From Pagrus major (Eukaryota; Chordata; Actinopteri; Spariformes; Sparidae): a stretch of 64,000 nucleotides of DNA. The DNA lies in contig NC_133224.1 of the NCBI RefSeq assembly GCF_040436345.1, positions 7,246,741-7,310,740 of the forward strand, read 5' to 3'. Of this stretch, positions 1 through 64,000 are shown one piece after another (within the stretch, counting starts at the first letter, position 1; each line of letters opens with the position of its first letter). The notes under the pieces are model-generated. The model was not told the DNA's origin and made no database searches. It saw nothing but the letters and a program-made list of their open reading frames with translations. The position numbers and the translations under genes are program-made.

Positions 1-50
1 ATTAACAATCTATAATTTTATTTTTCATATTTCACATTTTGTGTACTCAC

Positions 51-655
51 CCCTCTTTCCAAGACCTTTGAGCTGAATCTGAGATGTGACATTTCTGTAT
101 TCATCTGAACGTTCACCTGAAATTAAAATGTTTTTAACGACTTAAATAGCAATCACTCCATTAAAATCAGTATCATTTTGGGCTAAGTTTATACAGTACC
201 ACTTCCAGTGTTTCCTGAGTCACTGATTGTTTCATAGACGCAAACATCACCTTTAAATCAATAAAAATCAAGACAATGTAAAATTAGTCACGTCTGCATC
301 ATAGCATGGTTCTTTGGTGAAGCGTTTGGTTCGACAATGTTGAATCTGCAGTACTAGATATGAATTAAGAAGAGCATTACAAACAGCTGTGAAAGCTTTC
401 ATGATTAGATGGAAGACTGACCATGGAGAAGAGAGGAGTATACTTGCTGTTCATTTTTATCTTGGTTGACAGTTTGAGCTGTAGCAGAGCTCTGATTGGT
501 TCCCTGACACTGGATGAGCCTGAAGCATGTAGTATTACAAAAATAAACAAAAGAAGTAATATGCAGAAATGTAGAGAAAAAGTAAAAAGTAATTAAATCA
601 TCTTATGTATAAGATGAGACAAGAGTGTATTGTACCAACCTGTGACAACATGTAT
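51..655 (-). other. Gene F cytoplasmic exons: ITAM, then an ITIM exon without its tyrosine
   Basis: Exons are 640-655, 422-519, 200-250 and 51-116. The second and third join as YSSL-LHGDVCV-YETI, a consensus ITAM. The fourth corresponds to the VTYSLI/VTYSSV exon of E and C but reads VTSQIQ, so the ITIM tyrosine is gone; a DEYRNV tyrosine a few residues earlier does not fit the ITIM pattern. Any later tail exons and the stop lie outside the window. The third exon is preceded by AAAG, a weaker acceptor than in the paralogues. Confidence 0.72.
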
Positions 656-3600
656 CTGTGAAAAAGAAAGTAATTATTACGCTATATGATGTAATTTTGC
701 AAACTGAACCACTGCTTCGTGTCATGACATCAGAATTTTGAATAAGAAAGCATCACACCTTTTGACTTTCTGTACCAACACAGTAGTAACAGTGGCAGGA
801 GAACAATTAGTAAGATGCCAACAACCAGCCCAACGATCAATGGCACAGGAAATGCAGAGTCGGAAGCTGCAATGATAAAGAATAGGTATCAATTCAAACC
901 TGTTACAATTTCTGTAAAAATTATGCAAAATTATCCTAAAACGCCAATCCCAGTCTCACCCAAAGTAAATTCAAAGCTATCGTTGAACCATTTGGAATAC
1001 ATGCATGGTTTTGGGCTCTTTTGAAAGGTTACAATTAGAAGCTCTTTGGGTGCTTCTGGTATTCATCTATAGTAATAATCAACACACAGAAATATTTATT
1101 ATTTTTTCATGCCTGAATTTTTTTTAGACAAAGATAAGCCTGCAGATGAACTACCCCTTTAACTACCCCTATTAGCAGGAAAACACAATGTGTTCCCACC
1201 ATGTAGTCTTACATGGTCCGAGATCAAATTCGATTGTGCATATAAAATAGTCAAAAACAAGTGCTTCGGTGGAAAACCAGACTATACAAAGAGCAAACTT
1301 GCATACAATAATAAGTTAAGGCCTTAGAAACCACATGGCTAAACATCAGTCATCCGGTGACTGGTGTGTAAGTGGCTCAGGAGAGGGGGGGGCAACGGAG
1401 AGTGGGTCTGCTTTCTATGCAATCACTCATTGGCTGTTGTAGGCTCCAGGGAGGGCATATAAGCTCCTATCTGACCAAATCAGGTGTCAATCATGGTCAG
1501 AGGTCGGCAGCCATCTCAGTATTAGTCGTATCGCTGAAGAGTGTAATGGAAAGAGTTTTGGACATATACAGTAGGGCATAAAAAAGTATATGTGATGTTA
1601 GTTTGTTGCTGTTTCATCGCTATTGTATTGCTTGATGGTTTGCTGATTGTACCTGCCTGATGTGGTTGTATCTTTTAAATACTTTGCATGAATCGAATAA
1701 CAAGTATCTAAGCTTTCTGATATATGTTATGAGTACCCATTTGAACTGCGGAGCTGTTTACATGTTTGCATTGTCCTGCAAATGAGCTGGACCATCGGAA
1801 TGTTTATGTTATCCGTAAAAGGAGTACACAAGAGGGAACCCCAATCAAGGGTTTAGTGGTCAGCATGACCAAAAGCAGATTGATGATGTGGAAAAAACAC
1901 ATCAAAGAACAGAAAACATCATCAGCATTAACATCCTTTTCTAATTGTGTGACTTGTGTGCTTTTTTCTGATTAATTCTAGTAATGCCCCTTTAAAAGCA
2001 TCATATTCTTGGGGGCAAACCATTGTAAAGCATAAGCAATTAACCTTTTGATCACTATATTTCAGAATTTTGCTGATAATGATGATTCATTTACTTCAAT
2101 CATACTCACATTTTACTGACATCCAACTCTCTGGTGACACATCACCTGAATATTCACATTTGTAGAAGCCTTCGTCTGACTCTGAGACTCCAGAGATTTT
2201 CAGCTCCGCGCTGAAGTCGTTTTGGATGAGTTTGTTATTTTTATAGAAAGTGACATTGGAGACTAATTCTTCTGTTTCCAAGTTGCAGCCAAGAGTAACA
2301 GAGTCTCCCTTAGTCACAGGATGGACCGGGCTCACCAGGATAATATTAACTGTAAAACAGTTAAATAATATGATCAATAAGGAAGACCTGACTTTCAGAT
2401 TGTATATTTACAAATTATTTGTATCAAAAGCCAAAATTAGTTTGGTTAATGCTAGTTATTGAAATTTCTCATGTTATAGATGGGCAAGCGCACTTCTTGG
2501 TATGTCAAATGAATATCTATTCATTACAATTATAAAACAAGGTATATCACAAACTGTTCAAAATATGGAAGAGGAAATGTAAGGAAAACCTACATCCTGT
2601 TGTGATGTTGACTGCGTTGCTGAACTCTCCTGATTCAGACTCACACCAGTACACTGCATCACTGTACCATCCTTCTATGTTGCATGTAGATCCATTCATT
2701 GTCCCCCAGTAGGAGCAGTCTGACAGGTATCTGATCTGAGTTGACGACCTCACTCTCCACTCAGTAGAGTTTCCCTCACAGCTCAGTGAGACAGAGTCAG
2801 AGGTGAAGTGTTGAGCTCTGTCAGGACTCACTGTGAGAGACGCTGATGAGTGAAAATCTGAAAAAACAACATTAAGAAAGAGTAAAACAATAAATACAGA
2901 TACTATAAGATTATAAAGACAACAATCCAGCAAATTCTTTAATCTTACTGTGTTTACATTATTTCAAACCATTGAGCAATAAAAATGCTAGGAAAAAAAC
3001 TGCAGTGCTTTGGAAAAACTGCTGCAGGAGTTAACTGTGTTGCCTGATTTTTTTTCCATCCCTTTGTCCATCTGTGCGACTGTCGAGATTATAGTCTCCT
3101 TTAAAGCAATATCATGTAACTTTCTTACTTTAAAATAACAACTTCAAAATCATTTTGATGGTACAGTGTGTTATTATAGGGTGAATGGTGTCTCAGCCAC
3201 TTCGCCCCCCTATCACTTGTTTCTGCACTATGTAACTTCAGTGAAAGGGCCGGATCACAGCATTACAGACATGTTGACTTCAACATGCAAGTTTTCAACA
3301 CATTACATTGTTATGACGTAATGAATTCTGTTTGTAGTTAGCACCTACTTTATGTCTGACAAATTGTTGCAGACCTGGGATCTGTATTTACAACTCTGGT
3401 GCTGCACTCAGCAACTGTGGGGGTCGGCAAATCGCACAAAATGACAATTTTCAGAATAAAAAAGTTGTGTGTTAAATTAGTAGGTAATTACTTCAAATTA
3501 GAGCCCGACTGATAGTGAATTTTTTGGTGCCCATGCTGATACCGATATTAGGGAGTGAAAAAATTCCAATATCAATGTATATTGGCCTATATGTTTTTAT

Positions 3601-6600
3601 TCACATAACATATACATGAACACATTTTTTTATGATTACTCAAATATCAAATACTTGTGACAAAGATGTGTACGTAATGTGGTTCAGATTTCTACAGTTA
3701 AATGATAAACTTTATTGTCCAAGTGCACTGAAACAATAGACTTGACTGGGAATTAATTCATTATACATTACCCCACGCATCTTTTGCTGCATTGTTTCCA
3801 TCAAAAACAGTTTTCATATTGGCCAAATTATACACTGATATAAATATATCTGTGATAGGCCAATATTTGCTAAATGGTAATAAATAAAAATCTGTGGTGT
3901 TGTTAAGGTGCAGATATTTTGAATCTAGCCCATATGGGTATTAGTTTTCAAGACACATTGGTAACAAACCAACATTTGACTGACAATGAACAAAAAACAC
4001 AAAATCTGCTTTTTGAGAAAAGGTAGGAAGAAACAAACAGACTGACCTCCAGACCAGACAAACTTAGGTTCACTGTAATGAGTGTACACCACTAGATCTC
4101 CTCTTCCACCTCTGCAGGAATATGCTGCTGAGTGTGTCTGTCCATGAACAATGTAGGAATCCTGTTCAGTCCCACCGCTGCTGCCAGGTAGCAGCTCATA
4201 GGTGTAGTTGTCATCTGATGGATCAGGAACAGCCTCATACCAGTAGAACCTCCATCCTGCAGATGGATGTTCAACCTCACACTTCAGAGTTACTGAGGCT
4301 CCAGCACTCAGCCATGATGGAGACACAGTGAGAACAGGCTCAGGTTTATCTGTTGGAGAATGATTTTCTCAGAACGAAAATATGTTTTGATGTATAGCCT
4401 AGACTTGGTGGTGGATTACTTGCACTGCTGAGTGATACAGATTTAACACAACAACCTGGAGGTTTTTATGAATTTATAGTGTGAATAAAATTGAATCTAC
4501 TTACGAGATACTGTTAATTTTAAGGAATTACTCCACCCTGTTGAATTCTGTTGGGCTCCTTTCATTCTGCCTTTACACCAGTAGTCTTCACTGTCGGATG
4601 GAGAAGCAGAAGTAATCCAGTATTCATTTACATTTGGAGGTTGGTGTGAGCTGGTTGTTGTCCATTCATACTCCCACTCAGTGCCTCCTCCCTGGATCTC
4701 ACATCTGAGAGTGATCGTCTCTCCTGAGTATATCTCAGACCAGTTGGGTTGCAGAGTCACAACAGCCTTGTTTGTAACTGATTGTGTTCACCAACATGGA
4801 CACAAAAATTTAAAGTAAAAAGTGAAACATATTATATGAATGGTTATTGCCATGATCCATAATCAGCAATCATTACCACAGATTCAATTTTCTTACAAAA
4901 ATGTGTAATATTTTAATGCCACTCACCATTTTTGCTGATAGTGATTGGATCACTGTACTCTGTGTAGTAAACTGGCTCTCCTCTTCCTCCTCTGCACCAG
5001 TAGACTCCTTCCTCTGAGACTCTGATTTGTCCAGCTGAGAGTTGAGTGGTCAGAGGTTCAGAGGTTTTTTTGCCTCTGTACCAGAAGTATTTCCAACCAG
5101 ATGATGATGGATTCACAGAGCAGGTCAGGGTCACACTGCCCCCTACTGAAAAGGCTCTGTTGTCAGCACTTAGGTTAGCCTTTGGTCTGTGTGCTGTTCA
5201 GTACAAAGATATAAAAAGAACTGAACATACTGCGACTCAGGAAAACACATGCAAATATACAAAATGCAAGCAAATTGAGAAAATAGTCACGCAAACACGC
5301 TGTAAGTAGCCCAAACAACAGGGTTGGGTAGGCTTCCAGTTTTGCCAGTCCAATCTGGTGTACAAGCATTTGTCGTGGTGTTTGTTTAGGTGTAATGTAA
5401 TGTGTGTAAAGAGTTGGTGCCGAGCCCCCGGGAAGAGCATCAGGCTTTGAAGCCAGTTTTCATAGTGGCCAAACTGTGCAATTACAACGTCACGTGATGC
5501 ACTGGGACCCATAAAAACATTTCCCAAAAGCTAACATTGTGAAAGAAGCAGCTGTGCAATGGTGGATAGATTTTTTTGGAGCATCACAACTCCTGCGAAA
5601 TGACTTGTTCGACTATCAGAATTTGGGCCGTCCAGTGCAGTAAGATTTCGAAAGCCTAGAAGAGTTGGGTGCTAAAGTAGAAGTTAGCCGGTTTGGTCGT
5701 TGGAGTCTAGAGAAATCTCAAAGTCATAGAAAGTGACATGTATGTGTGAAATACATGAAGTGCACGGACAGGTCAACTTACCTGAAACTGTCAATGTGAT
5801 GACATCACTCCACTCTGTTGAGGAATACAAGTCCTGTCTCAGTTTACCCATACACCTGTAGTTTCCACTGTTGGACACAGTCGCACTTCTAATCCTGTAT
5901 TCATCGTCTGTTGGGACTGTGTCTGAGTTGGGACTGCTCCATTCATACTCCCACTCAGTGTTTTTATACTCCAGCCCATAGTCAAAAAACTCCATTCTAA
6001 AATACTCCCACTCAGAGTATCTAAGTCGATGTATGTCACATCTAACAGTGATTGTCTCACCACTGAATATAAGAGGCCAGTTGGGTTGCAGAGACACGAC
6101 AGCCTTGTCGGAAACTGTAAACAGAAAATAAACAGATAAAACTTTAGAGCATTAAGTCTGCATGCTGTATTAGTCCAAACTAAAGCACTAACGATTCGTG
6201 TCCACACAGGAGTTTCTGGACGCAAGGGCACACAATGCTTCCCAGCTTTGACCAACACATGCTACACCCTCCCACAACCATGACAATTTTACTGGCCTTG
6301 CCTGATTGGACTATGGCCAACTCTTAGGCTGTCTGAAATCATCTAGAAACTTTGTCTTATTTTACCCAAAATGTTTCACTGTTTTCAACTGCTTACATAG
6401 ACAACAAACGGGAAGCGTAAAAACATCAGATCCTGTGGACACGTACAGTAACACTCACCTCTTTTCTCAATGGTGACTGCGTCGCTGTCCTCTGTGAAGA
6501 AAACTGGGTTTCCTCTCCCACCTTTGCAGCTGTAGATCCCTCCTTGTGAGATACTGATATCTGTGTTTGGTTCACCATCTCTTATCATCTGACTTTCTGA

Positions 6601-9513
6601 AAAAACCGAGGCACGTCTGAACCAGTAGTATTTCCACTCAGCGGGCTCTTCCAAAGAGCAGATCATTGTTTCGTCGCCATCAGCTGGTATGGTTTGCCTG
6701 TTGGCTGTAACTGTCGGCCTGGGTTTATTAGCTGTTAATTTTTGTGAAGAAAAGTAATGTTTTTATAGATTGGCATATGGAATAACACAAAAACGTGACA
6801 CATTATAAATGAAAGACAGATTGACTTACATGATACTTTCAGTGGGAGGGCAACACTCCACTCTGTAGAGGAGTACAGGTCCTTCCTACCCTTACACCAG
6901 TAGTGTCCGCTGTGGGAAACAGAAGCATGGCTAATCCTGTATTCACTGTGTGTTGGAGGTGTGTTTGGGCTGGTTGTTCTCCACTCATACTCCCACTCAG
7001 TGTCTCCTCCTCCCTCGATCTGACATATGACAGCAAAAGTCTCACCGCTGAATATCTGAGTCCAGTTGTGTTGAAGCGTCACAAAGATCCCGTTGGGCAC
7101 TGTTCACACCACAGTTAACATTCAAATAGAAATCAGAAGAATCAACAGAGAAAACTTGATACTTTTCAGTAGTCAATGCTGTTAGACATATAATGAATGC
7201 ATGTCGTTCTAAAAAAAAAAAATAGAAAGGTGCTCAACTTACAAGTTATCTCAATGCGAAACACATCACTTTGCTCTGTAAAGAAAACTGGGTTTCCTCG
7301 TCTTCCCTGGCACCAGTAGATGCCTTCTTGTGTGATACTGATGATTTCCATTCCATTCCCATCTGCTATGACCATATCTTCATCAGAGTCTGAGGTACGT
7401 CTGAACCATTCGTAATTCCAGCCAGTAGAGCCTTCCACAGAACAGGTCAGAGTCACAGTGCCCCCTACTGGTATAGCTGTCCTATCAGCTCTCAGAGTTG
7501 CCCTGGGTCTGTGTGCTAGATATAGATATATACAGAATATATATTTTCAAATATCTTTCTGAAGTACATTTCTTAAAATTACTTTCCATCTAACTATAAA
7601 GCAAGGAATCTCTGTTCATCTGTGTGTTGTTTAGATCGTATCTTTAGAACTGTTTGTCCGAACTACATTAAACTTGGCAGGTTTGTTGCTGAGGACCCAA
7701 GGAAATGCATCGCCAAATTTGGTGCAATTTGGACAAGTGATGTGTTTAATATAAATACATTCTGAATAAACCTCAAACACCGCTTTGTGCACCAGCGGGA
7801 GCGCTGAATCGCTGATCTCATGGGGAAGCAGACTTAAACAAAATGGAGATTAGCGTGGTGCAACAACTTGCTTCAGTAATGCGATGCAGTGAGAAAAAAA
7901 GACAAAAGTAGGAAGTTAAACCGTTCTGGAAGAGTGGGAAGATGCGGTCAGCACAGGATTTCTTTTCTTCAGCGAGAGCTGGAGGTGAGATTTTAAGTTT
8001 CTGTCATCAGTAGTATGCTAGCTAACGTTAGCCTCAATGATTACCATTGCTCAGCGGGATGCCTCTCTCATTGGATGTTGTTGTTCCGGCTCGGAGACTA
8101 CGGATGTAATCAACCAGATTCTAAATTACAAATTTCAAACATGTGTAACAGTTGAAATTGTGATATGTACCTTTAAGACCTACTGGGTTGCTTACTTACG
8201 AGGGGAGCAACGTCAACAGACAACATCTTGTTTTTCCTTGAATTAGATTTTCTTTTATCTTTTGCTTCTGAACTCAACAGTAACGTTAGGGTTACTTGTT
8301 GCTACGGTTTTGTTCATGTATGATAGAATAGTAGCTTAACCAAGATACGCAGACCCAAACTGTTACACATGTTTGATGTTATCAGAGCTGTCCTTAAGAC
8401 TGGATCTGTAAACCTCTCAGAAAACTATGTTTTGAATGGGCACTGCACTAGCACACATATAGGATGACTTACAGAACTGAATCCTGTGAGGTATTACACA
8501 GCCAACTGGAGTCTACTATAACTAAGTCCTTTCTTTGCAACATACACTTTGTGCATTTTATGCGCCTTTTGCTACTTGACAGTGAACTTAAACCGTCTGT
8601 GTTCACTCTTAAGCTGTTGTGCCTTCCTGTTGCCACAAAACACTCAGCTAAAAGCTATGTCGTAACTGTATGGAAACAGGAAGCACTTTACTCTGTGGCT
8701 GGAAGATGCAGACAATTCTTGCTCAATTTTATTTTTAGTTTCTATTATATGTTAATAGAAACAACATTTTACTGTTACTGTAACATTTTACTGTTACTGT
8801 TCAAATAAATGATCAAGTATTATTCAAATAAATTTGATATCTTACCTGATACAGATAGAGTGACATTATTGGTCCGTTTTTTCAAATCTGTTGAGCTTTT
8901 GTGACGACCAATGCACTGATAATCACCACTCAAGTCAGGCGTCAGTTTAAGTGAGTGCCAGTTGTTTGTATTGAAGGAGACAATCTGTTGACCGTTCCTG
9001 TTGAATCTGTACTGCCAGTCAGTGTCAGTTCCTTCCCCCATGTCACATACGAAGGTGACAAACTCTCCATTAAATAAAGAAGATGAGTTGGGCGCAAAGG
9101 TCAGCTCAGCATCTAGAAACCAACATGCATACACATGCATGACACACTCTTCAGCCCTATAGTTTGTGTTGGTACTTGAAAAGAGATTATAAATATATCC
9201 ATAATAACAAAGTTGGTGGAAATTCATCTTGAATGACTAAACACAAAGACAGAAAGAAAACTGGTCACTCACCTTGAGTGTGTCCACAGTAGAGGAGTGT
9301 ATTCAGCACTATAATAAAGAAGAAAACTCATCAGATGAAAAAAAAACAAAGGTATTAAAAATAAACACTTTCACTAGTGATGGCTATGGTTGAAAAAATA
9401 TCTCATACTGTGCTCTTCTCACAAAATGTTCCTAAATCTGTACCATTCAAACAAACAAAGTCACCGATGTACTCACAGAATAATGGCAGCACACAGAATA
9501 AAGTGTGCCTCAT
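51..9513 (-). CDS. Gene F: ten-Ig Fc receptor-like/LITR-like receptor with ITAM tail (3' partial)
   Basis: Largest member: 1058 codons are visible and the tail runs off the left edge. Start ATG is 9511-9513 in signal exon 9477-9513 (MRHTLFCVLPLF); mini-exon 9273-9308. Ig exons: D1 8846-9112, D2 7243-7515, D3 6830-7099, D4 6459-6731, D5 5782-6114, D6 4927-5193, D7 4505-4777, D8 4047-4349, D9 2594-2857, D10 2110-2349. The transmembrane exon is 759-866 (FPVPLIVGLVVG run, no charge). D2/D4/D6 and D3/D5/D7 alternate, which points to three copies of a two-domain module. D5 is longer (333 bp) because of an internal repeat. Phases are consistent throughout. Role by analogy: leukocyte surface receptor. 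Confidence 0.85.
867..2109. other. Gene F intron between D10 and transmembrane exons
   Basis: About 1.2 kb without a recognised exon. It includes a GC-richer patch around 1360-1530. No domain or clear repeat family identified. Confidence 0.5.
3101..3375 (+). repeat. Interspersed repeat, copy 1 (gene F intron)
   Basis: Starts near TTTAAAGCAATATCATG and includes a segment ending in CGCCCCCCTATCACTTG. It matches, in opposite orientation, 29520-29790. No coding capacity; family not named. Confidence 0.65.
3500..3880. repeat. Degenerate GATA/ATCGG-like interspersed repeat
   Basis: The stretch from AGAGCCCGACTGATA to GGCCAATATTTG, with inverted ATTGGCC / GGCCAAT patches, resembles a repeat common in teleost genomes. 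Identification from memory of the family; boundaries approximate. Confidence 0.45.
7516..8845. other. Gene F intron between D1 and D2
   Basis: 1.3 kb without a recognised exon. Between about 7620 and 8400 it looks repeat-derived, including an inverted pair around ACACATGTTTGA (near 8140 and 8365). An open frame at 8464-8808 on the plus strand has no recognisable domain. Confidence 0.4.
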
Positions 9514-12500
9514 CCTCACATCCAGCACCGACACACTTTTACTCTACTGTATGATCAGGAAAATCGAGTCTTCAACAGGAACAGAAACAGAGAACTACGC
9601 AGAAAGGAAGTTACATTTCTTATAAATATGAGACGAGAGGTTTTCAACAACCTCTTTTTCAGCCTATCTCTGCTTCCTTCTTGTGCCACTTCACTGAGTA
9701 TGACCACACATTTTGTACACAAATGGACATCATACAGTGCCTGCACATAAGACCAAACCAGGATCGCACAAAATAATTATTAATCTGACACTTTTTTTCT
9801 CACAATTCTGACTTTTTTTATTCTGAGAAAAAAGTCAGAACTCTAAATATTTTTCTACAGTGTAAAACTTGTAGTCTTATGAATGATATTTCTCCTGCAG
9901 GTAATATTCTCAGATTTGTATGTTGGCTAAATTCATAACTGTCTTGAGATCAAAATACCACAAAAACCAAACGGTATTTGTTTGGTTAGGTGTAGGCACT
10001 TAAATAAACTTTTGCCATTTGTTTGGGTTTGGCCACGTAAACTACTTGGTTAGGTTTAGGCACAAAAAGTAAACATCACAGTAATAATAATACATTTTAG
10101 ACTTATTTTTTACCTAAAACAGAAAGAAAACTAAACATGCGAACCGAGTAGGAAGGGCAGCACAACAACAGTGGTGTCTGTGTTGTCACAGATCACCGTA
10201 TGTGGTGAAGTTTTAGCTTCTTCCGCACACACATGCGTGTAACAAACTGAATTTGAAGTTTAATAAGTGAGCCAGCAACATCCAATATTTTTTAACAAAC
10301 ATGATAAAACATACAGCGTCACTCTGGGTACCAAATGTTACTTCCTTGAGCTGCTTTTTCTGCAACTGGAGCCTGAGAAAAAACAAGACAAGGCACTGCA
10401 TGTCAGTTTGACATGACTGACCTCAGCTTCACTTCCTTTTCACACATACAAAATGTGTGACAAGATGGACGATTAGACAGCCTGACACCAAACCTTGTTT
10501 TTCTACAAGCAACAAATCCCCTTAGAGTTACTGTACACAGATCAGCTGTGCAATCAAAAAATGATGCAGTTATACTGTGGGTTCAATGCATATCAGTAGA
10601 TAACACTGCAATAAAAACAGCTATCATTATTGTGGCTTTAAATGCACCATCTATTCTTAGTGTCTGTTTTGAAAAATGAGGAAGGGGATGGCTGAAGTGT
10701 TCCAACAATCACAAAACCTGTGAAAGAACGGTTTTATTTCTTGTCTGCACATCGATACAGCAAAACATCATTTGAACGGGCTTGACACTGAAAGATTACT
10801 ATGTATACACTAAGTCAGATATAAAAAAATAAAAAAAGTTTTTCTAAATAATTTTAGTTGACATATTTACAGAATTTAACCATATTTTTAGTTTCCTCAA
10901 ATAATTTCAACATAAGATCAGAATTTGAGACAAGGAGAAGACAAAGAAACAACCAGCCAAGACACTGCTGGTCAGCATGAGTTGACTCCCCTTAGTTTGT
11001 CATTTCCTCTTCACACATACAGAGATGTGTCCTTGTTATAGCCAAATTTAGACAGTGCTGACACCACACCTAATACGTTCACACCATTGACCGCATATGA
11101 AGATGGCAGCATGACTGCCAAAACATCTTAAACGCCCCTGGTGGCTGCAGTATAGATCATAAACCCCTCCCCCTCCATGTTAGCAGATGGGAAGTGAGCC
11201 AAACTCAAATCTCAAAGTACAAGTCATAACATTATTTTACATATACGGCATGAAAACATGCTCACTCAGGTCCATACATACATGTGAAACTACATATAAC
11301 AAGATATGAACTTGGGTTCTATTTATGTAGTTTTTGCCTCTATTACAGTTAGTCACAATTTAAATGTTTGTCGCGTCACTTCTTATATAATTTGCTTTAG
11401 CATCTTGTTTCGGTCAGTATGGATGCTGTGTTTCGATTACTAAAGACAACTGATGAAGAGACACATTAAATTGTGGGGAGAGTAAGTTACATTTCATACG
11501 AACATGCGTCCTTCTCATGCCACTAAACAAAACTCATGACTTTTTTTCCTTGCAATTCTGACTTTTTTTTCTTCTTAGAATTAAAGTCAGAGAAAAAAAA
11601 ATTTGACTTCAATCTCAGAAATTCAGAATTGTCCAGCCAAGTTTGTGCTCGTGGAGATGGGTGAGTCTTGAATTGATGGGCGAATTCACAATGACGCAAT
11701 GACTGGTCACATGTCTGGCTTTCACATAGAGGAAACTGTGGCAGCTTACTGAAGCAACTATAAATACACAAAACTTGTGATGATATATGTCCTGATCCTC
11801 GACTATATATAGCACAACACATCACTCTGGGTTACGCCATCTCCTGATCTTTACACCTACATGTTGAAACCGGTTCAAAAGAACAGAATAAGATAAAACA
11901 CATCCTGAATATCTGCATCATAAGGTCTTTTATTTACATCATCACTGCTTTTTCTTACATGATTATTACTTTGACTGTAAATGATCATGTATTCAATACC
12001 ATCCCAGTCACCAGGATAAAATGTTAGCACACAACATTCCTGCAAACCACAGATACATTCACATGGACGGTAATAATAATAATTATTCTTGCCACACAGA
12101 CATTTCGGGCAAGACGCCCTTCTACGCTGACGAAGGGCATGTATTCATACACGCTAAAGTGTATTTATCCATAAAATATGATCCAGTTTCACCCAAATCA
12201 GTGAATAAAGTTATAAAATGTCTTTTCTGAGCCTACCAATGTCAATGAAACTGCAGCTGTGTCCCAAATCCACACTCTATATTCAACGTATGCAGGTTTT
12301 CAGCACAATATGTGTTTTGTTAACTCTAAAAAATGAACAACCAAAAAATATACCCAAAAAAATGGACATGCATTCTAAAAACTCTCAATGTTTTCATGTG
12401 TGCTGTTGATCAACACTTTTTTCTCCTACAGTGTTTTTCACAAAGGAAACAGGGCATACTGTTTATCTTGTGTACATGCAATAACATTGAAATACAGCGT

Positions 12501-12520
12501 TCAACATCTATTACCAATGT
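9514..12520. other. Intergenic region between genes E and F
   Basis: No gene seen. It contains a GGTTAGGTTTAGGCAC-type repeat (about 9960-10085), AGTCAGAA/TTCTGACT palindromic repeats (about 9790-9845 and 11535-11635) and a probable fish interspersed repeat around 11085-11280 (CGCCCCTGGTGGCTGCAG core). The gene F promoter should lie just above 9513; no clear TATA element was identified. Confidence 0.5.
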
Positions 12521-12526
12521 TTTATT
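12521..12526 (-). promoter_or_regulatory. Probable poly(A) signal of gene E
   Basis: AATAAA on the minus strand about 285 bp past the gene E stop codon. Confidence 0.45.
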
Positions 12527-12810
12527 TGGAAGCATCACAAAAGGAAAACATTTTACAAAGATTTAATACTTATTTTTGTTTCTTCACAACATTCCTGGTT
12601 TTATGTCTTCACTGAAAATTACATAAAAGCCATAAAAGAACAACCACAGCCACACGACTAAAAAACAATGTTACTTCTGTATAAAATGATTGAAGACAAA
12701 AGTGTTAAAGGTGCAGAATAACCATCAGGTACAAAGTAAATACTGTACAGTTTCAAACCATGTTTGAAAGACAAAGGTAAGTTCATTATATGTGACAAAT
12801 GCACGACTCT

Positions 12811-15800
12811 TCATGGACCTGGAAGAAAACCAGAGAAAGCTGAGATTAAAGGTTATTAAAGATGTAGTTGCTTATAATTAAAGACACAAATCACAACATC
12901 AACATTATATGGCAGCATTATTACCAAGAGCTGTTCCGAATTTGACTTCAGAATAAACAGTTTCACCAGTTAGTCCAGGAGATAAATTTCCTAGAAATGA
13001 TTAGAGAGAGATGATTAGTTTACCTGTGAAACACCAGATACATCTACCTGATACATCTATACGTTTTTTCTGAGATCACCAGGGTGATTTGAACCACGCA
13101 GACCCGTAATTATGTACAGGGTCTATTTTAATGATCTTAAAACAAAATATTTGATGGACTTTTATAAGTGATCGTTCCTGCAGCTGATCCTATTTTCACA
13201 GTGGAGTAAACAGAGCTCTCCTCTGGTTTGTTGTGCCGTCCTGTTAAAGTGATCATATACATGAAAAAAAATCACATTTTCTTTTATTCAGGCATTGCCA
13301 ACCTCAAAAAGATCTTTTTTACAATAGTACTTACTGCTTGTACTTTGAGTACTCACCCTTATTTCTAAAGTTTTTGAGTTGAATCAAAGAGTATGTGACA
13401 TCGCTGGATTCATCAGCACCTGAAATGTACAGTAGTGGAATGTCAAATATGATCAGTCATCTTAAATCATTGTCTTTGAGTGTTTCTGACTGTTCTGTGT
13501 AAATAAATTAACTACTATTTTACCTCAGTATCACCGCACCTCAGTAAAACAGATAATTTCAATTTCCTGATACCCACTGAATTGCATTATTATTTGGTGT
13601 GTAGCTCAAATTGCCTTCAGGGTATTTTTGAACAATACTGGTGTTTTAATGTCTTATTATTTAGTACTGTAATGGAAGGGCTAATAATATTTGTGGGGAT
13701 TTTTTCTGTAGACAGAATAAAGCTTTTCAATTTGTTTTTTCAACAGGAAACAATGTGAAAAAAGTCTAAACCACCACCAACTCTGATCTTTTGTGCTTGT
13801 TGTAGATGAGTTGAGTGTTTGATAAACCAACTGACTGGTTGATTTTGGTGCCAGTCGGATGGATTGTGGCTTTTTACGACAACAATTATCCATAAAATCC
13901 ACCTACCCGAGAATAAGTATGATGAGATCAAAAGTCAAAATTAACAGCCCAGTTTCCAGGACAAAATGTTGGCAGTTAACATTTCCGCAAACCACTGAAA
14001 AATATGTACGTGTCATGGGCAACGTAACGTATTGTTTCAACATTTGTGACCGTGACACCACTGGATATTTTTGCAGTGACCTCAGGACAATTTACAGCCA
14101 TGTTTGTGGCAACCAAAACAGATATTTTAAGTCAAACCAGGATATTTTCCTAACCCTTACCAAGTGTTTTTTGTGCCTAAACCTAACCAGAGCATAAGCA
14201 CAGCGTTATGACGAGAGGAATAGAAAATAAATCCAAAGTTGCAACATAATTAACTCATCTGTGGTTTTGCAGAAGCGTACTTTGTCAACATTCATTCTGG
14301 AGATTGGGTTGTAAATGATCAATAACAGTTCATGAAATGAATCTCGATAATCTTTAAAGGCTGACCGCTGTGATGAGATGAGTTCACTTCTGGTTGTCCT
14401 GATTGGTTGTCCTGATTGGTTTTCTGGGACGGCGTTGTCCTAAAGAATATTGTTAAAACAGTCAGGTTAATAAGGGAACATTCGCTGCTTTGAAGTTCAA
14501 GAGAGTAGAGAGTGTTGTACCGACCTGGCAAAGAGTGAATCTGTGGGAAAAAAAAAGATAATTGGACTTCAGAATTGATCTGTGACTTTAAATAATCCGA
14601 TTGTAATCAATCAAATATTAGAAGTTAAAGGTCTCACACTTTGACTTTCTGCAGCAACACAACAGCAGCAGGACAATACTCAGTAAAATCCCACAAACCA
14701 GCCCGATGATCACTGGCAGAATAACTGAAGAGGTTTCAGGCCTGGACACTGCAGTGAAAGTCAGAGTTATTAAATGTTATCTGTAGTTTGCAGGTCAAAG
14801 GTCAAAAACAAAATACTCATCATAGCTGTACACATTTGTACTCATTATTAGACTGTATGAGACATTTACAGTAAATTAGACATTTTCCAGCCATCATTAC
14901 TTCTAGGAAGGTGACGTATTTGACACCATTTCTTTAAAAACTGTGACAGATTCTGAAAAGGGAAGTTTTAATCATACTCACATTTGATGGCCACCCAACT
15001 CTGCGGTGACACATTTCCTGAGTATTCACACCAGTGGAAGCCTTCGTCTGACTCTGACGCTTCAGGGATATTCAGCTGCCCTCTGGTGTCATTTTGGATG
15101 AGAAGTCCATTTCGATAGAAGAGCACATTAGAAACCACATTTTCTGTCCTCGATTTGCAGCCAAGAGTGACAGGATGTCCCTCGGCCACAGGATGGACAG
15201 GGCTCAGCAGGATAATAGTTGTATCTGTGAAACAGTAAAAAAATCACATTTGTCACACATACACTTACATTCTGCTGTTATTCTTACATTAATCAAACCT
15301 CCCTAATAGAAAAGCCTTGGTGGTGACAGGTTGTGACTGACATAAGGAGTCAGAGGAAAGAAAAATTACAAGTTTATTTATTTTGATTGATTTACACATG
15401 AGCAGCAAGAATGTAATTACTTTGCGCAGTGATGTTGACTGCATTGCTGATTTGACCTGATCCAGACTCGCACCAGTACACTGCTGTATTTTTAATGAAT
15501 TTGTGGACGTTGCACGTGGATCCATTCACCGTCCCAAAGTCAGAACAGTTGGACAGACGATCTGTTTTGGATAACCTCATTACTCTCCACTCAGCAGAGT
15601 TTCCCTCACAGCTCAGAGACACAGACTCAGAGGGAAAGTGCTGCGCTCTGTCAGGGCTCACTCTGAGTGATGCTGCATGAAAATCTGCAAAATAACATTG
15701 CAGGAATATGATGAGATTAAGGACAGCACAGTTCAAATGATCTTTCAAACTTCTTTCAATGTTCGGTCTCAGTACTGTACACTGGCGGCTCCAACCCAAT

Positions 15801-18191
15801 CTACAGAATAAATGCTGGCAAAGTGCATTTCTGCACAGATATGTTGAAACTTTACATTCTTCACGGTGCAATTTTACGTTTCTTCAGGTGCAGTTACATA
15901 CAATTTTATGTTGTGCCAATGTTGTGCTTAAGGTTGGGTTAGGTCTAAGCACAAAAAGAACTAAGAGTTAGGAAAAGATCATGTAAAGGTAAAGAAAAGC
16001 TAAACAGACAGACTGACCTGCAGACCAGACAAACTTTGGTTTGCTGTAGTAAGTATAAAACACTGGATCTCCTCTTCCAGCTCTGCACGCATATCCTGCT
16101 GTGTGTGTCTGTCCATGAACAATGTAGGAATCCTGTTCAGTCCCACTGCTGCTGCCAGGTAGCAGCTCATAGCTGTAGGAGTTGTTTGATTGATCAGGAA
16201 GAGCCTTATACCAGTAGAACCTCCATCCTGCAGATTGATCTTCAACACTGCAGTTCAGAGTTACTGACGCTCCAGCACTCAGCCATGATGGAGACGCAGT
16301 GAGGTTAGGCCGAGTGTAAACTGTTGGAAAGCAATTTCACAGAATGAAAAACAGTAAAGTCAAGTCTTGTTGGTGGAGTGCAGTGTTTGGATCCTGCACA
16401 TTTAACACATTTATTTTAAAACATGTTGGTCAATCAATTGATTAAATATGTCTCATGAGGAACCTGAGTGGTGACAAACAACTGCTAAATGTAACGTTTG
16501 TAAAGTATGAAATTATAATCTCGATTACCATTAAAGAATAAGTTCACCCAAAGTGAATTTTTCAGATATTTTCTTTTCTGGAGCGTCACAGCAAAACAGC
16601 GTTGCAGCATTCTCCAAAACAACTGAAGTAGATGGGGGGCTACTTGTATTTAAAATGTGTGAAAACAAACAAAAACAAAAACCTAAAATGGCTCCATGCC
16701 AGTGGTGGGCACCCTTATCTACTAAAAAAAGAAATCTTTAATGTAGTTGCAAGGCTAAAGCGTTAGCGCGCACCCCTAATGAGGGTTGTGTGCAAGCCTC
16801 ACCGCACGTCAAGGTTGTAAATATCGTCTTTTCAAATCACCGGGGAAGTATGGGATTAAACCAGACAAGCTGTATGGAGCCTTTTTATGTTTTATGTTGT
16901 TAACAAGTCCCAATCGACTTCAGCTGTGGACTTAAACCAGTTCTCCATCAGTATGACAGTGAGTAGATACTGACTGAATTTACATTTTTGGGTGAACTGT
17001 TCCTTTTTACATTTAAGGGCATTTAGCAGACGCTTTTGTCCAAAGGGACTTACAGTAATTCATACATAGATTCATACACCGATGGCGGTGGCTGCCATGC
17101 AAGGTGCACATCAGGAGCAGCTTGTAGTTCAGTATCTTGCCCAAGGACACTTCCACATGCAGACCAGGGGAATCGAACCAGTGACCTTCCGATTACAAGA
17201 CTCTGGCTCTACCCCTGAGCCACAGCCGCCTTTTAGTTGAATTCAGAAGAAGCTGCAGAAGTCTCACATTAAAATACATTTAGAAAATAAACATCGGATC
17301 ACCTACCTGAGACATTTAGAGTGACTTTCTTACTCTCAGCTGTGAGATTTCTGCTCGTGTGACGACCTGTGCACTGATATTCACCACTGCTGTTTTTCAT
17401 TAGCTTATATGAGCAGGACTTTTTTGTACTGCAGGATCTAAGTCGTTGACCATTCCCGGTGAATGTGTAATTCCAGTCTGTGTGCTTTCCTTCTGTTACA
17501 TCACATGTGAATGTAACTGACTCACGATTGAATAAAGTGGACCAGTTTGGTTTAACGGTCAGTAAGGCATCTAGACCTAAACACAAACACACACGACATT
17601 AGAAAATAAAGTACAACCACATCACAAGTTAACACTTTGAAGCACTTGTTTTTCATATCTTAATTCGCGGTAACGCAAGGATTAAAGTGACGCATGCACT
17701 GACGGAAACAGACAGATGATGCCACTGAGAGTGATGTAAAAGGTGTGAAAACCCTTGAAGAGAATAAATAAAGCAACAGACAACAAGGAAATTGTGCAAT
17801 TACCTTCAGCACGTCCACAGTTGAGGACTGTATTCAGCACTAAAATCAAGATTGAAACCTCATCAGACATTGTAAAACCAACAGAAACTGTCATAATATG
17901 AATCATTATTATTAAATTCAAAGTTTCACGAATTGAAATTATAGTCGGAGAAAATTCTAAGCATCAAATCATTATTGCATATCAACCACGATGAACAAAA
18001 AATGTGAAAATCTATAAAACGCGTTAAGTTAGCATAGTAAGATCATATATAAGTACAGTATCACACAGTGTATCACACAAAGCCTTTTTTCAAACTTTCT
18101 GAGAAACCAAACAATCAGAGAGACTAAACAAAGTAAATTTACTGCTGTACTCACAGAACAGCCCCAGCACACAGAGCGAAGTGTGTCCCAT
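12811..18191 (-). CDS. Gene E: four-Ig Fc receptor-like/LITR-like receptor with ITIM/ITSM tail
   Basis: Shortest member, about 515 residues if every tail exon is used. Start ATG is 18189-18191 in signal exon 18155-18191 (MGHTSLCVLGLF); mini-exon 17804-17839. Ig exons: D1 17307-17570 (EPNW-type: VKPNWSTLF), D2 16018-16320 (TASPSWLSAG type), D3 15421-15684 (RVSPDRAQ type), D4 14982-15224 (LLSPVHPVAEG type). The transmembrane exon is 14638-14748; stop TGA at 12811-12813. It keeps the membrane-distal D1 and the three membrane-proximal domains common to all members, and lacks the alternating W-x-Y-x-W / LQPNW modules in the middle. D2 has no in-frame ATG near its start but is open throughout. The D1-D2 intron holds a MITE and a SINE. 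Confidence 0.84.
12925..14540 (-). other. Gene E cytoplasmic exons: ITIM/ITSM tail with one damaged donor
   Basis: Exons: 14525-14540, 14366-14439, 13357-13419, 13178-13240 and 12925-12990, then the stop exon 12811-12818. The 74 bp exon contains no tyrosine (a short NQD/NQSG repeat replaces the YxxL region), and the exon for the second ITAM half was not found between 13420 and 14365, where a repeat lies. The later exons encode VTYSLI (ITIM), SVYSTV (ITIM) and TVYSEV (ITSM). The SVYSTV exon is followed by GA instead of GT. It may be skipped, which keeps frame, or read through to a stop 13 codons on. Confidence 0.75.
13860..14250. repeat. Interspersed repeat in gene E tail intron
   Basis: Shares GCCTAAACCTAACCAGAGCA and the following AAGCACAGCGTT with 26625-26665. 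It lies where other family members have the second ITAM-half exon, which is absent here. Confidence 0.55.
16531..17005. mobile_element. MITE-like element in gene E intron
   Basis: Inverted ends: TTAAAGAATAAGTTCACCCA at 16531-16550 and the imperfect complement around TGGGTGAACTGTTCCTTTTT at 16989-17008. About 475 bp, no coding capacity. Target duplication not resolved because a SINE abuts the right end. Confidence 0.65.
17006..17231 (-). repeat. tRNA-derived SINE
   Basis: On the minus strand it begins GGCGGCTGTGGCTCAGGGGT, with an A-box-like TGGCTCAGGGGTAGAG and a B-box-like GGTTCGATTCC. It ends with the widespread fish SINE tail (AAAGCGTCTGCTAAATG) before a short A/T stretch. Pol III promoter boxes and length fit a tRNA-headed SINE. 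Confidence 0.8.
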
Positions 18192-20497
18192 CTCTACATC
18201 CAGCACTGACAGTGTGCCAGCCTGCCTGTCGAGTGCAAGACTAAGAGGAAACTGTGGCAGAAAAGAAGTGATGTCTCAATTCACTATGAGCTCATACATT
18301 TGTTTTTCTAAATATGGCCTCTCAGCTGTCCATCCTTCCTGTTTTTGCACAAAACCCACACAACTACAATTTGACAGGCAGAGATGGGAAGTATGCTGTA
18401 CTTAAGTAGAGTTTTCAGCTATCTGTACCTTACTTGAGTATTTACTTTTGACTTTTGCTCCCTACATTTTGACGCATTTTCTACTCCTTACATTTTCAAA
18501 ACATGCTCATTACTATAGTTGTATTGTATTTCAGGGGAATTATCGATTATTTCTATTTTTGCGTCATTGCACGCCGCCTCCTCAACATCACAAGACCGAT
18601 TTCAACTTGTCAGTGCATAAACATACTGCAGAAGCAGCAAAATGAAATGACGTAACAGACCGAGAAGGAGACTGGGATAGGGAGAAAAGGCGCTTCAGTG
18701 TCTCGGATCTGCAGAGACTCTGCAGCCCTCTGCCTGGATTTTCTTATATTCTCTGTTTGTTGCTGCTTGGGACCCTTTACCAACCCAAAATGTTGGTATT
18801 TGACCCATTTCCACATAATGTTGCTTTAAAAAACTGAGAAAAATATTAGTATTTCTATGTAATGCTCAATTTTGTGAGTTGTTGCGTTAGGAGAAACTTT
18901 CTAAACTTTTTGAAATGCTCTCTACAACAAATTCTTATCTATTTGGGCCTTCTTGTGTAATGCGGCAAACGTTGCACTTGAAGATATTTCTATCTTTGTG
19001 CAGAAAAACGTTGTTTTTTTTTGTTCTAGGGGTGTACGTGTATATTTGCACAGAGCGGGGAGATGCATGGAGATGCATGTTGATGCCAGGTGTGAAGTGA
19101 CAGACCTAAAGCTGTCTACAGTACTTTTGCTCGGATCACTCAGGGAGCATGTTGATACCAAGTGTAAGCAGCCTGTATGTTTGCAACCACAACCACAATT
19201 TCTGCGCATGAGTGAGACTGAATTGCAGTTCCTCTTTACACATTCAAAGATTTGTTGCTATGATAGCAGTCATCACACAGTCACCACACTGACGCCAGCT
19301 CTGCTGATGTGCACCCACACAGTCAGGATTTCTGTGAAATTCAAATTCATTCACTTGGCAGAAACCCATAGAGAGTTCCCAAAGCATCCCAATAGACAAC
19401 ACGACCATTAAACCATGAATATGCGACTGTGGTTTCGAATACAACCACTTCTGACACCACTTAGGTAAACAAAAAAAGAGGAAATGGACGTGAAAATATA
19501 TTTCACAGTCACATCATGATAAGACGCTGAGAGAACAGACAGTTCAACCATGCAAAAAGGACAAAAATGTGTTTTGAACAGGCTCAAGGCCAAATAATAT
19601 ATAAAGACTTTTCATATTTTCATTTCTGCGACCATTTTCTGGCCGATTGGATTTTATCATACTAGATAAAGCTGAATATGACCTGATTACATTCATAACA
19701 AGCAACATAAGATTCTTGCATCTTAACAGTAGTTGAAGAGACACAAAACCCAAATGTACTTCAGTAAGTATTTTATTATTTTAAAGTATTTTAAAGGGCC
19801 ATTTTACTCATTTTAAGTCTTACAGGTTCATTATGACATGGACATTCTTGTGTTCCTGTGTCTTCCTGTTGTCTTCACTGCACTTTTACCGATTTCACTA
19901 ACAAAGACCATGCCATCGTTTAGCAAAAGGTAGTTTTATTTGAATTGGTAATAGACTTGATGAGGATAGGGAAGAGGTCGAGGGCGGAGGATGAAGGAAA
20001 AAGGGGTTGAGGGTGGAGGATGAAGGATAAGGTGGTTGAGGGGCGTGGATGAGGTGTCGATGCCAAACGCTGAGCTGCCGAGTGATCCTGTGAGAGAGGA
20101 TAGAGGAGGAGGAGAGGGTCTGGGGGGGACGGTTGTGAGAACTTGAGACTTACAGGAGAGGAATGGTTAGGCTCACCTATATAGGTCTGCACAGGTGGTT
20201 GAATTAAAAAGGTACAGGTGGTGATGTTAATGAGGTGGTGGTGGTTTCATTAAATAGGCCCGGGTGGAAAATAGCTTTGTTTATAATCATTTAGGCATTT
20301 GGATCAATATCAGAGATGTACCTGATGGTACATCGTCCTCCAAAAAGAGGCCATAAGTCTCTCTGCTGTAAGAGCATCTCTGCTCCCTGGCTCTAGGTTT
20401 TGGAGCTTTTGCACATCTACATTCCTTCTGTCCCCAAAAGCTTTATAAAACAAACTAAAGTGAAGAAACACAACTGAAAACTTACAGCTGGAGCAAG
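18192..20497. other. Intergenic region between genes D and E
   Basis: No gene seen. At 18380-18560 there is a degenerate teleost repeat (TACTTAAGTA...TACTTGAGTATTTAC). At 19970-20130 there is a purine-rich, minisatellite-like stretch of GGATGAAGG/GGTTGAGGG units. A 152-codon open frame at 18953-19411 on the plus strand has no recognisable domain. Confidence 0.45.
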
Positions 20498-20503
20498 TTT
20501 ATT
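20498..20503 (-). promoter_or_regulatory. Possible poly(A) signal of gene D
   Basis: AATAAA on the minus strand about 420 bp past the stop. A second AATAAA at 20734-20739 is nearer; either could be used. Confidence 0.35.
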
Positions 20504-20922
20504 GGTCCAAAATTATTAAACAACACAGTAACTACAAACCATTAAAAAAAGGCACAGGAAGTCTAAAGATATATCACATAACATATAATGTAATAAATTA
20601 AATGTTATAAATCTGAGAAGGTTTTTCATCAAAATATGAAAAGAACTGACTTCAGTTCAAATATTGAAACTGTCTTTTGGAGCAGCCTGTTTACAAAGTT
20701 GTCTACACTCGGTTTAAAAAAATAAAGTGACACTTTATTGAGCTAAAAAAGAAATACAGAACATAAATACGCTGTAGGATCATTTAAATCTTCATAATAG
20801 CTATGTACAACAAAAGATTAAAACCATATGATGCATTTCTTTGAAATGACTGGCTATAAGTTTAACTTTACAAAATACTGTCTGATATTTGGATTTCATT
20901 GATTTTAGTGATACAGATCTCT

Positions 20923-23900
20923 TTATTGACCTGGAAGAAAACCATATTAGAAAAAGAGATGTTTCACAACATTTTACTTCCAATTACAACCCATTTAACT
21001 GAATCCTTACAGTGGCTTATTCCATTATGCACATTATTTTATCTCTTCATTATTACCCAAAGGTGCTCCTGGTTTGACTTCAGAATAGACAGTTTCATCC
21101 GCTGCTGCAGGACTTGATTTCCCTAAGAAAGGACAGAAGATTTGTTTTTTGTTTGCCATGATGTGACTGCCAGTGCGTGTGTACACAATGTAAATGAAAT
21201 AATAAACTAACTAAATAAATAAAGATAACAGATTACAGCTACTACTTTTGTCCAAGACAAACTGTACAGTAACAGCTGCAGGTGGATGGAGGCTTTACTT
21301 ACTATTGTCTTTCATGGCTTTATTGCGGCAGTGCACCTTGGCGTACATCACATCGTCATCTAAAACAGAGATTTTATTTACACAAAGACACATTGAAAAG
21401 GTAGACTGGCTGCAACTTTATAAAAGTAATGTTAACTTTGTAACCCAGTCAATTTAAAATCATATTTCAGCCATTTTAAGGCCTAAAATATTGAGTTTAT
21501 TTTAACATTTTGACATTTTGATTACAGCTATCTATGATTGATCAGCTATCCAACAAATTTGCAGAAGACAGAAGAAATTTCACAAAAGAAAATTGTGTCT
21601 ATAAAATGATCAAATCCTACACATACAGTATATAAAAGAGTTTTTAGACTTTGGGGGTATTTTTGTTTGTCTTTTGCTGGCCAAGTGTTTATATTAAAAA
21701 ATTACACTACAGCACACAGCACAGCATCCAACGTAAACCTCTGTTGAACTTGACTGTACCTGCAGCTGACTCCACAGCGCCCTCTTCTGGTCCATTATTC
21801 TTCCCTTTTAGATGGATCAAATGAATGCGTTAAAAAGGCAGTTTCCCACACTTTTAAGGCAGTGCCGGCCTACGAGAGTATTCTCACTACATGAAATAAA
21901 GTACTCACTCTACTTACCAATGTTTCTGAGCTCAATCGAAGAATATGTGCCATCATTTGATTCCTCTGAAATACAGATGTTTTCAGAATTAAGGGGTTGC
22001 CAATGAATCGCTTATAGTTAGATCATGTTATCATAGTATTTTTAACCGCTCGGTGTCAACCAAAAGCTGTAAACTGTACCATGTTCAGCTTCTTCAAGGC
22101 ATTTGATTGATTCATAGAGAACGGCATCACCTACAGAGCAGTTAAAATCAATCCAAAGTCATATTAATCATTTTAATACCATTATACGAATTCCCAAAAA
22201 CTTCGACAAAAGATAACCAGAATCAGAATTAAAGCTGACCATAGAGAGAAGAAGGCACATCTCTGAATTGAGTTTCATCCTGGTTGATCATGTGGTCTGT
22301 AGCAGAGCCCCGATTGGTGCTCTGTGACCTGGTGGGATCAAAACGTGAATTAAATACAGTGTATTTAATAAGGAGCATGTAACGTACTGCTGTAATGTTG
22401 AGAATAAGAGAAGAGTGTTGTAACAACCTGATGAAATATGATTCTGTAAAAAAAGAAAAAAGAAAGATACCTGCTGTTACATGTCTTTGTACGACATACG
22501 TCTTAGATTTTGACTGATATCCGAAGTAAATATCTCACCTTTTGACTTTGTGCAGTGGTGATACCGACACACCAGTAGTAGTAGTAGTAGGAGAATAATC
22601 AGTAAAACTCCACAAACCGGCCCAACAATCCACAGCACGGGAAATAAGGAGCTTTCAGATCTGGTCACAGCTATAATACATAATCATACATCATACATAC
22701 ATCTCTTTTAATATTTGTTTATATAGAACCTCTTCAAAATAGTTTAGTTTTCAAAAAAGTTACACAGCTTACAAAAAAATCCTGACAGAGACGGCTAATC
22801 ATACTCACATTTTACTGACATCCAACTCTCTGGTGATGTCCAACTCTGCCAACCATGCGGTGAATCTTGTCCTTTGCATTTATAGAGGCCTTCATCTGAT
22901 TTTGACACTGCGGGGATAGTCAGCTCCCTCCCGGTACCATTTTGGATGAGTTGTCCATCTTTGTAGAAGTCCACATTAGAAAGAACAGTTTCTGTCTTCA
23001 ACTTGCAGCCAAGAGTGACAGGATGTCCCTCGGCCACACGATGGACGGGGCTCACCAGGATTATTTCACCGTCTGTAGAAAGACCAAAGAATGTGAAGGT
23101 TTGGTCAGAGATCAGCTGCAGGTTGAGCAAACTGATGTACAAAGATGAGAGTTAAACAAATATTTTCTCATTTGTTTTACAGATGAGGTACAGGGCGATA
23201 GTCATTTAGACTAGAGACATGGTCAGGGATGTTATCAGGCCCAGCATGCATTAACTTCAGCTGGCAACCTGGCCTTTGACATAATAGGGGTGCTCCTTAT
23301 TTTCTTAGACTGTTCTGGTCTGGATCTCCTGCCACATGTCTTCAGTGTTGTTGGTGTTGACCTCTCCGGTCTTCTGGTCTCCAGCCTCTTCTGATGACTT
23401 TGTTTTGCCTCCTTGATGCCCTCTTGCAGTCTCGCTCTGGCGGCGCCGTAACCTTCCTTGTCACCTGACCGAATGGCAGCTGGACCTCGGCTCTGGACAG
23501 AGTCTTCACACTAACACACTGATGATACATATTCCTAACGACTGATGTGGTACAGCTGTGTGGCATCATCTCTGAACATGTGCCAGTCTGTGCACTGACA
23601 ACAGTCCTACAGAGCTCCTGTAGCTTCATCTATCCACAGTTGAACTGTCTTTTTCTGATGGCTTGACCCTTGTAATCAGCTGGGCGTTACATTGCAGGAG
23701 AAGCAGGGAAATGTGGTCTGATTGTCCAAAGTGTGTCAGGGTAGGGCTATGACATAATAGCATTGTGAAAGCAAGGCTCACAGGGAACCAATCTGAAGTC
23801 CCCAGGCTTGAAAGCCAATGGTGTCATTATTCTATATCCATTACATTGTGCAATCAATATTTACTTCATAATGATACATTTAAGGAAAAATAATGGTCTA

Positions 23901-26900
23901 TTGCTGATTTAAATTCTAAAACTAATGCAGTGTTGAAATAATTCTGATACAAAAAATGTGATTTAAACTCACACTGTCCGGTGATGTTGACTGCATTGCT
24001 GAACTGTCCCGTTTCAGACTCACACCAGTACACTCCATTAATGTACTGTGATGTATGGGTCTTGCATGTGGATCCAGTCATTTTCCCCCAGATAGAACAT
24101 TGTGTCACATGGCCATATTCATTAAACTTCACCACTCTCCAACTAGTAGAGTTTCCATCACACTTCAGTGTCACTGAATCTTGAAAGAAATGCTGCACTC
24201 TGTCAGGACTCACTGTGAGAGACGCTGCTGGATGAGAATCTGAAAATCAACACACAAAAATATTGATTAAAAAGACCTTACAACAAACAGTCCCTTGGTT
24301 TTATTGTGTTTTGAATCGTTTTAGATGGTGGATGATAGAAACAACAAAAAGAGGTAAACAATGGGAATAAACATTTTGATTATTAGTGGATTAACTCATT
24401 TCTTTTGCTGAGGCTGAAACTGTTTTGAATTGTGCACAGTGCACATTTACACCATAAGCACAGGCTGAAGAGGTACACATTTGCAAACTTTTAAGTGTTC
24501 ATAAATTGCATTACTGCCCTCTGGGTGCATGTTCTAATCCACCGAATGAGACCACCATTCACATTCATCTCAAAGAGTCCTTCTAAAGAGTCTCAATTTG
24601 CACAGCATTTGAGGCATGAAATAGGCTTAAATAGATTAAAAGAACGCAAGCAGCATTAAGTCAAAACAAACTGACCTGCAGACCAGACAAACTTAGGTGC
24701 ACTATAATCAGAGTAATACACTGGATCTCCTCTTCCAGCTCTGCACACATATCGTGCTGTGTGTGTCTGTCCATGAACAATGTAGGAATCCTGTTCAGTC
24801 CCACTGCTGCTGCCAGGTAGCAGCTCAACGCTATAGTAGTTGTTTGATAGTTTGGAAACAGCCTTATACCAGTAGAACCTCCATCCTGCAGATTGATCTT
24901 TAACACTGCAGTTCAGAGTTACTGAGGCTCCAGCACTCAGCCATGATGGAGACACAGTGAGGACAGGCTGGGGTTCTGTTGGAAAATGATTTTCCCAGAT
25001 TGAAAACATTATGTACGGTTAGTCTGATTTCCAACATTAAATACAAATGTGAGGATGATCTTAAATTACAGTAAATAAAATAGCACTTCTCATTTTTTGA
25101 CTGATGACTTACTGTGAGATATCATCAATCTGAAAGGATCACTCCACTCTGTTTGGGACTGTCCACTTTTCTCTTTGCCTGTACACCTGTAGTCTCCAGC
25201 GTCTGATGTCTGAGCATCTCTAATCATGTATTCATTTTGATTATGATGTGGCAGGTATGGGTTGGGTAATACCCATGTATACTCCCACTCAGTGTCCCCT
25301 CCATTCTCAATTTCACATTTAAGAGTGATCGTCTCTTGATAGTATATCTCAAGCCAGCTGGGTTGCAAGGTCACAACAGCCTTGTTTGTGGCTGCTCAAT
25401 GGGACAAAAATAATAGAAATAAGAGAAAGTTAAATTAAATAAACAACATTTTACGCCTTAATCTTAACACATAAGCATGTATTTAAATCAATCATGTCAA
25501 TACCGATTGAATCGCTGTACTCTGTGTAGTAAACCGGCTCTCCTCTTCCTCCTCTGCACCAGTAGAGGGCTCCCTGCGAGACACTGATTTTATCATTAGA
25601 GATGAAGAAAACATCTTGTGCTGTCAGAGGTTTAGAGGCTTTCTTGCCTCTGTACCAGAAGTACTTCCAACCAGGTGATGATGGGTTCACTGAGCAGGTC
25701 AGGGTCACGTTGGCTCCTACAGAGGCTCTGTCGTCTTTTTTCAGATTGGCCTTTGGTCTGTTTGCTGTTTAATGTAGAACAAAGACATAAAAATGTAAGT
25801 GTTATCGATGTGAATTAGAAAAGTTAGAAAGATTATTAAATGAGTAAAATGGATGGAAATCAAGAACAACTACACTTATGCACTTATTAACCACTGGAAT
25901 GAACCTTACCATGGATTAAAGTGAGTACAAACACATTTAAAAATGGACGCCAATGTAAACACTCTCCTTTTCTTTAATAGTGTTCCTAAGATAATGCAGA
26001 GATAAAAACTCTACTTACGTTCCACTTTGAGTCGTATTGGTTGGGATTCTTCATCCTCATCAAATTTACACATGTAAGAGCTCCCATCTGACAGCAATTG
26101 AATGGTTATTTCAACTGTGTTATTTGATAGTATAAGTGATCCGTCTCTGTAGAAGGAAGCATTCTTCTCCTTTCTCTGAGTCTGATGTCGACAGCGCAGA
26201 GTCACTGATTCTCCTTGATACATAGTGGATGCAGGACTTGCCAGGATGACATCTTTATCTGGATAAGTAAATAAGCAAGATTTTATTTATGTAGCTTCTT
26301 ACAAAGCCAATGTTACAAAGGGCTTTACAAGAGAATAAAAGGTTAAAAGGTCAAGAGTGTGTGTGGTGATAAAGCTCAGTGTTTTCAATGAGACCTCGGG
26401 ACATTTCCGGCCATGTTTGTGGTCTCAAAAAAAGGATATTTTTGACAAGAAGTCAAGGAGGTGTTTTTTTTATGAGACCGCAAGACATTTTCAAGGCGTG
26501 TGTGGTCGACAAAACAGGTTGTTTTTTAACGAGACCTCTGGGCATTTCCAGCTGTGTTTATGGTGCTCGAAACAAGTACTTTAAGCCAAACCGTGATGTT
26601 TTCCTAACCCTAACCATGTAGCTTCTGGGCCTAAACCTAACCAGAGCATAAGCACAGCGTTGTGACAGGAGAGCAATAGAAAATTGAATCTAAAGAAATG
26701 TAAGAATCTTAACTTTTCTGCGGTTTTGCAGAAACGTACTCTGCTAACATTTACTCTGGCCATAGGGTTGCCGTACCCCCCTCCCCATCTGATACATGAC
26801 TGTTATCACATTCGTAAATGTATTGTCATGTATTAATTTTTTACAAGAAAAACAATATCAGATGGTTTGTGAGTAAAGCCTTAATATCATAACGTAAACC

Positions 26901-27676
26901 CTTGATGTGAACAGCTGCTTGAATCTCAAGGTGGTTTCTACACAACATTAAATTCCAACAGCATTTACAGATTAAGTAGCACAATGCAAAACAGGACGAT
27001 CATATAAACATGGCTCATAAATAAGTGCTTTCAGTGAATTGGTCATGTTGGTAATACATTGATGACTTACCTGATACAGTAAGAGAGACTTTATTACTTT
27101 CTTTTGTTAACAATGTTGAGCCCTTGTAGCGGCCAAAGCACTGGTATTCACCACTCTGGCCCATAACAAGATTTTGTAATGTATAGATCTTATTTGTCAG
27201 GTGGTAGACATATTCTTGACCGTCCTTGAGGATCGTGTAATACCAGTCAGTTTCTAGTCCCGCCCTCATGTCACATATGAGGGTCACAGACTCTTTGGTG
27301 AAAAAAGTGGACCAGTTTGGCTCAATGTTCAGCACAGAATCTAGACAACAACACAAGATACAAAGAGGGAAATGATAAATACTTTGAAGAAAAGAAAACA
27401 GGAAGAGGTTGTGTTAAAGAGTGATACAGTTGGTGATGCATCATCTAGAATGAATTTGTGAAAAGAAAGAAAAATGTATAATAACCTTGAGCATGTCCAC
27501 AGTACAGGAGTATATTTAGCACTGAAAGAAAGTTTGAAACAGATGCGTCAAACTGACAGAAACAATGTTATAACCTCAGGCATTCAAAAATGGGTGAGGT
27601 TGGGGTTTTAAAAACAGAGAAAGTCACTGATGTACTCACAGAAAAACCACAGCACACGGAGAAAAGCGAGTCCCAT
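20923..27676 (-). CDS. Gene D: seven-Ig Fc receptor-like/LITR-like receptor with inhibitory-type tail
   Basis: Complete predicted gene of about 821 residues. Start ATG is 27674-27676 in signal exon 27640-27676; mini-exon 27486-27521 (LNILLYCGHAQ). Ig exons: D1 27071-27340 (DSVLNIEPNWSTFF, the classical teleost Fc receptor-like first domain), D2 26019-26258 (homologous to D1 of A and C), D3 25504-25764, D4 25113-25391, D5 24676-24975, D6 23973-24239, D7 22809-23072. D7 has an eight- or nine-residue insert (around GQDSPHGWQ). The transmembrane exon is 22539-22670 and contains a run of leucines written by a CTA/CTG repeat. Stop is 20923-20925. The exon sum is a multiple of three. The D6-D7 intron carries a LINE fragment. 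Ligand unknown. Confidence 0.86.
21057..22443 (-). other. Gene D cytoplasmic exons: ITIM/ITSM-rich tail, ITAM lost
   Basis: Exons: 22428-22443, 22240-22328, 22080-22130, 21918-21965, 21760-21804, 21303-21359, 21057-21122, then Gly-Gln-stop at 20923-20930. The exon that makes the first half of the ITAM in other genes here ends PSSLYG and has lost its YxxL. The next gives VLYESI (ITIM). Then come YSSI (weak, Gly at -2), a short exon without tyrosine, VMYAKV (ITIM) and TVYSEV (fits the ITSM pattern TxYxx(V/I)). The expected output is inhibitory or SLAM-adaptor-like. Three consensus motifs in one tail make this the most clearly inhibitory member. Confidence 0.78.
23222..23650 (-). mobile_element. 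Non-LTR retrotransposon (L2/CR1-like) fragment in gene D intron
   Basis: The minus strand encodes FRSGDKEGYGAARARLQEGI followed by KEAKQSHQKRLE, and in another frame NTEDMWQEIQTRT. This resembles the linker between endonuclease and reverse transcriptase in L2/CR1/Rex-type LINEs. Frames are broken; no intact ORF. The family name is from recognition, not a search. Confidence 0.6.
26370..26765. repeat. Interspersed repeat in gene D intron
   Basis: Contains tandemly similar units around GAGACC-TCGGGACATTTCC-GCC (26390, 26475, 26540) and a 3' part shared with 14160-14260 (CCTAAACCTAACCAGAGCATA). No coding capacity. Confidence 0.5.
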
Positions 27677-28330
27677 CGTCACTTTCAGCACTGATTCCCA
27701 CAGTGTCTGCCGCTCTTCTTCTGAGAAATCCTATGTTGTGTGAAAACAAAGCTTGAAACTGCAGCAGATGAAGAGAAACGAGGAACTGTGGCGACAGAAC
27801 ATTTATGTCGCACAAAGGCTGGATCGGAAGTTTTCTCCAACTGCTTCTTCTTTCTGAATTTAGCTGCTTCCCTTTCTTTTACATACAGCTCAGAAAACTT
27901 AACTATGATTTTGTTACAATCATACAATATACGACAAGGAATGAATGAGTTTTTAAGTCATTATATCAGTACTTTGGATGCATTCATTTACCAACACAGA
28001 GGCACATTTAATAACCTAAGAAATCCTTTAAAACCCTTGTACGCAACCTCGGTATTTTGCTGTTCATGCAACTGTCAGTTGGTGGGAATTTTTAGAGTGT
28101 GACACATCAACGGCCCTGATTGGCAGCCAGTGTGAAAGAGGATGGGGAAAATGGATCGTTTCCTTCTGCAGAGCAGTTCACCTTATTTTTAATTATGTGA
28201 CCTGTCTGGTCTAAATGTGTGTGTTGCTGCAAAGTTTCAAATTAATTCTCTAATCATTTTTGTGAATAGATATTTCATGAGTATTAGATTTGTATGTTTT
28301 GGCATATCCACATTCCAGAAAACAGAAAAT

Positions 28331-29495
28331 GTCACGTTACGCAGAATGGGACCCAAATTCAAGACACAGGTAAAGGACAAAAAGCGAGCTTTGATGACAG
28401 CTGAGATCCAGATCCAAAAAATACTAAATACAAAGACGAACTACAAAAGCTAAACAAAGTTCAAACCAAGAAGAGCAAAGTACCAACCAAAAGCAAAGTA
28501 TCAAATCAAAAGGCAAGGGTACAAACCAAGAATGACACGGGGAATAAAAACCAGAGAGACATGACGGGGACATGAAACCAGAAGACAGGAACAGAGCAGA
28601 ACAAGACAGGAGACTGAACAGACGAACTGACAAAGACAGCAGGAAACACTCTGGCTGTGTCCAAATTCAGGGGCTGCATCCTTCAAGGACCCGGCCTTTG
28701 CGGCCCACGAAGGCCGGGTACGTCGGAGAGACCTTGAAGGCCGCGTCCACCGTAAATGGGACGGTCTAGCCTTCGGAGTATTTCCTGGTTGCGTCACCAG
28801 GTGTTCATGCATTAAAGTCTGTTTTGGTTCAAATCTATCAAACGTGTACATTTATGTGTGTGTGTACACACATGAACTGAACTAATGAACCATTGGTGAA
28901 TAACAACTATATTTACCATAGCATTACCAGCGTCACGTATTTTAACTGAAAGTTGAAATTTGGAGGTTTTATAGTCCCTTGAAGTTTAACATATCTGGCG
29001 TTGGATGTTCAAATGAGTGAAAACTGAGTATAAACCCATTACTTAAATTTGAATGTCATGTCTGCGCCACTTGATGTCGCCATTTTCTCTTGCTTCTTCT
29101 TCTGTTTCGGGACTGAGCAGCGGTGCGCAAAGGATCTTGGGATATGGGAGGCCGCGAAGGATAGGAGCGGTGCGTCCTCCAAAAAGAGGGAAGGGCAGGC
29201 TGCATTTGTGGGCTGCATTTGAAGGAGCCTTCGAATTTGGTCAGCCTTTGCGCGGCGTTGTGACGTAATTGGCCTTTAAATGCGCCCTTCGAAGGCTGCA
29301 GCCCCTGAATTTGGACACAGCTACAGACTATATACACAAGGGCTGATTAACTAATAGGACACAGGTGAACACAGAAAAAGGGCGGGAAACCACACAAAGG
29401 GAGGAAATGGAAAATTAAACAGGACACATAACGGCAGAACTTCAAAATAAAAGAGGAAGCAACAAAAACACATGAAAAACAACTAAAACCGTGAC
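28331..29495. mobile_element. Host repeat element with 7 bp target duplication, interrupted by a MITE
   Basis: Ends GTCACG and CGTGAC are flanked on both sides by AGAAAAT (28324-28330 and 29496-29502), a likely target-site duplication. The body is interrupted at 28654-29321 by a second element. Only the terminal six bases are inverted, so the class is unsure. Confidence 0.6.
28654..29321. mobile_element. MITE with perfect 25 bp terminal inverted repeats
   Basis: Left end 28654-28678 and right end 29297-29321 are exact reverse complements (GCTGTGTCCAAATTCAGGGG, then CTGCA). The 668 bp interior is GC-rich and partly self-complementary (CCTTCGAAGG-like blocks) with no transposase. A clean target duplication was not found. 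Confidence 0.8.
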
Positions 29496-29514
29496 AGAAA
29501 ATACAAATACAAAT

Positions 29515-29790
29515 TAAAGCAATATTATTTAGGCATTAGCAATTTGTGGGATTTGGCGCCCCCGACAGTATCTAATTCCATCATAACAATGTTATGTGTT
29601 GAAAACTTGTATTTTGAAGTAAACATGTCTGTAACGCTGTGATCCTGCCCTCTCACTGAAGTTACAGTCAGAAACAAGTGATAGGGGGGCGGAGTGGCTG
29701 AGACAGAGACACTATTCACCCTGTTACAAGACACTGTACCCTCAACATGATTTTGAGGCTGTTATTATAAATCATGTTATGTTTCTTTAA
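29515..29790 (-). repeat. Interspersed repeat, copy 2 (opposite orientation to 3101-3375)
   Basis: The reverse complement matches the gene F intron repeat along most of its length, including CGCCCCCCTATCACTTG and TTTTCAACACAT. Confidence 0.65.
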
Positions 29791-30714
29791 AGAAATACAG
29801 AGTAGAAATCAGAAAGTAGAACAAAATGAATGCTTTCAGAATGTGGGCATGTTGATTTTACAGGTGTTAAAGCACCCTCTTTCCTTAGACCCTCGATTCA
29901 CAAAAAGGTTATTGTGACAATACCTTTAAACTAGAACACAACAGACTGTGTATTGCAACACACATTCAGAAAAAAGTGACTTTCTGGTTTGTGAGGCCTC
30001 AGAGAGATAGACATTTCAATTTCCTTCCTAATATAGATGTGATCATACTGCTACCTCAGAAAGGCTTAGTCATTTTTGATGCTACTGAAAAGGCTTCCGC
30101 ATAAAACGGGAAATATACAAAATTAATAAATTAATAAAGTGCCTACCTGTCAACAACACGGTTTATGAAGAACTCATTCGGTAATCAATGGGCTTTCTCG
30201 CCCCAACAGGGGAAAAAAGTATCCAGAAGTTTGTTCATCCTTCAGCTTTAATCACAAAGTTGAAGCGAAGTACTTCAGAGGAAAGTGTCCCCTCACCCCA
30301 GCACAGAATTATTACACATCATCGCTTTATTGTGAAACCCTGGTTTCAAGTTTGGTCACAATGACACCCACAGGAAGTGACTGAGCTCCAGCAAAAGGGA
30401 AATCATCTCATGAACAGACAACACCCTGCCCCCCTCTCAAAGCTGGCCTCTATTCAGTCAGTTATCCTGCAGCTGTGACTCAATGAGTTTAGTCAAAGAG
30501 AATAAAGTAATAGCATCAAAGGCTTTATATATACCGCTATCTTGAAGTTTCCGAATCTGAACCACCAGGATGTTTGGATGAAAAAGATGAAAACTTTAAG
30601 ACATACTGACATTAAGGGACATGATCATTGCTACAGGGCTCTGTGGCAGTTTGGCTGTGCAGTCAAAAAAGAAATTAAAAACACAACAGACAGCTGACTG
30701 CTGGAAACAAACTG

Positions 30715-30720
30715 TTTATT
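30715..30720 (-). promoter_or_regulatory. Probable poly(A) signal of gene C
   Basis: AATAAA on the minus strand about 510 bp past the gene C stop codon. The same local sequence (GTTTATTGATG on the plus strand) lies downstream of gene A. Cleavage site not determined. Confidence 0.5.
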
Positions 30721-31230
30721 GATGTATAAAATATTCACAAGATTTTAAAATACGATAAATATAAAATACTTTGAGGTGAAAAAAATACACACAGTACCTC
30801 TCAGTTACCTTAAAAATGACAGAGCGAAAACATACATACTGTACATGCAATAGGAGATGTTGTTTGATAGCAGATTATTACTTCTATCAAAAGTAAGTGT
30901 TGACGTCTATCCTGGATCTAACACTTAACAAACATGCTGACTCTAAAGCTGGTGCCCTGCTACACAAGCTCAAACATATTGTATCAAAGTTGCATTCAAT
31001 GTTTCCTACAAAAACTTAACAACAACATAACTGGAAAAATAAAAAGTAACGATGAAGTGCATACATTTTTTTTTGTGCTATCACAGACAATAATAAAATC
31101 CATATGAAGCAATTATTTTACATGATCTGCTAACAAATTAACTGTACAGAATACTGAGCGTGTCTCATATTTCTATAGCAGTCGAATGAAATGCTGCCAA
31201 CCATTTTCCTCTTCCTCCTCTCCTCTCTCC

Positions 31231-34200
31231 TTACAGACCTGGAAGAAAACCACAAAAACAAAGATACAGTTTAAGGATGCTTTCTGACATGTTATTCTGG
31301 CTGACGCCTCGACACTGTGCAGCTTGATGGATGAACAGATGGATTGACAGGTAGGACAAAAATAAAGGAAATGTTGGATGCCCTTGTGTTTATTTCACGA
31401 CAATACAGCAGCATCTGATATTTAAATGAAAATCAAAATACTTCGGAATGAGATTTGATCACCACAGCTAATGTGTCTTTTGATTGTCTTTTTTTATTTT
31501 ACATAAACAATTAAGTTTTTTTGCCATATCTGCAATATGGAAATGTATTTAATGTGTTACAGAAAACATTGACAAACACAGACAAACATAGAAATACCCA
31601 AAAGTCTGAAAGGCATTAGGTATGTGTCAATTTCCAACTCTAGTGGCACCTAGTGGTAGGTGACCGACATTAACTGAACTGCATGTGCACCCATAATTAC
31701 CTGCAGTGTTATGATGTGCATGCAAACGACTGTTGTAACTGACTGTACCTGCAGCTCCAGTCCCCACATTAGAGTAAATTGATGTCTCCTCTGGTGTATG
31801 TTGCTTCCCTGTGAAGACGATCACATGAATCCATACAGAAAAAAAATAAATCAATACTTTTTACACTCAAGGTATTTCTATTTACTGGCTTTATTTAGAG
31901 TACTCAACCTTCTTCCAGTTCAACCGAAGAATATGTGACGTGCTGGGATCCACCTGCGACTGAAATGTACATATTTAGTTACAGGATTATATATCGATCA
32001 CTTGGAAACAGTTCTCTTTATTCATGCAGTGGTTGCATTTCTAACGTAATGTTAAAGTTAATAAAAGGTGTAAACTGTACCATTTTCAGTGTCTTCAGAG
32101 CGTTTGATCACTTCATACAGACAGACATCAGCTACAGAGCAACGAAAACAAGCCACAGTCAGAGTCATCTTTTAAATGTTACGATACTTAAAAAAAGGAC
32201 CCTCAGTTCATGTGTGTCCTTTAGAAGTGTGAATATACCAAGATTATTGCATGCTTACCATGGAGAAGAGAGTCGTATGTGTTGCACTGAGCCTCATTCT
32301 GATCTGTGTTGGAGCTCTCAGACTGGATTGGCCTAAAACATGAAGCAAATACAAAACATTTAATAAACAGGAACATTGAATGTCTTGCTGTTATGTTCAA
32401 GATGTGACAAAACAGTTTTGCACCAACCTATTGAAGCATGTATCTGTAAAACAGATGAAGATTTGTTGTTACATGGTTTTGTATTGTAAGTTGTTGTACT
32501 GCTGTTCTATCTCATCAGGTCAGAATATGTCTGTATTTCAATTCAACATGAACACCAAACATCTAATAACAGAAGAAGAAGGTCTCACCCTTGGAAGGTC
32601 TGTAGCGACACAACAGGAGCAGAAGAAGAATAAGAACGATTCCACAAACCAGCCCAACAATCAACAGTACAGGAAATGAAGAGCTTTCAGGCCTGGACAC
32701 TGCTGTAATAAATAACAAATAATAACTGTCAATAAACTTATATAGCATGTTTCTAAAACTCAATTTACAAAGTGCTTTAATGGATATCAGAGTTGTGTTA
32801 CATTAATCCATAGTAAAGACAAAAACACAAAAAATACAAAGTTTCTTTCTCAGACAGAAACACAGTTCACATAAAGAAAATGGAATAATTGTTTTAATCC
32901 TACTCACCCTGAACTGACATCCAGCTCTGTGCTGACTCTCGTCTCCAGTATTGACACTTGTAGAATCCTTCATCTGACTTTGACACTGCAGAGATATTTA
33001 ACTCCCATCTGGTGTCATTTTGAATCAGTTTCTCATTGTGATAGAAAAACACACTGGAGTCAAATGTTTGGCTTCTTAATTTGCAGCTCAGACTAACAGA
33101 GTCTCCCTCAGTCACAGGACGGGCAGGACTCAGCAGGATCATATCTCCATCTGTTAAACAGTCAAAGAATACGAGGTTTCAGTCAGAGATCAGCTGGTCG
33201 AGGAACTTGAGAATGACTGGATGTAGAGAGATGAGAAAAGATACATACTGGGTTTTTCTTGTGCTTATTGCTCACTGATTTAACAGAGTGATCATAAAAT
33301 CTGATGTTTTATCAAACACCTTGAGTCTCCTACTGTATAAGTCACCTTTAACCAAATAATTGATGTTTCTAGTTTTCTCCTACTCACTTGGAAACAGAAA
33401 GTGAGGAGAGGGGTATTCAGTTGGTTGAATGTGAAACCTCACTGCTAGAGGCCACTAAATCCTACACATTGGACCTTTAAACATGTTCACTGACATAAAA
33501 ACTAAAGTACAGATGACCCATAAACCTACACAAACCTGCTGTATACTACATCCAGTCCTCATCATAGTGAGGTGAAGCTGGCACTGCTAACATGTAGTAC
33601 AGGTTTAAAATCACAGTTTAATTAAATATGTTACTATTTTTACTAATTGAAAACAATTAAATACTTAAGATATCATTAAGCCAGTTGATGAGCAATACTC
33701 TTTAAGTGTCAGTGTACTTTACTCAACACACAATGCATGGTTTATTTTAAATAATTATTCATTTATTCAAAATTAATATTATTCCAAATTAGTTAATCAA
33801 TTCATCTATATGCAAAAAACAAAATATATGAAATCATACCCTGTATAGTGATGTTGACTGCGTTGCTGAACTCTCCTGATCCAGACTCACACCAGTACAC
33901 TGCATCACTGCGCCTGTAAATTCTTAGTTTGCATGTTGATCCAGTCATTGTCCCCCAAGTGGTGCAGTCTGACGGGTATCTGTCCTCAGTTGATAACCTC
34001 TTCACTCTCCACTCAGTAGAGTTTCCCTCACAGCTCAGTGAGACAGAGTCAGAGGTGAAGTGTTGAGCTCTGTCAGGACTCACTGTGAGAGACGCTGATG
34101 AGTGAAAATCTGAAAAACAACATGTGATAAGAGGTCAAACAGAGCACAGAGATCTTTAGATATGAAATGCCTCAATTCAAATAGTCTTTAGCTTTGTTTT

Positions 34201-37200
34201 GTTTTATTGCAACAAAGTTCAGTATTTTGGTTAAATTATGATTTCTACTTCGACCTCTTGCTACAATTTTGAATACATTTTAAATGATAGACAACCAAGT
34301 GACTACAGCTGCTGTAAGCAGAAGAAGAGCTCAAGTATCCAGACTTAAAGTACTTTTTGTAAATGAGAGTAAAGTTTTAGCCAAGATATCATATCTCTCT
34401 TTTTGTGTTTTATGTTAAAGAGTTACGACAGAAGGAAACAAGTAAATTCCACCCAGTAAGGTGGAAAGTGTGAAGTTTAGCTTGACGCAAGTGAGAGAGA
34501 CAAGATCATGAGACCACAGTGAATTATTTTTTCTTTTTTAACTGTTTGTTTATCATCATTTAGAAAAAAGATGAACAGCGCTGATATAACATCTGTTTCT
34601 TAAGAGATAGAAACAAACTGACCTGCAGACCAGACAAACTTAGGTTTACTGTAATCAGAGTAATACACTGGATCTCCTCTTCCAGCTCTGCACACATATC
34701 CTGCTGTGTGTGTCTGTCCTTGAACAATGTAGGAATCCTGTTCAGTCCCACTGCTGTTGCCAGGTAGCAGCTCATAGCTGTAGTAGTTGTTTGATGGATC
34801 AGGAACAGTCTTATACCAGTAGAACCTCCATCCTGCAGATTGATCTTCAACACTGCAGTTCAGAGTTACTGAGGCTCCAGCACTCAGCCATGATGGAGAC
34901 ACAGTGAGGACAGGCCGGGGTTCTGTTGGAAAATGAGTTTTCAGAATGAAAACATGTATTGATAGTGGATCAAATACATCCTGCACAATCAGTACACACT
35001 GAGGATTTACTTTAAAAAGATATATGAGCCAAAACAGCCTTTTAATGAGCTGTATAATCTTCACTTTGAAAGAAATGTGATGTGACTTACTGTGTGATAC
35101 TGTCAGTTTGAAGGGATCACTCCAATCTGTTGAAGACTTTTCACTTTTCTTTCTGCCCTTACACCAGTAGTCTCCTCTGTGGGATGCAGTAGCAAATCTA
35201 ATACTGTGTTCATTTAGATTTGAAGGTTTTTCTGAGCTGGTTGTTTTCCATTCATACTCCCACTCAGTGTCTCCTCCATCTTTGATCTCACATCTGAGAG
35301 TGATCGTCTCTCCTCTGTATATTTCAGACCAGTTTGGCTGCAGAGTCACAACAGCCTTGTTGTGAACTGTTCATGTTCAAGAATTCACAGTGAGGAAACA
35401 AAAATGACAAAATTAAATCTTCAACATGTCTTTTTTCTAATAAATCAACAAATATAAATACAATATATGTCAAACTCACCATTGTTGCTGATAGTGATTG
35501 GATCACTGTACTCTGTGTAGTAAACTGGCTCTCCTCTTCCTCCTCTGCACCAGTAGACTCCTCCATGTGAGACACTTCTTCGTCCAGCTGAGAGTTGAGT
35601 TGTCAGATGTTCAGAGGTTTTCTCTCCTCTGTACCAGAAGTATTTCCAACCAGCTGATGGGTCCACAGAGCAGGTCAGGGTCACACTGCCCCCTACAGGA
35701 ATGTCTCTGTCATCAGCCCTCAGTTCAGCCTTTGGTCTGTTTGCTGTTTGATTTAGAACAAAGACATAAACAAGGAAATTAATGTCACTGTGATTTACTT
35801 CAGTTTATATAGTGCAGCCCCTACAGACAAGAGATACTTAATTTATAAGACTTACATTTGCATTAATATTATCATTGAATTAATTTATAAATACTGGACA
35901 CATATTAGTTTAAACCTCTTGCATGTCATGCCCCTCTCTCTTTTCCTGGGTTTCTTAATGAATTAGCTGCTGCACTACTGAATGTTACATTTGTGAAGGT
36001 AAAACCTTGTGTTTCAGTGTTGAAGAGCCAAGTTGAACACTTTCACTGTGGTTTTTCATTGTTGAAGGACAACTGTTTAATTATCAATGACCTGTAGCCT
36101 CTTATCCTTTGCAGGGTCACAGGATGATTATCCCAGCTCACATTTGATGAGAGCGAGGTTACATCCTGGACAGACTGTCAGTCTATCACAGAGTGAACAC
36201 ATAACACAGACGACCATTGACACTATCACTTACAGGAGATGTAGACGACTCAAGTGATTCATCTAAACTAACCTGACTGTGATTAACCTGAGTTAACTCA
36301 ACCAGTCGGCCAAATGTTTCTTTCACAGCCAGAACCTTCTGACTGTGGAGAACAGTGTTAAAGTGCAGCATCATTCCAGCCTGGAAGTTATTTGAGATGC
36401 TTTTGTCCTTTCTGATGGAAAAACTACAGTACTCTGATTACTGGCTGCTTTTCAGGTATTTTGTTCCAATGCTAAAACGTTTTTTTTTTAAAATCATTCA
36501 GTTCATTTAAGAGACTTCAATGAAAACATTAAAACATGACATTTTCAGTATGAATGACAGATAGTCCAACTTACATGATACAGTCAGTTTGATGGCGTCG
36601 CTCCACTCTGTTGAGAAATATGAGTCTCTTCTTCCTTTACACCTGTATTCTCCACTGTGAGCCTCAGTAGCACTGATGATCCTGTATTCATTGGATGTTG
36701 TAGTTGTCTTTAAGTTGTCTTTATACCATTCATACGTCCACTCAGTGTTTCCTCCATATTTGATCTCACATCTGAGGGTGATCGTCTCACCACTGAATAT
36801 CTGAGGCCAGTTGGGTTGAAGGGTCAAAGTGGCCCTGTTGGAAACTGTTGACATAAAAAATACACAGTTAGGATTCAAACAGGATGAAACACTGAGGAGA
36901 TAAAATGCTGTCATCTTCTGTTATAATCACTGTATTAATTATGTGAATGCATGTTGTTCTGTTCTGCAGCAAACATTTCAAAAATCAAATCATTTAGTAC
37001 AGACACTAGACTGTTTTGACCACAGCAATGTGGAAGAACATCTTCATTATCCCTCTTTGGTAGTCTTGTGTCTAATATCTAGTTTATCATGCAGGCTGAT
37101 AGTTTTTTATTTAAAATGGTTTGATGGTAAAAGGCCTTTATGGACACATCAACACCTTTATAACATTAGGATTTAAAGTTTGTTCGAATTAAAATCTGCT

Positions 37201-40200
37201 GAAAATAAAAACATGTAGTGATTTTGGCATTAATAACATTAATGTTTAACTCCCAGCACAACATGCTGATTGTGTGTTTTCCCAGCCACCTCCACTTCCT
37301 CTTGTTCACAACTACAGTATTAGCAGCAGTACTGTGTAAAATTTTCCTTATGAACAATCTCCTTATAAAAGATTATTTGCAAAAGATAAAAAAAAAGGGG
37401 AGTTAATAAGGAAAGATGTTCATCTGACATCACTGCTTGACCACATTTTGAAATATATTTAACAAAACAACACAGGCTCCATTCCAGCTGTTTAAATCTA
37501 GAATAAAACAAGACAAAACAATCTCAGCCACTGAAAAGCATTTGGCAGAACAGTGTTTGATGTCAACGCAGACAGTCCACAAATCCTACATTCAGCTCTA
37601 CGTCTTTCACCCAATTCCAGATATTTAAAAATAAATCTGAACAGCATAAAGGAAGCATCCTCAACTCTTTGTTTCTGTTAACAAATTGAAGGAGGTCAAA
37701 CCAGTAGCCCATTCTTGACCTGATGAAGGATATTTAAACATTTTTGTCAGAAAAGTGAGAGGTACTGGGCTAACATGACTAACAATCACTTTCCCTTCAC
37801 ACTGTGGACATTGTTTAAGAACATAAAGACTGTAGGTTGTTTATTCCATTAGAAAATACTAAACTCACCAGTTTCCTCAATGATGACTGCATCACTATCA
37901 GGTGTGATGACATCTGGTTCACTTCTCCATCCATAGCAGGTGTATGTGCCTCCTTGTGAGATAACTCTGTTTGATTCAGAAACATTTTCAGTCTGAAGAG
38001 GAGTTTTTCCAGAAGAGTCTGATGTCTGTCTGAACCACTGATATTTGAAGCCAGCAGGATCCTCCACAGCACATGTCAGTGTCACTCTGCCCCCCGGTGG
38101 TATGACTGTCCTGTCTGCTGTCAGTGTGACTGTACGTCTACCTGCTGTTTGGTTTAGAAAAACAATAAAACAAGGAAAATACTGTCATGAACATGCCATC
38201 AAAAATGTTTTTACATTTTTACATAACACAATGAAAACACTTATTGTTTCAATGAACTGATTTGTTGAACAGTTTTGACCCCACAAACAGCTGCAAGTAC
38301 AGAAAACACAAGAAAACAGAGAAAAGTTGTTCACATCAAGATAAATATGTTTCAATACCAAACACATTTCTAGGGACCACAAGTAGTAAAAGGCTGATAG
38401 TACATGTACCCAATATCTGAAATAATTCAATCAGGCAATCAGCCTCTCAGCCATATTTATACATATTCTATTTTTTTTGTTGCATGCTCTTTCTTATTTT
38501 ACTATTTTATTATCTTCTTACACGGGGGTTGCAATGGAAATTTCATTGACATGTTAATGTCCAATGACAATGAAGGCAATCTTGAATCTTGAATCTTGAA
38601 CCAGGATTCTTGTGACAAGAGCTGCTTGACATTGAGGACTGTCAGGCTGTTTATTGATCGGTTAGTTGAAGGCAGATGAAAGCTTAACTTGTTGTTCAGT
38701 ACTTGATAGTATTTTAAGAGAATCATGAATACTTCATGTAGAATCTACTGCAAGAAGACAGAAAACTCGACTGGATGAAGACAGTGAAATGCAACTGAAA
38801 GCTTAGAAAAGCTAATAAGTGAATGTTTGATGTTTAGAGATTTTGTGACCTGTTCTTTGGATTCTTGGTGCAGCATTGAAAACAATAATAATGTTTTTTC
38901 ATCACAGTGAGACAGCTTCTTACCTTTCACTGTCAGCTCTCTTTCTGCAGATTCTGTCCCATCATCAAACTTACACTTGTACCAGCCCACATCTGACACT
39001 GACACTTGAATTGTCATTTCTCCTGTTCTGGATGTCCAATGGTTTCTGTCCATTTTAATAAGTGATTCATCTTTGAAAAAGGTAGCTGTCATCGTACGTC
39101 TTGAAGTACGATTCTTACAGCGCAGAGTCACCAAGTCTCCTTCAAACAAGGTGAATTCAAGAACTTCCAGGACTGCATCAGCATCTATGTAACAGAGGTA
39201 GAGAGATGTTTTATTAATACGTTCAATCAAATGAACATATGATTTATCTGACAACATACAAGTTATTTAGCAGTGATATTACATCAATACTAAATATGTT
39301 TCAAAATTGTATCAAGAACATTCAACATTAAGGAGGATTTGAGGAAGCAGTAAAAGTTTATTTACCTATTTAACTTGGTACAACAGTTATAAGAATGTTG
39401 CTTTGCTGTGTACACACAGGACGGGTTATTTTTATGGTCGAGTCCTGTATGTGGCTTTCACACAGAAAAGATGTCTGATGGTTTGTTGTGAAAAACAACG
39501 TTTATTTATTTATATGAATCTCTTGATGTGAACAGCTGAACTCTGCCTTTCTTTTCTCACTTTTCTTCTCTGATTGTTTCTCTGCTGGATACAGTTAACA
39601 GTGATTTTATTACTCATACATAGAGACTATAGAGTAATAAAGTTTAAAGACATACAGAAATTATGCCAAAGAGCATTGAAACTGTTCTGGAGGTTTGTAC
39701 TTTTTCAAAAACTTACGATTACTTAGATTATTTAAAACATTTTGGCTTATAATTTGTCAGTCATCTCTTTGTGAAGCATTTGGAAACTTGTGACTGTTGC
39801 AGCTCCCAGAGGTAATACCAAGGAACACAGCATGAGGCAGCAAACACACCATGTCACTGCCCAAAGTGACTGAGTGAGTGAGACTGTTGTAAATGACTGT
39901 ATCACCTGTTGGTTCTTTCCCCTCATCAGACTAATCTCCTTCTTCATAATTCTGCTCTATTAAAATGATCAAATAGGTAACAGACTCATCATTTTTGTGA
40001 CTTTTTTGTGTAATATTCTGTTATAATTTTGTATCAGGTTTAGATAATGTTTTGTTCATTTGATCTTTCTAACAAAGCAGTTTGAACAGCTTTTTCTACA
40101 CAGCTTCAGTGAACCAAACTAAAGTAGCTTTACAGTCACTAAACTTATTCCAGTGTGAAGTCAGTGGTATCATGCAGAGCTACGCTTTCCAAGTAGCTTC

Positions 40201-40803
40201 TCTTAACAATTGAGCACTAATCCAGTCATTTCATAATGTGCACTGAGTAAAATGAAACATATATGGAAAAACACACTGCAAAAACAAGTGATCAAGAGTG
40301 ACACAGTAGGTGACATATAGGACAAACATGATCAGTAAATATAGAAAAGATAACTAGTCACCTTCAGCATGTCCGTACAGGAGTGTATTCAGCACTAAAA
40401 TAAAGATGAAAACTTCATTAGACCAGAATCAAATACAAAATCCAGCTGGAGTTTCATCAGTGGCAACTATTGTTTATCAATCGACAGTATCACACATTTC
40501 TGTGATGATATTCTGCTACAGAGTTTCAGAGGTGGGAAACACATTTAAAAACTCTTCAATATATAGAGGCCCAGTAAAATAAGCAATAAATGTAACTCCA
40601 CAGCTATATACATAACACCTTAGATCATATACTGTACATGTATTGTCCAGGTATGGACATAATCCTCCAATCTGAACCAAGCCAAATCAGCAACAAAGGT
40701 CCTGCCTACACAACTACTACACTGATATAAATACTGAACATCACATAGAAAGTCAGATGTACTCACAGAGTAACCCGAGCACACCGAGCAGAGTGTGACC
40801 CAT
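31231..40803 (-). CDS. Gene C: eight-Ig Fc receptor-like/LITR-like receptor with ITAM and ITIM tail
   Basis: Complete predicted gene of about 867 residues. Start ATG is 40801-40803 in signal exon 40767-40803; mini-exon 40362-40394. Ig exons: D1 38924-39184 (DADAVLEVLEF start), D2 37869-38144, D3 36575-36844, D4 35480-35743, D5 35091-35366, D6 34623-34922, D7 33840-34109, D8 32908-33150. The transmembrane exon is 32589-32702 and the stop is TAA at 31231-31233. D7 contains SCEGNSTEW, a likely N-glycosylation site. D2/D4 and D3/D5 are alternating domain types (W-x-Y-x-W-x-R and LQPNW), which suggests growth by two-domain duplication. All splice sites are GT-AG and the exon sum is a multiple of three. 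Best-preserved reference copy of the cluster. Confidence 0.88.
31749..32443 (-). other. Gene C cytoplasmic exons: one ITAM followed by two ITIMs
   Basis: Exons are 32428-32443, 32259-32332, 32081-32131, 31909-31959 and 31749-31808, then the stop exon 31231-31238. The second and third join to give YDSL-LHADVCL-YEVI, an exact Yxx(L/I)-x7-Yxx(L/I) ITAM. The fourth encodes VTYSSV and the fifth SIYSNV; both fit the ITIM consensus (S/I/V/L)xYxx(I/V/L). A tail with both motif classes could recruit Syk-type kinases and SHP/SHIP-type phosphatases. Dual-function tails are known for some mammalian FCRLs and some catfish LITRs; applying that here is inference. Confidence 0.8.
33365..33485 (-). repeat. 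Short interspersed repeat in gene C D7-D8 intron
   Basis: On the minus strand AAAGGTCCAATGTGTAGGAT followed by TTAGTGGCCTCTAGCAGTGA, the start of a very common teleost repeat. Nearly identical at 46655-46770; a degraded copy is at 58640-58715. Confidence 0.55.
39185..40361. other. Gene C intron between mini-exon and D1
   Basis: Holds a decayed coding-like stretch at about 39790-39960 (see findings). Around 39510-39545 it shares CTTGATGTGAACAGCTG with the sequence 3' of the EPNW-type D1 exon of gene D, which suggests a lost exon. Confidence 0.45.
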
Positions 40804-41249
40804 CTTCACATCCAGCACCGACACTGTCACTCTGCTTCTGATAAAACTTCCTACTTTATATTAAAATGCAGCAAAAAGAAAATAGAAGTTAAATTTCTTA
40901 TAAATGTGAGAGCAGAGTTTTTCATCAACGTCTTCTTCTGGATGCAGTTCTGACTCTGTTCTTACTTCCTTTTCACACAAAGCTCAAACAACTGCAGTGG
41001 CTTTGACCGCAGCATACTTTGACATATTTACGCTTCCTGTCCACTGTGAATAAATTATTAGCTCATCTCCCTCACAAAGGTTTGTTCCTTGTCCTTATTT
41101 CACATCCAAAAAACAAAATGTTAGTGTGATTTAATCTGATTAAATCACACTAACATTTTATTGTTAGCTAATCTGTACATGTTATGTTGTCCATCAATTC
41201 TTGCATCCACAGTACCTGTATTTCAATGAGGGTGTGTGTTGTGTGTATA

Positions 41250-41430
41250 CACAGTGCAGTCAGAAAGTATTTAGGTACCTCGACCTTTATCACATTTTCT
41301 TATGTTGCAGCCTCATGCTTAAATCCATTAGATTCAGTTTTCCCTCATCAATCTACACTCAGTAACTCATGATGTCGAAGCAGAAAGAAGTCAGGCCCCT
41401 TCTGGTCGACCTCATGGGACCTTATATCAG
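41250..41430. mobile_element. Tc1-like transposon end fragment
   Basis: ACAGTGCAGTCAGAAAGTAT followed by CACATTTTCTTATGTTGCAG and TTTTCCCTCATCAATCTAC matches the end region of a widespread fish Tc1-like family (from memory). The same fragment is at 53888-54055, so it predates the duplication. Confidence 0.55.
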
Positions 41431-41848
41431 AAAGAAAATGTACAGTAGTGAATGATGAGAGACAATTGAACAGAGTGGAGCTGTGAGAGAGGGCTTTCTG
41501 CTCTCTTCATGACACTATTTCTGTTTTTACCGAGCTCAGCCACTTCCTGTGGGTGAAGTGGTGGCAAAACCACCCTAAAGTGATGACACGCAAAGGTTTC
41601 TTGCTCGTCCATAAATAATGTGAAATGAAAAAGTGGCATTAATAGTAATTATTGCACGTAATGAAACACAACATTAATCATATCAGACCACATACTAACA
41701 TTTTATTGCAGGTATATTTGTGCATTTTATGCAGTAAAAGCTGACAGTTCATGCATCCACACTGCCTGTGTTTTGTTGTGGGCCTGTGTTATGTGTACAC
41801 TATGTCACCTATACAATTTTCTTTAAAATACTACATTGGCAAACACTC

Positions 41849-42870
41849 ACCAGAGTAAAATAGCTTCTTGTTTGACTTCAGAATAAGGAATTTCAGTAAA
41901 ATAATTAAATTTAACAAATTAGAAAAGATTGTCAGTCAGGTGTCCTCAGATATTAATCTAAAAGGGCCAAGTATTATATTAGCTATCAATGTTTCACAAC
42001 TTTTGATCTTTAAGATGTAACCTGGCCTGTGAGCTGCAGCCTTATAAGATGGAGTAAAGATATCTGTAAACTGAGTTGCCTTTGTTTTTGCCTCATGTTA
42101 CTACAATGAGTCTAGATATCAAATAGGATAATCATGAGGGAAAATAACATCAAATGAACAAAATACTAAAATAAACTGTGAGCGTGAGAAGGAACACACA
42201 AAGTCAGTTCTCATCAGCATGACTATTTTTTGACAATTTCACACAAAGACGTGATGCTGACATACCAAGAATTAGACAGTGTCATCATTCACACCTTCGA
42301 AGTTGTTGTTTTTTTCTCTCTTGTGGTAGAAGTTGAGTCGAGTAAAGCAGGGTGACATTTTCAGCTGCAAAAGAGTCAAAGAACATGAAAAGTTTAAAAT
42401 AAGAGAAGTTCACAAAGTTGTTATTACTTAGAGAGGACTACAACTTTTTGAGAATGAGGCTCACAGGTAACCTTGACTTGGCATCCTGGGACTTAACTAC
42501 AGCCGCCCTCGTCTCAGAGGTCAAAAGGAGCACATGCATTGTGTCGGTATCAGTTAGTGTGGTTTGGCACCCCCCTGTGGTGACCTGTGGAAAAAGCTTT
42601 TATTTCAACTGCACAGTGACTGAGGTCTATCAAGTACAGTGACTGACTTGCTCATCAACCTGATCATCTTAATATAAAATAAAGTTCAAGAAGTTTCATT
42701 GACCTGTCTCTGTATTAACTTAAATCATATATCCTTATCATTGCTACCTGGTAAACTCACACTGGTACACTGTATTACCATCCTTTAAGAAGAAGAAGAC
42801 TCCCTGTACAGCTCAGTGCTGCACCGTCAGGACTTACTGTTATAGTCAATGAACAGTGGTCTGAAAAACT
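41849..42870 (-). pseudogene. Decayed family member between genes B and C
   Basis: Three pieces in the expected 5'-3' order. At 42755-42870: an Ig remnant reading TVSPDGAALSC and, after a frameshift, NTVYQCE, like the D7 type. At 42295-42365: a possible ITIM-exon remnant (AENVTLLYSTQLL). At 41849-41895: IPYSEVK ending in a GTGAGT donor, like the TVYSEV exon of D and E. Large parts are missing; not functional. Confidence 0.6.
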
Positions 42871-43633
42871 AAAATATTCCTCTTCTTGATTTACCACTGA
42901 GTATAGTCACGGCACTCTTGGAAATGGTAATGATACAATGATAATGATATATGTATAATACATGTCAAGGAAGTAATATGTAACATTTCTACATTAAAAT
43001 GTCTAAAATGACCAGACCTTTTTCATATACTTTGTTGAGTTTTGCGCTAATATTATCTTAAATGTTTCAAACAATGTTCAAACCCCCAAAATGGTTTCAT
43101 TTAGTCGCCTGACTTTGATTTTGAAACTAAAAAACAAAACAAAACATGAAATATAGAGAATATCAAACCATTTTTAAAATGACAGAAGAAAGCTTGTTTG
43201 TGTAACAGGATTTTCTTTTCACATAAAATACATTAAATGTTATAAAAGTTTAACTCTTTTTAATCAAAAACTACAAAAGATGCTGACTTTAAAGTTGCAC
43301 AATCACCTCGTACCGAGTGTCGACACATAATATTTGTTCTTTGCAACAACAAACAACAACAACAAAGGTGTCAGAACATACTGGACGTAAACAACAAAAC
43401 ATTTCAATTATTAAATGTGATAATCTAAACTCTTTATACCAAATACAACAGAAGATTAAAACCATATGATACATTCATTTTAAATGACCAGCTATTAGAT
43501 TAACTTTACCAAATACTGTTTGTTATTTGGACAGCACAGCTGCACACAGTGATCACATGAAAGCTGTGAAAGTACACAGATGTAGTTTTTCATGTTGTCG
43601 TCCGCTCCATTGGTTCAGTTGATACAGATTTCT

Positions 43634-46600
43634 TTATTGACCTGAAAGAAAAAGCAAAGTCAACAAAAAAGAGATTGAGGTTTATGTCAGGATTAAAAAT
43701 GCTTTGTGACATTTTACTCTGTCCTCTCTCTCTCTCTCTCCCACCACTATCCCTCCATGTTAAATAAAAAGGTATAAACTGTACCATGTTCAGCTTCTTG
43801 ACGGCCTCTGATTGTGTCATAGAGACAAACATCACCTACAGAGAAATGAAAATCAAGTCAAGGTTAATTTTATCAGTTTAACTGTAAACAACAAATGAAT
43901 CATGTGAGACCTCAGATTGTATTGATCATTTAAAATGTGTTTATAGAGTCAAAAAGACTGAGACCACGCAACAACTCTATTTTTCATTTGTTTTGAATGT
44001 AATATTATTTTTTATATAACAATTTGAGTTAAAAGTTGATTCTTTGAATAATTCTGGTATTTCTTAACCCACCTCCAGTCTTTCGTCTTGCTTCACCAAC
44101 TAAGAAATGGTTTAGGAACGGCTAATCACCCTCCAGACAACTACAAGACAGCTTTCCTTTGACAGACTTCACCTGATTGGATTCTTGTGTGTGTATTTAT
44201 CAAATTCTGTATCTGTGATGAAGTTGCTTTTTTATCTTTCAGGGAACAACTTGATTTATTGATCTTCTGAAAGTGTCTTGTGGAATTTCGGCTCGCTGAG
44301 AGATGAAGAAAACTCAGAGACACCGACGACTTACGTCGAAGTAGTTTATACAAACATGATCATGGAGGAACAAAATAACAGCACAACTGTCTGCACAGTG
44401 CATTGTCAAGTCAATCCTCCCAAACCTTCTCTAGTTTCAGGTTATGTCCTCTAAGCTCAGGAAGCAGTCCTCCCATACATAGTTATCTGTTTAACAACAA
44501 ATAAGTGGGAAGTTACTGCAGAGCTTCTCACCTCTGACTTAGTGAGGAATACAAAGAAAATGTGTAGAAGACAGTAAGTCTGCTACTGCAGATGGATCAA
44601 AGGCCATCCTATGAGTTTACACAAACAACAGCCTTGGTTAGTCAGAGATCCGTTTTGTAAACATGTCTACAGCAGCTTCCAACTGCTAAGTTTGCAAAGA
44701 CCATGAGATATAAACTCATAGATCAGACGTCACTATGCCCTCATCCATACATTATCGGGCCTAACCTTTATACAGGGTATGTAGGACATCTTTCTCCCAC
44801 AGTGTGCTCACTTTGGGTCTGTCTTTGGATACAACTGATCCAGTTTCTGTGAAGTGTTTTACAGTTTATATTGTTACATGCACTGCTCCTTTAGAAACCT
44901 TGAGTCTGGAAATGATTTGATGCTAAGACTCACACTTTCTTAACATTTTCTGATTATTTCCAGGTTTACGTGACAATATTAGAGATTTTCAATGGTCTCA
45001 GACTTTTGGACCCCACTGTATAAATATGTAAGATTAGACTTATAATATTAGTTTAACTGCTTACCATGGAGAAGAGTGGAGTAATGATCATTCTCGTAGT
45101 CCTCACGATTTGCGTTGGCGCTCTCAGACTGGACTGGTCTACAACACGTATCAGATACAATACATTTAAATAGGGACATAAACATGTGTTGATGTTATGT
45201 TCAAAATGAGATGAGGGAGTGTTGCACCTACCTGACAAAGCATGAATCTGTGAAAAAGACATTTGTTGTTAGATGTGTAACTCAGTCTAAAATATGTCAT
45301 TTCAGACAAATAAATATGCTCAAGGATTGTCAATAAGTCATTTACAGTTAAATTAAATTGTCTCATATTTCTAACAGCTCCATGTTAAATAAAAAGGTAT
45401 AAACTGTACCATGTTCAGCTTCTTGACGGCCTCTGACTGTTTCATAGAGACAAACATCACCTACAGAGAAATGAAAACCAAGTCAAGGTTAATTAACAAT
45501 ACTTATTAAACAAACTAAGATTTTTTTAGATTACTTAAAATATTATATGTAAAAAATAAAGATTAGTTTAACTGCTTACCATGGAGAAGAGCAGAGTAAT
45601 TATCATTCTCGTAGTCCACACGATCTGTGTTGGCGCTCTCAGACTGGACTGGTCTACAACATATATCAGATACAATACATTTAAATAGGAACATAAACGT
45701 GTTGATATTACGTTCAAAATGAGATGAGAGAGTTGCACCTACCTGACAAAGCATGAATCTGTGAAAAAGACATTTGTTGTTAGATGGTTGTTATACTGCT
45801 GTTCTATCTCATGAGATCAGAGTATGTGTGTGTATTTGAATAATTAAAAAACATCTAATAATAGAAGAAGAAGGTCTCACCCTTGGACGCTCTGTAGCAG
45901 AACAACACCAGCAGAGGAATAACAAGAACGAGTCCACAAACCAGCCCAACAACCAACAGTACAGGAAATGGAGAGCTTTCAGGCCTGGACACTGCTGTAA
46001 TAAATAGTAAATATTAACTATTAATGAATAAAACTGAATTAGTGCTTTAATCAGAGTCAACGGAAACCAACAGGTGAATGTGTCTGAAACTAAAACTACT
46101 TTGAATTTAGTTCAGTATTCAGCTAAATTTCTTTCTCACACAGAAACAGTTCACATATAAAAGAAAATGGAATAATTGTTTTAATCCTACTCACCCTGAA
46201 CTGACATCCAGCTCTGTGCTGACTCTTGTCCTGAGTGTTGACACTTGTAGAATCCTTCATCTGACTTTGACACTGCAGAGATATTTAACTCCCATCTGGT
46301 GTCATTTTGAATCAGTTTCTCATTGTGATAGAAAAACACACTGGAGTCAAATGTTTGGCTTCTTAATTTGCAGCTCAGACTAACAGACTCTCCCTCAGTC
46401 ACAGGACGGGCAGGACTCAGCAGGATCATATCTCCATCTGTTAAACAGTCAAAGAATACGAGGTTTCAGTCAGAGATCAGCTGGTCGAGGAACTTGAGAA
46501 TGACTGGATGTAGAGAGATGAGAAAAGATACATACTGGGTTTTTCTTGTGCTTATTGCTCACTGATTTAACAGAGTGATCATAAAATCTGATGTTTTATC

Positions 46601-49600
46601 AAACACCTTGAGTCTCCTACTGTATAAGTCACCTTTAACCAAATAATTGATGTTTCTAGTTTTCTCCTACTCACTTGGAAACAGAAAGTGAGGAGAGGGG
46701 TATTCAGTTGGTTGAATGTGAAACCTCACTGCTAGAGGCCACTAAATCCTACACATTGGACCTTTAAACATGTTCACTGACATAAAAACTAAAGTACAGA
46801 TGACCCATAAACCTACACAAACCTGCTGTATACTACATCCAGTCCTCATCATAGTGAGGTGAAGCTGGCACTGCTAACGTGTAGTACAGGTTTAAAATCA
46901 CAGTTTAATCAAATATATTACTATTTTTACTAATTGAAAACAATTAAATACTTAAGATATCATTAAGCCAGTTGATGAGCAATACTCTTTAAGTGTCAGT
47001 GTACTTTATTCAACACACAATGGATGGTTTATTTTAAATAATTATTCATTTATTCAAAATTAATATTATTCCAAATTAGTTAATCAATTCATCTATATGC
47101 AAAAAACAAAGTATAATAAAATCGTACTCTGTATAGTGATGTTGACTGCGTTGCTGAACTCTCCTGATCCAGACTCACACCAGTACACTTCATCACTGGG
47201 CCTGTAGGTGTCTATGTTGCATGTAGATCCAGTCATTGTCCCCCAGATGGTGCAGTCTGACGGGTATCTGTCCTCAGTTGATAACCTCTTCACTCTCCAC
47301 TCAGCAGAGTTTCCCTCACAGCTCAGTGAGACAGAGTCAGAGGTGAAGTGTTGAGCTCTGTCAGGACTCACTGTGAGAGACGCTGATGAGTGAAAATCTG
47401 AAAAACAACATGTGATAAGAGGTCAAACAGAGCACAGAGATCTTAAGATATGAAATGCCTCAATTCAAATAGTCTTTAGCTTTGTTTTGTTTTTTATCGC
47501 AACAAAGTTCAGTATTTTGGTTAAATTATGATTTCTACTTTGACCTCTTGCTACAATTTTGAATACATTTTAAATGATAGACAACCAAGTGACTACAGCT
47601 GCTGTAAGCAGAAGAAGAGCTCAAGTATCCAGACTTAAAGTACTTTTTGTAAATGAGAGTAAAGTTTTAGCCAAGATATCATATCTCTCTTTTTGTGTTA
47701 TATGTTAAAGAGTGAGGACAGAAGGAAACAAGTCAATTCTACCCAGTAAGGTGGAAAGTGTGAAGTTTAGCTTGAAGCAAGTGAGAGAGTCAAGATCATG
47801 AGACCACAGTGAATTATTTTTTCTTTTTTAACTGTTTGTTTATCATCATTTAGAAAAAAGATGAACAGAGCTGATATAACATCTGTTTCTTAAGAGATAG
47901 AAACAAACTGACCTGCAGACCAGACAAACTTTGGTTCACTGTAATCAGTGTAAGACACTGGATCTCCTCTTCCAGCTGTGCACACATAACCTGCTGTGTG
48001 TGTCTGTCCATGAACAATGTAGGAATCCTGTTCAGTCCCACTGCTGCTGCCAGGTAGCAGCTCAATGCTGTAGGAGTTGTCTGATTGATCAGGAACAGTC
48101 TTATACCAGTAGAACCTCCATCCTGCAGATTGATCTTCAACGCTGCAGTTCAGAGTTACTGAGGCTCCAGCACTCAGCCATGATGGAGACACAGTGAGGA
48201 CAGGCCGGGGTGGTGCTGGAAAATGTTTTTTGAAATGAAAACATGTATTGATAGTGGATCAGATACATTCTGCACAATCAGTACATACTGATGATTTACT
48301 TTATTTTCTTTTTTTTTAATGAGCTGTTTAATCTTCACTTTGAAAGAAATGTGATGTGACTTACTGTCTGATACTGTCAGTTTGAAGGGATCACTCCAAT
48401 CTGTTGAAGACTTTTCACTTTTCTTTCTGCCCTTACACCAGTAGTCTCCACTGTGGGATGCAGAATCAAATCTAATTCTGTATTCATTTTGATTTGTAGG
48501 TTTTTCTGAGCTGGTTGTTTTCCATTCATACTCCCACTCAGTGTCTCCTCCATCTTTGATCTCACATCTGAGAGTGATCGTCTCTCCTCTGTATATTTCA
48601 GACCAGTTTGGCTGCAGAGTCACAACAGCCTTGTTGTGAACTGTTCATGTTCAAGAATTCACAGTAAGGAAACAAAAATGACAAAGTTAAATCTACATTA
48701 TGTTTTTTTAATAATCAATCAACAAATATAAATACAGTAAATGTTTTAAAATTATTTTTCCAAAACAAATATCAAACTCACCATTTTTGTTGACAGTGAT
48801 TGGATCACTGTACTCTGTGTAGTAAACTGGCTCTCCTCTTCCTCCTCTGCACCAGTAGACTCCTTCCTCTGAGACTCTGATTCGTCCAGCTGAGAGTTGA
48901 GTGGTCAGATGTTCAGATGTTTTCTCTCCTCTGTACCAGAAGTATTTCCAACCAGCTGATGGGTTCACAGAGCAGGTCAGGGTCACACTGCCCCCTACAG
49001 GAATGTCTCTGTCATCAGCCCTCAGTTCAGCCTTTGGTCTGTTTGCTGTTTGATTTAGAACAAAGACATAAACAAGGAAATTAATGTCACTGTGATTTAC
49101 TTCAGTTTATATAGTGCAGCCCCTACAGACAAGAGATACTTAAACTGTAAGACTGAAATTTGCATTAATATTATCACTGAATTAATTTATAAATACTGGA
49201 CACATATTAGTTTAAACCTCTCTTGCATGTCATGCCCCTCTCTCTTTTCCTGGGTTTCTTAATGAATTAGCTGCTGCACTACTGAATGTTACATGTGTGA
49301 AGGTAAAACCTTGTGTTTCAGTGTTGAAGAGCCAAGTTGAACACTTTCACTGTGGTTTTTCATTGTTGAAGGACAACTGTTTAATTATCAATGATCTGTA
49401 GCCTCTTATCCTTTGCAGGGTCACAGGGTGATTATCCCAGCTCACATTTGATGAGAGCGAGGTTACATCCTGGACAGACTGTCAGTCTATCACAGAGTGA
49501 ACACATAACACAGACGACCATTGACACTATCACTTACAGGAGATGTAGACGACTCAAGTGATTCATCTAAACTAACCTGACTGTGATTAACCTGAGTTAA

Positions 49601-52600
49601 CTCAACCAGTCGGCCAAATGTTTCTTTCACAGCCAGAACCTTTTTACTGTGGAGAACAGTGTTAAAATGGAATATCATCATCATCGTTTCCTGCTGCTTA
49701 ATTTAGATTAATGAAAACATTGAAACATGACATTTTCAGTATGAATGACAGATAGTCCAACTTACACCATACAGTCAATGTGATGGCGTCACTCCACTCT
49801 GTTGAGGAATATGAGTCTCTTCTTCCTTTACACCTGTGTTCTCCACTGTGAGCCTTAGTAGCACTGATAGTCCTGTATTCATTGGATGTTGTAGGTGTGT
49901 TTAAGTTGTCTGGTGACCATTCATACGTCCATTTATTATCTCTTCCCCTCTGGATCTCACATCTGAGGGTGATCGTCTCTCCACTGAATATCCAGCTGTG
50001 AGGAGTCCAGATGGGTTGAAGGGTCAAAGTGGCCCTGTTGGAAACTGTTCAGATAAAATATGCAGTTAGGATGCAAACAGGATTAAAATTATCCAGATAA
50101 ACATTTTCCACTATAATCTTGATACCTATTACTTGAATACGTTTCAAAAATCATACAAATACAACTCAACAGCTATGAGAACATAATAGTTTCCTAAATT
50201 GTGACAAGAAACTACTCAAAGGCCAGTGACGTGCCAAGCAGTGTTAATAGTAGCAGCTGCTGAAGGGATGAGAGCTTTCAGAGTTTAACAACAGTCTCCC
50301 AAAATACTAGCAGCCTTCCACAGGATGCATTTAGTGCAGACATAGACTGTTTTGACCACAGCAACATGGAAGAACATTTTCATTATCCCTCTTTGTTAGT
50401 CTTGTGTCTAATGTCTAGTTCATCATGCAGGCTGGATTCTATATTTTTATAAACAGTTTGGTAAAAGGCCTTAATGAACATATCAACACATTTATAACAT
50501 TAGGATTTAAAGTTTGTTCTGCTTAAAATCTTTTAAAAATAAAAATATGTAGTGATTTTGGCATTAATAACATTAATGTTTAACTCCCAGCACAACATGC
50601 TGATTGTGTGTTTTCCCAGCCACCTCCACTTCCTCTTGTTCACAACTACAGTATTAGCAGCAGTACTGTGTAAACTTCTCCTCATGAACAATCTCCTAAT
50701 ACAGATATTGATAAATAAATCTGAACAGCATAAAGGAAGCATCCTCAAATCTTTGTTTCTGTTAACAAATTGAAGGAGGTCGAACCAGTAGCCCATTCTT
50801 GCCAGGATGAAGTATATTTAAACTTTTTTTTTTTCTCTCAGTAAAGTGAGAGGTACTGGGCTAACATGACTAACAATCACTTTCCCTTCACACTGTGGAC
50901 ATTGTTTAAGAACATAAAGACTGTAGGTTGTTTATTCCATTAGAAAATACTAAACTCACCAGTTTCCTCAATGACGACTGCATTACTATCAGGTGTGATG
51001 ACATCTGGTTCACTTCTCCATCCAAAGCAGGTGTATGTGCCTCCTTGTGAGATAACTCTGTTTGATTCAGAAACATTTTCAGTCGGAAGAGGAGTTTTTC
51101 CAGAAGAGTCTGACGTCTCTCTGAACCACTGATATTTGAAGCCAGCAGGATCCTCCACAGTACATGTCAGTGTCACACTGCCCCCCGGTGGTATGACTGT
51201 CCTGTCTGCTGTCAGTGTGACTGTACGTCCACCTGCTGTTTGGTTTAGAAAAACAATAAGACAAGGAAATTACTGTCATGGACATGCCATCAGAAATGTG
51301 TTTACAGTATTACATAACACAATGAAAACACTTATTGTTTCAATGAACTGATTTGTTGAACAGTTTTGACCCCACAAACAGCTGCAAGTACAGAAAACAC
51401 AAGAAAACAGAGAAAAGTTGTTCACATCAAGATAAATATGTTTCAATACTAAACACATTTCTAGGGACCACTAGTAGTAAAAGGCTGATAGTACGTGTAC
51501 CCAATATCTGAAATAACTAAATCAGGCAATCAGTTTGTGAAATCTAAAATTAACTTCAATATGACTGGCAAGTGGTCGAGATATTTGATATTCAGTATTC
51601 ATATTATTGGTCTTCAGTTCCCCTAGTGTCACATCTGTGAATGTGTTTCTTGATTTGAGTTTAATTTATTTGCAGCATTTTCCTTAAGTTGCAGTGCGTT
51701 AAGCGCTCTGAGCCACCTGCAGCTTTGAGACAAAAGCTGCTTGAAATTGAGGACGGTCAGTCAGTTTATTGATTGGTAAGTTGGAGGCAGATGAAATATT
51801 GACTTGTTAAGCAATTTTTTGCATAGTTTGAATAATTCATGAAGCATTTACTGCAAAACCAAGAGAAAATCTCTGTTGGATGAGGACTCAGAAAAGCGGA
51901 CATTTGATCTTTGACGGCTAGTTTGTGACATATTATTAAGATTTTTGGTGCAGCATTGACAACAATCCTATTTTTTTTTTTCCATTACTTTGACACAACT
52001 TCTTGAAACAAATCACCTCAGATTACAATGTGTACTGAGCTGTGTGAGACAGAAACTGTCAAAAAATGACAAACTAAGCCAGTCAAGGTTTAAAGTTTCA
52101 GGACATGAAAACAAGATTCAGTTTATGTTCATACATCATACGAGCACAGTGCAAAACATGATCATATCAACATGGCTTATAAATAACTTATACTGTTGCT
52201 GCTGAACTTGGTGATAGTAACAATAACTTTACAGAGCTGCTGGATACAGTTAACAATGTTTTATTACTCATACATAGAGACTATAGAGTGATAAAGTTTA
52301 AAGACATATATGGCAAAATATGCCGAAGAGCATTGAAACTGATCTGGAGATTTGTAGTTTTCAAAGACTTACGACTACTTTTGTTATTTAAGACACTTTA
52401 GTTTGGTTTATAATTTGTCAGCCAAGCATTTGACAACTTGTGACTGTTGCAGCTCCCAGAGGTAATACCAAGAAACACAGAATGAGGCAGCAAACACACC
52501 ATGTCACTGCCCAGAATGACTGAGTGAGTGACAGACTGTTGTAAGTGACTGTATCACCTGTTGGTTCTTTCTCCTCATCAGACTAATCTCCTTCTTCATA

Positions 52601-53454
52601 ATTCTGCTCTGTTAAAATGATCAAATAGGTAACAGACTCATCATTTTTGTGACTTTTTTGTGTAATATTCTGTTATAATTGTGTATTAGGTTTAGATAAT
52701 GTTTTGTTCATTTGATCTTTCTAACAAAGCAGTTTGAACAGCTTTTTCTACACAGCTTCAGTGAACCAAACTAAAGCAGCTTTACAGTCACTCAACTTAT
52801 TCCAGTGTGAAGTCAGTGGTATCATGCAGAGCTACGCTTTCCAAGTAGCTTCCCTTAACAATTGAGCACTAATCCAGTCATTTCATAATGTGCACTGAGT
52901 CAAATGAAACATATATGGAAAAACACAACTGCAAACACAAGTGATCAAGAGAGACACAGTAGGTGACAGATAGGACAAACATGATCAGTAAATATAGAAA
53001 AGATAACTAGTCACCTTCAGCATGTCCGTACAGGAGTGTATTCAGCACTAAAATAAAGATGAAAACTGCATTAGACCAGAATCAAATAAAAAATCCAGCT
53101 GGAGTTTCATCAGTGGCAACTATTGTTTATCAATCAACAGTATCACACGTCTGTGATGATATCCTGCTACAGAGCTACAGAGGTGGGAAACACATTTAAA
53201 AACTCTTCAATACATAGAGGCCCAGTAAAATAAGCAATAGATGTAACTCCACAGCTATATACATAATACCTTAGATCATATACTGTACATGTATTGTCCA
53301 GGTATGGACATAATCCTCCAATCTGAACCAAGCCAAATCAGCAACAAAGGTCCTGCCTACACAACTACTACACTGATATAAATACTGAACATCACATAGA
53401 AAATCAGATGTACTCACAGAGTAACCCGAGCACACCGAGCAGAGTGTGCCCCAT
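43634..53454 (-). CDS. Gene B: multi-Ig Fc receptor-like/LITR-like receptor, double-ITAM tail
   Basis: Complete predicted gene of about 794 residues. Start ATG is 53452-53454 in signal exon 53418-53454 (MGHTLLGVLGLL), followed by mini-exon 53015-53047 (LNTLLYGHAE), a split signal peptide typical of FcR-family genes. Ig exons: D2 50960-51235, D3 49766-50044, D4 48782-49045, D5 48365-48640, D6 47913-48215, D7 47128-47397, D8 46195-46437. The transmembrane exon is 45881-45994. Unlike A and C it has no D1 Ig exon, so D2 is the N-terminal domain; the mini-exon and D2 are both phase 1 and join in frame. The gene ends at the stop 43634-43636. The TM segment has no charged residue, which argues for signalling through its own tail rather than a charged-TM adaptor. 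Surface receptor of leukocytes by family analogy; ligand unknown. Confidence 0.86.
43719..43743. repeat. CT microsatellite
   Basis: A run of (TC)n in the intron between the last ITAM exon and the stop exon of gene B. The gene A equivalent lacks it. Confidence 0.7.
43785..45758 (-). other. Gene B cytoplasmic exons: duplicated ITAM cassette
   Basis: Cassette 1 is 45743-45758, 45580-45653, 45410-45460, reading YSAL-x7-YETV. Cassette 2 is 45232-45247, 45065-45138, 43785-43835, reading YSTL-x7-YDTI, a consensus ITAM. Both also carry a DYEND motif upstream. The last exon adds Gly-Gln-stop. The last intron of cassette 2 is enlarged by a Tc1-like remnant, so the two halves of ITAM 2 lie about 1.2 kb apart. 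Tail sequence and exon order match gene A and not gene C. Confidence 0.8.
43943..45020. mobile_element. Tc1/mariner-like remnant in gene B tail intron
   Basis: Inverted ends: GTCAAAAAGACTGAGACCA (near 43949) and TGGTCTCAGACTTTTGGACC (near 44993-45012), the latter ending CCCACTGTA at 45020. No transposase ORF. It lies between the two exons that form ITAM 2. The gene A counterpart is about half as long. Confidence 0.7.
46655..46770 (-). repeat. Short interspersed repeat in gene B D7-D8 intron
   Basis: Near-exact copy of 33365-33485 at the equivalent intron position. Confidence 0.55.
51236..53014. other. Gene B intron between mini-exon and D2 (D1 exon missing)
   Basis: Aligns with gene C on both sides, but from about 52005 to 52240 the D1 exon region is replaced by unrelated sequence. 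Part of this (about 52145-52190, GTGCAAAACATGATCATATC and on) matches the sequence 3' of the gene D D1 exon (26975-27020). A coding-like relic is at 52430-52620. Confidence 0.55.
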
Positions 53455-53887
53455 CTTCACATCCAGCACCGACACTGTCGCTGTGCTTCTGATCAAACTT
53501 CCTACTTTGTATTAAAATGCAGCAGAGAGAAAAGAGAAGTTAAATTTCTTATAAATGTGAGAGCAGAGTTTTTCATCAACATCTTCTTCTGAGTTCAGTT
53601 CTCACTGTTTTTACTTCCCTTTCACACAAAGCTCAAACTGCAGTGGCTTTGACCGCAGCATACTTAGACATATTTACGCTTCCTGTCCACTGTGAATAAA
53701 TTATTAGCTCATCTCCCTCACAAAGGTTTGTTCCTTGTCCTTATTTCACATCCAAAAAACACAAGATCATTTAATCATATTACATCACACTAACATTTTA
53801 TTGTTAGCTAATCTGTACATGTTATGCCGTCCAACAGTTCTTGCATCCACAGTACCTGTATTTCAATGAGGGTGTGTGTTGTGTGTA

Positions 53888-54055
53888 TACACAGTGCAGT
53901 CAGAAAGTATTTAGGTACCTCCACCTTTATCACATTTTCTTATGTTGCAGCCTCATGCTAAAATCCATTAGATTCAGTTTTCCCTCATCAATCTACGCTC
54001 AGTAACTCATGATGTCAAAGCAGAAAGAAGTCAGGCCCCTTCTGGTCGACTTCAT
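53888..54055. mobile_element. Tc1-like transposon end fragment (duplicate)
   Basis: Same fragment as 41250-41430, carried along by the segmental duplication. Confidence 0.55.
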
Positions 54056-54439
54056 GGGACCTTATTTCAGAAAGAAAATGTACAGTAGTGATGATGAGAG
54101 ACAATTGAACAGAGGGGAGCTGTGAGAGAGGGCTTTCTGCTCTCTTCATGAGAACTGTTTTCACCGAGCTCAGTCACTTCCTGTGGGTGAAGTGGTGACA
54201 AACCCGCCCTAAAGTGACGACATGCAAAGGTTTCTTGCTCGTCCATAAACAATGTGAAATGAAAAAGTGGCATTAATAGTAATTATTTATGAACAAAATA
54301 CTAAAATAAACTGTGAGCCTAAGAAGAACACACAAAGTCAGTTCTCATCAGCATGTGTGAAACATGTTTCCAGTTCCATTTCACACATAATGACGTGATG
54401 CTGACATACCAAGAATTAGACAGTGTCATCATTCACACC

Positions 54440-55005
54440 TTAGAAGTGTTGTTTTTTTTCTCTTGTGGTAGAAGTTGAGTCGAGTAAAGCAGGTTGACAT
54501 TTTCAGCTGCAAAAGAGTCAAAGAACATGAAAAGTTTAAAATAAGAGAAGTTCACAAAGTTGTTATTACTTAGAGAGGACTACAACTTTTTGAGAATGAG
54601 GCTCACAGGTAACCTTGACTTGGCATCCTGGGACTTAACTACAGCCGCCCTCGTCTCAGAGGTCAAAAGGAGCACATGCATTGTGTCGGTATCAGTTAGT
54701 GTGGTTTGGCACCCCCTGTGGTGACCTGTGGAAAAAGCTTTTATTTCAACTGCACAGTGACTGAGGTCTATCAAGTACAGTGACTGACTTACTCATCAAC
54801 CTGATCATGTTAATATAAAATAAAGTTTAAGAAGTTTCATTGACCTGTCTCTGTATTAACTTAAATTACATATCCTTATCATTGCTACCTGGTAAACTCA
54901 CACTGGTACACTGTATTACCATCCTTTAAGAAGAAGAAGACTCCCTGTACAGCTCAGTGCTACACCGTCAGGACTTACTGTTATAGTCAATGAACAGTGG
55001 TTTAA
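54440..55005 (-). pseudogene. Decayed family member between genes A and B
   Basis: Counterpart of the remnant at 41849-42870: the Ig piece at about 54890-55005 (TVSPDGVALSC) and the possible ITIM-exon piece at about 54445-54515. The third piece is missing here because about 500 bp is deleted near 54290. Confidence 0.55.
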
Positions 55006-55533
55006 AAAACTAAAATATTCCTCTTCTTGATTTACCACTGAGTATAGTCACGGGCACTCTTGGAAATGGTGATGATACAATGATAATGATATATGTATAA
55101 TACATGTCAAGGAAGTAATATGTAACATTTCTACATAAAAATGTCTAAAATGACCAGACCTTTTTCATATACTTTGTTGAGTTTTGTGCTCATATTATCT
55201 TAAATGTTTCAAACAATGTTCAAACCCCCAAAATGGTTTCTTTTAGTCACCCTTTGATTTTGAAACTACCTCTGGTGCCAGTTTAGTAAAAAACAAAGAA
55301 ACGTAAATGAGATATAAAACAACTCCACAGTATGAAGCATCATGTTGAGACACTAACATAATTGACATGCAGTACAACATATGCCTGAATGGGCTTGACT
55401 CTAATACACATTATGAAGAGTGAGTAGTGACACAAATATGATGAGACTTTTCAAACTGAAGTAACTACAGTTATATTCCTTTTTCCCTCTAAATCTATGA
55501 GGAACACTGCTGACAGCTTATTGCTGGAAAAAG

Positions 55534-55539
55534 TTTATT
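55534..55539 (-). promoter_or_regulatory. Probable poly(A) signal of gene A
   Basis: AATAAA on the minus strand about 540 bp past the gene A stop, in the same sequence context as the gene C signal. The equivalent stretch is missing downstream of gene B. Confidence 0.45.
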
Positions 55540-56078
55540 GATGCATAAAATGGTCAACGACCTTTTAAAAATATACATTTATATAAAACAAAACATAAAA
55601 TACAGAGAATATCAAACCATTTTTAAAATGACAGAAGCTTGTTTGTGTAACAGGATTTTTCTTTCACATAAAAGACATTAAATGATATAAATGTTTAACT
55701 CTTTTTAATCAAAAACTACAAAAGATGCTGACTTTAAAGTTGCACAATCACCTCGTACCGAGTGTCGACACATAATATTTGTTCTTTGCAACAACAAACA
55801 ACAACAACAAAGGTGTCAGAACATACCGGACGTAAACAACAAAACATTTCAATTATTATATGTGATAATCTAAACTCTTTATACCAAATACAACAGAAGA
55901 TTAAAACCATATGATACATTCATTTTAAATGACCTGCTGTTAGATTCACTTTACCAAATACTGTTTGTTATTTGGACAGCACAGCTGCACACAGTGATCA
56001 CATGACAGCTGTGAAAGTACACAGATGTAGTTTTTCATGTTGTCGTCCGCTCCATTGGTTCAGTTGATACAGATTTCT

Positions 56079-59000
56079 TTACTGACCTGAAAGAAAAAGC
56101 AAAGTCAACAAAAAGATTGAGGTTTATGTCAGGATTCTTTACAATCAATAAAATAATATGTTAGATCATTGGATTAATTTGACATGTAAATATTTTTTTA
56201 CTTAAAGAATTGTAAATGAGTCATTTACAGTTAATTGTCCTATTTCAGTTTTTCTAACAGCTCCATGTTAAATAAGAAGGTATAAACTGTACCATGTTCA
56301 GCTTCTTGACAGCCTCTGATTGTGTCATAGAGACAAACATCACCTACAGAGAAATGAAAATCAAGTCAAGGTTAATTTAATCACTTTAACTGTAAACAAC
56401 AAATGAATCATGTGAGACCTCAGATTGTTTTGATCATTTAAAATGTGTTGATAGAGTCAAAAAGACTGAGACCACGCAACAACTCTATTTTGCATTTGTT
56501 TCGAATGTAATAATATTTTTTATTGCAGATGATAATATCAGCTGAACAATTTGAGTTAAAAGTTGATTCTTTGAAGAATTCTGGTATTTCTTAACCCACC
56601 TCCAGTCTTTTGTCTTGCTTCACCAACTAAGAAGTGGTTTAGGAACGGCTAATCGTCCTCGAGAAAACTACAAGACAGCTTTCCTTTGACAGACTTCACC
56701 TGATTGGATTCTTGTGTGTGTATTTATCAAATTCTGTATCTGTGATGAAGTTGCTTTTCTATCTTTCAGGGAACAAACTTGATTTATTGATCTTCTGATG
56801 GTGTGGCCACTTTGGGTCCGTCTTTGGATACAACTGATCCAGTTTCTGTGAAGTGTTTTATAGTTTATAATGTTACATGCACTGCTCCTTTAGAAACCTT
56901 GAGTCTGGAAATGATTTGATGCTAAGACTCACACTTTCTTTGCATTTTCTGATTATTTCCAGGTTTATGTGACAATATTAGAGATTTTCAATGGTCTCAG
57001 ACTTTTGGACCCCACTGTATAAATATGTAAGTTTAGACTTATAATATTAGTTTAAGTGCTTACCATGGAGAAGAGAGGAGTAATGATCATTCTCGTAGTC
57101 CCCACGATCTGCGTTGGCGCTCTCCAGCTGGACTGGTCTACAACACGTATCAGATACAATACGTTTAAATAGGAACATAAACATGTGTTGATGTTATGTT
57201 CAAAATGAGATGAGAGAGTGTTGCACCTACCTGACAAAGCATGAATCTGTGGAAAAGACATTAGTTTTTAGATGTGTAACTCAGTCTAAAATATGTCATT
57301 CAGGCAAATAAATATGCTCAAGGATTGTCAATAAGTCATTTACAGTTAAATTAAATTGTCTCATATTTCTAACAGCTCCATGTTAAATAAAAAGGTATAA
57401 ACTGTACCATGTTCAGCTTCTTGACGGCCTCTGACTGTTTCATAGAGACAAACATCACCTACAGAGAAATAAATATCAAGCCAAGGTTAGTTTCCAATAC
57501 TTATTAAACAAACTAAGATTTTTTTAGATTACTTAAAATATAATATGTAAAAAAATAAAGATAAGTTTAACTGCTTACCATGGAGAAGAGCAGAGTAATT
57601 ATCATTCTCGTAGTCCACACGATCTGCGTTGGCGCTCTCAGGCTGGACCGGTCTACAACACGTATCAGATACAATACATTTAAATAGGAACATAAACATG
57701 TGTTGATGTTATGTTCAAAATGAGATGAGAGAGTGTTGCACCTACCTGACAAAGCATGAATCTGTGAAAAAGACATTTGTTGTTAGATGGTTGTTATACT
57801 GCTATTCTATCTCATGAGATCAGAGTATGTGTGTGTATTTGAATAATTAAACAACATCTAATAATAGAAGAAGAAGGTCTCACCATTGGACGCTCTGTAG
57901 CAAAACAACACCAGCAGAGGAATAACAAGAACGAGTCCACAAACCAGCCCAACAACCAACAGTACAGGAAATGAAGAGCTTTCAGGCCTGGATACTGCTG
58001 TAATAAATAGTAAATATGAACTATTAATGAACATGTTTCTAAAACTGAATTTACAAAGTGCTTTAATCAGAGTCAACGGAAACCATCAGATGAATGTGTC
58101 TGAAACTAAAACTACTTTGAATTTAGTTCAGTATTCAGCTAAACTTCTTTCTCACACAGAAACAGTTCACATATAAAAGAAAATGCAGCAATTGTTTTAA
58201 TCCTACTCACCCTGAACTGACATCCAGCTCTGTGCTGACTCTTGTCCTGAGTGTTGACACTTGTAGAATCCTTCATCTGACTTTGACACTGCAGAGATAT
58301 TTAACTCCCATCTGGTGTCACGTTGAATCAGTTTCTCATTGTGATAGAAAAACACAGTGGAGTTAAATGTTTGGTTTCTTACTTTGCAGCTCAGACTAAC
58401 AGAGTCTCCCTCAGTCACAGGACGGGCAGGACTCAGCAGGATCATATCTCCATCTGTTAAACAGTCAAAGAATATGAGGTTTCAGTCAGAGATCAGATGG
58501 TCGAGGAACTTGAGAATGAGTGGATGTAGAGAGATGAGAAAAGATACATACTGGGTTTTTTTCTTTGATTTTATTCATTGATTTAACAGTGATCATAAAA
58601 TCTGACGTTGTATCTTCATACACCTTGTGTGTCTTACTGTTCAAGAACCCTTTCAGTTGGCTGAATCTGCAACCAAACAGCTAAATGTCACTAAATCCTT
58701 CACACTGGACTTTAAATGGTGATCATGGACCTAAAACCTGAAGAACAGATCAGCCACAAATCTATATTCTATATTTATACATGGTTAAAATCACAGTGTG
58801 ATTAAATACTTAACTATGTTTATTAAGTGAAAACGATTAATTACTAGAGAGATCATGAAGCAGAGTGTTGGGCAAAACTCTAACATGTCAGTGTCCTGTA
58901 CTCATCAACACACAATGGGATGTTTGAAATAACAAGTAAAAGAAAAACAAATATAATAAAATCATACCCTGTATAGTGATGTTGACTGCGTTGCTGAACT

Positions 59001-62000
59001 CTCCTGATCCAGACTCACACCAGTACACTGCATCACTGGGCAAGTAGGTGTCCATGTTGCATGTAGATCCAGTCATTGTCCTCCAGGTGGTGCAGTCTGA
59101 CAGGTATCTGTCCTCAGCTGATAACCTCTTCAGTCTCCACTCAGTAGAGTTTCCCTCACAGCTCAGTGAGACAGAGTCAGAGGTGAAGTGTTGAGCTCTG
59201 TCAGGACTCACTGTGAGAGACGCTGATGAGTGAAAATCTGAAAAACAACATGTGATAAGAGGTCAAACAGAGCACAGAGATCTTAAGATATAAAATGTCT
59301 CAATTCAAATAGTATTTAGCTTTGTTTTGCTTTTATTGCAACAAATTTTAGTATTTTGGTAAAATTATGATTTCTACTTTGACCTCTTGCTACAATTTTG
59401 AGTACATTTTAAATGATAGACAACCAAGTGACTGCAGCTGCTGTAAGCAGAAGAAGAGCTTAAGTATCCAGACTAAAAGTACTTTTTGCAAATGAGAGTA
59501 AAGTGTTAGCCAAGATATCATAAGTTTAGAATCTAAGAATCTAAGTTTAGCTTGACGTTAGCGAGAGAGACAAGATCATAAGACCACAGTAAATTAATTA
59601 ACTTTTTTTCAAGATACTTTAGGTTTATCATCTTTTAGAAAAAAAGATGGACAGAGCTGATATAACATCTGTTTCTTAAGAGATAAAAACAAACTGACCT
59701 CCAGACAAGACGAACTTAGATTCACTGTAATCAGTGTACAACACTGGATCTCCTCTTCCAGCTCTGCACATATATCCCGCTGTGTGTGTCTGTCCATGAA
59801 CAATGTAGGAATCCTGTTCAGTCCCACTGCTGCTGCCAGGTAGCAGCTCATAGCTGTAGAAGTAGTTTGATATATCAGGAACAGTCTTATACCAGTAGAA
59901 CCTCCATCCTGCAGATTGATCTTTAACACTGCAGCTCAGAGTTACTGAGGCTCCAGCACTCAGCCATGATGGAGACACAGTGAGGACAGGCCGGGGTTCT
60001 GTTGGAAAATGATTTTTTTAAATGAAAACATGTATTGATAGTGGATCAAATACATTCTGCACAATCAGTACACACTGAAGATTTACTTTAAAAATATATA
60101 TGAACCAAAACAGCCTTTTAATGAGCTGTATAATCTTCACTTTGAAAGAAATGTGATGTGACTTACTGTCTGATACTGTCAGTTTGAAGGGATCACTCCA
60201 ATCTGTTGAAGACTTTTCACTTTTCTTTCTGCCCTTACACCTGTAGTCTCCTCTGTGGGATTCAGTAGCAAACCATATTCTGTGTTCATTTTGATTTGTA
60301 GGTTTTTCTGAGTTGGGTGTTTTCCATTCATACTCCCACTCAGTGTCTCCTCCATCTTTGATCTCACATCTGAGAGTGATCCTCTCTCCTCTGTATATTT
60401 CAGACCAGTTTGGCTGCAGAGTCACAACAGCCTTGTTGTGAACTGTTCATGTTCAAGAATTCACAGTAAGGAAACAAAAATGACAAAGAGTTGGACCTAC
60501 ATCAAATTATAATATCTTCAGCTTCATCAAACAATAATTATGATTACAACATTATTTATTTTTTTAATTCTGTTTAAAAAAAACAAATATCAAACTCACC
60601 ATTTTTGTTGATAGTGATTGAATCACTGTACTCTGTGTAGTAAACTGGCTCTCCTCTTCCTCCTCTGCACCAGTAGACTCCTTCCTCTGAGACTCTGATT
60701 CGTCCAGCTGAGAGTTGAGTGGTCAGATGTTCAGATGTTTTCTCTCCTCTGTACCAGAAGTATTTCCAACCAGCTGATGGGTTCACAGAGCAGGTCAGGG
60801 TCACACTGCCCCCTACAGGAATGTCTCTGTCATCAGCCCTCAGTTCAGCCTTTGGTCTGTTTGCTGTTTGATTTAGAACAAAGACATAAACAAGGAAATT
60901 AATGTCACTGTGATTTACTTCAGTTTATATAGTGCAGCCCCTACAGACAAGAAATACTTGAATTATAAGACTTACATTTGCATTAATATTATCACTGAAT
61001 TAATGTATAAATACTGGACACATATTAGTTTAAACCTCTTGCATGTCATGCCTCTCTCTCTTTTCCTCGGTTTCTTAATGAATTAGCTGCTGCACTACTG
61101 AATGTGACATGTGTGAAGGTAAAACCTTGTGTTTCAGTGTTGAAGAGCCAAGTTGAACACTTTCACTGTGGTTTTTCATTGTTGAAGGACAACTGTTTAA
61201 TTATCAATGATCTGTAGCCTCTTATCCTTTGCAGGGTCACAGGGTGATTATCCCAGCTCACATTTGATGAGAGCGAGGTTACATCCTGGACAGACTGTCA
61301 GTCTATCACAGAGTGAACACATAACACAGACGACCACTGACACTATCACTTACAGGAGATGTAGACGACTCAAGTGATTCATCTAAACTAACCTGACTGT
61401 GATTAACCTGAGTTAACTCAACCACTTTAACAGTGTTATACTGTACCATCATTTCACCCTACAGGTTACTAGATATTTTTTAATTAATGTACATTTATAT
61501 ATATTTCAAAAGATGCAGTACTGATTATTAACAGAATGTGTTACTGCGTGCCTTGAAGAGAGTTACTCTACATTATTGTTGAAGAAAGAAGTGTGTCTTG
61601 TTGCTTTATTGTCATTATGTATGGAAGATGGTCCAACTTACACCATACTGTCAATGTGATGACATCACTCCACTCTGTTGAGAAATATGAGTCTCTTCTT
61701 CCTTTACACCTGTATTCTCCACTGTGAGCCTCAGTAGCACTGATAATCCTGTATTCATTGTATGTTGTAGGTGTGTTTAAGTTGTCTTTAGTCCATTCAT
61801 ACGTCCATTTATTATCTCTTCAGATAAACTGTTCAGATAAAATATGCAGTTGGGATGTAAACAGGATTATAATTAAAAAGATAAACATTTTCCACTATAA
61901 TCTTGATACCTATTACTTGAATACATGTTTCAAAAATCATACAAATACTCAACAGCTATGAGAACACAATAATATTTTCCCAAATTGTGACAAGAAACTA

Positions 62001-63896
62001 CTCAAAGGCCAGTGAAGTGCCAAGCAGTGTTAACAGTAGCAGCTGCTGAAGGGATGAGAGCTTTCAGAGTTTAACAACAGTCTCCCAAAGTACTAGCAGC
62101 CTTCCACAGGATGCTTTTAGTACAGATATTAGACTGTTTTGACCACAGCAACATGGAAGAACATTTTCATTATCCCTCTTTGTTAGTCTTGTGTCTAATA
62201 TTTAGTTCATCATGCAGGCTGGATTCTCAAAGGCCTTTATGAACAAATCAACACCTTTATAACATTAAGATTTAAAGTTTGTTCTGCTTAAAATCTGTTT
62301 AAAATAAAAACATGTAGTGATTTTGGCATTAATAACATTAATGTTTAACTCCCAGCACAACATGCTGATTGTGTGTTTTCTCAGCCACCTACACTTCCTC
62401 TTGTTCACAACTACAGTATTGTAGCAGCAGTACTGTGTAAACCTTTCCTTATGAACAATCTCCTAATACAGATATTGATAAATAAAACTGAACAGCATAA
62501 AGGAGAATCCTCAAATCTTTGTTTCTGTTAACAAAGTGAAGGAGGTCAAACCAGTAGCCCATTCTTGACCTGATGAAGGATATTTAAACTTTTTTCTTTT
62601 TGTCATAAAAGTGAGAGTTACTGGGCTAACATGACTAACAATCACTTTCCCTTCACACTGTGCACATTGTTTAAGAACATAAAGACTGTAGGTTGTTTAT
62701 TCCATTAGAAAATACTAAACTCACCAGTTTCCTCAATGACGACTGCATTACTATCAGGTGTGACGACATATGGTTCACTTCTCCATCCTCTGCAGGTGTA
62801 TGTGCCTCCTTGTGAGATAACTCTGTTTGATTCAGAAACATTTTCAATCTGAAGAGGAGTTTTTCCAGAAGAGTCTGACGTCTGTCTGATCCACTGATAT
62901 TTGAAGCCAGCAGGATCCTCCACAGCACATGTCTGTGTCACACTGCCCCCCGGTGGTATGATTGTCCTGTCTGCTGTCAGTGTGACTGTACGTCTACCTG
63001 CTGTTTGGTTTAGAAAAACAATAAAACAAGGAAATTACTGTCATGGACATGCCATCAAAAATGTGTTTACATTTATACATAACACAATGAAAACACTTAT
63101 TGTTTCAATGAACTGATCTGTTGAACAGTTTTGACCCCACAAACAGCTGCAAGTACAGAAAACACAAGAAAACAGAGGAAAGTTGTTCACATCAAGACAA
63201 ATATGTTTCAATACTAAACTCATTTCTAGGGACCACTAGTAGTAAAGGGCTGATAGTACGTGTACCCAATATCTGAAATAACTCAATCAGGCAATCAGCC
63301 TCTCAGCCACCAGGATTCTTGTGACAAGAGCTGCTTGACATTGAGGACTGTCAGGCTGTTTATTGATCGGTTAGTTGAAGGCAGATGAAAGCTTAACTTG
63401 TCGTTCAGTACTTGATAGTATTTTAAGAGAATCATGAATACTTCATGTAGAATCTACTGCAAGAAGACAAAAAACTCGACTGGATAAAGACAGTGAAATG
63501 CAACTGACAGCTTAGAAAAGCTAATAAGTGAATGTTTGATGTTTAGAGAGTTTGTGTCCTGTTCTTTGGATTCTTGGTGCAGCATTGAAAACAATAATAA
63601 TGTTTTTTCATCACAGTGAGACAGCTTCTTACCTTTCACTCTCAGCTCTCTTTCTGCAGATTCTGTCCCATCATCAAACTCACACTTGTACCTGCCCACA
63701 TCTGACACTGACACATGATAAATGGTCATTTCTCCTGTTCTGGATGACCAATGGGTTCTGTCCATTTTAATAACTGATCCATCTTTGTAAAAGGTAGCTG
63801 TCATCGTACGTCTTGAAGTACGATGCTTACAGCTCAGAGTCACTAAGTCTCCTTCAAACAAAGTGAATGCAGGAACTTCCAGGACTGCATCAGCAT
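56079..63896 (-). CDS. Gene A: multi-Ig Fc receptor-like/LITR-like receptor, ITAM tail (5' partial)
   Basis: Type I membrane receptor; its signal-peptide exons lie beyond the right edge of the window. Ig exons by position, 5' to 3': D1 63633-63896, D2 62725-63000, D4 60600-60863, D5 60167-60442, D6 59699-59998, D7 58968-59237, D8 58211-58453. Each carries the paired Ig cysteines and a Y-x-C motif such as VYWC. The transmembrane exon is 57884-57997, with a hydrophobic run starting FPVLLVVG and no charged residue inside it. Tail exons run down to the stop at 56079-56081. The D3 exon is broken (see separate entry) and is probably skipped. The visible exons sum to 764 codons plus a split one, all in frame. 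The family call rests on domain style, the exon plan and the tail motifs. Ligand unknown; IgM/IgT or MHC-like ligands are only guesses by analogy. Confidence 0.82.
56293..57761 (-). other. Gene A cytoplasmic exons: duplicated ITAM cassette
   Basis: Two copies of a three-exon cassette (16, 74 and 51 bp). Copy 1 is 57746-57761, 57579-57652, 57408-57458. Copy 2 is 57231-57246, 57064-57137, 56293-56343. In each, the 74 bp exon ends in YSAL or YSSL plus LH, and the 51 bp exon supplies GDVCLYETV or GDVCLYDTI. Once joined they read YSAL-x7-YETV (degenerate last residue) and YSSL-x7-YDTI (ideal ITAM spacing). The cassette begins and ends in phase 1, so duplication keeps the frame. A last exon adds Gly-Gln-stop (56086-56079). 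ITAMs recruit Syk-family kinases, so the expected output is activating. No ITIM exon was found between the second cassette and the stop. Confidence 0.8.
56450..57019. mobile_element. Tc1/mariner-like remnant in gene A tail intron
   Basis: Same element and same ends as 43943-45020, but about 500 bp shorter in the middle. It was inserted before the A-B duplication and has since changed in one copy. Confidence 0.7.
61642..61820 (-). pseudogene. Gene A: truncated D3 Ig exon
   Basis: This matches the 3' part of the D3 Ig exons of B (49766-50044) and C (36575-36844): it encodes NEYRIISATEAHSGEYRCKG and the following STEWSD strand, with an intact donor at the low-coordinate end. Sequence homology stops at about 61820 and resumes in the upstream intron. 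A deletion of about 210 bp has removed the acceptor, the first cysteine and the LQPxW start of the domain. Without an acceptor it should be skipped; D2 to D4 splicing is phase-compatible. Confidence 0.8.
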
Positions 63897-64000
63897 CTAT
63901 GTAACAGAGGTAGAGAGATGTTTTATTAATATGTTCAATCAAAGGAACATATGATTTATCTGACAGCATACAAGTTATTTAGCAGTGATATTACATCAAT

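Follow-up and report, generated by a model that had tools for sequence, protein, structure and literature searches.

A tandemly doubled ITAM exon block in two FcR/FCRL-type receptor genes of Pagrus major, the probable activating partners of a neighbour with ITIM-like exons

Receptors of the FcR family that carry ITAM-like motifs in their own cytoplasmic tail are already known, and FCRL1 is the nearest example. Mouse FCRL1 has Y281ENV and Y293SLV as an ITAM-like pair, of which Y281 has been described to bind GRB2 or c-Abl, and human FCRL1 is described with two ITAM-like motifs (PMC10562807, PMC12250417). The mouse receptor has Val at both +3 positions and is reported still to signal (PMC10562807). 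FCRL2-5 are described as having a multi-Ig ectodomain and tails in which ITAM-like motifs and ITIMs are mixed (PMC10562807). FcR-related multigene clusters have been reported from catfish (LITR) and Xenopus (XFL). According to these reports, the XFL tails hold one to three YxxL/I/V motifs on exons separate from the transmembrane exon, the tails of the TM1 class being short, and the stimulatory LITR that was studied is joined to an ITAM adaptor (PMC2413239, PMC4810170). Dog CEACAM1 and CEACAM28 are similar outside and have opposite tail motifs on short cytoplasmic exons. Gene conversion between paralogues in the outer exons and exchange of the transmembrane and tail exons have both been proposed for the dog CEACAMs (PMC2110893).

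Here we describe Ig-superfamily genes that lie in a row along the minus strand within a 64,000-nt stretch of Pagrus major DNA (contig NC_133224.1, hereafter the window, to which all coordinates refer). A mechanical scan placed Ig-type exons fitting phase 1-1 along the row. The genes are lettered A to F from the highest to the lowest coordinate, as in an earlier sequence-only reading of this DNA, and the 5' part of A lies outside the window. A search with the transmembrane exon of A gave five transmembrane-like exons in the window, A's own included; that of F was read separately. For B, a whole coding model of 17 exons and 794 residues was obtained (43605-53454), consisting of two signal-peptide exons, seven Ig exons, a transmembrane exon (45881-45994), six block exons and a last exon. 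Its reading frame is open across all 794 residues, the splice sites having been chosen to keep phase 1.

All seven Ig exons of B are phase 1-1 and encode one Ig domain each, which is a trait of the FcR/FCRL family. The signal peptide is encoded by two exons of 37 coding bp and 33 bp, where the FcR/FCRL rule gives 21 bp for the second; this 30/21 rule is described as valid for a fraction of frog genes (PMC2413239). When the model was compared with PDB sequences (phmmer), FCRL5 was the best match (2.3e-26), FcgRI and FCRL4 reached 5.7e-15 and 4.5e-12, and LILR (from 4.2e-8), KIR and CD22 were weaker, all among the best 60 of 70 matches. Judged by these matches, the B ectodomain is closest to FcR/FCRL. 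Pfam returned generic Ig families for six of eight stretches tried and no match for the other two. Relatives of a two-Ig stretch of B were also sought among viral contigs, and none of the 12 pattern matches was a relative. The mechanical scan gave no counterpart in B (region 51290-53015) of an Ig exon present in A (63896-63615) and C (39184-38906), and across this region the B model joins the signal-peptide exons directly to the next domain.

The central feature of A and B is a block of three small exons (16, 74 and 51 bp), running from phase 1 to phase 1, which is present in two tandem copies in each gene. In A, it follows a transmembrane exon of 114 bp (57884-57997), which by eye encodes a hydrophobic stretch without a charged residue. 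Block 1 comprises exons at 57746-57761 (16 bp, phase 1 to 2), 57579-57652 (74 bp, with YEND and YSAL) and 57408-57458 (51 bp, YETV), and block 2 comprises exons at 57231-57246 (16 bp), 57064-57137 (74 bp, YEND and YSSL) and 56293-56343 (51 bp, YDTI). The interval 56293-57761 coincides exactly with the two copies, its limits being the outer ends of the 16-bp exon of copy 1 and of the 51-bp exon of copy 2. A last exon, of which 56050-56086 is the initial part, starts at 56086 and reads Gly-Gln-stop. The same layout is repeated in B downward from 45994, with block 1 at 45743-45758, 45580-45653 (YEND and YSAL) and 45410-45460 (YETV), and block 2 at 45232-45247, 45065-45138 (YEND and YSTL) and 43785-43835 (YDTI).

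AG/GT flanks were found at six of six block exons in A and six of six in B, with incoming phases of 1, 2 and 1 in either copy and phase 1 after each copy. The YxxL lies whole in the 74-bp exon and the Yxx(I/V) whole in the 51-bp exon, with the spacing YxxL-x7-Yxx[V/I], and the intron between them falls in the Gly codon of YSALLH-G-DVCLYETV. The motif region reads ...VDYENDNYSALLHGDVCLYETV... in copy 1 of A and ...GDYENDHYSSLLHGDVCLYDTI... in copy 2; copy 1 of B is identical to copy 1 of A in the ITAM motif, and copy 2 of B has E for G together with YSTL. Both the 51-bp exon by itself and the pair of 16- and 74-bp exons run from phase 1 to phase 1, which leaves two ways of cutting the block without a frameshift. 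The two copies in A share 232 nt at 94% and a further 128 nt at 94%, introns included, the first shared parts being 515 bp apart, and because the introns are alike as well, we regard the tandem duplication as a genomic one. The sequence-only reading had described an ITAM divided between two small exons, a phase-symmetrical unit and its tandem duplication in both genes, and it is borne out on each of these points.

It had further placed the block, with the same three lengths, twice in A and B and once in C and F, and these copy numbers hold for all four genes. The lengths are the same in C, where a single block (32081-32443; exons 32443-32428, 32332-32259 and 32131-32081) reads YDSL-x7-YEVI. 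The single block of F (200-655, YSSL-x7-YETI), a gene that runs off the window, has a middle exon of 98 bp in the same phase, so its lengths are 16+98+51. A single block in D had been overlooked (22080-22443, 16+89+51 bp): its second half is YESI, and its middle exon ends in DVPSSLY, without the YxxL tyrosine. The exons that follow the block in C and D are taken up below. The middle tail exons of F (414-421) and D (22232-22239) are followed by GTCAG, not GTAAG; such weak donors might permit read-through or skipping of an ITAM half. For E, no counterpart of the 74- or 51-bp exon was found at 55% identity or more. A transmembrane-like exon and a sequence resembling the 16-bp exon are seen in E at 14525-14760, and E is possibly a receptor without tail motifs, or a dead gene.

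The ITAM consensus YxxL/I x6-8 YxxL/I is found in the second copies of A and B and in C and F, and the first copies of A and B have Val at the end. The D/E expected at Y-3 is absent from all four A and B copies, which have N there, with D at -2 and E at -4. As a control, the residues of a single block were permuted 20000 times for each of the four blocks tried; the ITAM-like pattern, with V allowed at the end, arose in 50 permutations for copy 1 of A, 104 for copy 2 of A, 23 for C and 22 for F.

Like human and mouse FCRL1, A and B are FcR-family receptors with ITAM-like motifs in their own tail. FCRL1 has two or three domains, whereas B has seven Ig exons, and the human protein has a charged transmembrane residue, of which there is none here. 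FCRL2-5, which include the best PDB match to B, resemble this cluster in their multi-Ig ectodomains and mixed tails; unlike them, the A and B models are without ITIMs, and it is C and D that have ITIM-like exons. CD79a is described as having its tail on two exons and a 7-residue ITAM spacing, in shark as in mammals, but it is a signal subunit with one Ig domain and its last two introns are phase 0 (PMC4034164). Among multi-ITAM proteins, CD3-zeta with its three ITAMs is the evident parallel. FcgRIIA is also an FcR with its own ITAM; unlike that of A and B, this ITAM has a 12-residue spacing and is described as lying on one exon of retroviral origin (PMC6563257). The dog CEACAMs have a single ITAM whose first YxxL is interrupted by a phase-0 intron (PMC2110893), whereas in A and B the YxxL is complete before a phase-1 intron begins, and the block is doubled. 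The ITIM exons of salmon NILTs are likewise described as phase 0 (PMC3022915). In contrast to these accounts of CD79a, dog CEACAMs and salmon NILTs, the tail introns modelled here are phase 1, except inside the 16/74 pair. Phase-1 tail introns make single motifs exchangeable, and this suggests that the ITAM may have been made by placing two one-tyrosine units side by side. The catfish LITR and Xenopus XFL are like this cluster in being FcR-related multigene clusters, and their available descriptions (PMC2413239, PMC4810170) contain no doubled ITAM block. More generally, we found no precedent for a doubled phase-1 ITAM block in the open-access accounts available. Tails of the FCRL1 kind with ITAM-like motifs are known already, and A and B are a variant of that kind.

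The doubling can be placed relative to the separation of A and B. The intron that separates the 74-bp from the 51-bp exon is short in C (127 bp) and in block 1 (A, 120 bp; B, 119 bp) but much longer in block 2 (A, 720 bp, 56344-57063; B, 1229 bp). Starting at their first base, the two long introns can be aligned with each other, at 96% identity across 263 bp and 92% across 461 bp. In A, this intron contains inverted ends (56456-56487 and 56979-57010, 78% complementary), and the insertion is best described as transposon-like, with imperfect inverted ends. Since it sits at the same place in block 2 of both genes, the doubling is older than the split, and block 2 was present before A and B parted. 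A Tc1-type element, suggested by the look of the ends and of an ORF inside the insertion, was rejected after Pfam gave only one weak, unrelated match for two ORFs tried. Within the B intron, about 525 bp (44277-44801) are absent from A, with a 4-bp overlap at the ends in the alignment; this stretch looks like a nested insertion.

The copies themselves are less clear in this respect. Among 330 ungapped shared sites, four vary copy-wise (A1=B1, A2=B2), one varies gene-wise (A1=A2, B1=B2), none crosswise and 26 in other ways. Homogenisation within each gene was considered and rejected, as the one site in 330 that fits it stands against four copy-wise sites, although the raw core distances are mixed. 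Pairwise core distances show no clean grouping by copy: over the 223 sites of part I there are 13 differences for A2-B2, 13 for A1-A2 and 10 for A1-B2, over the 111 sites of part II there are 3 for B1-B2 and 5 for A1-B1, and the bootstraps are 46 and 65. Because the core distances are mixed, the dating leans mainly on the shared insertion, and some later gene conversion between the copies is possible.

The neighbouring genes differ from A and B in what follows the ITAM. In C, the single ITAM is followed by two ITIM-like exons of phase 1-1, one of 51 bp with VTYSSV (31909-31959) and one of 60 bp with SIYSNV (31749-31808). D has four phase 1-1 exons of 48, 45, 57 and 66 bp (21057-21965), which carry TYSSI, no tyrosine, VMYAKV (ITIM-like) and TVYSEV (ITSM-like), respectively. 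No ITIM was found in the tail models of A and B. Behind block 2 of A lies a decayed relic of an ITIM-type exon that has lost its acceptor (56145-56196). Its 52 nt align with the TYSSI exon of D and the acceptor of that exon (37 of 52 positions, ungapped) with a score of 44, which none of 500 dinucleotide shuffles reached (maximum 40); against the C exon, one of 500 shuffles reached the score. As read from the aligned sequences, the AG of the acceptor has been lost and a stop follows immediately in frame. Six such tests were made, uncorrected for their number, covering the regions after block 1 of A, block 2 of A and block 1 of B; the region after block 2 of B is rearranged. Neither gene showed a significant relic after block 1 (A, 67/500 shuffles against D and 260/500 against C; B, 22/500 and 299/500). 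Moreover, the last exon of D matches that of A and B at 31 of 55 bases, with the Gly-Gln-stop start in common, and the sequence just past it is 84% alike over 88 bp. Given the ITIM-type exons in C and D and the dead copy in A, the A and B tails probably derive from one with both ITAM and ITIMs.

This bears on the earlier proposal that the doubling is a means of changing signalling dose; on that view the second ITAM would raise signal strength and no more, and the loss of ITIMs and the YEND motif would be incidental. All three tyrosines are kept in both blocks of both genes. ITAM number has been described to amplify TCR signals (PMC4428620), which by analogy makes a dose effect of the doubled block plausible. 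As a full account, dose alone appears rather unlikely to us, since copy 1 lacks Ile at +3 in both genes and the ITIM-type exons of C and D are missing from A and B. The absence of these exons, the relic in A and the ectodomains shared with C together look like a switch from a dual to an activating receptor within a paired set, beyond a change of dose.

The ectodomains of A, B and C are indeed closely similar. Over the five shared Ig exons, protein identity is 406/446 (91.0%) for A-B, 395/446 (88.6%) for A-C and 407/446 (91.3%) for B-C, and over block 1 it is 45/47, 21/47 and 23/47. At the DNA level, B and C are 98-100% identical in three 200-bp segments of 46831-46232 and then 65%; the similarity ends some 40 bp past the last Ig exon, within the following intron, and that between B and A stays at 94-98% across this point. 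A falls from 97% to 74% against C at the same place. The B-C break was sited at 46100-46200 in B and 32830-32910 in C, with 98-100% before it and about 55-65% after it, and it suggests a recent gene conversion or an exchange of tails. A is also unlike B and C (75-87%) one intron earlier, ahead of the last Ig exon, so the similarity is patchy. Either the ectodomains may have been held alike by gene conversion, or tails may have been exchanged. Similar ectodomains with opposite tail motifs, the mark of paired receptors, are found here, as C has ITIM-like exons and the A and B models have none. A and B look like the activating side of such a set, with ITIM exons lost and the ITAM doubled, and C, which itself has an ITAM, would be their inhibitory or dual partner.

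In both A and B, similarity to C is lost abruptly in the intron that follows the last Ig exon, as would also be expected if their tail had been acquired by recombination from another receptor gene, and not through loss of ITIMs from the ITAM+ITIM tail of the family. We consider such an origin unlikely, because the last exon is common to A, B and D, and the relic in A stands in the place expected of an ITIM-type exon.

The two copies of the block differ in the same way in both genes, the second half being YETV in copy 1 and YDTI in copy 2. The corresponding motif is YEVI in C, YESI in D and YETI in F, and since all three keep Ile, YETV is the derived form. Syk prefers Leu or Ile at +3. The sequence-only reading, in which the proximal copy had drifted and the distal one had stayed at the consensus, is thus right about YETV and incomplete about the distal copy, where Asp is derived as well (Glu in C, D and F). 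Each of the four copy-wise sites falls in coding sequence. They amount to N/H in the residue that precedes the YxxL tyrosine, a Ser codon with a silent change, and E/D and V/I in the second half. Two further codons are identical in copy 1 of A and B but not in the second copies (V versus G and E; A versus S and T). In all, copy 1 is common to A and B and unlike both second copies at six codons, which surround the tyrosines and fall within codons 18-39 of the 47.

Every A and B block also contains a tyrosine that the earlier reading did not mention, in YEND, five residues before the first ITAM tyrosine (DYEND[N/H]YS.L); it is absent from the blocks of C, D and F. A pYxN sequence is a Grb2-type site, and YEND is a putative site of this type. 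The nearest functional precedent is the YENV of mouse FCRL1, which shows that motifs with Val at +3 or a YEN site can be used to recruit adaptors and not Syk alone. In mouse FCRL1, YENV is part of the ITAM-like pair, whereas in A and B the YEN tyrosine is additional to a full ITAM and was doubled with it.

Block 1 could alternatively be redundant and decaying, its ITAM having drifted to YETV after the duplication and contributing little. Val at +3 is off the YxxL/I consensus, to which C, D and F keep with Ile. A decay of this kind is nevertheless quite improbable, as no DNA difference between A and B is listed for codons 17-47 of block 1 but codons 18, 27 and 42 are variable in block 2, and as mouse FCRL1 is described to signal with Val at both +3 positions (PMC10562807). 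It is very improbable that the copies stem from an assembly duplication, or from unused exons in dead genes: short exons are easily over-read, but the copies are about 94% alike and not identical, the two genes have different further insertions, all borders are AG/GT with consistent phases, and B is open over 794 residues.

Taken together, we favour as reasonably probable a history in which FcR/FCRL-type A and B arose by ITIM loss, block doubling, insertion and then gene duplication, with C as their partner. A and B would be surface receptors of this family that signal by their own tail. This tail would be modular, as each tyrosine motif in the modelled genes lies on a short phase 1-1 exon or exon pair, and adding or removing such a unit leaves the reading frame intact. 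The ancestral tail would have had one ITAM and ITIM-type exons, as in C (and in D, where the first ITAM tyrosine is gone). In the common ancestor of A and B the ITIM-type exons would have been lost and the three-exon ITAM block doubled in tandem; a transposon-like insertion into block 2 would have followed, and last the gene duplication that gave A and B. If the genes are expressed, with both blocks spliced together, clustering by ligands, which C may share, would lead Src-family kinases to phosphorylate the tail. Block 2 (YSS/TL-x7-YDTI) would then be the better docking site for Syk and block 1 (YSAL-x7-YETV) the weaker one, the YEND tyrosine of each block would dock Grb2-type adaptors, and the output would be activating. 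On the sequence evidence, A and B are most likely receptors of the activating type; each would have two tail ITAMs, unequal in quality, and two adaptor sites, and C with its ITIMs would be the partner.

A bolder proposal, which we offer only tentatively, is that an activating receptor was made from a dual ITAM/ITIM one by way of exchangeable phase-1 exons with one motif each, through ITIM loss and ITAM doubling, and that the copies then specialised. The proximal copy, with YEND, YSAL and YETV, would be adaptor-biased and weak for Syk, the distal YDTI copy would serve Syk, and skipping of a whole block would tune the output.

The locus offers a case, at the level of exons, of an immune receptor altering both the sign and the strength of its signal. 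Neighbours that are similar outside have tails that differ by the absence of ITIM exons and by an extra ITAM copy, and a dead ITIM-type exon is still readable. Since the ITAM copies differ by few codons, one natural background would serve to test how Val at +3, the number of ITAMs and a neighbouring pYxN site act.
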